From Balneolaceae bacterium (GTDB taxonomy: Bacteria > Bacteroidota > Rhodothermia > Balneolales > Balneolaceae): a stretch of DNA of 42,283 nucleotides. Below the pieces are notes generated by a model, which did not search any database, was not told the origin of the DNA, and saw only the letters and a list, made by a program, of their open reading frames with translations. Positions 1-42,283 of the stretch are shown here, one piece after another (the first letter of the stretch is position 1; the number at the start of each line of letters is the position of its first letter). The stretch covers positions 1 through 42,283 of the forward strand of contig PWWL01000226.1 of assembly GCA_003561515.1 (NCBI GenBank). Reading direction: 5' to 3'. Both the position numbers and the translations under genes were made by a program.

Positions 1-2
1 CA

Positions 3-218
3 GTTGGAAGCTACCCGTTCAACCCGGTCTGGGACGGTTCGCTCGCCCTGATCTTGTATCCCGATGAGCGGGCCGTTTTTATTTCACCATCCATCACCCA
101 TTCACTCACTCAGGATATTGATGTTAACATCCTGGCACAGATCTTTGCGGGGAGCGATGATTCGGTATTCTCGAATGCGGGCAGTGTGATTGCGGGGTCT
201 GTGAAGTGGAATTTTTGA
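3..218 (+). CDS. C-terminal fragment of an outer-membrane beta-barrel protein
   Basis: The reading frame is open from the window edge and stops with TGA at 216-218, leaving the last 71 residues. The fragment alternates hydrophobic and polar residues in strand-like stretches (for example SLALILYPD, RAVFISPSI) and ends in ...GSVKWNF. A terminal aromatic residue, usually Phe, is the typical signature recognised by the BAM machinery in outer-membrane barrels. I infer the last strands of a barrel, perhaps a porin-like or export protein; the family cannot be named from this piece. It is convergent with the GH5 gene, 62 bases away. The short gap is A/T-rich and shows no clear terminator. Confidence 0.6.
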   Translation, partial: VGSYPFNPVWDGSLALILYPDERAVFISPSITHSLTQDIDVNILAQIFAGSDDSVFSNAGSVIAGSVKWNF

Positions 219-280
219 TTTTTGCGTTGGTGAATCAGAAAACAAAAACGAAGCAATTTAAAAAATCGAGTTCAGAAGCC

Positions 281-1363
281 TTATTCAATCGCCGGGCTAT
301 CGGGTATTAGTGCCCGAAGCAAATAATCACGCCATGTCCCGGTACCGGGATCATAGGCGCCGAACCCTGATCCAAACTCCCAGTACGCCCAGCTAAACTG
401 TCGATTTTCAGAAGCTTCACGTACATACGCAGTCCACCTCTCACGAGACAGATCATCAGCAGTGCTGAAAGCTCCGAACTCTCCAACGTGTATTGGTCGA
501 TCGTGGTTGCGGGCCCACTCTTCTACAGCATCAAAATCGCTGTCCACTTCTGCTGATTCCTGATCTGTGCCATCCCATGTAGTTCCCAGCCATTGATCGG
601 CTTCACTTCCAACCCAGCTTGCACCCTGGTGCGTGAAATGAAATGGGTCATAATAATGAACGGTGGTGATAATCTGACGGTCGTTGGCCGGTAACTCAAG
701 ATCCTGCAAACTCCCAAATCCACCCCAGTTAGCTGTGCCTATTGCAACAACCCGTTTTGGATTGGATTGGCGGATAATGGCGAGCGCATCAACCAAAAAA
801 ATATTCCATATATCTGGAGTAAGATTATCATGAGGTTCGTTCAAAATCTCGAATACCAGTTCTTCCGGGTACTCTTTATAGTGCGCAGCAATTTGCTCCC
901 AAAGTTTCAAAAAGCGATCCCGATGGTCCTGTGGCTGCTCCATCAATTCGTTGTAGTGATGGATGTTGATCATGACTGCAAGATCGCGATCTAGAGCCCA
1001 GCCAATTACCTCATCCACCCGTTCAAGGAATGATTCATGAATCGAATACGGAAACATTTCCAGGGCATGGGCATTCCAGCGTATGGGTATGCGCACTGAT
1101 TCAAATCCCGCTTGAATTATTTCATCCAGGTACGCCTCATTTATCATCAATCCCCACTCACCTTCATTGGGTGCTTCGAGCGCATTACCGAGATTAATTC
1201 CTCTCCCAAGTGTTTGATTGATCTCGAAAGCATCTGAAAAGTGATCCTGATCAGCAGGTTCAACTACAACAATATCATGAATGTCAACCGATTGAGACGA
1301 ACATGATAGTATCATGCTCAGAAAAATCATTGACAGGCCGCCAAAAATCATTTTATTCAACAT
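281..1363 (-). CDS. Glycoside hydrolase family 5 (cellulase-like) lipoprotein
   Basis: A 360-residue secreted hydrolase of the GH5 (cellulase A) type. The N-terminus is a lipoprotein signal (MIFLSMILSC, Cys21 as the lipid-modified residue), so the enzyme probably sits on an outer or inner membrane face. The TIM-barrel hallmarks are in order: GINLGNALE near 55-63, SVRIPIRW near 89-96, the acid/base Glu176 in ILNEPHD, HYYDPF near 236-241, the nucleophile Glu295 in VGEFGA, and the aromatic WAYWEF near 325-330. Family members cleave beta-1,4-glucans, mannans or related polysaccharides; the substrate cannot be decided here. No other polysaccharide-utilisation genes are adjacent. Start ATG at 1363; an ATG four codons further in would give the same mature protein. 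Confidence 0.9.
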   Translation of the reverse strand: MLNKMIFGGLSMIFLSMILSCSSQSVDIHDIVVVEPADQDHFSDAFEINQTLGRGINLGNALEAPNEGEWGLMINEAYLDEIIQAGFESVRIPIRWNAHALEMFPYSIHESFLERVDEVIGWALDRDLAVMINIHHYNELMEQPQDHRDRFLKLWEQIAAHYKEYPEELVFEILNEPHDNLTPDIWNIFLVDALAIIRQSNPKRVVAIGTANWGGFGSLQDLELPANDRQIITTVHYYDPFHFTHQGASWVGSEADQWLGTTWDGTDQESAEVDSDFDAVEEWARNHDRPIHVGEFGAFSTADDLSRERWTAYVREASENRQFSWAYWEFGSGFGAYDPGTGTWRDYLLRALIPDSPAIE

Positions 1364-1694
1364 CCAGCACTGGGTTTAATCTTCGATTGTATTGTAAACT
1401 TCAGATTTTAACATGCAAGGTTCCTTATTTTCGAACATCCTGTTAAAAATAACGATACACCGTGAGAAGTATCAGAGTTATTATACCTTTTCAGTATGAA
1501 TGGTCAGTTAATCTGAATTCCTGTGTTTTAGCAACCGAACACCTCCCGTTAAATCGGATATGACGCAGGTGTTACAAAAGCATTGTCTTTCCCTAAACCT
1601 CTTTTTTAGTGGTCTGATTCCCTGCCTCTTAATAACCAAAAGCTGTTTGTTGAATTAACTCTTATCGTTTATACTTTACGGAATACTTCATCAA
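1364..1694. other. Intergenic stretch between divergent GH5 and binding-protein genes
   Basis: About 330 A/T-rich bases between two divergently transcribed genes, so it should carry both promoters. I see no ORF worth keeping, no RNA gene and no clear inverted repeat. The T/A-rich stretch at roughly 1650-1690 just before the binding-protein gene is the likeliest promoter area for that gene, but no confident -33/-7 pair could be picked. Confidence 0.4.
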
Positions 1695-2885
1695 ATGCAG
1701 CTTATGACCAGTTCAAAAATCCCGTTCTACACAGCTATCACATCTTTTATACTGGCTTTCTCATTCCTGAACGCCTGCCAGCCGGAATCACCAATCACCA
1801 TCGGCGCCACGATGTCGCAATCCGGTTCATTAAGTACACAGGGTCAGGCAGCCATGAACGGCTATCTGCTCTGCCAGGATCACATCAACGAGCAGGGCGG
1901 GCTCCTGAATCGGCAGGTTGAGTTTCTAATTTATGATGACCGCTCGGATATTGATACGGCCAATTCATTTTACGAACAGCTGATAACTGAAGATGGCGTG
2001 GATCTTGTGATGGGTCCATACGGCTCCACACTGACCGAGGCCGTTGCTCCCGTTACGGAGCGGCACAGGATGGTGCATGTATCACCTCTGGCAGCAACCA
2101 CCTCGATCTGGGAACAGGGACGTGAGTATCTGTTCATGGTTCTTCCTCCGGCGGAGCTTTTTCTTGCGGGGTTGATTGAGATGGCACACGATCGCGGCCT
2201 TACACGGGTCGGAATCATTCAGCAGGATGCCCTTTTTCCGTGCGCAGCAGGAAACGGCGCGGTTGAGCTAGCCACTCAAAAAGGGATGGAAGTGGTATTT
2301 ATGGAAACCTACGAATCGGTGACCACCGATTTCAGGAATATTCTGCGGCAGGTAAAAGACGAGAATGTAGAGGTGCTGGCCATGGCCGCCTCCCCACTCG
2401 ACGATTTTATAACCGTTGTGCGCCGGATGAAGGAGATGGATGTGAATGTGAAGATGTTCGGCACTTCCGGTGCGGTAAGCCGCTTCCAGGAAGAGCTCGG
2501 TTCTGATGGTGAATACGCCTACGGCCTGTCGGCATGGGAGCCCGGCCTTCCCTACCCCGGAATTGATGAATTCGTGGAAGCATACAGGAGCAAGTTCAAC
2601 CTGGAACCCAGCTTCCATGCCGCCGGTGCTTACGGCAGCTGCTTGATATTCCGTGAAGCGATTGAGAGGGCCGGATCGCTGGACCAGGATGCTATCAGGA
2701 CTGTGCTGCTGAACCTCGAAATCCAAACCATTTTCGGCAACTACGCAGTGGATGAGCGGGGCTACCAGGTTGCCAACGACGGACTCTTCATCCAGTGGCA
2801 GAACGGCCGGAAAGTAATTGTCTGGCCTGATGAGGTTGCAGAGGCCGAACCGCGATATCCCACGCCTGATTGGAATGAGAGGTAA
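1695..2885 (+). CDS. Leu/Ile/Val-type (Peripla_BP_6) ABC substrate-binding lipoprotein
   Basis: A 396-residue extracytoplasmic ligand-binding protein of the branched-chain amino-acid type. A lipoprotein signal ends at FLNAC (Cys28 from the first Met). The mature part opens with ITIGATMSQSGSLSTQGQ and then AAMNGYLLCQDHINEQGG, the usual start of type-I periplasmic binding folds (LivJ, UrtA and amidase-regulator relatives). The second lobe contains FHAAGAYGSCLIFREAIERAG, also typical. Family members bind amino acids, amides, urea or aromatic compounds. No permease or ATPase gene lies next to it, so it either serves a transporter elsewhere or acts as a sensor/receptor. An alternative ATG lies 12 bases downstream (1707). 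A strong terminator follows at 2989-3022. Confidence 0.82.
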   Translation: MQLMTSSKIPFYTAITSFILAFSFLNACQPESPITIGATMSQSGSLSTQGQAAMNGYLLCQDHINEQGGLLNRQVEFLIYDDRSDIDTANSFYEQLITEDGVDLVMGPYGSTLTEAVAPVTERHRMVHVSPLAATTSIWEQGREYLFMVLPPAELFLAGLIEMAHDRGLTRVGIIQQDALFPCAAGNGAVELATQKGMEVVFMETYESVTTDFRNILRQVKDENVEVLAMAASPLDDFITVVRRMKEMDVNVKMFGTSGAVSRFQEELGSDGEYAYGLSAWEPGLPYPGIDEFVEAYRSKFNLEPSFHAAGAYGSCLIFREAIERAGSLDQDAIRTVLLNLEIQTIFGNYAVDERGYQVANDGLFIQWQNGRKVIVWPDEVAEAEPRYPTPDWNER

Positions 2886-2988
2886 AAAGTTCTCTTGAAA
2901 AGATCCGCAGATCAAGCGGCATCTTCCCGGAATTAGAACTAAATACAGAAATTCCAATATTATTCCATACCTTTCAGCTCACTTTTTT

Positions 2989-3022
2989 AAGCCCGGCTTT
3001 TAATTTGAAAGCGGGCTTTTTT
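2989..3022 (+). terminator. Rho-independent terminator after the binding-protein gene
   Basis: The arm AAGCCCGGCTTT (2989-3000) pairs with AAAGCGGGCTT (3008-3018) with one bulged G, and is followed directly by a T-run to 3022. It lies about 100 bases after the stop at 2885 and only 16 bases before the helicase start, so it isolates the two genes. The helicase promoter must therefore overlap it or lie in the hairpin region. Confidence 0.85.
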
Positions 3023-3038
3023 CATTTTTATCCCCTAT

Positions 3039-4298
3039 ATGACATTTAATTCGCTGAATCTAACTGATCCAATCCTCAGATCATTAAAAGAAGAAGGATA
3101 CACCGAACCCACTCCCATTCAATCCAAAGCTATTCCAATTGCAATCAAGGGCACCGACCTTTTAGCCTGTGCACAAACAGGTACCGGTAAAACGGCAGCA
3201 TTTGCAATTCCAATTCTTGAAAAACTCAACAGAGACACGAACAGAGATCGAAACAAAAAAATCCGCAGCCTGATTGTTACGCCAACACGTGAGCTGGCGA
3301 TACAGATTGATGAAAGTTTTCAAAATTATGGCCGGTATATAGGCCTGAATACCGCGGTAATTTTTGGTGGAGTAAACCAGAAAAGCCAGGTTAAAAAGCT
3401 GAAGCAGGGTGTTGATATTTTAACCGCAACCCCGGGCCGCCTTCTCGACCTGATAAACCAGGGATTTATTTCAATCTCTGATGTTGAAATTTTTGTTCTC
3501 GATGAAGCCGATCGCATGCTCGACATGGGCTTCATACACGATGTGAAAAAGTTATTAGCGGCTCTCCCCCGAAAAAAACAGACCCTGTTTTTCTCTGCAA
3601 CCATGCCGCCCGAGATTGTTAAACTCTCGAACTCCATCCTTCACAACCCGGTGAAAGTGGAAGTAACGCCCGAATCTTCAACCGTTGATGCCATCCGGCA
3701 AGAGATCTACTTTGTGGACAAGGGCAATAAGAAACATTTGCTGCTCGATGTTTTAGAGGATGACGAAATCACTTCAGCACTCGTTTTCACACGTACCAAG
3801 CATGGTGCCAACAAAGTTGTAAAACTCCTGAATGCGCGTAATATCCAGGCAGAAGCCATACATGGGAATAAGTCGCAAACTGCCCGGCAGAAAGCTCTGG
3901 GCAATTTCAAGGATCAGCGAACCCGCGTGCTGGTGGCCACTGATATCGCTGCCCGCGGCATCGATGTGGATGAACTGCAATACGTAATCAACTATGAAAT
4001 CCCCAATATCCCGGAAACCTATGTGCACCGCATCGGGCGAACCGGCCGCGCCGGGTCTGACGGCACAGCTCTCTCTTTTTGTGACGCACAAGAAAAAGCG
4101 TATCTCCGCGATATTGAAAAACTGATCGGGAAAAATATCCCGGTCATGGATAATCATGAATTTCCTCTTACAGATCACAATCCTCCTGAGCCTGAAAAGC
4201 AACAACATCGCAAACCTTCTCCCGGCAGAAACAGAAGAAAAAGTTCACGGCCCGGAAAGAGCAGATCCAACAAGAAAAGATTGAGACGCCAAAGATAA
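3039..4298 (+). CDS. DEAD-box ATP-dependent RNA helicase, RhlE-like
   Basis: A 419-residue RNA helicase. All core motifs are visible: Q motif around EPTPIQSKAIP (23-33), motif I AQTGTGKT (45-52), Ia PTRELAIQ, Ib TPGRLLDL, motif II DEAD (155-158), motif III SAT (186-188), motif IV ALVFTRTKHGA, motif V ARGIDV and motif VI HRIGRTGRAG. A short strongly basic tail (rich in Arg, Lys, Ser, Pro) replaces a folded C-terminal domain, as in RhlE-type enzymes that help ribosome assembly and cold-stage RNA remodelling. It acts in the cytoplasm on structured RNA. The gene stands alone, with terminator 2989-3022 before it and REP-like hairpins after it. Start ATG 3039. Confidence 0.93.
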   Translation: MTFNSLNLTDPILRSLKEEGYTEPTPIQSKAIPIAIKGTDLLACAQTGTGKTAAFAIPILEKLNRDTNRDRNKKIRSLIVTPTRELAIQIDESFQNYGRYIGLNTAVIFGGVNQKSQVKKLKQGVDILTATPGRLLDLINQGFISISDVEIFVLDEADRMLDMGFIHDVKKLLAALPRKKQTLFFSATMPPEIVKLSNSILHNPVKVEVTPESSTVDAIRQEIYFVDKGNKKHLLLDVLEDDEITSALVFTRTKHGANKVVKLLNARNIQAEAIHGNKSQTARQKALGNFKDQRTRVLVATDIAARGIDVDELQYVINYEIPNIPETYVHRIGRTGRAGSDGTALSFCDAQEKAYLRDIEKLIGKNIPVMDNHEFPLTDHNPPEPEKQQHRKPSPGRNRRKSSRPGKSRSNKKRLRRQR

Positions 4299-4318
4299 TC
4301 AATCACATACCGCCAATT

Positions 4319-4347
4319 CTCGAGCGCAGCTCCACTATGTCGCGAGC
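4319..4347 (+). repeat. Degenerate copy of the TCC-triloop REP-like hairpin
   Basis: A 29-base segment of the same length and layout as the intact repeat that follows at 4355 (CTCG.GCGCAG.TCCACT....CGCGAGC), but its stem is broken by several substitutions. It is 7 bases from the intact copy in the same orientation, so the pair looks like an old and a newer copy. Confidence 0.6.
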
Positions 4348-4354
4348 CTCCAAC

Positions 4355-4401
4355 CTCGTGCGCAGTTCCACTGCGCCACGAGCCCGGGCAGCTCCGCTGC
4401 C
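4355..4401 (+). repeat. REP-like double hairpin, copy 1
   Basis: First hairpin 4355-4383: CTCGTGCGCAGT, loop TCC, then ACTGCGCCACGAG, a 12-bp stem with a single bulged C. Second hairpin 4387-4401: GGCAGC, loop TCC, GCTGCC. The same two-hairpin layout recurs at 5263 and 6744 in the same orientation and ends just upstream of a RAYT transposase gene. It lies between the helicase and the membrane protein/XRE pair. Confidence 0.85.
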
Positions 4402-4473
4402 GAAAAGTCCACAACATGTTCTGTTAACTATCCTCCGACAAGAGCCATCATTCATCCGTACTACCACCCAATC

Positions 4474-4514
4474 ATGTAAATAATTCCATACACTATGTAA
4501 CAATTTTTTTACAT
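4474..4514 (+). promoter_or_regulatory. Candidate operator: three ATGTAA half-sites
   Basis: ATGTAA occurs at 4474-4479 and 4495-4500, and its inverse TTACAT at 4509-4514. The last two form an inverted repeat with an 8-base A/T centre, 45 bases upstream of the start at 4560; the first lies 21 bases (two helical turns) before the second. Because the operon it precedes ends in an XRE-type DNA-binding protein, I infer autoregulation. No direct evidence beyond the repeat arrangement. Confidence 0.4.
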
Positions 4515-4559
4515 GACCGTAAGCGGGTTTATAATCTTAACCCTAACAGGAAAACTGCC

Positions 4560-5012
4560 ATGTCGAAACAGGAACTTCTCAGTTGGACCTCTCTTGGAAC
4601 AACCATATCCATCCTGGTTATCTATCTGATTTTTGTCTTTGGTTGGCCTGAAGCGATTCCCGACTACTCGTCGCTTGTGGTAAAAATATTTGTCAACCTT
4701 TTCTGGATAGCGCTGGCAGTAGAAATACTCATCGGCATCATAGAGAGCAAGGCCAAAGTTGATAAGGACGAACGTGATGTTATGATACAGGCCTTCAGTT
4801 ATAAGTACGCCTATAATTTTGTCATGGTAATACTGGTACTGATTTTAGGGAATGTGCTGTTCGGCATCGTGGTTGGCGACTCCCCGCAGGCTTTTCCAAT
4901 GACCAGGCTTACTGAAGGTGCACTGCTATTTCATATTCTATTAATTACCCTGCTTACCGCAAGTTTCATCAGGCGTTCATCCATGATTTACTATTACCGG
5001 AAAATGGTTTGA
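4560..5012 (+). CDS. Four-helix membrane protein, DUF2178-like
   Basis: A 150-residue integral membrane protein with four hydrophobic segments (about residues 8-30, 40-63, 80-105 and 117-139). Between helices 2 and 3 is a conserved-looking charged stretch, KVDKDERDVMIQAFSYKYAY, of the kind found in DUF2178-type proteins. Those are commonly encoded next to a small XRE regulator, as here: the XRE gene starts one base after this stop, so the two are almost certainly co-translated. Molecular function is unknown; a role in sensing a membrane or stress state that is passed to the regulator is inference. Start ATG 4560 follows the ATGTAA repeats. Confidence 0.75.
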   Translation: MSKQELLSWTSLGTTISILVIYLIFVFGWPEAIPDYSSLVVKIFVNLFWIALAVEILIGIIESKAKVDKDERDVMIQAFSYKYAYNFVMVILVLILGNVLFGIVVGDSPQAFPMTRLTEGALLFHILLITLLTASFIRRSSMIYYYRKMV

Positions 5013-5013
5013 A

Positions 5014-5229
5014 ATGAAGCAGCCGGTAATTGAAAACAGGATCCGCAAGCTGAGGTTTTTAAACAACGAGATGACTCAGCAAGATCTCGCCGACAGAACC
5101 GGAGTGACCCGCCAAACCATACATGCCATCGAGAGCGGCAAGTACTTCCCATCGCTTGAGCTGGCTTTTCGTATTTCACGTGAGTTTGACCTGACGGTTG
5201 AAGAAGTCTTTTTCTGGCGAGAAAAATAA
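5014..5229 (+). CDS. XRE-family helix-turn-helix regulator
   Basis: A 71-residue single-domain repressor of the Cro/CI/XRE type. The whole protein is the HTH domain: helix 2 TQQDLADRTG, the turn, and recognition helix VTRQTIHAIESGKY, followed by PSLELAFRISREFDLTVEEVFF, the standard end of this domain. There is no sensor or oligomerisation extension. It begins one base after the membrane protein stop, so it is the second gene of a two-gene operon. The likely target is the ATGTAA repeat cluster at 4474-4514 in front of the operon (inference). REP copy 2 follows 33 bases after the stop. Confidence 0.9.
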   Translation: MKQPVIENRIRKLRFLNNEMTQQDLADRTGVTRQTIHAIESGKYFPSLELAFRISREFDLTVEEVFFWREK

Positions 5230-5262
5230 AAACCACTACACTTTTGCACCTGCCAACCCACA

Positions 5263-5309
5263 CTCGTGCGCAGTTCCACTGCGCCACGAGCCCGGGCAGC
5301 TCTGCTGCT
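5263..5309 (+). repeat. REP-like double hairpin, copy 2
   Basis: 5263-5291 is identical to the first hairpin of copy 1 (12-bp stem, TCC loop, bulged C). The second hairpin, 5295-5309, is slightly decayed (GGCAGC TCT GCTGCT). Same orientation as copies 1 and 3. It sits in the 160-base gap between the XRE gene and the convergent ExbB-like gene; nothing else is evident in that gap. Confidence 0.85.
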
Positions 5310-5392
5310 GTGGTTCTAATGCCATTGCGCTGGCGAAGATTCAACTCTACCTCCAATCTTTAGAAAAAGCCCCGTAAGCAATTCCTAAAGCT

Positions 5393-5758
5393 TCAGCTTT
5401 CCTCTTTAATGCCGGTCATTTTTAACCCAAAATAAAGCAACCACGCCGTCAAACAGATTGTCAAACCGTATATAGTTGTAATAGATGAAATTTTCAGTCC
5501 GGATACCAACAGCTCCTGTGATACCGTACCTGCCCTTTCTATCGTACTAAAAGCGCTATAGAGTCCTAAAAACTGACCAAATACACCAAAAATAAGCGCG
5601 AAAAGGCCGATCTCTTTTACTACCCCGACAGAAATACCACCTGATGTTTCTTTTCTTTTTTGTATAAAGCAGTAAACTGCAATAGCAATTACCGTAATCA
5701 AAATTATAGTTAAGATACCCATGAAGAGCGGGCCACCCATAAGAAATATATCTTTCAT
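5393..5758 (-). CDS. Small MotA/TolQ/ExbB-like membrane protein
   Basis: A 121-residue protein with three hydrophobic segments (about 10-32, 48-68 and 84-112). The second half, KEIGLFALIFGVFGQFLGLYSAFSTIE followed by LKISSITTIYGLTICLTAWLLYFGLK, resembles the paired-helix core of the MotA/TolQ/ExbB proton-channel family, in which a GxFGxxxGL stretch and a later S/T-rich helix line the pore. It is shorter than TolQ or ExbB (about 220-240 residues) and has no TolR/ExbD partner next to it, so energisation of a known complex cannot be claimed. It is divergent from the LytTR gene at 5898 and is a natural candidate target of that regulator. Confidence 0.65.
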   Translation of the reverse strand: MKDIFLMGGPLFMGILTIILITVIAIAVYCFIQKRKETSGGISVGVVKEIGLFALIFGVFGQFLGLYSAFSTIERAGTVSQELLVSGLKISSITTIYGLTICLTAWLLYFGLKMTGIKEES

Positions 5759-5835
5759 GCTGTCTGATTTTTAAATGAATGTTCACATTTAAAGTATCTT
5801 AATCAAGCAGGGTTAATCAATGTAGTATCCCGTAC

Positions 5836-5864
5836 AAAACCTGTCGTTCATCGAAAAAACCTGT
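5836..5864. promoter_or_regulatory. Direct repeat in a divergent promoter, candidate LytTR site
   Basis: AAAACCTGT occurs at 5836-5844 and again at 5856-5864, exactly 20 bases apart, between the divergent ExbB-like and LytTR genes. LytTR domains of the AgrA/AlgR type bind direct 9-bp repeats about two helical turns apart, which this geometry nearly matches. The sequence itself is not the published consensus, so the link to the adjacent regulator is inference. Confidence 0.4.
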
Positions 5865-5897
5865 ATTTATACTGATATTTCATCACTTTCATACTTC

Positions 5898-6653
5898 ATG
5901 ATTCAAATATCGAAACACATACTATTCTGGGTTGTAAGCTTTATTATTTTGGTGGTCGGTTTCGGGCATACCTATGGCAACTATGTGAACAGCGTCTATT
6001 TTGTTGCATTTCTTCTTCCCGTGGCAATGGCAACTTCCTATCTTTTCAATTACTACCTCGTTCCCTCCTTTTTGATGAAGGGCGACTATATTCGATTTAC
6101 TCTTTATACAGTTTACACTTTAATCGCTTCTCTATACCTGCAGATGGTTGTTGTAACCCTTTCATTTATCATCATAGCTAATTACAATTTAGGAGAGCTT
6201 GACCCAATAATGACCAATATTTTCGTTCTTGGATTTACCATCTATCTAATTGTACTGCTTAAAGCTTTTTATCTTTTATACAGACGCATATTGGATAATG
6301 AATTCAGAGTGAAACAGCTTGAGAGTGAGAAAGAGGCGCTTAAAACGGACTTCATAACTGTAAAAGCAGATCGGGCAAATCAACAAATAAAACTGAATGA
6401 TATTCTCTATATCGAAAGCCTGAGTGACTACGTAAATATTCACACTTCAAAAAAATCTGTTGCTACAAGGGCTACCATCTCATCTTTTGAAAAAGCCCTG
6501 CCTGAAACATTCCTTAGAATACATCGGTCATTCATTGTCAACCACGAGCATATCCATAGCTTTAGTAGCTCGGCAGTATGTATTAATGGGAATGAACTGC
6601 CCGTGAGCCGGACATATAAGTCTGAAGTATTAAAAAAGCTGACTGACTCTTAA
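5898..6653 (+). CDS. Membrane-anchored LytTR transcriptional regulator
   Basis: A 251-residue regulator. Residues 1-130 hold four membrane helices with an FNYYLVPSFLMKGDY motif between helices 2 and 3, similar to the sensor half of Bacteroidota LytS/YehU-type histidine kinases. A short coiled linker (about 131-148, EFRVKQLESEKEALK) leads straight into a LytTR DNA-binding domain (about 150-248) with the usual ILYIESLSDYVNIHT, FLRIHRSFIVN and LPVSRTYK blocks. There is no kinase or receiver domain, so signal sensing and DNA binding are joined in one membrane protein. It is divergent from the ExbB-like gene, with a direct repeat between them at 5836-5864. Start ATG 5898. Confidence 0.88.
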   Translation: MIQISKHILFWVVSFIILVVGFGHTYGNYVNSVYFVAFLLPVAMATSYLFNYYLVPSFLMKGDYIRFTLYTVYTLIASLYLQMVVVTLSFIIIANYNLGELDPIMTNIFVLGFTIYLIVLLKAFYLLYRRILDNEFRVKQLESEKEALKTDFITVKADRANQQIKLNDILYIESLSDYVNIHTSKKSVATRATISSFEKALPETFLRIHRSFIVNHEHIHSFSSSAVCINGNELPVSRTYKSEVLKKLTDS

Positions 6654-6743
6654 CTGAATTGTATTGCACTCTGCCTGTTTACATACAATTTAGCAGGCCA
6701 TCAACCAAATTATCACAAACCTTGCCTTTTCAGGAACTCCTCT

Positions 6744-6790
6744 CTCGTGCGCAGTTCCACTGCGCCACGAGCAATGGCAGCTCCGCTGCC
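6744..6790 (+). repeat. REP-like double hairpin, copy 3, next to the RAYT gene
   Basis: 6744-6772 is identical to the first hairpin of copies 1 and 2. After a 3-base spacer difference, the second hairpin is GGCAGC TCC GCTGCC at 6776-6790. It ends 128 bases before the chosen RAYT start, in the same orientation, and probably marks the 5' edge of the RAYT locus. Confidence 0.88.
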
Positions 6791-6918
6791 TGAAACCCGG
6801 CCTGCCCGTGGCCGGAATTGTCTTCGTAAAAATTTTCCAAAAAAACTGTAAGGAAATCCCATTTCCCGGTTCTTACAGAAAAGAGAACTCGTTATCACAC
6901 ACAAATCAGGAGATACCC

Positions 6919-7455
6919 ATGGCACGTTCACGAAACCGCGTGTACGACCCGGACTATCCATACTTCATCACCAGTTCCGTTGTTGAGGGTTACCCTCTGT
7001 TTGCCATTCCAGAGGCAACTCAGATTGTATTGGACGCGCTTTTATTTCTTCAGAAAAAAAGAGATACCAGACTGTATGCCTACGTCATTATGGAAAATCA
7101 CATTCATTTGGTCGTGCAGTCGAATAAGCTGCCCTCCAGAATGCAGGCCTTCAAATCGTGGACTGCCCGTGCCATCATCGATCTGTTGATAGATAACGGA
7201 CACTATTTTCATCTTCATAAACTGAGAAAAGCCAAAAACCCATCACATACAGATTCGGACCATCAATTCTGGCAAGAGGGCTATCATCCCAAACACATCT
7301 ATGGTGACAGGATGATGATCCAGAAAATAGAGTATATCCATCAAAATCCCGTAAAACGAGGATATGTGGATCATGAAGAAGACTGGCGGTATTCCTCAGC
7401 GCGGAATTATATGGGACTGGATGCCTTGATTCCCGTCACGCTCTTCGAGCTATGA
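6919..7455 (+). CDS. REP-associated tyrosine transposase (RAYT), Y1 HUH family
   Basis: A 178-residue HUH-endonuclease. The start ATG 6919 is chosen because AGGAG lies just upstream (6908-6912) and the family begins with a basic stretch followed by YFITSSVV; the open frame continues upstream but that part is not family-like. The metal-binding HUH motif is His61-Ile-His63 in VIMENHIHLVV. The catalytic Tyr is most likely Tyr139 in IEYIHQNPVKRGYV, the diagnostic RAYT block, preceded by HQFWQEGYHPKHI. Such enzymes cut and rejoin single-stranded DNA at hairpin repeats and are normally single-copy housekeeping-like genes that spread REP elements. Hairpins of one family lie on both sides (6744-6790, 7458-7526). 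The gene is convergent with the amidohydrolase at 7538. Confidence 0.9.
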   Translation: MARSRNRVYDPDYPYFITSSVVEGYPLFAIPEATQIVLDALLFLQKKRDTRLYAYVIMENHIHLVVQSNKLPSRMQAFKSWTARAIIDLLIDNGHYFHLHKLRKAKNPSHTDSDHQFWQEGYHPKHIYGDRMMIQKIEYIHQNPVKRGYVDHEEDWRYSSARNYMGLDALIPVTLFEL

Positions 7456-7457
7456 CT

Positions 7458-7526
7458 GCCAGCAGAGCTGGCTGGCCTCATCCGGAGCGGAGCTCCGGAT
7501 GAGCGCTCGCGCGCAGCTCCGCTGCC
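7458..7526 (+). repeat. Cluster of three triloop hairpins 3' of the RAYT gene
   Basis: Hairpin 7458-7472: GCCAGC AGA GCTGGC. Hairpin 7477-7503: a perfect 12-bp stem CTCATCCGGAGC with loop GGA. Hairpin 7513-7526: GCAGC TCC GCTGC. All have three-base loops, and the last is the same core as the second hairpin of the upstream copies; the middle one has the inverse loop (GGA). They begin 3 bases after the RAYT stop and may also act as the transcription end for the two convergent genes, although no T-run follows. Confidence 0.82.
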
Positions 7527-7537
7527 TACTGCTAAAA

Positions 7538-9088
7538 TCAGCGCCTTCTTATCACACCCGAAGGCAAGTTCCCATTTCGCTCCCCATCCTCAATCACTTC
7601 CACACCATTCACAAACACCCACTCAAACCCGGCCGCAAAGCTGTGAGGCTCTTCAAATGTGGCCGTATCACGTACGCGATCGGGATCAAAAATCAGCAAG
7701 TCGGCAGCAAAGCCTTCTCGGATCAGTCCGCGCGAAACCACGGTTTTTCCCGGATCCGTGAGCCCAAGAGTTTGCGCAGGCAGACCGCTCATTTTATGCA
7801 CGGCTTCCTCGAGTCCGAGCAGATCCAGCTCATTCACATATTTCCGGATAATTTTGGCAAAACTGCCATAGCCTCTTGGGTGACGCATTTCAGGTCCGCC
7901 ATCGGAGCTAACCATCACATACGGGTCGACCAGGAAACGCTGCATCACCTCCTCATTCATCACAAAATAGGCGGCGCTGGCACCTTCAGGTCCGATATCC
8001 TCAATCAGCACATACTCAAAGGGTTTACCAAGTTCTTCAGACACCTCGGCCAGCGTCATCCCGGTCCAGGGCTCGGTACCGAAGAGGGTCGCTTCAGGGC
8101 CGTTACGAAGCGTAATCCGGTTCCGGAGATATTCAGCCAATTCATCGCGTCGTTCTTCGACAACATCATCAAAATCGTTTGGCGGCCGCGCCCACTCCGG
8201 AAACACAATGCCGATGGTTGTAAAACTGGCTACATACGGATAGAGGTCGGCTGTCACTGTCAGTCCCGCATCCCGTGCATCATTCATCAGTGAAAGCACA
8301 TCCTCAGCCCGTACAGGGTCATTAGCATACACGATTTTCAGGTGAGAGATATTCAAATCTGTGCCCGCTTCCTGTGCCACATCCAGCATCTCCTGAACCG
8401 ATTCCTCAATCCGATCGTCATCCTCGCTGCGAACATGGCCCATCACCATGCCGCCATGTTCACCCGCTCTGCGCGCCAGTTTCACCAGTTCATTTTTATC
8501 TGCGTAGCTCGCAGGCTCAAACTCAAGCCCGAACGAAATCCCGAAAGACCCCGCTTCCATCGAAGCTTCCAGGATCTCCTTCATCCGGGAGATATACTCT
8601 TCACCGGGATTTGATCGCCGGGGTGCATCTACCAGGTTCCGGAGCGTGCTGTGGCCTGTAAAGTGCACCACATTTGGCCCTGTTCCAACAGCGTCAACCT
8701 CACCCATCCACTCCCCGACACGGTCTTCGCCGGGACTGCGCCCGATCAGGCCCAGGGTGATGGTGGTCACGCCCATCGACAGAAAGTTGTCGAATCGGGG
8801 AGTCTCCTGCGGAACCCCGCGCGAATGCACGTCCACAAAACCGGGTGTAACGGTACGCCCGGCGGCGTCGATGGTTCTGGCGGCTCGTGTTTCTGAGATA
8901 TCAAAATCACCGGCACGTACAATCATCCCGTCATGAACCAGAATGTGGCCGTCGGCAGCTAGAGAACCCGATCCGTCAATAATACTGGCATTGGTGATGA
9001 GAAGGTCGTAGTCGGGCTGAGTGCAGCCAGACAATAGAAAAATCAGCGCAGTCGGAATCAGGATCAGAATCCGGGTTAATGTAACCAT
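7538..9088 (-). CDS. D-aminoacylase-like amidohydrolase lipoprotein, altered metal site
   Basis: A 516-residue amidohydrolase of the N-acyl-D-amino-acid deacylase family, with a lipoprotein signal (LIFLLSGC, Cys22). Family landmarks: LLITNASIIDGSG, the first-strand metal motif, the second-strand GVTT block, MGHVRSEDDD (His218), NISHLK (His249) and VSSDGGPEMRHPRGYGSF (Asp396). The first-strand HxH motif reads His88-Ser-Arg90, so the second His is lost (CGC codon). The position of the metal-binding Cys in the classical enzyme is Ile115 (GLIG). Its tandem paralogue at 9206-10765 keeps HSH and has Asp at that position. This copy may therefore have one metal, a new specificity, or little activity. 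It is 117 bases downstream of the paralogue on the same strand. Confidence 0.87.
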   Translation of the reverse strand: MVTLTRILILIPTALIFLLSGCTQPDYDLLITNASIIDGSGSLAADGHILVHDGMIVRAGDFDISETRAARTIDAAGRTVTPGFVDVHSRGVPQETPRFDNFLSMGVTTITLGLIGRSPGEDRVGEWMGEVDAVGTGPNVVHFTGHSTLRNLVDAPRRSNPGEEYISRMKEILEASMEAGSFGISFGLEFEPASYADKNELVKLARRAGEHGGMVMGHVRSEDDDRIEESVQEMLDVAQEAGTDLNISHLKIVYANDPVRAEDVLSLMNDARDAGLTVTADLYPYVASFTTIGIVFPEWARPPNDFDDVVEERRDELAEYLRNRITLRNGPEATLFGTEPWTGMTLAEVSEELGKPFEYVLIEDIGPEGASAAYFVMNEEVMQRFLVDPYVMVSSDGGPEMRHPRGYGSFAKIIRKYVNELDLLGLEEAVHKMSGLPAQTLGLTDPGKTVVSRGLIREGFAADLLIFDPDRVRDTATFEEPHSFAAGFEWVFVNGVEVIEDGERNGNLPSGVIRRR

Positions 9089-9205
9089 GGGGTCAGTTGT
9101 GTGGAATTAAGGTTCGGAATGAAAATGGATGATCACCGGCAAAAGTCCAAACGTGATCGGCTATTCGTTGTAGAGAAAAACGGCTACCGTAAATCCGGCA
9201 AAATC

Positions 9206-10765
9206 TCAATTCAGCCGGCGGATTACTCCGGCGGGAACCTCCTCATTCAATTCGCCTTCTTCGATCACCGCAACGCCGTTAACAAACACCCAGTCGAATC
9301 CCTTTGCAAGAAGATGTGGCTCTTCAAACGTGGCTTCGTCCCGTACATTTTCGGGATGAAAAAGCAGGATGTCGGCGGCAAAATCTTCCCGGATCAGTCC
9401 CCTTGGAATCTGAACTCTGACAGGATCTGACAAGCCAAGCGTTTCTGCCGGTAATCCGCTCATTTTCCGTATTGCTTCTTCGAGAGGGAACAGCTCTTCC
9501 GCGATTACATACTCCCGGATAATTTTTGCAAAGCTTCCATAGCCGCGAGGGTGTCTCATCGTGGGGCTGCCATCGGAGCTTACCATCACATGCGGGTCGG
9601 TAAGAAAACGCTGCATTACATCCTCATTCATCACAAAATAGGCTGCGCTTGCACCGCGCGGACCGATATCATCGATCAGTACATCCTCAAACGGCTTGTC
9701 CAGTTCAGCTGCAACATCGGCCAGTGTCATGCCTGCCCAGGGTTCGGTGCCGAACAGGGTTGCTTCCGGGCCGTTTCTGCGGTTAACCCTGTTTCTAAGG
9801 TACTCTGCAAGTTCTTCCCTAAGCGTTTCTACAACCTCATCAAAATCGTTGGGTGGCAGTGCCCAGTCCGGAAAAACGATGGAAATGCCTGTAAAACTTG
9901 CCGTATACGGATACACATCGGCGGTGATGGCTACCCCCTGTTCCCTGGCTTCATCCATAATGGCAAGTATTTCTTCTGCCTGGGCCGGATCATTGCCGAA
10001 TACAATTTTCAGATGTGAAGCATGAACCGCCGCTCCCGATCCCCTGCCCTGTTCAATCAGTTCACGAACCGACTCCTCAATTCTGTCGTCATCCTCGCTG
10101 CGCATATGGCTCATCACCAGGCCGCCGGCCTCAGCCACAGTTTCAGCAAGGGCAACCAGCTCCGGCATATCGGCAAATGTGCCATGGTCATACTCCAGCC
10201 CTGTGGTAAGCCCAAAAGACCCTGCTTCCATTCCCCTGCTTACCATTCGCTGCATGTCCTCAATAAAGCTTTGATCCAGTCCGCTCTCCCGGGGTGCACC
10301 TGCAAGCTGACGCAGAGAATTGTGCCCCAAAAAGTGTACCACATTAACCCCCGTACCGGCCCCGCTTACCTCATCCATCCATGCCTCAACATCGTCATTG
10401 CCGGGACTGCGGCCATCCTGCCCCAGACTGATTGTGGTAACTCCCATAGCCAGGAAATTGTTGAACCGGGGAGTATCGAGCAGGTTTCCGTGTGAGTGAG
10501 TGTCGATAAAACCCGGTGAAGCTATGCGTCCTTCGGCATCAACGATTTTGCGAGCCACCACATCTTCCGTACTGAAATCACCTGCCCGTACAATCACTCC
10601 GTTTCTCACCAGGATGCTGCCCGGGTAAGGCTCACTCCCGGTACCATCTGCAATCAAAGCATTTACTATAAGCAGATCATTACCGGCTGTTTCATCAGCC
10701 GGCGAACAGTACGCGATAAGGAAAAGTGCTGCTGCAGAGAAGATTACGAGAAATAGTTTTTTCAT
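9206..10765 (-). CDS. N-acyl-D-amino-acid deacylase family amidohydrolase lipoprotein
   Basis: A 519-residue secreted amidohydrolase. The signal ends at FLIAYC (Cys20), implying lipid anchoring. Candidate metal ligands line up well with the D-aminoacylase fold: His90 and His92 (IDTHSHG), Asp117 in GQDG at the place of the usual Cys, His220 (MSHMRSEDDD), His251 (HASHLK) and Asp398 (VSSDGSPTMRHP). The family removes acyl groups from N-acyl-D-amino acids or cleaves D-residue-containing dipeptides and so can recycle cell-wall or racemised material; the substrate is not defined here. The downstream gene (7538-9088) is a clear tandem duplicate. Start ATG 10765. Upstream 10766-11022 holds no convincing gene. 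Confidence 0.87.
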   Translation of the reverse strand: MKKLFLVIFSAAALFLIAYCSPADETAGNDLLIVNALIADGTGSEPYPGSILVRNGVIVRAGDFSTEDVVARKIVDAEGRIASPGFIDTHSHGNLLDTPRFNNFLAMGVTTISLGQDGRSPGNDDVEAWMDEVSGAGTGVNVVHFLGHNSLRQLAGAPRESGLDQSFIEDMQRMVSRGMEAGSFGLTTGLEYDHGTFADMPELVALAETVAEAGGLVMSHMRSEDDDRIEESVRELIEQGRGSGAAVHASHLKIVFGNDPAQAEEILAIMDEAREQGVAITADVYPYTASFTGISIVFPDWALPPNDFDEVVETLREELAEYLRNRVNRRNGPEATLFGTEPWAGMTLADVAAELDKPFEDVLIDDIGPRGASAAYFVMNEDVMQRFLTDPHVMVSSDGSPTMRHPRGYGSFAKIIREYVIAEELFPLEEAIRKMSGLPAETLGLSDPVRVQIPRGLIREDFAADILLFHPENVRDEATFEEPHLLAKGFDWVFVNGVAVIEEGELNEEVPAGVIRRLN

Positions 10766-11022
10766 CAGGATGAAGAGAGTTTTCCGTTTATTGATCAGAA
10801 CCTTTATAATATGGCCGCCTCAATTCGAATTCCACCCGGATTTTTTGGATGATCGCATCCCATCCCGCTCACTCTTGAAAGATCGCTTACCACGAAATAG
10901 GTTTGTATTATCGGCTGGCATGAGTGTTCAACATAACCACAGCTCTTCAGAAACTGATAAGATGACTTCCAGAAATTTCTGTAAGAAGCTAATAATTGCA
11001 TCGAGTGCGACATTCATCAGCT

Positions 11023-12045
11023 CTAGGGTATACTGGGAACGGTAAGCCCCTCCCGTCGTATTTCACTTCTGTTCTCACGAAAAAAGGCACCGATTTCATC
11101 CATCCCCACTGCGTAGGTTATGCCATAATTTATTCTGTTTGCGCGCTGAAGATAGACGGGCCCATCGTATTCGATATCCGGATTATACTCACTGTCGGAT
11201 ATTCTTCCCGGAGACAAAAAATATTCTGTTTCACCGTATGCGGCAGATAGAATGCCAACCCATTCAATTCCCGAACCATCGGCATTCACTGTAAACAGTG
11301 CACCGCCGCTAAAGCCGCGATTGAATGAGGCGTCGACTACAAAGCTGCGTCTCGGTGATATTGAGGTTAGGCTAACCATGCCACGCGTCATCATCTGCAC
11401 ACCGCGTGGATAACCAAGTGCATACACAAGGTCGCCCCAGTCAAGACGTTCATGGTTGCCCGGGGCTACATCCAGCGGTTTTAAGTCAGGAGTATTATCA
11501 TCATTCCACGTATGTACAAGCAGTGCCAGATCTCTGCGCGCATCATTCACGGCAAGCTCAAAATGTATGATGCCATCTTCCCCAAATAAAAAGTGATGAG
11601 CGGAGTATCTCACAGACACCGCCTCCACTATCGGTAACTGTCCCGGGATCTCATTTTCGCGATAGTGCCAGATTGTGTCGGGAAATGTGACCGTGTGGGA
11701 AGCCGTTATCATGGTAGTTCGGCCGTAACGATTTCCCAGCACAATCGCCGTACCTGCAGTAGAGTGATCATCTGTAATAGTGTGTTCGGCGAGTTCATGA
11801 AGACTTTCTCCTTGTAATTCATCAACGGTGCCGTGTGCAGCTGGCTTAAGCACGAACGTATTGTAGAGTACGCTGTTGTGTATTCTTTTAACGGAATCAA
11901 AGCTCTCTTTCAGTTTGTCTCTAACCAATTCCGAACCGGCGTAACTCTCGTATGTGCCCACTTCCTCAGGAGCGGCAGTCCGAAATAACGTACACCCTCC
12001 AAAAATGAGGAGTGCAACACCCAGCAATGTTACTTTCTTGCCCAT
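11023..12045 (-). CDS. Trypsin-like serine peptidase lipoprotein
   Basis: A 340-residue lipoprotein (signal ending LLIFGGC, Cys18) with a chymotrypsin-fold peptidase domain from about residue 80 to 290. The catalytic triad can be read directly: His117 in MITASHTV, Asp172 in RRDLALLV and Ser246 in FNRGFSGGALF, with the oxyanion GxSGG context intact. GDLVYALGYPRG (about 204-215) is the usual strand before the active-site serine. There is no PDZ domain, unlike DegP/HtrA, so this is a simple surface or periplasmic protease. Its substrate is unknown. It is divergent from the NRAMP-like gene and separated by at least 115 bases. Start ATG 12045. Confidence 0.82.
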   Translation of the reverse strand: MGKKVTLLGVALLIFGGCTLFRTAAPEEVGTYESYAGSELVRDKLKESFDSVKRIHNSVLYNTFVLKPAAHGTVDELQGESLHELAEHTITDDHSTAGTAIVLGNRYGRTTMITASHTVTFPDTIWHYRENEIPGQLPIVEAVSVRYSAHHFLFGEDGIIHFELAVNDARRDLALLVHTWNDDNTPDLKPLDVAPGNHERLDWGDLVYALGYPRGVQMMTRGMVSLTSISPRRSFVVDASFNRGFSGGALFTVNADGSGIEWVGILSAAYGETEYFLSPGRISDSEYNPDIEYDGPVYLQRANRINYGITYAVGMDEIGAFFRENRSEIRREGLTVPSIP

Positions 12046-12160
12046 CTTATGCTAATTTGCGGGTTTTAAATCAAAGTTCCGAGATCTTTATTCGCAGTTC
12101 CTGCATGCTTATGTAACAACGCTATTTCCGGGAACATAGTTTTTCTTATGTTTTCAGTAA

Positions 12161-13522
12161 ACCGTTGAATGTGCTAACGAACGTATTGAGCCGTATCAAA
12201 CTTCAGACCTCACATACAAACTGAAACAACGTCTTTTACATATCCTTTTCTGGTCAGTAATATCTGCCGCTTTCATCGGCCCAGGAACGGTTACAACCGC
12301 GGCTTCAGCCGGTACAGGCTTCGGATACAGTCTTTTGTGGGCTCTCCTTTTTTCCACGATTGCCTGCTACGTACTTCAGGAAGCATCTGCCAGAATCACT
12401 GCCGTATCGGGCAGAAACCTGGGTGAAACCATGCGCATGCAGTACGGATCATCAAAAGGAGGCCAACTCGTATTATGGCTGGCGCTTATTGCTATACTAA
12501 CCGGCTGTGCAGCATTCGAGGCCGGTAATATCCTGGGAGCCGCAGCTGGGGTTAGCCTGATATCGGATCAGATCTCACCCGAACTTGTTGTTGCAGCCAT
12601 AGGTGTGGGGTCAGGCTTACTGCTTTGGAAAGGTACTATCCGCCAAATTGCGATCATACTTGGGGTTATGGTCGCGGTTATGGGCTTTTGTTTTGTGATC
12701 ACGGCACTTTCTATTCCCCATTCGTTTCCATCCATACTGGCGGGCTTCAGACCCGGCATCCCACAGGGCAGTGAAATTCTGGTTCTTGCTCTCATCGGCA
12801 CTACCGTGGTTCCCTACAATCTATTCTTAGGCTCAGGACTTAAACACAACCAGACTCCTGCCGAAATGAAAGCCGGACTTTTTGTGGCCATATTCCTGGG
12901 TGGATTTATCTCGGCAACTGTACTGCTGACGGGAACCGTTATCGCCGATGAATTCTCATTTGAAGGACTTGCGGAAACATTGACGGTGCATCTCGGAGCC
13001 GGCGGTCAGTTGCTTCTCGGTGTTGGCCTGTTCGGTGCAGGACTCAGCTCTACGCTTACGGCAGCCCTCGCAGCGGCTATCACAGCACGATCAATACTCG
13101 GCTCGGAACCAACGGACAACCGCTGGATCGAAACCGGTATTCGCTTCCGCTCTGTTTGGGCCGGTGTGCTGAGTATTGGACTCATTTTCGGTTTCCTCCA
13201 GGTACGCCCGGTACCCGCTATTATTTTGGCCCAGGCTCTGAATGGTGTAATTTTGCCCCTGATATCCGTACTTCTATTTTTGATGATGAATCACAAGGAT
13301 GTGCTTCCAGCCGCTCACAGAAATGGGCCTCTCTATAACATCCTCATGGGAGTTGTGGTTTATTTAACACTGCTTATGGGTGTAACGAACCTGTTCAGAG
13401 CTTTAGGTGCGGTGCCGGGTTTTGAAGTTCCAGAACAAAGTATTATCCTCATCGCTTCAATAATCCTGTTTGTAGTCGTAATTTTGCCCGTTGCCAAAAA
13501 CATATGGGGGAAAAAACCGTAG
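12161..13522 (+). CDS. NRAMP-family transporter with atypical metal motifs; start unclear
   Basis: A multi-pass transporter (about 10-11 helices) of the NRAMP/SLC11 type. Homologous sequence clearly begins before the TTG at 12335, with ISAAFIGPGTVTTAASAG as helix 1. The frame is open back to a stop at 12158-12160 but has no ATG, GTG or TTG there; candidates are ATT 12185 or CTG 12221, or a small frameshift from GTG 12171. The coordinate given is the open limit. The classical helix-1 DPGN motif is GPGT here, and the helix-6 MPH motif is VPY (GTTVVPYNLFLGSG). The Asp, Asn and Met that bind Mn/Fe are therefore missing. Related proteins without the canonical site move other ions, so the substrate must not be assumed. 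Confidence 0.85.
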   Translation, partial: TVECANERIEPYQTSDLTYKLKQRLLHILFWSVISAAFIGPGTVTTAASAGTGFGYSLLWALLFSTIACYVLQEASARITAVSGRNLGETMRMQYGSSKGGQLVLWLALIAILTGCAAFEAGNILGAAAGVSLISDQISPELVVAAIGVGSGLLLWKGTIRQIAIILGVMVAVMGFCFVITALSIPHSFPSILAGFRPGIPQGSEILVLALIGTTVVPYNLFLGSGLKHNQTPAEMKAGLFVAIFLGGFISATVLLTGTVIADEFSFEGLAETLTVHLGAGGQLLLGVGLFGAGLSSTLTAALAAAITARSILGSEPTDNRWIETGIRFRSVWAGVLSIGLIFGFLQVRPVPAIILAQALNGVILPLISVLLFLMMNHKDVLPAAHRNGPLYNILMGVVVYLTLLMGVTNLFRALGAVPGFEVPEQSIILIASIILFVVVILPVAKNIWGKKP

Positions 13523-13592
13523 TAAATACTTAGACGAAGATTATTTAACCGTTTTTCACGATCCCGGATCAAAACCACACACATTAACTTCG

Positions 13593-15107
13593 ATGAAAAG
13601 AACTACATCATTTCTGCTGTTCCTCGTTATCAGCCTTCAACTCTGCAGCTTGGTTGTTGCGCAGAGCGATTATACCGAGCGAATTAAGGAAATTATCCCA
13701 CAAAATCAGGTTGAGTTTAACATCTACTTTCTTGCTGCCGATGAATTCCTGGGACGTGATACAGGTTCCAACGAACTGGATATTGCTTCCCGGTACATCG
13801 CCACGTGGTTTCAGACCAAAGGCATCGGCATGGTTCCGGGACACGATAGCTATTTTCAGAATGTGCCTTTCCAGCGCTTCTTCTCGCCAGAAGAAGCCTC
13901 ATTTGCTGCAGGCGATTCTGTGTTCATACTGAACCAAGATTTTGTAGCCATGAACAGCGTTCGCGGTGAACTGGATGCTGAAATTATCTTCCTGGAATAT
14001 GCATCGCGTACAGAGCTTAATGAGGTTGATGTGGAGGGTAAAATTGTTGTTGCCGAGGCAGGGCTGCCGGGACAGACATCTCCACAGCAGCTATTTTCTA
14101 CGTCACAACAGAAAATTGAGTGGGCCGCCGAAGCCGGTGCCGCCGGTCTCGTTGAGCTTTTCACAAATCCGCAGTTTCCGTGGCAATTTCTGGTCAATTT
14201 CCTCGGCGGCGAGCGCATAGCGGTTATGGATAATGAGACCGGCGAAGAAACCGATATTCCCCATCTTTGGCTGAATTCTGTGCGACACAATCTGAAACCT
14301 CACTTCAATACCGTGAGCGGTACCATGGCGTCTCTGTCTGTACTTGGGCCTGAATCAGAAAAATTCTACAGCCGTAACGTAGTTGGATTTATCGAGGGAA
14401 CCGATGATAACCTGAAGCATGAACATATTCTGCTTTCTGCACATTACGATCATATCGGCGTGGTTAGCAATCATCTTGAACCCATTACGAGTGAATATAT
14501 CTATAACGGGGCGCGCGACAACGCTGTTGGAACAGCAGGAGTACTAGCGGCGGCTAAGTACTTTTCCAAACATCCTCCAAAACGCTCCGTCATCTTTGCC
14601 GCCTGGACGGGCGAAGAGCGGGGGCTTCTCGGCAGCGGGTATTTCGCTGAAAACCCGATGATTCCACTTGAGCAAATCGTCTACAACCTCAACATCGACG
14701 GAGCCGGCTATAACGACACCACCAAGGTAACCGTGATTGGACTCGGCCGGACCGAAGCCGATGACGAAATGATGTTGGCGGCTGACTCATTCGGACTTGA
14801 GGCTATTGCCGACCCGGTTCCCGAGCAAAATCTTTTCGATCGTTCAGATAATGTCCAATTTGCACGACGCGGTATTCCGGCACCTACCTACAGCATGGGA
14901 CTTACAGCGTTCGATGACGAAATTAACTACTACTACCATCAGGTTACCGATGAGCCACACACACTCAACTATGAGTATATTACGGCCTACATTCGCTCGT
15001 TTGTACTGGCCGCACAGAAAATTGCCGACCGCGCCGAAGCTCCCTTCTGGCTGCCCGGCGATGTGTATGAGCAGGCAGGGATTGAGCTGTTTGGGAGAGA
15101 AAGGTGA
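13593..15107 (+). CDS. Secreted M28-family zinc aminopeptidase
   Basis: A 504-residue exopeptidase with a signal peptide (FLLFLVISLQLCSLVVAQ, cleavage probably after A-Q). I chose ATG 13593, since the longer frame only adds 34 non-family residues overlapping the transporter end. Residues about 100-250 are an inserted PA-like domain. The M28 di-zinc site follows: His284 (SAHYDHIG), Asp309 (NGARDNAVG), the catalytic Glu341 and ligand Glu342 (WTGEERGLLGS), Asp369 (NLNIDGAG) and His449 (YYYHQVTDEPH). All ligands are present. It removes N-terminal amino acids from peptides outside the cytoplasm. It follows the transporter by 70 bases on the same strand and could be co-transcribed with it. Confidence 0.92.
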   Translation: MKRTTSFLLFLVISLQLCSLVVAQSDYTERIKEIIPQNQVEFNIYFLAADEFLGRDTGSNELDIASRYIATWFQTKGIGMVPGHDSYFQNVPFQRFFSPEEASFAAGDSVFILNQDFVAMNSVRGELDAEIIFLEYASRTELNEVDVEGKIVVAEAGLPGQTSPQQLFSTSQQKIEWAAEAGAAGLVELFTNPQFPWQFLVNFLGGERIAVMDNETGEETDIPHLWLNSVRHNLKPHFNTVSGTMASLSVLGPESEKFYSRNVVGFIEGTDDNLKHEHILLSAHYDHIGVVSNHLEPITSEYIYNGARDNAVGTAGVLAAAKYFSKHPPKRSVIFAAWTGEERGLLGSGYFAENPMIPLEQIVYNLNIDGAGYNDTTKVTVIGLGRTEADDEMMLAADSFGLEAIADPVPEQNLFDRSDNVQFARRGIPAPTYSMGLTAFDDEINYYYHQVTDEPHTLNYEYITAYIRSFVLAAQKIADRAEAPFWLPGDVYEQAGIELFGRER

Positions 15108-15170
15108 TGCGGAGGAATTTTTATTAGAAGAACCCGAGGAACCGCAGAACCGCAGAATGTTGAACTGAAT

Positions 15171-15198
15171 AATTATGAAGTGCAGATACTTCATAATT
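15171..15198 (+). other. Perfect hairpin downstream of the M28 gene
   Basis: AATTATGAAGT (15171-15181) is the exact inverse of ACTTCATAATT (15188-15198), an 11-bp stem with a 6-base loop, 64 bases after the peptidase stop. It is A/T-rich and not followed by a T-run, so it is a weak terminator candidate at best; it could be an mRNA 3'-end stabiliser. The rest of 15108-15335 shows only short repeated words (CCGCAGAA twice). Confidence 0.45.
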
Positions 15199-15335
15199 GC
15201 TCGGTTATTTAGTTCTGGAAACCGGTTAGCGAGTTGAAAGCAGGCTACAGAAACTTTCAGGTGCCTAAAACCGATAACCAATAACCGATTCACTAATCAA
15301 CCAATCTCGCAGGGACGTGCGAGCTGCTCGGACTC

Positions 15336-15809
15336 TCAGAGCAACCCATGGATTATGAGGGCCGCGCCGAAGGTGATCGTGCCGATTCCGCACCAGCGAG
15401 TGACTTTAACCGCTTTTTCGATTCCCAGCCATTTTACGGTTTGTGGAGTGCTGTATGGATACCGGTAAATAATACCGCCGAACAGGATAATGGCGAGCCC
15501 AGCGGAAATAATCAGGATCGAATCCGGCAGTGAGGTGAGAGCGGTAAGTATCAGGCCAACAAGTACCAGGAAGACAATCATGAATATCGTGCCAAAAATC
15601 CCATAGAGAAACCGCTGCTCGTTTCTGGCAAAGTCGCTGTTAAACTCCCTGAGCTGCTGCTCATATTCAGGTAAAACATGAACGGGTGTTTCGGCCCTCA
15701 AGGCTAAACTGCCCGGTGACGATAATGTCACCTCAACGGCCCGTTCATCCCTCCGGCCGGTCCAGATGCATTTTGGTTTCATGTTTCTTTCCATCGCTTT
15801 ATTCGTCAT
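15336..15809 (-). CDS. Small membrane protein of unknown function
   Basis: A 157-residue protein (148 if translation starts at the second candidate ATG, 15782, giving MKPKCIWTG). The N-terminal half is soluble and polar. Three hydrophobic segments follow: about 66-92 (FLYGIFGTIFMIVFLVLVGLI), 97-115 and 138-157, with a short basic stretch between the second and third. I do not recognise the family. It is convergent with the M28 peptidase and lies downstream of the S1/P1 nuclease with a 400-base gap, so it is probably transcribed alone. The C-terminus ends in the membrane. Confidence 0.6.
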   Translation of the reverse strand: MTNKAMERNMKPKCIWTGRRDERAVEVTLSSPGSLALRAETPVHVLPEYEQQLREFNSDFARNEQRFLYGIFGTIFMIVFLVLVGLILTALTSLPDSILIISAGLAIILFGGIIYRYPYSTPQTVKWLGIEKAVKVTRWCGIGTITFGAALIIHGLL

Positions 15810-16207
15810 TTTTTGATGATGATTCTACAAGCTTTTCACCGTCAGACTTCCGTTACACGTTGTGTATATGAAAGTTTTGACAAATTAATTACGAAACAAC
15901 GAGTCTTTGGTTTCACTATTTGGGCAGATAAATTGACAGCTCTCTTGCTAATCCAGCGGCTCGTCATGCGCAAAGAAATGGTCATATAAAAGAGATTTGA
16001 TTTCGTGTTCCACCCAATGTGCGAGACTTCCCACTTTAGTCATCAACATTCGCGCCATATTAAACCTTGAGCGAAAAACTCGAAAATTGCCGATTGTTTG
16101 TTGCGAGTAGGCAGTAGGCAAATTCAGAACTAGATTTTCCCTTGAACCTGCTGCGCGTTTTTCGCAGTCCCGACCCTTCGGGTAAGCTTTAAGCGCTCGT
16201 AGCGCCA
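15810..16207. other. Intergenic stretch with a hairpin cluster and a doubtful ORF
   Basis: About 400 bases between two minus-strand genes. An 86-codon open frame (15948-16208) starts in a TAATG overlap with the nuclease stop, but its 5' third is made of hairpin repeats (see 16151-16205) and I recognise no family. Only its last ~36 codons (MARMLMTKVGS onward) could be a remnant of a real protein. The promoter of the membrane protein at 15809 should lie between 15810 and about 15945. Confidence 0.35.
16151..16205 (-). repeat. Cluster of three short hairpins after the nuclease gene
   Basis: Read on the minus strand: GCGCT ACG AGCGC (16205-16193), then ACCC GAA GGGT (16183-16173), then CTGCG...CGCAG (16167-16151). 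Short stems with three-base loops, one of them GAA, separated by A/G-rich linkers such as TTAAAGC. This resembles the GAA-loop hairpins around the IS200-like gene at 41650 and could be an orphan, decayed relative. It begins one base after the nuclease stop codon. Confidence 0.5.
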
Positions 16208-16990
16208 TTACCTATCGTAAATCTCATTCAGAATACCCGCCATGCGGATGCCGGCCTGGAGCAGGCGTTTGAAAACAATGTCTTTGTTGTCATATCGGTA
16301 CTGGAAGCCGAGACGCATGTTTTCCGGCAGGTCATAGATACGGTCGCGGTAGGTCATTGATTCGTAGGCCCAGTCACGTACCGTGGCGCTCTGCCACTCG
16401 GCAATTTGCTCGGGAGTTGCGGTGTTCAGCTCACGTGCAAGCTCCGTGTAGCTCATCTGCAGCGAGTTTATGATGTCGCTGTCCCACACCCGGTGCAGGT
16501 TCGAATTACTTCCCATCCATTGAACACGCACGTCGTTTCCGCCGCGGTCTTCGCCGGTACCCACGTGAAGCGGCTGATGAATATCCCCGATCATGTGCAT
16601 CACCAACTTCAGTTTTTCACGCTCTTCGGTTTCGTCGAGCCCTCCATGCTTCAGGTCGGCAATCAGGGTTTCCAGTGCCCAGACAATGTCACCCGTCTCT
16701 TCCTGCTCGGTCTCCTCGTAAGTCATGCCGTTGGGAATAGTAACCCAGTGCCAGGTGCGGGTATGGTCGTAGCGGCTGTCGGAGCGGATATCGTCCATCC
16801 AAACCGTTGCCCGGGCCATGGTTCTGTTTCCAAGCAGCTCATTCACCCGCTCCCTTGCGCGGTCGGTAAGGTGGTATTCGGCAATTTCACCGGTTACGTA
16901 ATGGCCAACCTGGCCCCATTTTGAGCCCTTGTTTTCCGAGTAATCGGCAGAAAGTAATGTGAATGCGAAAAAGAGCGTCAATAGCTTCAT
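16208..16990 (-). CDS. S1/P1-type zinc-dependent nuclease
   Basis: A 260-residue secreted nuclease. After a short signal (MKLLTLFFAFTLLSA) comes SKWGQVGHYVTGEIAEYHL, the family start; Trp25 and His30 correspond to the first zinc ligands. The others are in place: Asp66 (VWMDDIRSD), His81 (TWHWV), His132 and His142 (LVMHMIGDIHQPLHVG), Asp136, Asp153 (GGNDV), and His166/Asp170 (NLHRVWDSD). The fold binds three zinc ions and cleaves single-stranded DNA and RNA, often with a 3'-nucleotidase activity, giving phosphate and nucleosides outside the cell. In characterised members the mature chain starts exactly at the Trp; here processing would need to remove 24 residues. Start ATG 16990. Confidence 0.92.
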   Translation of the reverse strand: MKLLTLFFAFTLLSADYSENKGSKWGQVGHYVTGEIAEYHLTDRARERVNELLGNRTMARATVWMDDIRSDSRYDHTRTWHWVTIPNGMTYEETEQEETGDIVWALETLIADLKHGGLDETEEREKLKLVMHMIGDIHQPLHVGTGEDRGGNDVRVQWMGSNSNLHRVWDSDIINSLQMSYTELARELNTATPEQIAEWQSATVRDWAYESMTYRDRIYDLPENMRLGFQYRYDNKDIVFKRLLQAGIRMAGILNEIYDR

Positions 16991-17100
16991 ACAGTGTAAA
17001 TGTTTGATTCAATGTAAATACCCCGTGGGATGGATGTGGCATCAAATATAATCCCTGCGGCATTATGGCGCCGTAAAATATTGAAACCGGTCGCGTTTTA

Positions 17101-18063
17101 CTACTGTCCCTTTCTCAGTGCGGCAAGCTGCTTTATGAGTTCTTTCTCTTTCATGGTGAGATTCTTCGGAATGTCGATCTCGGTGCGGATGAAGTAGTTG
17201 CCCCGGCTGTTCTTATTGTTCACCTCTGGCAGTCCGCGTTTTGGAAGCCTGAACATCTTACCCGACGGGGTTTCCGGAGGCAGGTTCAGCTTCACCTTAC
17301 CATCGAGGGTTTGCACGGTAATCTCTCCGCCAAGCAGCGCCTTATAAAGCGGAACGGGTACCGTCTGGTACACATCCTTACCTTTCAGATCATATCCTTC
17401 GGGTACTTCAACGTCAATTTTCAGGTAGAGATCTCCTTTCGGGATGCCTGTCGGGGTGCGTCCCCTGCCCTTCAGCTTTAGCCTCTTTCCGTCTTCCATT
17501 CCGGCTGGAATCTTCACCTTCACCTTGTCGCCGTTGATGCGCAGGTATTTCTCCACACCGTTGAACAGGTCGGCAAGATCAACTCTGAGGCGCGCTTCCG
17601 AATCGGGCGCTTTGCGCGGTGCCGTCGAACGGCTGCGGGTTCGCTGGCCACCGTTGCCATATTGGCCTCCGCCAAAAATGGTCTCAAAAAAACTGGAAAA
17701 TGGGCTGCCACTTCCACCTGGCTGACCGCTGTCACCAAAAATATCGTCGAAGTTAATGTTAACACGCTGCCCCCCGCCCTGGGAGCCGGCATATTGCGAC
17801 CAGTTAAAATCATCGGGATTGGCACCGGCCTGCTGATACCGTTTCCAATCACTGCCTACCTTGTCATACAGTTTTCGCTTTTTAGGATCCTTGAGTACTT
17901 CGTAGGCTTCTCCGACCTCCTTGAATTTGGCTTCAGCCCTCTTGTTTCCCGGATTTTTATCGGGATGAAATTTAGCCGCCATTTTCCGGTACTTCTTCTT
18001 GATCTCTTCCTGGGAAGCGTCTCGGGAAACACCTAATATGTTGTAATAGTCTTTGTATTCCAT
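17101..18063 (-). CDS. DnaJ/CbpA-type Hsp40 co-chaperone without zinc finger
   Basis: A 320-residue class-B J protein. The J domain occupies residues 1-70 with the HPD motif at 33-35 ([10 protein letters not shown]). A Gly/Ser-rich linker with DIFGDSG and [10 protein letters not shown] follows (about 90-145). Two C-terminal substrate-binding domains span about 155-310 ([51 protein letters not shown]). The four CxxCxGxG zinc repeats of true DnaJ are absent, so it resembles CbpA or DnaJ2. It stimulates DnaK ATPase in the cytoplasm. It is the last gene of the minus-strand heat-shock block, after the RNA-like array. GAGG lies 9 bases before the ATG at 18063. Confidence 0.93.
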
Positions 18064-18181
18064 TGTGATACCTCTTCAACGAATATAAGGAGCAAATGCA
18101 ATGCCATTCGCTTAATTTTTGCGAAATTGACATACATGGGCCACTATGCAGCTGATTTGATGCCTTCCGGTGCAACAGGGT

Positions 18182-18348
18182 AAAAAAAAGCCCGCAGGTT
18201 TTCACACCCACGGGCTAAGTCTCTTTCTAATCAATATGTGTTTTCTCAGTTCTAAATCTTTGAGCGTTGGGATGTACGCTCACGTGTGTCTCTCTGGGTA
18301 TAAGCTATGGTAAATGCAGATCCCGTTCACCGCATAACCATGTGGTTC
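18182..18348 (-). ncRNA. Structured RNA unit 1 (divergent member of the array)
   Basis: On the minus strand this starts near ACCACATGGTTATGCGGT (about 18346-18329), which folds as a 7-bp stem with one A-C mismatch and a 4-base loop. It ends in a terminator: GCCCG...CGGGC stem (18214-18190) plus eight T (18189-18182). Between them it shares AGAACTGAGAA.ACACA..ATTGAT.AGA with units 2-5 but otherwise differs, so it is an older copy. It has no equivalent of the 27-codon ORF (MVMR then TGA). It lies 119 bases upstream of the DnaJ start, so the RNA ends before that gene. Function unknown. Confidence 0.6.
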
Positions 18349-18391
18349 TTGCTGTATGTGCAAAAAGCTTCTTCACTGATCAGGTTCATAT

Positions 18392-18589
18392 CTATTGAGT
18401 GAAGTTCATATCCCCAAAAAAATTATACATATGAATGATCGAAACTCCGGCTCTTGCAAACACACCTTTTGCCAAAGACATCTCCATAGCATTATCACCC
18501 GCTTTTGCCCGGAAAGCACTCAGCTGAAATAATGAGAGCTTTCTCGGAGAAACCTTTACCCTGACCGAATTTCGAATTACGAAGACCAT
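18392..18589 (-). CDS. Doubtful 65-codon ORF between RNA units 1 and 2
   Basis: The 245-base spacer between units 1 and 2 contains this single open frame. The predicted product starts MVFVIRNSVRVKVSPRK and ends in a hydrophobic, aromatic stretch (FARAGVSIIHMYNFFGDM). I recognise no family. It has a start in a reasonable position about 20 bases after the T-run of unit 2. It may be a real small protein inserted within the array, or chance; the spacer could equally be a decayed RNA unit, although no terminator hairpin is left in it. Confidence 0.25.
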   Translation of the reverse strand: MVFVIRNSVRVKVSPRKLSLFQLSAFRAKAGDNAMEMSLAKGVFARAGVSIIHMYNFFGDMNFTQ

Positions 18590-18602
18590 TCCAGGTTACG
18601 GC

Positions 18603-18771
18603 AAAAAAAAGCCCGCCGGCTTTCAGGCCGGCGGGCAATCTCTCTATCTGTTAAACCAATCTGTGTGTGCTCTCAGTTCTCAATCAATCTTTATCACATG
18701 GGAGTGTGTTGTGTTCTTACACCAACTTACCACATCCCGGCCCTGAAAACACCGCATGCTCATGTGGTTTT
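18603..18771 (-). ncRNA. Structured RNA unit 2
   Basis: Minus-strand unit starting near 18771 (AAAACCACATGAGCATGCGG) and ending in a perfect terminator: GCCCGCCGGC, loop CTGAAA, GCCGGCGGGC, then eight T down to 18603. The 5' part holds TTTTCAGG, complementary to CCTGAAA of the terminator loop. An ORF of 27 codons (MSMRCFQGRDVV...KID, TGA) starts at the first ATG; position 15 is Cys here, Tyr in units 4 and 5. The unit differs from unit 3 at only a handful of positions and is offset from it by exactly 188 bases. Confidence 0.75.
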
Positions 18772-18791
18772 AAAAACTGATTCTAGGGCAT

Positions 18792-18960
18792 AAAAAAAGC
18801 CCGTCGGTTTTCAGGCCGGCGGGCAATCTCTCTATCTGTCAAACCAATCTGTGTATGCTCTCAGTTCTCAATCAATCTTTATCACATGGGAGTGTGTTGT
18901 GTTCTTGTACCAACTTACCACATCCTAGCCCTGAAAGCACCGCATGCTCATGTGGTTTTA
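18792..18960 (-). ncRNA. Structured RNA unit 3
   Basis: Near-identical to units 2 and 4. The terminator stem reads GCCCGCCGG against CCGACGGGC, so one pair becomes a mismatch or wobble. The 5' CTTTCAGG is complementary to the loop CCTGAAA. The small ORF is cut short by TAG after eight codons (MSMRCFQG), which argues that coding is not the conserved property. About 20 bases (ATGCCCTAGAATCAGTTTTT) separate the T-run of unit 4 from the 5' end of this unit, leaving little room for a separate promoter. Confidence 0.75.
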
Positions 18961-18979
18961 AAAACTGATTCTAGGGCAT

Positions 18980-19147
18980 AAAAAAAGCCCGCCGGTTTTC
19001 AGGCCGGCGGGCAATCTCTCTATCTGTCAAACCAATCTGTGTATTCTCTCAGTTCTCAATCAATCTTTACCACATGGGAGTGTGTGTTGTTCTTGTACCA
19101 ACTTACCACATCCCGACCCTGAAAGCACCGCATGCTCATGTGGTTCT
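18980..19147 (-). ncRNA. Structured RNA unit 4
   Basis: Unit on the minus strand from about 19147 with the ACCACAT-GAGC-ATGCGGT 5' hairpin, CTTTCAGG, two ATGTGGT words, the AGAACTGAGA core and a terminator GCCCGCCGG...CCGGCGGGC plus T-run. Both ATGTGGT words can pair with the 5' ACCACAT, so alternative folds are possible. It encodes an intact 27-codon ORF, differing from that of unit 5 at two residues. Offset from unit 3 is 188 bases and from unit 5 is 187 bases. Confidence 0.75.
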
Positions 19148-19166
19148 AAAACTGATTCCAGGACAT

Positions 19167-19331
19167 AAAAAAAGCCCCCGGATTTTCACGTCCGGAGGCT
19201 AATGTCTCTATCTTATCAATCTGTGTGTGTTCTCAGTTCTCAATCAATCTTTACCACATGGGAGTGTGTGTTGTTCTTGTACCAACTTATCACATCCTGG
19301 CCCTGAAAGCACCGCATGCTCATGTGGTTTC
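19167..19331 (-). ncRNA. Structured RNA unit 5 (closest to dnaK)
   Basis: First unit after the dnaK terminator on the minus strand. The 5' hairpin and core match units 2-4, but the terminator has been rebuilt: AGCCTCCGGA pairs with TCCGGGGGCT around loop CGTGAAAA, then seven T. The C-G pair next to the loop in unit 2 is A-T here, a compensated change that supports a selected hairpin. It carries the 27-codon ORF with Gln and Ile where unit 4 has Arg and Val. The upstream minus-strand sequence TTGAACTTCAGAAAATACCTG (19350-19335 region) could hold the array's promoter. Confidence 0.72.
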
Positions 19332-19360
19332 TGCAGGTATTTTCTGAAGTTCAAGAAAAG

Positions 19361-19397
19361 AAAAAAGGCCTCATCCGTTTATCGGAAGAGGCCTTTT
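19361..19397 (-). terminator. Rho-independent terminator of dnaK
   Basis: On the minus strand AAAAGGCCTC (19397-19388) pairs with GAGGCCTTTTTT (19372-19361) around a 15-base loop, 31 bases after the dnaK stop. It separates the chaperone operon from RNA unit 5. Confidence 0.88.
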
Positions 19398-19427
19398 ACC
19401 AAAGTTTAGTTAGCTTAGATACTGACG

Positions 19428-21356
19428 TTACTTCTTGTCGTCATCATCTTCATCTACAACTTCGAAGTCGGCATCTACAGCATCGTCACCGCCTTCCTGC
19501 GCCTCAGTATCTTCAGCACCGTCTTGCGCAGCACCTTCAGCGCCGGCGGCATCCGCAGCCTGGTAGATTTCTTGTGACGCAGCCGCCCAAACCTGATTCA
19601 GTTCATCGATAGCTGCTTCAATCTCATCCACATTTTCATTTTTGTGAAGTTCTTCGAGCTTACTCACAGCCTCTTCGATCTTGGTACGGTTACCCTCCGA
19701 AATCTTTTCTTTGTGCTCGTCGAGCTGCTTTCTGGTTGAGAAAATCAGGGAATCTGCTTTGTTAAGCACTTCTATTTTCTCCCGTACCTTCTTATCCTCT
19801 TCGGCATGCTCTTCAGCAGCCATTTTCATCTTGTTGATTTCTTCATCTGTAAGGCCCGAAGATGATTCAATCCGGATGCTTTGCTCTTTTCCGGTACCTT
19901 TATCCTTCGCGCTTACGTTGAGAACACCGTTCGCATCAATATCGAATGTAACCTCGATTTGAGGCACACCGCGAGGTGCCGGCGGAATTCCGTCAAGGTG
20001 AAAGCGTCCCAGCGTGCGGTTATCCTGAGCCTTGGCCCTTTCACCCTGCAGGATGTGGATTTCAACACTGGTTTGGCTGTCGGCGGCGGTCGAAAATGTT
20101 TCTTTCTTACTGGTTGGTATCGTGGTGTTCGATTCAATCAGCTTGGTCATTACGCCGCCAAGGGTTTCAATACCCAGTGTAAGGGGGGTAACGTCGAGCA
20201 GCACTACGTCGTCAACATCACCGGTCATAACACCGCCTTGTATGGCTGCGCCCACAGCTACCACTTCATCAGGGTTTACACCTTTGCTGGGATCTTTTCC
20301 AAAGAACTCTTTCACTACCTCCTGAATCTTCGGTATTCGTGTTGAACCACCTACCAGAATAACCTGATCAATTTCCGACTTACTGATCCCGGCGTCCTTG
20401 ATTGCTTTTTCGCACGGCTTAATGGTCCTCTTCACAAGATCATCCACCAGCTGTTCGAATTTGGCCCGGGTCAGATCAATGTTCAGGTGCTTCGGTCCCG
20501 AGTCAGTCGCTGTGATAAACGGAAGATTCACATTTGTTTTCTGAGAGCTCGACAGCTCAATCTTCGCTTTTTCGGCAGCATCCTTGAGGCGCTGCATCGC
20601 CATCGGGTCTTTTCTCAGATCAATTCCTTCATGTTTCTTGAACTCATCGGCGAGGAAGTTGATGATTCTTTGATCAAAATCGTCACCGCCAAGGTGAGTA
20701 TCACCGCTGGTTGATTTTACTTCGAATACGCCGTCGCCAAGATCGAGTACAGACACGTCGAACGTACCGCCACCGAGGTCGTAAACAATAATTGTTTGAT
20801 CGGTGTCTTTCTTGTCAAGGCCATACGCCAGTGATGCGGCAGTAGGCTCATTGATGATCCTTTTCACGTCAAGGCCGGCAATTTTCCCGGCTTCCTGAGT
20901 AGCTTTTCTCTGTGCATCGTTAAAGTAAGCCGGCACTGTAATCACTGCCTCAGTCACCTTTTCGCCCAGATACTCCTCAGCAGTCTGCTTCATTTTTTGA
21001 AGCACCATAGCTGAGATTTCCTGCGGTGCATACTTCCTGTCTTCAATCTGCACTCGGGCGGTGCCGTCGTCATCCGATTTCACAACCTTGTACGATACCT
21101 GCCCAATCTCTTCTTTCACTTCATTAAACATGCGTCCCATGAAGCGTTTTATTGAAGAAACCGTTTTCTCGGGGTTGGTAATAGCCTGCCTTTTCGCAGG
21201 AGCCCCAACAAGTCTTTCACCGTCTTTCGAGAAAGCAACCACGGAAGGAGTAGTGCGTCCGCCTTCTGAATTTTGAATTACAACCGGCTCATTGCCTTCC
21301 ATTACTGATACGCACGAGTTGGTTGTTCCTAAGTCGATTCCTATAATCTTACCCAT
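19428..21356 (-). CDS. dnaK: Hsp70 chaperone DnaK
   Basis: A 642-residue Hsp70, the usual length. The nucleotide-binding domain starts [11 protein letters not shown] and contains [48 protein letters not shown] and [11 protein letters not shown]. The substrate-binding domain starts at [11 protein letters not shown] and includes [12 protein letters not shown]. The helical lid ends in a Gly/Ala- and Asp/Glu-rich tail (...VDEDDDDKK). It uses ATP to bind and release unfolded proteins in the cytoplasm, with a J protein and GrpE. hsp20 is 39 bases upstream on the same strand, so the two are probably one heat-shock operon. GrpE is not in the window. Start ATG 21356. Confidence 0.98.
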
Positions 21357-21395
21357 AATATTGTATTCCTGTTTTCTTTTATTATTTAAAAATGG

Positions 21396-21833
21396 TTACT
21401 GGATTGGAATAGAGGTAGCCTCGCTATCATCCTCATGTCCTGTTTTTAAAAGCGTTACTTTAAGTACTCCATTGCTGAAGGAAGCTTTCACAGATGATTC
21501 ATCAGCAGACTCCGGAATTGCAAACACTTTTGAGAAAGCCCCTTGCTTGCGCTCACTTCTGAGGAGTTCTTCATCGTCCTGAAGAAACAATTCTCTTTCT
21601 CCGCTGATCGTGAGGACCCGGTTTTTAAGGGTCAGCTTCACTTCTTTTTTCGACATGCCGGGCAAATCCACAAAAACTGTGTAATTATTATCACCCTCCA
21701 CCACGTCAGCGTGGGGATTGAAGTCTCCAACGGCTTCCTGCGCGGGTATGGCTTTTTCAACAAACTGTTGAATATCGCGACCCAGCTTCGAAAGCTGCTT
21801 TTCCAAATCGATTGTAAAATTGCTCATATTCAT
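21396..21833 (-). CDS. Small heat-shock protein, Hsp20/alpha-crystallin
   Basis: A 145-residue small heat-shock protein if started at ATG 21833 (MNMSNFTIDLEK); 21827 is an equally good alternative, while the longer frame to 21905 adds a non-family leader. The alpha-crystallin domain covers about 40-135: ADVVEGDNNYTVFVDLPGMSKKEVKLTLKNRVLTISGER, then GAFSKVFAIPESADESSVKASFSNGVLKVTLLK with the usual A.(F/Y).NGVL motif. The C-terminal TSIPIQ carries the I-x-I type motif used in oligomer formation. It holds unfolding proteins for DnaK refolding. It leads the hsp20-dnaK operon; two palindromes in front (21947-21975) may control it. Confidence 0.92.
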   Translation of the reverse strand: MNMSNFTIDLEKQLSKLGRDIQQFVEKAIPAQEAVGDFNPHADVVEGDNNYTVFVDLPGMSKKEVKLTLKNRVLTISGERELFLQDDEELLRSERKQGAFSKVFAIPESADESSVKASFSNGVLKVTLLKTGHEDDSEATSIPIQ

Positions 21834-21946
21834 TTTCTTTTGCTGTGCGTCTGTATCAGACAGCATGTGTTTGTACCATAAGTGCAACCTCAGTGCCAAC
21901 TGCACGATTAAACATGCATAACTGACGTATTGACATGGTTAGGATA

Positions 21947-21975
21947 GCAATCGATTGCACTTGACACTTTGTCAA
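21947..21975. promoter_or_regulatory. Two palindromes upstream of hsp20
   Basis: GCAATCGATTGC (21947-21958) is a perfect 12-bp palindrome; two bases later TTGACA CTT TGTCAA (21961-21975) is a perfect 6-bp inverted repeat. They lie 114-142 bases before the hsp20 start and just after the aroA stop. Neither matches CIRCE (TTAGCACTC/GAGTGCTAA). They could be a heat-shock operator or overlap a promoter; there is no T-run to make them an aroA terminator. Confidence 0.4.
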
Positions 21976-21978
21976 ACG

Positions 21979-23265
21979 CTAACCGGCAAGTTTTTGGAAG
22001 TGCAGCCAAAATTCGGGGTAGGATATGGCGGTGCATTCGGCATCCAGTATCTCTGATATACCGGAGGATCTGCTTGCCAGCACCGCAGCAGCCATTGCCA
22101 TACGGTGGTCGTGGTAAGAAGCATACTGAGACGGACGGGGCACAAACGAAGGGGATCCATGAATAATAATGCCGTCTTCATTGAGCTCGATTTCTGCACC
22201 TGATGATGCCAAAATCTCGTGCATGGCAGCTAAACGATCTGTTTCCTTGTGCCGCAGCTCTTCTGCACCCGAAATTATTGATGTGCCATCAGCGAAACAC
22301 ATAGCCACCATAATCACTGGCAATTCATCGATACAGTTTGGTATCAGTTTAGGATCGAGCTGAATTGGTTTGAGGCTGCCCGGCCTTATGGTGATGTCTG
22401 CCACAGGTTCACTGCCCTCCGTCGAGTGGTTTTCGACGTTTATATCGGCGCCCATTTCGCCCAAAATGTAATAGGCAGCTGTGCGGGATGGATTCATCCC
22501 CGTGTTGGGCAGAACTATTCCAGAATTATCTACTATGCTTCCGGCAACCATCCAAAAAGCAGCCGCCGAAAAATCGCCCGGCACGCGATAGTTCTGAGCA
22601 GGAATCAAGTCACTTCTGCTACTCCTGATAATTTTACCGCTGCCATAAGGTTCCGACTGAAGCCCAAGCAGCCTTTCGGTATGATCTCTGCTCGGAACAG
22701 CTTCAATCACTTCGGTGGGTTCCTCGCCAAAAAGGCCGGCCAGCAGCACCGCTGATTTCAACTGTGCACTGGCAATGGGGAGCGGGTACCGTATCCCCTT
22801 AATGCCGGAATGGATGCCAATGCTGAGAGGCGCATAAGCACCATCGCGACCATCTATGGAGCATCCCATCCGGGTAAGCGGCTCAATAATTCTCTTCATG
22901 GTTCGTGCCGACAGAGACTCATCACCAACCAGTGTGCATTCAACACCCGAGCCAGCCACTATGCCTCCCAGAAGCCTCATGGTGGTTCCTGAGTTTCCAC
23001 AATCGAGTGGATTTTCCGGTATCCGGAAACCATCCCTATCAACTCCATGAATTTCAACGACCGAGTCTTTTTGCTCAAGATCAACACCCAGCTGAACAAG
23101 ACAAGCGAGTGTACTTTGTGGATCGGCTGCTTGAGAAAAATTACGAATTATACTTTTCCCGGAAGAAAGGGCCGCAAACATAGCGGCCCGGTGAGAAATC
23201 GATTTGTCAGGCGGAAGTGAAATGGTGCCGGTTAGCTTCTTAACCGGATCAATTTTTTGGATCAT
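21979..23265 (-). CDS. aroA: 3-phosphoshikimate 1-carboxyvinyltransferase (EPSP synthase)
   Basis: A 428-residue enzyme of the shikimate pathway, joining shikimate-3-phosphate and phosphoenolpyruvate in the cytoplasm. Signature elements: LPPDKSISHRAAM (18-29, substrate-binding Lys20/Ser21/Arg26), LDCGNSGTTMRLLGG (about 87-101), the HKETDRLAAM block and DHRMAMAAAV near the C-terminus. The NSGTT form of the glycine loop resembles Gram-positive-type enzymes rather than E. coli NAGTA. It starts 3 bases after the stop of the large TPR gene, so it is transcribed with it. No other aro genes are nearby. Start ATG 23265. Confidence 0.96.
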   Translation of the reverse strand: MIQKIDPVKKLTGTISLPPDKSISHRAAMFAALSSGKSIIRNFSQAADPQSTLACLVQLGVDLEQKDSVVEIHGVDRDGFRIPENPLDCGNSGTTMRLLGGIVAGSGVECTLVGDESLSARTMKRIIEPLTRMGCSIDGRDGAYAPLSIGIHSGIKGIRYPLPIASAQLKSAVLLAGLFGEEPTEVIEAVPSRDHTERLLGLQSEPYGSGKIIRSSRSDLIPAQNYRVPGDFSAAAFWMVAGSIVDNSGIVLPNTGMNPSRTAAYYILGEMGADINVENHSTEGSEPVADITIRPGSLKPIQLDPKLIPNCIDELPVIMVAMCFADGTSIISGAEELRHKETDRLAAMHEILASSGAEIELNEDGIIIHGSPSFVPRPSQYASYHDHRMAMAAAVLASRSSGISEILDAECTAISYPEFWLHFQKLAG

Positions 23266-23268
23266 CTG

Positions 23269-26247
23269 TTAGTTCCTGGTCAAAAGCCTTTCTGCTTTTT
23301 TCGCACCTTCAGTTCCCGGGTACGTCTCGATTATTGAATTTAACAGTGATATGGCGTCTCCCCTCCGGCCTTCCCTGATGTAGATCTCGGCCGTTTTATA
23401 TTGAGACTCAGCAACCCATTCGTCAAAGGCAGGAAACAAGGTACGCACCCTCGAGAACGCTTCTCGGGCTGCCTCGCGGTCTCCGTCTTCGAGGAATGTC
23501 TGGCCGATCATGTACTGGGCTTCCGCTCCAATCTCGGTACTGTTATTTTCTGCAACCATCGTAAAAAATCTTCTTGCTTCGCCAACCCTGCCGTCCTCTA
23601 AAAGCACTTTACCCAGACCAATTCGCGCAGCGTCATTGTTAGCGTTCAGCGAAAGCACCCGTTCAAAGTTCTGCCGGGCTTCCCCGATGTTGCCCATGGC
23701 AAGATTAGCGTTACCGATTCCCAGTAATGCTTCCTGCCTGAAACGGGCGTCACTCTCGGCAAGCTGTTCGAATCTGCGCTTCGATTCTCCATAGTTACCT
23801 AAGGTATAATGGATACGGCCCAATTCAGCAAGAGATGAAGCTGCTCGCTGCGATGCCGGAAAATCGGTTACTATCGTTTTGTATGCCTCAATCGCATCGT
23901 CAAGGTTACCCTGACGCTGGTGCGCATCTGCAAGGTTGAAGTAGGCTTCAGGCATCAAATTGCGATTGTTGGTAATTCTCAGATATTGTCTGAATTCGCG
24001 AACCGCACCTTCATAATCACCTGTCTGAAATATATTTTCTGCCTGCCTGAATCGCAGCCTGTCGGCGGTTGTCGATGTTGGGTTATCCGCAAGAAAATCT
24101 TCAAGTATATCGGTTGATGTATCTTCATCGCCTATCGAAAGCTGGGCAAACTGAATCCCGTTAATAGCCTCGATGATGTAGTTGCTCCTCGGGTAGTTTT
24201 CAAGAACTCTGCTATAGGCTTCGATTGCCTCTTCAAAGTTGCCTGCATTGTAATATGAATCACCTATGTTGTATTGCGCCCGTGCCGCCCATTCAGTACC
24301 GGGAAACCTCCTGATGACGGTTTGAAATTCTTCAATGGCCTGATCGTAGTTGGCCGTATTCAGGTAAATGTAGGCAATATTGTATTGTGCCTGTTCACGC
24401 AGCGATGAGAATGGATAAATTCGCAACAGTCTTCTGAACTGTGATACAGCTTCAAAATTACGATTCAATCTGTAATGACTGTTGGCAACCTGGTACATCG
24501 CGTAGTCGCCTCCCGGCTCCGCGCCAATGGCTTTGTTATAAAATTCCAGTGCCTCACGATATTTACCCTGTGCAAAAAAGGCATCCCCAATGCGGAGCTG
24601 CGTATCGGTATCGTACGGGAAAAGTGCAATTGGCGGAGCTTCATAATTCTCGAGAAAGTCGATCAGTGGTCCGGTCACGTTCTCGAAATCACCCATCATA
24701 AAATAAGACCATCCCAGTGCATATTTGGCTGCACCTATAAGTTCATGATCCGGATACTGCTCAATGAACATCCTATAACGCTCGGCGGCTGGGCCATAAT
24801 TTCTCATTTGATAATGAGCATCCGCACTCCAGAACAGAGATTCACTTCCAAGTTCCGTATCGGGTGCCTCCCGGTGCAACTGCTCAAAATCCGGCTGAGC
24901 CGAACTATAAGCCTGATTACTGTATTGCACCCATGCCCTCTGAAATCTGGCCTGGCGCTGAATTGCAGGGTCAAGATCAACAGATTGGCCGGCCAGCTCG
25001 AAGGCATCGATTGCGCGGCCGTATTCTTGGTTGGCAAAGTACACTTCCCCCAGAAAAGTAAGCACTTCACCGGGATTTTCGAGCTCATCTGAACGTTGTG
25101 CCAGCGGCCTGAGTGCTTCAATAGCTTCATCGAAAAACCCAACTTCGAACGCCGTTACTGCCCATTCGAAATAGGCTTGTTCCACAAATGTACCTTCCTG
25201 AAATCTGTCTCCAAATTCCCTGAAAGATTCGATAGCCAGATCGTAGCGGCTGGCCAATTTTTCATTCACCGCTTTGTAGTATAGTGCCCTTCGTGCTATA
25301 TCATCGTCGCCGGTTGCGGCTTCACCGAAAGCCCGGGCCGCCCAGTGAAAAATATCTTGTTTGTGATACACCCATCCTAGCCCGTAATGAGCTATACGTG
25401 TATCATCTCCATCTCTGGCTCGATTTATAAAGAACCTGTAGTAGCGTGTAGCTTCTTCGAACCGGTTGAGCATGTTGTAGCTCTCCGCCATAAGGTACAC
25501 CGCCTTTTGACGATTGTCGTGGTCAAGGTTCGGAAGGGCATCTTCGAACGCCCGGATGGCCTCCTCGTATCTGCCCTGCTGATAATATGACTCCCCAAGT
25601 GCGGTACCGATTCTGCGGGTCATCGCATCCATCGGGTGCCTCTGCCTCAAAAGCTCGAAGGCCTCGGCCGACTCATTGAATCGCTCTTCTTCGAGATAGA
25701 GCCTTCCACGGGCATACAAAGCTTTGGGAGACCACTCACTTCGCCTGTGTTCACCAGAGAGGGTTAAAAAATATTTCCGGGCGAGGTCAAGCTGATCATT
25801 TGATGCTGCGGTTTCCCCAAGTATGTAGAAAAGACGCGCCCTGTCTGAATTTGATTGTGGGTAGTTCAGGGCCTGGTCGAGACGCCTGATGGCATCGGTT
25901 AATTCTTCGCGCTGCTTATGCTGTTCGGCAACCTCACGCAAGAGTATCACCGCACTGGTGCTGCGCGGATATTTCTGAATAAACCTGTCAACGTAAATGT
26001 CTGTGCCTGATGAATCAATTCTGGCCATCGATCGCGCGTGGAAGAAATGAGCCGTTTCCTGCGACGCCACGTCAACATCGGATTCCGATGCCGCGCGAAA
26101 ATGAACGGCGGCTTCAGCAAATAAACCTCTCTCAAATAGGTTTAAACCGGTTTGAAAGTCACTTTGATAGGACTCCTGAGCCATTGCAAAGAAAGGCAAA
26201 AACAGAAAAAACAGAAGGAACCTGGAGAACAGAGCATTTCGACTCAT
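23269..26247 (-). CDS. Large secreted tetratricopeptide-repeat protein
   Basis: A 992-residue protein with a signal peptide (FLLFFLFLPFFAMAQ) followed by more than twenty TPR helical pairs to the end. Repeats such as YNIGDSYYNAGNFEEAIEAYSRVLENYP and ADAHQRQGNLDDAIEAYKTIVTDFPAS show the usual W-x-x-G-x-x-x-A pattern in the YbgF/BamD-like form. There is no catalytic domain. TPR superhelices are protein scaffolds, so a periplasmic assembly or envelope role is likely, but the partner is unknown. Similar long TPR proteins are common in Bacteroidota. It is immediately upstream of aroA (3-base gap). Start ATG 26247. Confidence 0.85.
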   Translation of the reverse strand: MSRNALFSRFLLFFLFLPFFAMAQESYQSDFQTGLNLFERGLFAEAAVHFRAASESDVDVASQETAHFFHARSMARIDSSGTDIYVDRFIQKYPRSTSAVILLREVAEQHKQREELTDAIRRLDQALNYPQSNSDRARLFYILGETAASNDQLDLARKYFLTLSGEHRRSEWSPKALYARGRLYLEEERFNESAEAFELLRQRHPMDAMTRRIGTALGESYYQQGRYEEAIRAFEDALPNLDHDNRQKAVYLMAESYNMLNRFEEATRYYRFFINRARDGDDTRIAHYGLGWVYHKQDIFHWAARAFGEAATGDDDIARRALYYKAVNEKLASRYDLAIESFREFGDRFQEGTFVEQAYFEWAVTAFEVGFFDEAIEALRPLAQRSDELENPGEVLTFLGEVYFANQEYGRAIDAFELAGQSVDLDPAIQRQARFQRAWVQYSNQAYSSAQPDFEQLHREAPDTELGSESLFWSADAHYQMRNYGPAAERYRMFIEQYPDHELIGAAKYALGWSYFMMGDFENVTGPLIDFLENYEAPPIALFPYDTDTQLRIGDAFFAQGKYREALEFYNKAIGAEPGGDYAMYQVANSHYRLNRNFEAVSQFRRLLRIYPFSSLREQAQYNIAYIYLNTANYDQAIEEFQTVIRRFPGTEWAARAQYNIGDSYYNAGNFEEAIEAYSRVLENYPRSNYIIEAINGIQFAQLSIGDEDTSTDILEDFLADNPTSTTADRLRFRQAENIFQTGDYEGAVREFRQYLRITNNRNLMPEAYFNLADAHQRQGNLDDAIEAYKTIVTDFPASQRAASSLAELGRIHYTLGNYGESKRRFEQLAESDARFRQEALLGIGNANLAMGNIGEARQNFERVLSLNANNDAARIGLGKVLLEDGRVGEARRFFTMVAENNSTEIGAEAQYMIGQTFLEDGDREAAREAFSRVRTLFPAFDEWVAESQYKTAEIYIREGRRGDAISLLNSIIETYPGTEGAKKAERLLTRN

Positions 26248-26343
26248 GCAATAGGGTACGTAAAGCGTTTATTTATTCAATTGTTGGAATATACCAACTA
26301 CGCAGAAATTGTTCCCGCTGAATGAGACTGAATTGATAATCAT

Positions 26344-27012
26344 TTACACATCCAGATACCTGATCAGCTCATCGGCTCTAACCGACAGATCTGTTTGGAT
26401 AAGATCGTGCCTGTTTTCGGTAACCGTTAGGTAACCGTGCCTTTGGAGAGATGACGTAACCGCCGATGTGTCGACATGACTCAATTTTATAGAGACCTGC
26501 AGGATGGATTCATTTGCTTTCGCCTGCTCAACTGTAAGCCCTAGAATTTTCGCACCTTCAGTCTCTATCAGATGAACCAGCTCGGAAAGTGTAAAATCTG
26601 CGCGTTGCATTTCCACGGTGATAACGGAGCCGGCACTTGTAATATTGAGCATCTCAGAAAGAGACTCTAATACACTGCGCTTTTCAATAATTCCGATATA
26701 GGTTTCACTTCTGTCGACTACGGCAAGCAGCCTTACTTCGTGCTGAAGCATAATCCTTGCAACTTCGAATACGTGCTGATTTGTAAACGCACAGACAGGA
26801 CTGCGTAACTCAACGGAAGAAATTGGAAGGGATTCATCTTCTGCAAGAGCAATATCATCGAATAGAACATGCCCTATTAGCTTTCGTGTAGCCGGTTCTA
26901 CTACCGGTATGCTGGAAGAGTGCCATGCATCCATCTTGGCCAGGGCAGCCGAAATCGTGCTTCCGGAATGCAAGGGAGTAAAGTCTGTATTTAGTAGTTG
27001 TTCAGCTAACAC
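26344..27012 (-). CDS. CBS-pair protein with an ACT-like C-terminal domain
   Basis: A 222-residue cytoplasmic regulator. Two CBS motifs make up residues about 6-60 and 66-122 (TISAALAKMDAWHSSSIPVV; VFEVARIMLQHEVRLLAVVD). From about 128 to 205 is an ACT-like fold (SVITVEMQRADFTLSELVHLIETEGAKILG), giving an AcuB-like arrangement. CBS pairs usually bind adenine nucleotides and ACT domains small ligands, so this probably senses energy or metabolite state; no target is evident. The start is GTG at 27012, 11 bases inside the end of hflX, which implies translational coupling with that GTPase. Confidence 0.82.
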   Translation of the reverse strand: MLAEQLLNTDFTPLHSGSTISAALAKMDAWHSSSIPVVEPATRKLIGHVLFDDIALAEDESLPISSVELRSPVCAFTNQHVFEVARIMLQHEVRLLAVVDRSETYIGIIEKRSVLESLSEMLNITSAGSVITVEMQRADFTLSELVHLIETEGAKILGLTVEQAKANESILQVSIKLSHVDTSAVTSSLQRHGYLTVTENRHDLIQTDLSVRADELIRYLDV

Positions 27013-28300
27013 GGCTATGGTTATTCACTGTTTCAATATCAGCCAACATACTTTCAAATTTATCACGGTCGGCTTTGGATGTCGTTCCTTCTATTGTTAC
27101 GTGATTTCCTTCAAAATGTTCTTTGTCAACAACTGCTACTTCGTGTAAAAATGCAACGGCTTTATAATGCGACATTGGAACATTGTATGCAAACGCAACA
27201 TAGTCCTGCTCAATTAAAGTTTCCAAATGTTCCAATAAACTTGCCAGGCCAATGCCTCTCTGTGCGGAAACAAAAATAGCATCGGGATAATCTTTCTTAA
27301 GCCCGACGAGCGTTTCCGGTTCCAGAAGGTCAATTTTATTAAACACAAGCAGGTTTTTCTTCTTATCGGCACCAAGATCCGTAAGTGTAGCTTCAACCAC
27401 ATGAATATAATCTTCAATTAAACGGCTGGAAGCATCAACCACATGCAGCAGTATATCCGCCTCCCGCACCTCGTCGAGCGTACTCTTAAAACTTTCTATT
27501 AGGTTGTGTGGCAGTTTTCGGATGAAACCAACTGTATCTGAAAGCAGCAACTCGTGATTTTCCAATTCGAGTCTTCGAACTGTTGAATCAAGTGTAGCAA
27601 AGAGCCTGTCTTCGGCCAGCACGTTTGTGTCGGTCAAAGTATTCATCAGGGTTGACTTTCCGGCATTTGTATAGCCGACAAGAGCTACACGCGTGCTTTC
27701 TTCTCTTCCCTTTCTCTGAGTAGTTCGCTGGCGATCGAGTTTTTCGAGCTTATCCTTGAGTACTGAAATTCGCTTACCTATCAAACGGCGATCGGTCTCT
27801 ATCTGGGTTTCACCCGGGCCCTTGGTTCCAATTCCACCCTTTTGCCGTGAAAGGTGAGTCCAGAAGCGGGTGAGCCTTGGCAGCAAATACTGCAGTTGTG
27901 CCAGTTCAACCTGGGTTTTGGCAGCCGAAGTTTGTGCACGGGATGCAAAAATGTCGAGAATAAGCCCGCTTCGATCGAGCACTTTAACGCCTGCTGTTTT
28001 CTCAATATTCCGGATCTGAGTTGCCGTCAGGTCGTCATCAAAGATCAGGATATCTGCATTGTTCTCACTTACAACCGTTTTGAGCTGACTGAGCTTGCCC
28101 TTTCCGATATACGTGGTGGGATCGGGATGGGGCCTGTTTTGGAGAATTTTCTTAACGGTACTTGCTCCGGCTGTGTCGGCAAGCAATTCAAGTTCGGAAA
28201 GGTGTTCTTCTGCCAGCCAACGGGGATTGTCGGAACCATAAATCCCGACTAAAACTGCCCTCTCTTTGGTTAGTGAGGGTTTTCTTACATCTTCTAACAA
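27002..28300 (-). CDS. hflX: Ribosome-associated GTPase HflX
   Basis: A 432-residue GTPase that splits or rescues stalled 70S ribosomes, particularly after heat stress. The N-terminal HflX domain contains NRPHPDPTTYIGKGK and a long helical region with GGIGTKGPGETQIETDRR. The G domain has G1 GYTNAGKS (209-216), G2 TLDSTVRR, G3 DTVGF (255-259), G4 NKID and G5 SAQRG. The start codon is TTG at 28300 (LLEDVRK...): the frame is closed shortly upstream by TAG and has no ATG near the family start. It is 26 bases after the preceding membrane-protein gene and overlaps the CBS gene by 11 bases. Confidence 0.95.
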   Translation of the reverse strand: MLEDVRKPSLTKERAVLVGIYGSDNPRWLAEEHLSELELLADTAGASTVKKILQNRPHPDPTTYIGKGKLSQLKTVVSENNADILIFDDDLTATQIRNIEKTAGVKVLDRSGLILDIFASRAQTSAAKTQVELAQLQYLLPRLTRFWTHLSRQKGGIGTKGPGETQIETDRRLIGKRISVLKDKLEKLDRQRTTQRKGREESTRVALVGYTNAGKSTLMNTLTDTNVLAEDRLFATLDSTVRRLELENHELLLSDTVGFIRKLPHNLIESFKSTLDEVREADILLHVVDASSRLIEDYIHVVEATLTDLGADKKKNLLVFNKIDLLEPETLVGLKKDYPDAIFVSAQRGIGLASLLEHLETLIEQDYVAFAYNVPMSHYKAVAFLHEVAVVDKEHFEGNHVTIEGTTSKADRDKFESMLADIETVNNHSRVS

Positions 28301-28326
28301 ATCTTTTTGTTTAACCTAAAATTAGT

Positions 28327-28917
28327 TTAATCGAATGCTTTGATATCGAAAGAGGTGTCTGACACCGACGACATGGTTTTCCCAATTTTCAGGGAAATCA
28401 GCTTTTCAAATTTTGGGCTTTTCCTGTCTGGTACAAATAATTCCAGCCTTATAAACCGTGTTTTCCTTCTTTCATCTGGATTTTTTTCTCTGTAAATAAA
28501 CACGAAATCCAGCCCCTTTTCAGCAGGTTTTTCAACATAATCGTCTACCTGATGCCAGGCAATCGTCTGGGATGGATCATTGATATTTTTCACAATGCCG
28601 TGATCCGTGATATATGCCTTTGAAGAGAAATAGCTTGAAACAAACCAGCCGGCTCCCATCCACATGTAGCACCCGGCAATGGTGTAATATTCACTCATTT
28701 GATGGTACACCACAAAACCCGCCACTACCATGCTGAAGAGTAAAAACAAAGATGAGAAAAGCGGATATCCAAATAATTTGCCCGATCGCCAGCTCAGCCT
28801 CACATTTCTGAGACGAATGGTATTTGCAAATGTGTACGCCGCCAAAAAAGTTGCAGCCAACGTAAAAAGTGCCAGTATTAGAACAAATATTGAATATATA
28901 TCAGTTGATAGGCTCAT
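28327..28917 (-). CDS. Membrane protein of unknown function coupled to the BatA-like gene
   Basis: A 196-residue protein with three hydrophobic segments (about 8-30, 51-72 and 80-97), followed by a soluble domain of about 100 residues. The latter (ITDHGIVKNINDPSQTIAWHQVDDYVEK...FVFIYRE) reads like a PH-like or bPH-type membrane-associated domain, in which a short motif describing local field or strength of signal is typical; this is weak. I do not recognise a named family. Its ATG overlaps the stop of the BatA-like gene by one base (TAATG), so the two are co-translated. Confidence 0.65.
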   Translation of the reverse strand: MSLSTDIYSIFVLILALFTLAATFLAAYTFANTIRLRNVRLSWRSGKLFGYPLFSSLFLLFSMVVAGFVVYHQMSEYYTIAGCYMWMGAGWFVSSYFSSKAYITDHGIVKNINDPSQTIAWHQVDDYVEKPAEKGLDFVFIYREKNPDERRKTRFIRLELFVPDRKSPKFEKLISLKIGKTMSSVSDTSFDIKAFD

Positions 28918-31028
28918 TAAATAATTTCTGCTTTATATAGCCTGGACGTAAGTGATTCCATCGTTAATAATATAATTGCTGCAATGATAAACCAAAACCA
29001 AATTTCACGGCCAAATGACTCAGTCTGCAGCCGGGCCAGCAAGTATTCTCTATCGCTGCCTGATGCCGTAACCGTTACACTAACGAAATAGTCGGCAAAC
29101 AGCTCCTGCGTTTCTCTTTCATCTAACGAATTTAGCTGCGATTCCATTGCATGCTGATTTACCGAATAGTACACGTCGTGTTCACCGGTGCTGAGCCTTA
29201 AAAAGCCCGGCGTCCATTCCTGCCCGGGGTAGCTTATCTCGGTACCCCTGAACGTCTGACGCACGTCAGGCACAATGGTCTCATCTTCTTTGAAAATATC
29301 GACCTGTTCCTGACCTCTTTCGAGAATGGTTCTGAAAGGAATGCCCAGGCGATGATCGTTCAGCTCCGCTCCGCTGCCTCTGCCAAGATATTCGATTGTC
29401 CGGAAAAACAAAGGCGCGAAGAAAGGTTTGATTGGAAAGTTCGACCAGCCCGGATCACTGCCGATCGCAGAATATATCAGTCGGCCGTTACCCACCCTCA
29501 CCTCCTGCAGCAGCGGGCTTCCTGTTGAAGTGCTCAGAATGGGGAAAGAAAAACTGCCGGGCACCGCTTCTATTTCGTAAAGATAAAATATCTCGGGCAC
29601 GTTTAAACGGATTTCATCATCCTCATCCTTTTCGAATATATTCTCAAGTACAGGATGGCCTTCTTCAGGCGATGCCATTCGATCTATGGGCCTGAACGAG
29701 CCATAGCTGCCATTTACGTTAGCAAAACGCCCGGCATCACTTAACCCCAACAGCCTGTTGTAGCTCCCCATATTTCCCTCAGCAGCGGGCAGAAACAGAA
29801 GGCCGGCCCCCGCCTGCACGTGATCTGTGAGCGCTTGTATAAGGTAGTCAGGAATATTTCTTACACCATCGATAATAACGGCATCATAATCAAAGACTGT
29901 TGTTGGCTGCATGTCATCCAGATTTACGTAGTCAATATCGAACCGCCCGCTCTCAGTACCGGCAATATCAAGTATCGGCCGGAGGTACGAATTAAAAATT
30001 CGTCCACTAACTGTCTCCTCAATTACCAGCAGCCTGCGCGTTTCGGGGAGCTGAATGGTGATGTAACGCCGGTTGTCGAACGTGAGTTCATCACCTTCAA
30101 TTACCAGTTCGGCGTTGATAAACCTGTTCGATTGATTGTCTGAACCTAGCTCGAATCGAATGTTCTCAGACGTACCGGGTTCCAGCTCGAATGGGTGCTG
30201 CAGCAAAAGCTCTCCATCCCGAAAAATGCTTAGAAACTGGTTCCGGGCTGTTGAAACACCGTGGTTCACGACTTCTGCATCGATGGTAAATATTTCGTCT
30301 TCGGGCAACTCATCCGCAATAATAACTTCACCAAATGCCGTGTTGGCTGCACGGCCTTCACCTACTTTCATCACATGGAGTGCAACTTCGCTTTCTTGTG
30401 GTGAGAAGCGATTTGTAAAATCATCCACCCTTGGTGCGCGCACATCCGTTATCAGATAAAGTACTTTATTGGGTTCCCTCGCCTCTTCCAGCCTGTCGCG
30501 AAGTCTTGTTAAACGATCTCCGAAGTAACTTCCCTTATTGAGCGGCTCAACGCCTCTAAGCCTTGCTGTGGCACCACCCTGGGTCAGGAATGGAGTATTG
30601 AGAGACTCGCCATGGGTAACATCCAGCAAGAAACGATCTTCAGCATCAGCGGAGTTGATTATATCGCGTGCTATCGCAATAGCCTGTTCAAAGTAAGGCC
30701 CGTTGCGGTCAACCTGTACCATAGCCGGACTGTTATCAATCAAAATGGCTGTAACCCGCGGTTCACTTTCATTTCCTACACCCAGGCCGGAAGGCAGAAA
30801 TGGCCTTGATAATGCTATCGCAAGTGCTGCAACGGCAAGCATTCGCAGGGTGAGAAGCATCCATTTTTTGATCCTGATTCGCTTTAGTGCCGTTGTTTTT
30901 AGCGAATCGAAAAATGCCAGCGTCGAAAATCTGACTTTTTTTGGTTTACGCAGGTTTAAAAGGTATATCAGCAGCGGCACGGCAACCGTTATAAGTGCAA
31001 TCAAAAACAGCGGATTTAAAAAGCTCAT
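28917..31028 (-). CDS. BatA-like membrane protein with a degenerate VWA domain
   Basis: A 703-residue protein. The first 80 residues are the BatA/aerotolerance N-terminal domain: a membrane helix (FLIALITVAVPLLIYLLNL), a basic segment KPKKVRFSTLAFF and a second helix. A VWA-like fold begins at about 91, but its metal motif reads Asp98-Asn-Ser100-Pro-Ala102 instead of DxSxS, so metal binding is probably weakened. A beta-rich and glutamine-amidotransferase-like region follows (about 335-560), and a last helix near the C-terminus (FWFIIAAIILLTM). The architecture is typical of Bacteroidota BatA-type proteins; their role in stress tolerance is poorly defined. Starts 113 bases from the divergent gene at 31142. 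Confidence 0.8.
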   Translation of the reverse strand: MSFLNPLFLIALITVAVPLLIYLLNLRKPKKVRFSTLAFFDSLKTTALKRIRIKKWMLLTLRMLAVAALAIALSRPFLPSGLGVGNESEPRVTAILIDNSPAMVQVDRNGPYFEQAIAIARDIINSADAEDRFLLDVTHGESLNTPFLTQGGATARLRGVEPLNKGSYFGDRLTRLRDRLEEAREPNKVLYLITDVRAPRVDDFTNRFSPQESEVALHVMKVGEGRAANTAFGEVIIADELPEDEIFTIDAEVVNHGVSTARNQFLSIFRDGELLLQHPFELEPGTSENIRFELGSDNQSNRFINAELVIEGDELTFDNRRYITIQLPETRRLLVIEETVSGRIFNSYLRPILDIAGTESGRFDIDYVNLDDMQPTTVFDYDAVIIDGVRNIPDYLIQALTDHVQAGAGLLFLPAAEGNMGSYNRLLGLSDAGRFANVNGSYGSFRPIDRMASPEEGHPVLENIFEKDEDDEIRLNVPEIFYLYEIEAVPGSFSFPILSTSTGSPLLQEVRVGNGRLIYSAIGSDPGWSNFPIKPFFAPLFFRTIEYLGRGSGAELNDHRLGIPFRTILERGQEQVDIFKEDETIVPDVRQTFRGTEISYPGQEWTPGFLRLSTGEHDVYYSVNQHAMESQLNSLDERETQELFADYFVSVTVTASGSDREYLLARLQTESFGREIWFWFIIAAIILLTMESLTSRLYKAEII

Positions 31029-31141
31029 TACAGAAAAAGTTTTTACCTTAACAGGTTGCAGGCAGGTCGGAACATTTTCTCCTGCCCGTTATTAAGCTAT
31101 GGTAATAACCAATCCTGAACAAACATATTATTCCCGTCGCA

Positions 31142-33829
31142 GTGGTATTCAGACACCGTCTTAAGCGTAAAATCATTACAGTTTCCTTCTGCTTTATCTT
31201 ATTGGCCGGCTGCGGAGGTCCATCCCCTTCGCACTGGTCTGAGATGATACCTCATGATACACCATTTGTGATCATACCCCAGGAGGGCATCGGCCTGGCC
31301 GATATGATGAATGCTGAATATATGCCGATGTTTGACGACATCTCACCATCAGCTATCCAGTTGGTAAGTAATCTGGAAGAGTATTCCGACAATAACTTGC
31401 TGTCTGTTCAGGCGATGCTGCTGTATCCGGATACGGCAAACGACTGGCAGCCCATATGGGTCACGAAAAGAGTTGATGGTCTCCTTTCTGCACTAAAAAA
31501 CAGCTATCAGAGAAGATTTGAGCAGAATAATTACACGTTTGATCGCCAAACCATAGAGAAATTATTTATCGGTGATCGGGAGATTTTTGTGATCGAAGTT
31601 GGCAGCTGGATGATTTTTTCTGAATCAAGCCTCGGGGTAGAAAATATACTCCGAACTATTGGCGGATCGATTCCAGCCATTACTCTCGATCCAGGCTCCA
31701 TCGCACCGGGTTCCATATTGCTAAATACTCCAAGTCTTGAAAAATGGATTCAGCAGGTTGCGCAAGTTTCATATCGCCCGTACCTGTCGAACCTGTTTCA
31801 GGGCGCGCAACCTTTTGTGCTATCCTTCGATAGCGACGGGGAAGCGGACTGGATTTGGCAAATGAAGGGCTCGATGGCGCTTGACAGCGGTAAAACGCCC
31901 CTCGTAAGGAGCATTAGCTCCGATCCCGGAAGTTTTACACTCGACCGTTTCATTTCCGTAAATACGGCCGGCTTCGGTATTTTTCGGCTCGAACCCAGGA
32001 GAGTGCCCATCGACGGGCTTGAAATCCGAAATGAGACCGACCGATTTATCAACGATAATCCGGAGATATGGCAAAGGATTGCAGCAAGCCTTGAAAGTGA
32101 GTTTGCCATTGCCACGTTTGCAGAGTCGGGTGCTGCCAGCGCCAGCGAGTACCTCTATCTCAGAAAAATAAATGATGCCTCTGAAATACGAACTCAGTTA
32201 AACAGACTGCAGGATGAAAATCTCGCCATTCGCAATGGAAATACGTATTCCATCAATAGCAGCTGGCTCGCAAAACTTTTTGGCTCAGAATTGAACCCGA
32301 TGACCGACTTTTACATCACCGTTTACAGGGATGTAGTTGCGCTGGCCATACGCAACGGACTCGTCGAAAGTGTTGGCAGCGATGCCCAGAGGCGACGTGT
32401 AATTTACTATGATGATGATTATATGGAGATCAAAAGTTCACTTCCGTCCGGTATCAGCTCCATCTTTTACATGGACGCCGGCAGGTTTGGAACCTACATT
32501 CAGCCATGGCTCTATCCTCAAAATTACTTCAACACGCTGATTGCAGGTCTTGATCAGTTCGTCATCACAACACGTAAAAACCTCGATAGCAACTCACTTG
32601 ACGTTTCTTTTACATCGTTTGAGCGTGAAACAGTAGACAGGCCCTTCCGGGAGAATTGGATATTCCCGCTGGGTGGTTCAGAAGTCACCGGTCCTCCGGT
32701 ACTTGCTGACATTAGCGGAAGCGTTCGGGATGAAATTATTTTTTCTACGATAAGGGGCGACATTTTTGCTCTTGCAACGGATGGCACAACGGTACTGCAG
32801 CTCTCAACAGGCAGTGATCAGCCGATCGGTTCTCCTGTGGTATACGACTGGTATGGCAACAATCAGAATGTAATCATGCAGGCTGCCGGAAACCGAATTT
32901 ATGCCTGGAACGAAAGTGGCTCACTGCTGCCCAATTTTCCGTTCGAGCTTAGCGACAATATAAGCACCCCTCTTACAGTGTTAGATATTACCCGGAATGG
33001 CGTAGCTGAGATCGTAGTGGCTACCAGCGATCGAAGAATTCATATTCTCAATGCGAGGGGGCAGGCGTTGAACGGCTGGCCGAGAAGTACCAATGCCGTG
33101 ATTGATAAAAAGCCTTTGATAACAGAATTGATGGGCAGGCGATCCATTTTTGCTTTCGCTGAAAATACATTACATGCATGGGATATAAATGGAAGTGACA
33201 GGCAAGGGTTTCCCGTATTTTTGCCGGCCCAGATGACCGGGGCGCCGGCAAGTCATCGCGATCACCTGCTGGGGTCCGGGCTGGACGGCAGCCTCTACAG
33301 CGTTGGCCTTTCATCTCTGTTCAGTGACACATTGTCGTCAACGCATGCCAGCGATTCCATTTACGTGCAGTCGATTCAACTCTCGAACAGCAGCCTGAAT
33401 TCAACGCCATCGTCTCATAGTGTTCTGATGAGAGATGAGGAAGGCTTTTTTAGGGAGCAGATGATTCTGGCACAGTCGAGCAACGGATCTGTATTTCTTT
33501 ACAACAGCAACGGTCAGCTTCGGTTTACCCGAACCATGGGCCAGCCATCTTCTGATTCTTTCTCTCCCATCATCGCAGATATTGACAGGAACCAGAGAAA
33601 CGATATCGTGGCTCTTGCCGATTTCGGACGTCTTTATGCCTGGGATATACTCAGCGGCGACAGACTTTATGATCTGCCAACCAGCGGTATGCGTCACATT
33701 ATTATCAGAGATCTTACCGGAAACGGCAACAATGAAATTGTTGCTCACACCCGCGATGGCCTCCGCAGTTGGACGATACAGCACACGCGCAGGGAAAGCA
33801 TTCCGGTGGGGACATCTCCGCTACAGTAG
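31142..33829 (+). CDS. Large lipoprotein with a C-terminal beta-propeller
   Basis: An 895-residue lipoprotein (signal ending FILLAGC, Cys23). The N-terminal half resembles DUF3352-like outer proteins (HDTPFVIIPQEG, LNTPSLEKWIQQV). From about residue 515 to the end the sequence contains repeated propeller blades with the FG-GAP/VCBS-like pattern: PVLADISGSVRDEIIFSTIRGDIFAL, LTVLDITRNGVAEIVVATSDRRIHIL, PIIADIDRNQRNDIVALADFGRLYAW. Calcium or ligand binding by such blades is usual. Start is GTG at 31142; no ATG is found near a signal peptide. It is divergent from the BatA-like gene. Role unknown; extracellular surface display is likely. Confidence 0.75.
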   Translation: MVFRHRLKRKIITVSFCFILLAGCGGPSPSHWSEMIPHDTPFVIIPQEGIGLADMMNAEYMPMFDDISPSAIQLVSNLEEYSDNNLLSVQAMLLYPDTANDWQPIWVTKRVDGLLSALKNSYQRRFEQNNYTFDRQTIEKLFIGDREIFVIEVGSWMIFSESSLGVENILRTIGGSIPAITLDPGSIAPGSILLNTPSLEKWIQQVAQVSYRPYLSNLFQGAQPFVLSFDSDGEADWIWQMKGSMALDSGKTPLVRSISSDPGSFTLDRFISVNTAGFGIFRLEPRRVPIDGLEIRNETDRFINDNPEIWQRIAASLESEFAIATFAESGAASASEYLYLRKINDASEIRTQLNRLQDENLAIRNGNTYSINSSWLAKLFGSELNPMTDFYITVYRDVVALAIRNGLVESVGSDAQRRRVIYYDDDYMEIKSSLPSGISSIFYMDAGRFGTYIQPWLYPQNYFNTLIAGLDQFVITTRKNLDSNSLDVSFTSFERETVDRPFRENWIFPLGGSEVTGPPVLADISGSVRDEIIFSTIRGDIFALATDGTTVLQLSTGSDQPIGSPVVYDWYGNNQNVIMQAAGNRIYAWNESGSLLPNFPFELSDNISTPLTVLDITRNGVAEIVVATSDRRIHILNARGQALNGWPRSTNAVIDKKPLITELMGRRSIFAFAENTLHAWDINGSDRQGFPVFLPAQMTGAPASHRDHLLGSGLDGSLYSVGLSSLFSDTLSSTHASDSIYVQSIQLSNSSLNSTPSSHSVLMRDEEGFFREQMILAQSSNGSVFLYNSNGQLRFTRTMGQPSSDSFSPIIADIDRNQRNDIVALADFGRLYAWDILSGDRLYDLPTSGMRHIIIRDLTGNGNNEIVAHTRDGLRSWTIQHTRRESIPVGTSPLQ

Positions 33830-34088
33830 TCAGAGAGCCCCAATGTGTCGAGACTGCACAAAAGCGCGCAGCAGTGGAGCAAGCTGCAGTGTACTCCCAG
33901 GGGACCTACAGTGTGATCACACTTTAGTTAAAATACTTTCGTCACTAATCTGGAGATCCCTCCACGCATTCGCTGCGCTCACTTAGTCGGGATGACACAA
34001 GTGGGCGAGGATGCGTCGGGATCAACAACTTGCTATCAACTCGCAACCTACAACCGGCCCTCTGGTAACTGGACTTCCGGAAACTTGA
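33830..34088. other. Intergenic stretch between convergent genes with palindromes
   Basis: About 260 bases with no gene. It holds the perfect 14-bp palindrome AGTGTGATCACACT (33910-33923), which may be a hairpin at the end of the propeller gene, and at 33951-33996 a segment GGAGATCCCTCC...TCGGGATGAC of the type that recurs in intergenic regions of many bacterial genomes (short inverse ends GATCCC/GGGAT). No T-run follows either. Confidence 0.45.
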
Positions 34089-34994
34089 TTAAATAATATC
34101 GGCGAGTGCCAGCTTCAGGTCTTCGAACTCAAACTCAAAACCGCTCACCTGTAGCACTTTTGGCTGTACGTTCAGGCTGCTAAGTACCGGTGTCGCTGCT
34201 TCTCCAAGGGCGACTTTCAACACAAATTCAGGTACTTTAAAGAATGAGGGCCGATTCATCACTTCTCCAAGTACACGTGCAAATTCACTCATCGTGACCG
34301 GTTCGGGTGCGCAGGCGTTGTAAACTCCGGAAAATTCCGGATTGTATATGGGATGAATCAGCGCCCGGCAAAGATCAGTCATATGAATCCACGGCAGATA
34401 TTGCTGGCCACTGCCTACAGGTCCGCCTGCAAAAAGGGAAAAAGGCAGATACATTTTTTCGACAACTCCTCCATTTTTTTCCAGCACGATTCCAATTCTT
34501 GGTATGGCCACGCGAACATCAAGATCCGTGGCAACCATAGCCTCCTTTTCCCAATCGACGCACACTTCCGCAAGAAAATCGCTGCCATGCGGACTGTCTT
34601 CCGTTAGCAGTGTATCCCCATTGTCGCCATAGATACCTACCGCCGATGCAGATACAAAGAGCTCCGGCTTTCTGGCCGAAGCGCGCATGGCATCAACCAG
34701 TGAACGGGTAGCTTCTATACGGCTATCATAGATTGACTTTTTAACTGCGTCCGTCCAGCGTTTGCCAAACAGGTTCTCGCCTGCAAGGTTGATTACAATA
34801 TCCGTTTTTTCCATTACGGACTCGATTTCATCCCATCCGATATACTTCTGATTGGACGCCTCCTTTTCCCGGTATCGTGAAGGATCGCGCGTAACTATTG
34901 TTATAAAATTCCCGGCTTTTATCAGCTCTTCGCTGAGAAAGCTGCCAACAAACCCGGTACCGCCCGTAATTAAAATCTTTTTTTCTTCCATCAT
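34089..34994 (-). CDS. TIGR01777-family NAD-dependent epimerase (SulA/YfcH-like)
   Basis: A 301-residue short-chain dehydrogenase-type protein. The N-terminal nucleotide motif is ILITGGTGFVGSFLSEEL (7-24) and the family-specific INLAGENLFGKRWTD (about 71-85) and SASAVGIYGD blocks are present, with YLPWIHMTDLCRAL later. Members are related to UDP-sugar epimerases and to plastid SulA, and the E. coli homologue is YfcH; biochemical function is unknown. Two ATG codons are adjacent (34994 and 34991). It lies 45 bases after the cdsA stop on the same strand and is probably the last gene of that series. Confidence 0.9.
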   Translation of the reverse strand: MMEEKKILITGGTGFVGSFLSEELIKAGNFITIVTRDPSRYREKEASNQKYIGWDEIESVMEKTDIVINLAGENLFGKRWTDAVKKSIYDSRIEATRSLVDAMRASARKPELFVSASAVGIYGDNGDTLLTEDSPHGSDFLAEVCVDWEKEAMVATDLDVRVAIPRIGIVLEKNGGVVEKMYLPFSLFAGGPVGSGQQYLPWIHMTDLCRALIHPIYNPEFSGVYNACAPEPVTMSEFARVLGEVMNRPSFFKVPEFVLKVALGEAATPVLSSLNVQPKVLQVSGFEFEFEDLKLALADII

Positions 34995-35039
34995 GATTTA
35001 CAGCCAACAAATTGCTAACGAATCTTCATTCCTTAACTT

Positions 35040-35846
35040 TCAGAAAACAACAAAAAGTGAAGAGTAGAACCAAAGAAAAGGTGCGGCCATTATTGTTGAG
35101 TCGAACCTGTCGAAGAATCCTCCGTGTCCGGGCAGCAATGATGATGAATCCTTTACACCTGCGGTTCGTTTAAGCCGGCTCTCCAAAATATCCCCGATAG
35201 GCCCCATAATGCTGACGATTACAACAGCTCCAATCACACTCCAAAAAGGGAGCGGATAACTGGCTGCCAATGCCCATGCAATCGTAAAGCCCACCGCTGC
35301 GCCAATAAATCCGGACCAAAATCCCTCCCATGTTTTGTTAGGACTTATGTTTGGCGCCAGTTTTCTCTTACCAAAGTTTTTACCGCCAAAATAAGCGAAT
35401 ACGTCATTTCCCCAGATCATCAGAAACAGTGTAAGGGTGAGCCAGAAGCCTTCGATCCCTGTTCCAAGGTCCCTTATTTGGACCACCATCAGAAATCCGA
35501 CCGGGGCATATACCCCGGTAAGCAGCGTACTGAGCCATCTTGAAGCGCTTTCCCGAGTCCGGTCCACAATTGCCCAGATTGTTATCAATATAATTGCCGA
35601 TACCGCCGCCACAATAAGCCAATCGGGAAGTGCGGTTCCCCTCCAGATCAAAAAGGCAAAAATCAGCGAAACGGGAAAATAGTCGGAAGCACCCGCTTTC
35701 TGCATGATAGTATGCACTTCCCACATGGTGAACAGCGTAATGGCAAACATCAGCGTATAAAAGGCGTTGCCGCCAAGCCACATTAACCAAATAAAGAGAG
35801 CAGCCGCGGGTACTGCGAAGAGTATACGTTTGGTCAGTTCACTCAA
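35040..35846 (-). CDS. cdsA: Phosphatidate cytidylyltransferase
   Basis: A 268-residue multi-helix membrane enzyme that makes CDP-diacylglycerol from phosphatidic acid and CTP, the entry step of phospholipid synthesis. The family signature is at 223-250: SRLKRTAGVKDSSSLLPGHGG followed by FFDRFDS, with the conserved Ser/Lys/Arg/Asp residues. NDVFAYFGGKNFGK (147-160) and SPNKTWEGFWSG (168-179) are also typical. Start is TTG at 35846: TTGA overlaps the stop of the DUF2007 gene by four bases and there is no near ATG. It is in the minus-strand lipid/membrane series with accA and a thioesterase. Confidence 0.95.
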   Translation of the reverse strand: MSELTKRILFAVPAAALFIWLMWLGGNAFYTLMFAITLFTMWEVHTIMQKAGASDYFPVSLIFAFLIWRGTALPDWLIVAAVSAIILITIWAIVDRTRESASRWLSTLLTGVYAPVGFLMVVQIRDLGTGIEGFWLTLTLFLMIWGNDVFAYFGGKNFGKRKLAPNISPNKTWEGFWSGFIGAAVGFTIAWALAASYPLPFWSVIGAVVIVSIMGPIGDILESRLKRTAGVKDSSSLLPGHGGFFDRFDSTIMAAPFLWFYSSLFVVF

Positions 35847-36169
35847 GAGGTCGTGGGGCCATCGAGTTCTTCGGCATCATTGCCATCTTCATCGTAATCG
35901 GTTTCTTCCATTTCGGAATCCGTTTCAGCATTATTCAGCTCATCAAGGGCTTTTCGAGCCTTTTTCTCGAATTCCTTTGGCACATAAAGATACACCTTCG
36001 ACATTTCACCGATATTCAGACTGTACGACCTGTCGCGCTTCGAAAGGATATTGGATGGTATTTTAAGGCTTGCAAGGTAGCTTTTTGCAAGCTCCACCTC
36101 ATACTCGGTACCCCGTTCGAGCACACATACCCAGTTATCAATCTTATTGGGTTTTGAATCTTTGAACAT
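35843..36169 (-). CDS. DUF2007-type putative signal-transducing protein
   Basis: A 108-residue soluble protein (start ATG 36169, MFKDSKPNKIDNWV; the longer frame to 36253 lies inside the CPBP gene). It shows VCVLERGTEYEVELAKSYLASLKIPSNILSKRDRSYSLN and VYLYVPKEFEKKARKALDEL, the compact ACT-like alpha/beta fold of DUF2007 proteins, described only as putative signal transducers. The last 30 residues are almost entirely acidic (Glu/Asp), which is typical of small Bacteroidota adaptors. It starts five bases after the CPBP stop and overlaps cdsA by four bases, so it is co-translated with both. Confidence 0.85.
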   Translation of the reverse strand: MFKDSKPNKIDNWVCVLERGTEYEVELAKSYLASLKIPSNILSKRDRSYSLNIGEMSKVYLYVPKEFEKKARKALDELNNAETDSEMEETDYDEDGNDAEELDGPTTS

Positions 36170-36174
36170 CGTGA

Positions 36175-37101
36175 TCAAATGGTTTCTTTCGACTTCAGGA
36201 ACATCATTCGCATGATAAGAACCGTAAGAAATATACTTAAAGCAAGCAGCCAAACCGAAGGCAGCCTTTCAGGCGACATCTCCGCGAATACAAGTTCCGG
36301 GTATCGCGAGCCGAAAATAACCGCGGCCCCGTTGTTCAGAAAATGCGCCAGTACGGCCGGCCAGATGTTTCCGCTGAGCCACGTCATGATTGCGAGCATC
36401 AGCCCGAGGGTAACCAAGGGAAGCATGTTGGTGATTTGAACATGGAAAAGGCCAAAAACAAAGCTTGAAATGAGGAGAGCGGCAATAATACCCCAGCTTT
36501 TTTCAAATGCCCTCATGAGGTAGCCGCGGAACATAACCTCCTCACAGATTGCGGGTACAATGGCTACATTCAAAATTCCAAACAACAGGATTCCCTCGGT
36601 TGTCAGAAAGTCTTTGATCATCTCATACTGAGAAATCTGCATCTGTTCCATCCATTCGGGCGCAGGAACGAGTGAGTTCAGAAAGCCGAGATAGATTACG
36701 GCGGGCTGCACCACAATAATCAGCAGTCCTCCAAGCAGGAGAAAAAGTGGTGTGTTATCGCTCCACGTCATTCTCAGGAAACGGAGTGACCCCTCCCCGC
36801 TCAGATGCAGACGGCTCAACGCTGCCGAAGCAAGCCCGATTATTAAAATCTGTCCGGTTGAGTTGCCAATAAAGAGCAGGTCGAGCCTGGATCTGAGCAG
36901 AGCCTCGGCATCCGTTGCCGATTGCAGATCGCCCGTAATGAACATCAGCCCAATAGCCACCGCTCCTGCAATAAGCTGAAAGAGTCCCCAGGCTACAATC
37001 AGCCATATTAGTGCAATGGCCCAATCGGCAAAACCGTTACGCTCGGCCCACGATTGGACCATGCCTGTCGCAGAATCGTCTGCAGATGAAAATTGCGTCA
37101 T
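36175..37101 (-). CDS. CPBP-family intramembrane glutamic protease (CAAX/Abi type)
   Basis: A 308-residue protein with about eight membrane helices. The catalytic set of the family is complete: Glu187-Glu188-x-x-x-Arg192 (CEEVMFRGYL), His220 in FGLFHVQ and His253 with Asn256/257 in LAHFLNNG. Such proteins cleave prenylated or other membrane substrates, or act in bacteriocin immunity and envelope regulation. The substrate is unknown. It sits between DUF4199 and DUF2007 genes in the minus-strand series, 18 and 5 bases apart, so it is an operon member. Start ATG 37101. Confidence 0.9.
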   Translation of the reverse strand: MTQFSSADDSATGMVQSWAERNGFADWAIALIWLIVAWGLFQLIAGAVAIGLMFITGDLQSATDAEALLRSRLDLLFIGNSTGQILIIGLASAALSRLHLSGEGSLRFLRMTWSDNTPLFLLLGGLLIIVVQPAVIYLGFLNSLVPAPEWMEQMQISQYEMIKDFLTTEGILLFGILNVAIVPAICEEVMFRGYLMRAFEKSWGIIAALLISSFVFGLFHVQITNMLPLVTLGLMLAIMTWLSGNIWPAVLAHFLNNGAAVIFGSRYPELVFAEMSPERLPSVWLLALSIFLTVLIMRMMFLKSKETI

Positions 37102-37119
37102 TTAGTAATTCCGGAACAA

Positions 37120-37710
37120 TTAGAAGGTTTCTTCTTTCTTTCCAAAGATGGCTGTTGCTATCATGCCCGTTACCAGATTCAGAAGGCCTGTTATGGGGAT
37201 GCCCCAAAAAAGCTGCTGAGTTATAGACTGAGATGATCTTACACTTTCAGCCATGGCATCGGCCATGTCGTCGCGGGCACTTTGAGGCATATCCATTGCC
37301 TCTACATTGGCAATGACGGCCTCGATCATTTTTTCCGTATAGTCGGGATCTACCAGCATCCAGATTTCATTCAGTATCACCGAAACGACCACTATCACGG
37401 CGCCGGTAAGAAAACCAATCAGGGCACCCTGACCAAGCTTCAGATACTGGGTTACTTCCCTGGTATAGTGCCAGACGGCTACCGCACCTGCCACACACGT
37501 TACAAGGCAAATTACAACACCGCTTATCATCATGGGTGATATAAGTGAGCCTGTAGGTTCGGCTGCGATCTGACGATAGCCCAAAAAGAGCCCGATAATA
37601 AAACTCACTACGCTGAAGATAACGCCTACAATAACTACTGACTGCCAAAAGTCGGACAGGCCCGGTTTATTCGAATCCAGCTGCCCTGTACTCATCTGTT
37701 CTGTATCCAT
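37120..37710 (-). CDS. DUF4199 membrane protein
   Basis: A 196-residue protein (start ATG 37710, MDTEQMSTG; the longer frame is inside the neighbour). Four hydrophobic segments lie near residues 24-44, 55-80, 91-113 and 170-190. The region between the third and fourth is polar and helical, with ILNEIWMLVDPDYTEKMIEAVIANVE, matching the DUF4199 family common in Bacteroidota. Function is unknown. The ORF starts four bases after the DUF2085 stop and is 18 bases before the CPBP gene. Confidence 0.8.
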   Translation of the reverse strand: MDTEQMSTGQLDSNKPGLSDFWQSVVIVGVIFSVVSFIIGLFLGYRQIAAEPTGSLISPMMISGVVICLVTCVAGAVAVWHYTREVTQYLKLGQGALIGFLTGAVIVVVSVILNEIWMLVDPDYTEKMIEAVIANVEAMDMPQSARDDMADAMAESVRSSQSITQQLFWGIPITGLLNLVTGMIATAIFGKKEETF

Positions 37711-37714
37711 GGTA

Positions 37715-38167
37715 TTATTTCCCGTTATGATTGTTAGTTGAAAAAAGCGTTCCTGCCGTAAGTGATGCCGGTGCCCCAAGAATAAATCCCAGCACAAACC
37801 TTGAACTGTTTGTGTTTTCCCAGAGCTGCATCACATTTCCTGAATAATCGAGTATTTGAAGCATCACCGCAACCAAAAGAATTCTGGCCGGCCAGGGATT
37901 TCCTGACAACCTTCGGGTGAAAAGCGGTATAGCCGCCCATGCTGCAAAAAGGCCGGCAAAAATACCAAAACAACGGCTATTCACCGCCATGGGAATTTCG
38001 TTCAAATGAAACGAACGCTCCGGGATTTGATGGCATATTCCATAAAAAAGATTATGAGTCCAGTGCCTTGCCGTCGCCTCACCGCCCCAGAACCCGCCGC
38101 CGAGCGAGAACAAAACAAGGGCTGCAAGCGCCGCCAATACCCCGGCATAAAGCCACTTATGCTGCAT
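37715..38167 (-). CDS. DUF2085 membrane protein
   Basis: A 150-residue membrane protein. The DUF2085 signature is complete: FYGICHQIPERSFHLNEIPMAVNSRCFGIFAGLF, with the Cys-His pair in the first loop and the SRC motif before the third helix. Four helices are evident. Function is unknown; the Cys/His residues suggest a metal or redox site. ATG 38167 is preferred over the TTG one codon upstream because it overlaps the thioesterase stop as TGATG. It is in the same operon as the thioesterase and accA. Confidence 0.87.
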   Translation of the reverse strand: MQHKWLYAGVLAALAALVLFSLGGGFWGGEATARHWTHNLFYGICHQIPERSFHLNEIPMAVNSRCFGIFAGLFAAWAAIPLFTRRLSGNPWPARILLVAVMLQILDYSGNVMQLWENTNSSRFVLGFILGAPASLTAGTLFSTNNHNGK

Positions 38168-38604
38168 CAAAGGTTCGCATCTTCGATTAAATCAAGAAAA
38201 TAGTCCGGTGCCCTGCAAGGTTTCCCGGTTTCAACATTTACGAAACATAGGTTCACCTGTCCCAGCACGTGAGGAACATCGTGCCGGTACGTCTTTATTT
38301 TATAAAAAGTTTCAAGCTTTACAAGCGGTTTATCGAATACCGATACCTCGATCTCCATCTCCTCATCGTAATAGACGGGACGCTTGTACTCGATCTGTGA
38401 ATAGACAACGGGCAGCATAACCCCATCCTGCTCCATCCGGCTGTAGGGTACGCCGAGATTGCGGATCATCTCTGTACGCGCAACTTCAAAATATTCAAGA
38501 TAGCGGCCGTAATACACATACCCCATTTGGTCGGTTTCACTGTACCTGCTTCTCATGGTGTGCGTGTATGAAATAATTACAGGCGTTGCCGGAAAGCTGA
38601 TCAT
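38167..38604 (-). CDS. Hotdog-fold acyl-CoA thioesterase (YbgC/4HBT type)
   Basis: A 145-residue hotdog enzyme. The start ATG 38604 overlaps the accA stop as ATGA; longer frames have no family support. The active-site motif is [24 protein letters not shown], with the catalytic Asp in the D-Q-M-G-Y-V position of the 4-hydroxybenzoyl-CoA thioesterase family, and [19 protein letters not shown] follows. It hydrolyses short- or medium-chain acyl-CoA (or acyl-ACP) thioesters in the cytoplasm. Coupling to accA suggests a role in acyl supply, but the substrate is not known. Confidence 0.92.
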
Positions 38605-39572
38605 GAACCTTGCTTGTCGGAAGCTGCCTTTTCCCAAACTCCCATAGAAGCATACTTTTCGATACGCTTTTCAACAAGTTTATCGGGTTTGAGTTTGCCA
38701 AGCTTTTTCAGGCTTTTCACGATTTGCTTCTTTACCGCTTCTGCCGATGCCTTATAGTTGCGATGTGCACCGCCCAGAGGCTCGGGGATGATGCCATCGA
38801 TGATCTTGAGTTCGAGCAGATCTTTGGCAGTAAGCTTGAGCGCGGAGGCCGCCTGTTCTTTGTATTCCCAGGTTTTCCAAAGAATGGAAGAACACGACTC
38901 GGGGGCAATCACAGAATACCAGGTATTTTCCATCATATACACCTCATTTCCCATCCCGATACCGATGGCACCGCCGCTTGCACCTTCGCCAATCACAACC
39001 GATACGATGGGCACTTCCAGAACGGCCATCATTTTCAGGTTTCTGGCAATAGCCTCTGCCTGGCCACGCTCTTCGGCCTCGAGGCCCGGGAATGCGCCGG
39101 GTGTATCGAGCAGAGTAACCACGGGGATACCGAATTTTTCGGCCATCTTCATCAGGCGGTATGCTTTACGATACCCCTCCGGATTAGCCATTCCGAAATT
39201 TCTGTACTGGCGGCTTTTGGTGTCGCGGCCTTTCTGATGGCCGATAATCATTACCGAGAGACCCTCGATGGTAGCAAGGCCTCCTACCATGGCTTTATCG
39301 TCGGCATAATACCGATCGCCGTAAAGTTCTATAAAATCTTCTGTTATCAGCTCAATATAGTCGAGCGTGTAGGGGCGCTCCGGGTGCCGGGCAAGCTGCA
39401 CACGCTGCCAGCGGGTAAGATTCGAAAATATCGACTCCCGAAGCTGATCGGCTTTTTTTCTGAGCCTCTCAATTTCCGGCTTCAGAACTTCATCACCTAC
39501 AGAGAGCTCGTTAAGCTCATTGATCTTTTTTTCCAGTTCTTCGATTGGCTGTTCAAAGTCAAGGTATTGCAT
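38601..39572 (-). CDS. accA: Acetyl-CoA carboxylase carboxyltransferase subunit alpha
   Basis: A 323-residue subunit that, with AccD, transfers the carboxyl group from biotin to acetyl-CoA, making malonyl-CoA for fatty-acid synthesis. The N-terminal helix ([17 protein letters not shown]) and core blocks are typical: [47 protein letters not shown] (here [18 protein letters not shown]), [12 protein letters not shown] and [16 protein letters not shown]. AccD is not in the window. Start ATG 39572; its end overlaps the thioesterase. A 106-base gap to gldC may hold a promoter. Confidence 0.97.
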
Positions 39573-39678
39573 AATACTTCAGTTAAGTAAAGTTTCTCCG
39601 ACGATGGCCGGCGTAATGCGGCTTATACTTCTATCACCAATATAAAAACTTATCGGTACGGTTTGGAAATGATTTGAT

Positions 39679-40020
39679 TTACCCGGCTATTTCCATTTTC
39701 TCGGCAAAATAGTCGCAAAAATCGCGCATATCGCCGCTGATTCGCGGATCATTGATTGATTTCTCAAGTGTATCCGCCATGGTTATGAGGGTTTGATGAA
39801 AGAAAATTTTCATTTCGTCGACCGTCATATCCTTGGTCCACAGATCAAGCCTAAGCGTGTCTTTCTGGTTGTGATCCCACAAAGAGAGAAACATCGCCCT
39901 GCAACTTACTTCATCATAACCTTGAAGGTCGGTTGCATTCCAGCGGATATTTTCAGGAATATTTTGCTTGTCGAGCTCTACCTCAATGCTGATTTTCTTG
40001 TTTCTGTTCTGGTCAGACAT
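39679..40020 (-). CDS. gldC: Gliding-motility-associated protein GldC
   Basis: A 113-residue soluble protein. It matches GldC through its whole length: KISIEVELDKQNIPENIRWNA, then the very characteristic LRLDLWTKDMTVDEMKIFFHQTL followed by MADTLEKS and FCDYFAEKMEIA. In flavobacteria gldC is needed for efficient gliding but is also present in non-gliding relatives, so the presence of gliding should not be inferred. Its ATG at 40020 is eight bases inside the end of the pseudouridine synthase gene, showing translational coupling. Confidence 0.93.
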   Translation of the reverse strand: MSDQNRNKKISIEVELDKQNIPENIRWNATDLQGYDEVSCRAMFLSLWDHNQKDTLRLDLWTKDMTVDEMKIFFHQTLITMADTLEKSINDPRISGDMRDFCDYFAEKMEIAG

Positions 40021-41035
40021 TTTTCAATTTTGGTTTACAGTTGGTTCTGAGGGTTTCGAGTACGGTTTCAAAATCTTCGGGCAGGGTTGAATCAAAGGAT
40101 ACAAATTCTCCCGTTGCTGGATGCCTGAAGCCGAGAGTTTTAGCATGCAGTGCCTGCCGTTCAAGCCTGGCAAAAAGGTTATTAAACATTGACTTTCGCG
40201 ACCCTGAATTTGGCCCGTATCGAACCGAGTCGCCACCATAGGTGCGATCGCCAAACACATAATACCTCTCATTTTGCATGTGAACCCGTATCTGATGGGT
40301 GCGGCCTGTTTCGAGCTGCACTTCGAGCAGGGCCAGATGATCGAACTCTTCTATTCGTTTAAAGTGGGTGATCGCCTTTTTACCTTTGCCGCCATCAAGT
40401 ACTGTCATCACTTTACGATCTTGCGGAGAGCGCCCGATACTGCCTTCTATCGTGCCAGACTCAGGCGGTTTTCCCCATACAATTGCCCAGTATGTGCGCT
40501 CTACCGTCTTTTTTGCAAATTGCCCGGCCAGATTTGCATGCGCTTCTTCGGTTTTGGCAACCACTAACAGGCCGCTGGTATCTTTATCGAGCCGGTGTAC
40601 AATACCCGGCCGCAGTGTCTCCTCGTCGGCATTGGAGAGATTCGCACCTGCATGATAGAGTAGCCCGTTCACGAGCGTTCCCGACCAGTTTCCGAAGGCA
40701 GGATGCACAACCATATCGGCGTCTTTGTTCACAATAATGATATGCTCATCCTCAAAAACGATGTCGAGGGGTATCGGTTCAGGCCTGGCCTTGGGGGGAG
40801 GTGGTTTGGGAAGGCTGATTTCAATCTTATCGCCCGGCTGCATGATGTAGGAGGCTTTCTCCAGATTGCCATTTACAAGAACATGCCCTTCCTTGATTGC
40901 CTTTTGCACCTTGTTCCGCGTGGCGTTTTGTACAAACGATGTGATGTATTTATCGAGACGTATATCGGAATGCTGCCCTTCGGGTACTTCTAACAGATAT
41001 TCCGTCCGGTTTGGGTGTTCTTTTTCAACTAGCAT
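40013..41035 (-). CDS. RluD/RluA-family 23S rRNA pseudouridine synthase
   Basis: A 340-residue RNA-modifying enzyme. An S4 RNA-binding domain occupies about 25-75 (IRLDKYITSFVQNATRNKVQKAI), followed by the catalytic domain starting IVFEDEHIIIVNKDADMVVHP. The catalytic aspartate is Asp150 in GIVHRLDKDTSG, and LETGRTHQIRVHM is the second family motif. It is closest to RluD in architecture, which modifies helix 69 of 23S rRNA. It is the first gene of the minus-strand series ending at cdsA or the epimerase. Start ATG 41035. Confidence 0.93.
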   Translation of the reverse strand: MLVEKEHPNRTEYLLEVPEGQHSDIRLDKYITSFVQNATRNKVQKAIKEGHVLVNGNLEKASYIMQPGDKIEISLPKPPPPKARPEPIPLDIVFEDEHIIIVNKDADMVVHPAFGNWSGTLVNGLLYHAGANLSNADEETLRPGIVHRLDKDTSGLLVVAKTEEAHANLAGQFAKKTVERTYWAIVWGKPPESGTIEGSIGRSPQDRKVMTVLDGGKGKKAITHFKRIEEFDHLALLEVQLETGRTHQIRVHMQNERYYVFGDRTYGGDSVRYGPNSGSRKSMFNNLFARLERQALHAKTLGFRHPATGEFVSFDSTLPEDFETVLETLRTNCKPKLKNV

Positions 41036-41108
41036 AGCCGTTCAAAATACAAAAAAATTGCGTTTTGAATGCTATAAACCGCGATTTTGAAATTTTTACA
41101 TTTTTTTC

Positions 41109-41143
41109 TGTAAGGGAAACGGGTTTTTCGGTTCATACATATA
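41109..41143 (+). promoter_or_regulatory. Duplicated promoter-like module, copy A
   Basis: TGTAAGG (41109-41115), 12 bases, then TCGGTTCATACATATA (41128-41143). The same two words with the same 12-base spacing recur at 41471-41505. In both places an ATG follows within about 10 bases. I read this as a promoter-like or operator-like element, though the spacing does not fit a classical -35/-10 pair. Confidence 0.45.
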
Positions 41144-41146
41144 GAA

Positions 41147-41254
41147 ATGAGAGTTAAAACATTGGGTAGAGAGAATGGATATCAGAGTGAGCTGAGACGC
41201 TATGCAAGATATCACGATGAAATCAAGAGGTGGTTGAAACCGCAGATGATCTAA
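41147..41254 (+). CDS. 35-residue basic small ORF with its own terminator
   Basis: ATG AGA GTT AAA at 41147 opens a 35-codon frame (starts MRVKTLGRENGYQSELRRY, ends DEIKRWLKPQMI) closed by TAA. The product is highly charged, helical and without a signal or membrane segment. Module A lies three bases before the ATG, so a near-leaderless mRNA is possible, and the ORF's last codons form the 5' arm of a strong terminator (41239-41275). I do not recognise it. It may be a small protein, a leader peptide or an sRNA that only looks coding. Confidence 0.4.
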   Translation: MRVKTLGRENGYQSELRRYARYHDEIKRWLKPQMI

Positions 41255-41275
41255 CGATTGTCTGCGGTTTTTTTT
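41239..41275 (+). terminator. Terminator of the small ORF
   Basis: ACCGCAGA (41239-41246) pairs with TCTGCGGT (41261-41268) around a 14-base loop and is followed by T's to 41275. It overlaps the stop codon of the 35-codon ORF. Confidence 0.88.
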
Positions 41276-41353
41276 ATTTGTTCTAAACTGATTTGAGCCA
41301 TAACGGGTTACATGCGGCAGGAGCAGTTCATAATTCCAGCAAACTATTTTTTT

Positions 41354-41381
41354 AAAAAGCGCAATAGGGCGCATTTTTTTT
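41354..41381. terminator. Second, bidirectional terminator-like hairpin
   Basis: AAAAAGCGC, loop AATAGG, GCGC then A and an eight-T run, with the A-run on the left giving the inverse on the minus strand. It lies 80-100 bases after the first terminator; the gene it serves is not evident. Confidence 0.5.
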
Positions 41382-41470
41382 ATACGCTACCCACTCCTAA
41401 GTCATCTGCTTTCTCCAAGTTTAACGAAATGGATATCGCAGTTCCAGATTGTTTCTATTTCTACATTTTT

Positions 41471-41505
41471 TGTAAGGAATTATCGAAAATCGGTTCATAC
41501 ATATA
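41471..41505 (+). promoter_or_regulatory. Duplicated promoter-like module, copy B
   Basis: TGTAAGG (41471-41477), 12 bases, TCGGTTCATACATATA (41490-41505), matching copy A exactly in both words and spacing. An ATG at 41513 opens only an eight-codon frame (MNQEFSDL). The IS200-like element's left hairpins start 41 bases later, so the copy may drive the transposase mRNA or be a truncated gene start interrupted by the element. Confidence 0.45.
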
Positions 41506-41545
41506 TAGCTGTATGAATCAGGAATTTTCGGATCTATAACCATAC

Positions 41546-41627
41546 GCCTCGAAGAGGCACAAGCATTAGCATGGGACGCAGTCCTATGAAAATCAAGAAC
41601 AACCTCCACCAACAGCTCCGAAGGAGC
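41546..41627 (+). repeat. Left hairpin set of the IS200-like element
   Basis: Hairpins with three-base loops: GCCTC GAA GAGGC (41546-41558), then AGCATTAGCAT and GGGAC GCA GTCCTATG (27-base arm 41562-41588), then GCTCC GAA GGAGC (41615-41627). The 27-base arm is the inverse of 42164-42190 with one mismatch. The order hairpin, linker, hairpin is repeated inverted on the right side. Confidence 0.8.
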
Positions 41628-41649
41628 GCAAGCCCGGAAGGTCACAGCC

Positions 41650-42102
41650 ATGCCACAAGCCCTCTCTAAAGTCTATACCCACATCATATTCAGCACGAAA
41701 CATCGCAAACCGTTCATTGACAAACCCATTGAAACAGACCTGTTTGATTATCTCGGCGGTATATGCAAAGGCCTTGAATGCAACTCTGTGCAGATTGGAG
41801 GCCATAAAGATCATGTTCATATTCTATGCCTGCTTTCCAAAAAAGTGACTCAGGTCACATTGCTTCAGGAGGTTAAGCAGCAATCTTCCAAATGGATCAA
41901 AACCAAAGGGGAAAGCTATTCCAATTTCTACTGGCAAAATGGTTATGGCATTTTTTCTGTCAAACCACCTGAGGCGAAAGTGGTTGCCAGGTACATACAA
42001 AGTCAAGAACACCATCATCAGCATCTGAGTTTTAAGGAGGAGTTCAGACGGTTTCTCAGGAAATATGATGTGGATTATGATGAGAGGTATGTGTGGGATT
42101 AG
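41650..42102 (+). CDS. IS200/IS605-type Y1 transposase (TnpA)
   Basis: A 150-residue HUH transposase, full length for the family. The metal-binding motif is His55-Val-His57 (GGHKDHVHILC) and the catalytic Tyr is Tyr115 in VVARYIQSQEHHHQHLSFKEEF, the standard YI..Qe.HH block. The N-terminus THIIFSTKHRKPF and WQNGYGIFSV near 95-104 are also typical. It nicks single-stranded DNA next to hairpins through a 5'-phosphotyrosine. GGAAGG lies about 9 bases before the ATG. No TnpB/IscB gene accompanies it. The sequence looks intact, so the element may be active. Confidence 0.92.
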   Translation: MPQALSKVYTHIIFSTKHRKPFIDKPIETDLFDYLGGICKGLECNSVQIGGHKDHVHILCLLSKKVTQVTLLQEVKQQSSKWIKTKGESYSNFYWQNGYGIFSVKPPEAKVVARYIQSQEHHHQHLSFKEEFRRFLRKYDVDYDERYVWD

Positions 42103-42125
42103 AATACTAACCGGAGAAGGCTTTC

Positions 42126-42207
42126 GCCCACTTCGGGGCTTTCTAAATAGACGACCTTAAATACATAGGACTGCGTCCTATGCTAATGCTCTAGTCCCTT
42201 CAGGACT
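42126..42207 (-). repeat. Right hairpin set of the IS200-like element
   Basis: On the minus strand: AGTCC TGAAG GGACT (42207-42193), AGAGCATTAGCAT, AGGAC GCA GTCCTATG (27-base arm 42190-42164), and GCCCC GAA GTGGGC (42139-42126). It mirrors the left set in order and linker words. On the plus strand 42193-42207 followed by T's to 42213 also works as a terminator for the transposase mRNA. Confidence 0.8.
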
Positions 42208-42283
42208 TTTTTTGCAGAAAAGTTATTATGGCATCGAAATAATACAAAACAGCGCAATTCTCCTGGATTTATCGCCCTGAATA

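Follow-up and report, generated by a model that had tools for sequence, protein, structure and literature searches.

The tandem units between dnaK and dnaJ

The window, i.e. the whole stretch of 42,283 nucleotides that was analysed, corresponds to contig C262 in the draft genome of a Balneolaceae bacterium (G000; 3.57 Mb, 408 contigs, 84% complete). The gap between its dnaK and dnaJ genes holds five units, all of them on the minus strand and each closed by a GC-rich hairpin and a T-run. The features of the region are listed in the direction of transcription; starts of the predicted RNAs are inferred.

19428..21356, minus strand: dnaK, a neighbour outside the system (Pfam, NCBIfam)
19363..19397, minus strand: inverted repeat followed by a T-run, before the array, likely the dnaK terminator (inverted repeat, sequence)
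19310..19327, minus strand: unit 5, operator dyad (pattern match)
19284..19289, minus strand: unit 5, -10-like TAAGTT, 20 nt past the dyad (pattern)
19166..19277, minus strand: unit 5, predicted small RNA of ~112 nt, terminator stem 19173-19200
19126..19143, minus strand: unit 4, operator dyad (pattern match)
19100..19105, minus strand: unit 4, -10-like TAAGTT (pattern)
18979..19093, minus strand: unit 4, predicted small RNA of ~115 nt, terminator stem 18987-19012
18938..18955, minus strand: unit 3, operator dyad (pattern match)
18912..18917, minus strand: unit 3, -10-like TAAGTT (pattern)
18791..18905, minus strand: unit 3, predicted small RNA of ~115 nt, terminator stem 18799-18824
18750..18767, minus strand: unit 2, operator dyad (pattern match)
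18724..18729, minus strand: unit 2, -10-like TAAGTT (pattern)
18604..18717, minus strand: unit 2, predicted small RNA of ~114 nt, terminator stem 18611-18636
18328..18345, minus strand: unit 1 (divergent), operator dyad (pattern match)
18302..18307, minus strand: unit 1, -10-like TAGCTT (pattern)
18183..18295, minus strand: unit 1, predicted small RNA of ~113 nt, terminator stem 18189-18216
18092..18132, minus strand: promoter-like block before dnaJ, conserved between the window and the close relative G003 (pairwise alignment)
17101..18063, minus strand: dnaJ-like gene, a neighbour outside the system (Pfam DnaJ and DnaJ_C)

Tandem Repeats Finder reports a single array (18600-19330) with 3.9 copies of a 188-nt period, 92% of matches and a score of 1185. 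A repeat search of the window gives spacings of 188, 188 and 184 nt for the four similar copies and reveals three blocks which they have in common with the divergent unit. Pairwise identity reaches 85-95% among units 2-5 and 64-67% between these and unit 1, and the core GAGAACTGAGA is exact in units 2-5 and has one mismatch in unit 1. Thus the tandem minus-strand array that an earlier note had described from the letters alone, with four near-identical units and a divergent one, a core common even to unit 1 and a hairpin with T-run at the end of each, is confirmed. Between units 2 and 1 there are about 250 nt without a unit (18350-18603), in which no function was seen.

Putative operator, predicted transcript and terminator

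The 5′ end of the units is formed by a palindrome, CYRCATNNNNATGYRGTG or a close form of it, which opens the units of G000 and G003 with two exceptions (C102 24394 and G003:C6 193138) where this dyad is missing. Across 40 genomes the dyad pattern gave 61 hits compared with 9 for the reversed control. Exactly 20 nt past the dyad a TAnnnT element is found in 43 of the 61 distinct contexts, four of which are the similar units of the window; it stands at 21 nt in 2 contexts and at any other offset between 0 and 44 in at most 4 of the 61. When dyad and -10 were searched together in 128 genomes of the order, 88 of which had not been used in finding the rule, 109 hits were obtained against 10 for the control, distributed over 56 genomes, and all five units of the window carry the combination. 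Dyad, 20 nt and -10 form the layout of a putative activator-dependent promoter; the geometry of such promoters and the placing of transcript starts are general knowledge. A sigma-70 scan of the window found no minus-strand promoter.

The same dyad with its -10 also precedes the regulator gene described below and other protein genes. Judged by the -10 at a fixed distance, the palindrome behaves as a DNA operator. An RNA hairpin at this place was not retained as the main reading: the palindrome precedes protein genes, one of its pairs is A-C in 14 of 45 operators and pairing is just slightly above independence (30 vs 23.1 and 26 vs 22.7). The operator of a dimer would be expected to give such a mild excess as well. 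Some further dyads were observed. Those at L124 4248 (G000:C232) and L125 5288 (G003:C3) lie 270-400 nt before short genes beginning with MGQQQLLLVILVTI, which look pilin-like by eye and have no Pfam or NCBIfam match; the -10 is present behind the first dyad and absent behind the second. At L173 4483 (G072:C11) the mRNA leader past the dyad promoter has AGAGATTGAGAACA just before the start codon, resembling the sRNA motif discussed below. Dyads of the form CAT....ATG occur upstream of regulator homologues in one Krumholzibacteriota and one Calditrichota record (L223 and L225) and are absent before the homologue of an Ignavibacteriae record; the operator could predate the order by far.

Counted from its palindrome, some 54 nt at the 5′ end of every unit most likely belong to the promoter rather than to the RNA, and the transcript would start ~6 nt past TAnnnT, near AGAGA or AGAAC. 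Since TAnnnT stands exactly 20 nt past the dyad, the RNAs of the window are probably 112-115 nt long; the species of ~165 nt expected in the earlier note are not supported, their 5′ part resembling operator and -10. A peptide in place of an RNA was rejected, the longest reading frames in 23 predicted RNAs having 0-24 codons.

Terminator-like sites, some of them overlapping, number 8 in 17900-19500 compared with 1.1 (sd 1.1) in shuffles. For 15 family terminators the share of pairing cells is 98.5%, and 8 of 9 pairs have changed on both sides; this level was reached by 0 of 500 shuffles, a count that is not a probability because the 15 terminators are related sequences, and pairing is destroyed if the partner is slid by 1-3 columns. 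The earlier statement that hairpin pairing is kept despite sequence change holds on this larger set. Three units of G003 (G003:C9 278343, 280432 and 330883, in L046 and L047) have near-identical bodies and three quite different terminator stems with pairing kept, i.e. terminators turn over fast between recent copies.

Distribution of the RNA family

Further units of G000 are located on contigs C102, C104 and C359. The ends of C104 and C102 overlap almost identically, so the total is put at about ten units, distributed over three loci (five in the window, four at C104/C102 and one at the beginning of C359). With these ten a covariance model was built, which matched 5 of 40 genomes, G000 included. 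The close relative G003 has nine rows of this model and one further unit, thus at least ten units; rows below ~30 bits were not counted with the exception of G003:C5 406894, which has dyad, -10 and terminator. At G003:C12 28076 (L251) GAAAACTGAGAACAC is followed by a hairpin, and this is probably another family unit. The units are, as far as sequence and predicted structure tell, a scattered small-RNA family of Balneolaceae bacteria, and the multicopy family postulated for the window is borne out by the copies elsewhere in G000 and in relatives.

No Rfam 15 family matched at gathering score, neither in the window nor in 15 related loci, in line with the view of the earlier note that no described family is involved; below threshold there were only chance-like rows for the window. 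The 6S RNA model (RF00013) matched none of 11 genomes. A literature search on small RNA of Balneolota returned nothing (subscription journals were outside its scope), one for the operator string gave no match, and on the wider topic Balneolaceae or Gracilimonas were absent among the matches listed, which does not prove absence.

The linked response regulator

The regulator linked to the dyad is of the NarL/FixJ type with a PF00072 receiver and a PF00196 LuxR-type helix-turn-helix (GerE), both over cut-off. In G000 its gene occupies C104 669-1310, upstream of the C104 units. The nearest solved structure is VraR (E 9e-31), which has the same combination of receiver and LuxR-type HTH and whose operator presumably differs from the dyad. 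The regulator stays below the equivalog cut-offs of the best 25 NCBIfam rows.

Within 300 nt upstream or 600 nt downstream of the regulator gene, dyad and -10 were found at 25 of 30 regulator loci of the family; 19 loci have them upstream (shuffle mean 0.05) and 16 downstream (0.16). One of the five misses is G003, where they lie just outside the stretch tested. Behind the downstream promoters a terminator is frequent (14 of 18), behind the upstream ones it is rare (3 of 22), and a gene starting with IASGQGFWGD.., as it occurs after the C102 units, lies within 600 nt downstream in 15 of the 30 loci. Because linkage, terminators and shared downstream gene recur across family loci, a regulator-linked sRNA gene looks old in the family. 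Among 92 family genomes 27 have both regulator (called at E up to 1e-55) and promoter, 10 the regulator only, 9 the promoter only and 46 neither, with a p value of 5e-8 that is too small because the genomes are related. This means that the strict promoter pattern is lacking in 10 of 37 regulator-bearing genomes and present in 9 of 55 regulator-less ones; within the genus it occurs in every one of the 8 regulator-bearing genomes and in 3 of the 20 others.

A sensor kinase gene adjoins the regulator in 19 of 22 loci, a count that excludes the distant regulator of L043 (29% identity). Three of these neighbouring kinases (960-993 aa) show the Pfam domains Reg_prop, Y_Y_Y and HATPase_c. No kinase was found beside the regulator within the stretches examined in G000 and G003; at L010 and L044 the regulator lacks the neighbouring sensor kinase of its relatives. 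In G000 a carboxyltransferase gene stands directly before the regulator, and in G001 that gene precedes the kinase.

Gracilimonas-type genera have a different RNA at the same site. In genera g13 and g30 the RNA at the regulator locus is another one with GTCCTTCC, which is partly found in g20 and loosely in g17. A shorter RNA with a conserved hairpin around GTCCTTCC was seen downstream of the regulator in L191, L193, L194, L196, L198, L199 and L205, and a related GTCCTTC upstream of the regulator gene in L200 and L201.

Repeated motifs in the predicted RNAs

Predicted RNAs beside the regulator were compared between eleven genomes in four genera and vary greatly in sequence. Trimmed at their terminators, they contain 27 copies of GAGAAC, GAGAGA or AGAGAC, a motif set chosen after inspection of the RNAs, compared with 7.5 expected, and none of 1000 dinucleotide shuffles reached 27; in the eight genomes outside the genus the ratio is 20 to 4.3. 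The motif is repeated at varying places, and therefore a protein decoy fits better than a single antisense seed. We tentatively suggest, with less than even confidence, that the RNAs titrate an RNA-binding protein via these repeats. Against titration, GAGA is barely more unpaired than the rest of the RNAs (0.64 vs 0.59; higher in 14 of 23), and the different RNA at the regulator locus of genera g13 and g30 speaks against the decoy as well.

As to candidate partners, Hfq was found in 0 of 40 genomes by a search in which controls were matched in 5 of 14, and CsrA in none of the genus's 25 genomes and in 2 of 15 others (controls matched in 3 of 14). RRM_1 proteins were found in none of the 25 genomes of the genus (G000-G024) and are present, usually in two copies, in all 15 others of the order, an apparent loss in the genus. 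Mimicry of ribosome sites was considered and dropped: 104 starts have no Shine-Dalgarno signal and only 7 GAGA lie near starts.

Alternative explanations

From their position in the heat-shock block the earlier note had inferred small RNAs that are possibly made under the conditions of hsp20-dnaK. For a role in the heat-shock response with co-expression of hsp20, dnaK and dnaJ, position is the one argument that we can name, and this view appears very improbable. In a search of 30 dnaJ loci (~1.5 kb flank each) with the family model, units were detected at the locus of the window only; in G003, G015 and G022, the three others with dnaK inside the stretch examined, the dnaK-dnaJ gap is 206, 219 and 214 nt long, and G003 has no unit in it despite its at least ten units. 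Other G000 units lie elsewhere and the unit promoters match that of the regulator. Heat-shock co-regulation is thus not supported, the position being shared by no other dnaJ locus examined. In these three genomes the locus itself is devoid of units, and the family as such has copies in relatives; the units seem to stand beside heat-shock genes only in this lineage. The orientation towards dnaJ and the closing terminators could also suit attenuators or leaders that control the next gene, here dnaJ, like the Brt RNAs at trp genes of Bartonella, which are present in several copies and are reported to attenuate the genes that follow them (PMC8070961). This is hardly credible for units that precede varied genes and are absent at the 29 other dnaJ loci; moreover unit 1 and dnaJ are separated by a promoter-like block, and five successive terminators are hard to explain as one switch.

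Copies that are both dispersed and tandem remind of a short repeat of mobile or selfish nature, in which palindrome and hairpin would serve as transposition ends and not as regulatory signals. Among the three near-identical G003:C9 units one has flanks that by eye seem unrelated outward from the dyad, which fits such a repeat. Against it, the dyad with the -10 at 20 nt is found before the regulator gene and other protein genes too, and the terminators change while pairing stays, so we consider it quite improbable; copying of whole units by some route is compatible with the regulator-driven sRNA genes as well. A more serious but still somewhat unlikely alternative accepts these genes and lets the RNAs base-pair with mRNAs, using the core or C-rich loops, so that the extra copies would only raise dosage or spread targets. 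It can refer to the long conserved core in G000 and G003, to CCC, which 13 of the 23 predicted RNAs contain (23 copies vs 11.5 expected), to the conserved GTCCTTC in RNAs of Gracilimonas-type genera and to FopS of Bacteroides, which acts by pairing (PMC11697453). However, the 11 regulator-linked RNAs show no CCC enrichment (7 vs 4.6), there is no Shine-Dalgarno enrichment at the 104 start regions and no convincing antisense target was found, though the RNAs may pair through short seeds. With up to two mismatches the reverse complement of the core occurs at 4 off-family places in G000 (control 5) and 9 in G003 (control 4), i.e. without excess in the former and with a small one in the latter, and pairing of the core at start codons was rejected as a candidate. 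The G000 places lie inside reading frames, two of the G003 places are intergenic with one resembling a further unit, and none overlaps the start of a long frame; a single place sits 30 nt into an 86-aa frame.

Proposed mechanism and comparison with known systems

A regulator-driven sRNA family is very probably what the units represent. The explanation as a whole, in which regulator-operated sRNA genes were amplified to an array and titration is the first choice for their action, we consider likely. Each unit would be a complete sRNA gene consisting of operator dyad, 20 nt, -10, an RNA of ~112-115 nt and an intrinsic terminator. The NarL/FixJ-type regulator probably binds the dyad (predicted site CYRCATNNNNATGYRG), most likely when phosphorylated, and would switch on the ~10 G000 units together, an older unit sitting beside its gene and the dnaK-dnaJ array providing tandem-amplified, lineage-specific copies for a higher RNA dosage. 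Given about ten units in G000 and none at dnaK-dnaJ in G003, the array is read as a lineage-specific amplification of putative regulator-linked sRNA genes, presumably for dosage. In our reading the amplification took place at a harmless site, and every copy has an operator and a terminator of its own. Acting in trans, the RNAs may then sequester an RNA-binding protein via their GAGA-type repeats. For Balneolaceae the outcome is an sRNA family to which a likely regulator, an operator rule (a dyad and, 20 nt further on, TAnnnT) and a home locus that is conserved can be assigned; with rule and home locus the putative regulon becomes readable from sequence and therefore testable, and genomes with one unit versus ten offer a natural dosage series.

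Three known systems invite comparison. Brt1-9 of Bartonella exist in several copies, carry stable hairpins at the 3′ end and are linked to genes of DNA-binding proteins (PMC8070961), features in common with the Balneolaceae units. Brt ends attenuate the gene behind them, whereas the Balneolaceae regulator gene, mostly located upstream of the RNA, has its own operator copy. FopS of Bacteroides comprises many paralogous sRNAs that pair with mRNAs and work with the RRM protein RbpB (PMC11697453). Both families comprise numerous paralogous sRNAs in a background that is Hfq-poor and Bacteroidota-like, but none of the 25 genomes of this genus gave an RRM_1 match and the cited portion does not describe such an operator for FopS.

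A parallel in design is Gac/Rsm, where GacS/GacA switches on RsmX, RsmY and RsmZ via a palindromic upstream activating sequence and repeated motifs in these RNAs sequester a protein (PMC2375449). In both cases several sRNAs are tied to a LuxR-type regulator via an upstream palindrome, here by sequence linkage only, and operator, regulator and RNA motif are all other in the Balneolaceae units. Membership in Gac/Rsm fails on two defining features, since only 4 of the 23 RNAs contain GGA outside the terminator, 1 of them at least twice, and CsrA was found in 2 of 40 genomes, none of the genus; the regulator scores 98.6 against the 280-bit NCBIfam equivalog cut-off of UvrY/SirA/GacA. A rather unlikely extension is a Csr-like global post-transcriptional switch made from new parts, in which a two-component system would drive at least ten GAGA-repeat decoys, these would sequester an RNA-binding protein in a genus without matches to Hfq, CsrA or RRM proteins, and lineages would tune the response by tandem amplification of decoy genes. 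If true, the decoy reading would mean Gac/Rsm-like control from other parts in bacteria where the usual RNA chaperones were not found. By analogy the predicted wiring of the Balneolaceae units resembles that of Gac/Rsm, with other parts.
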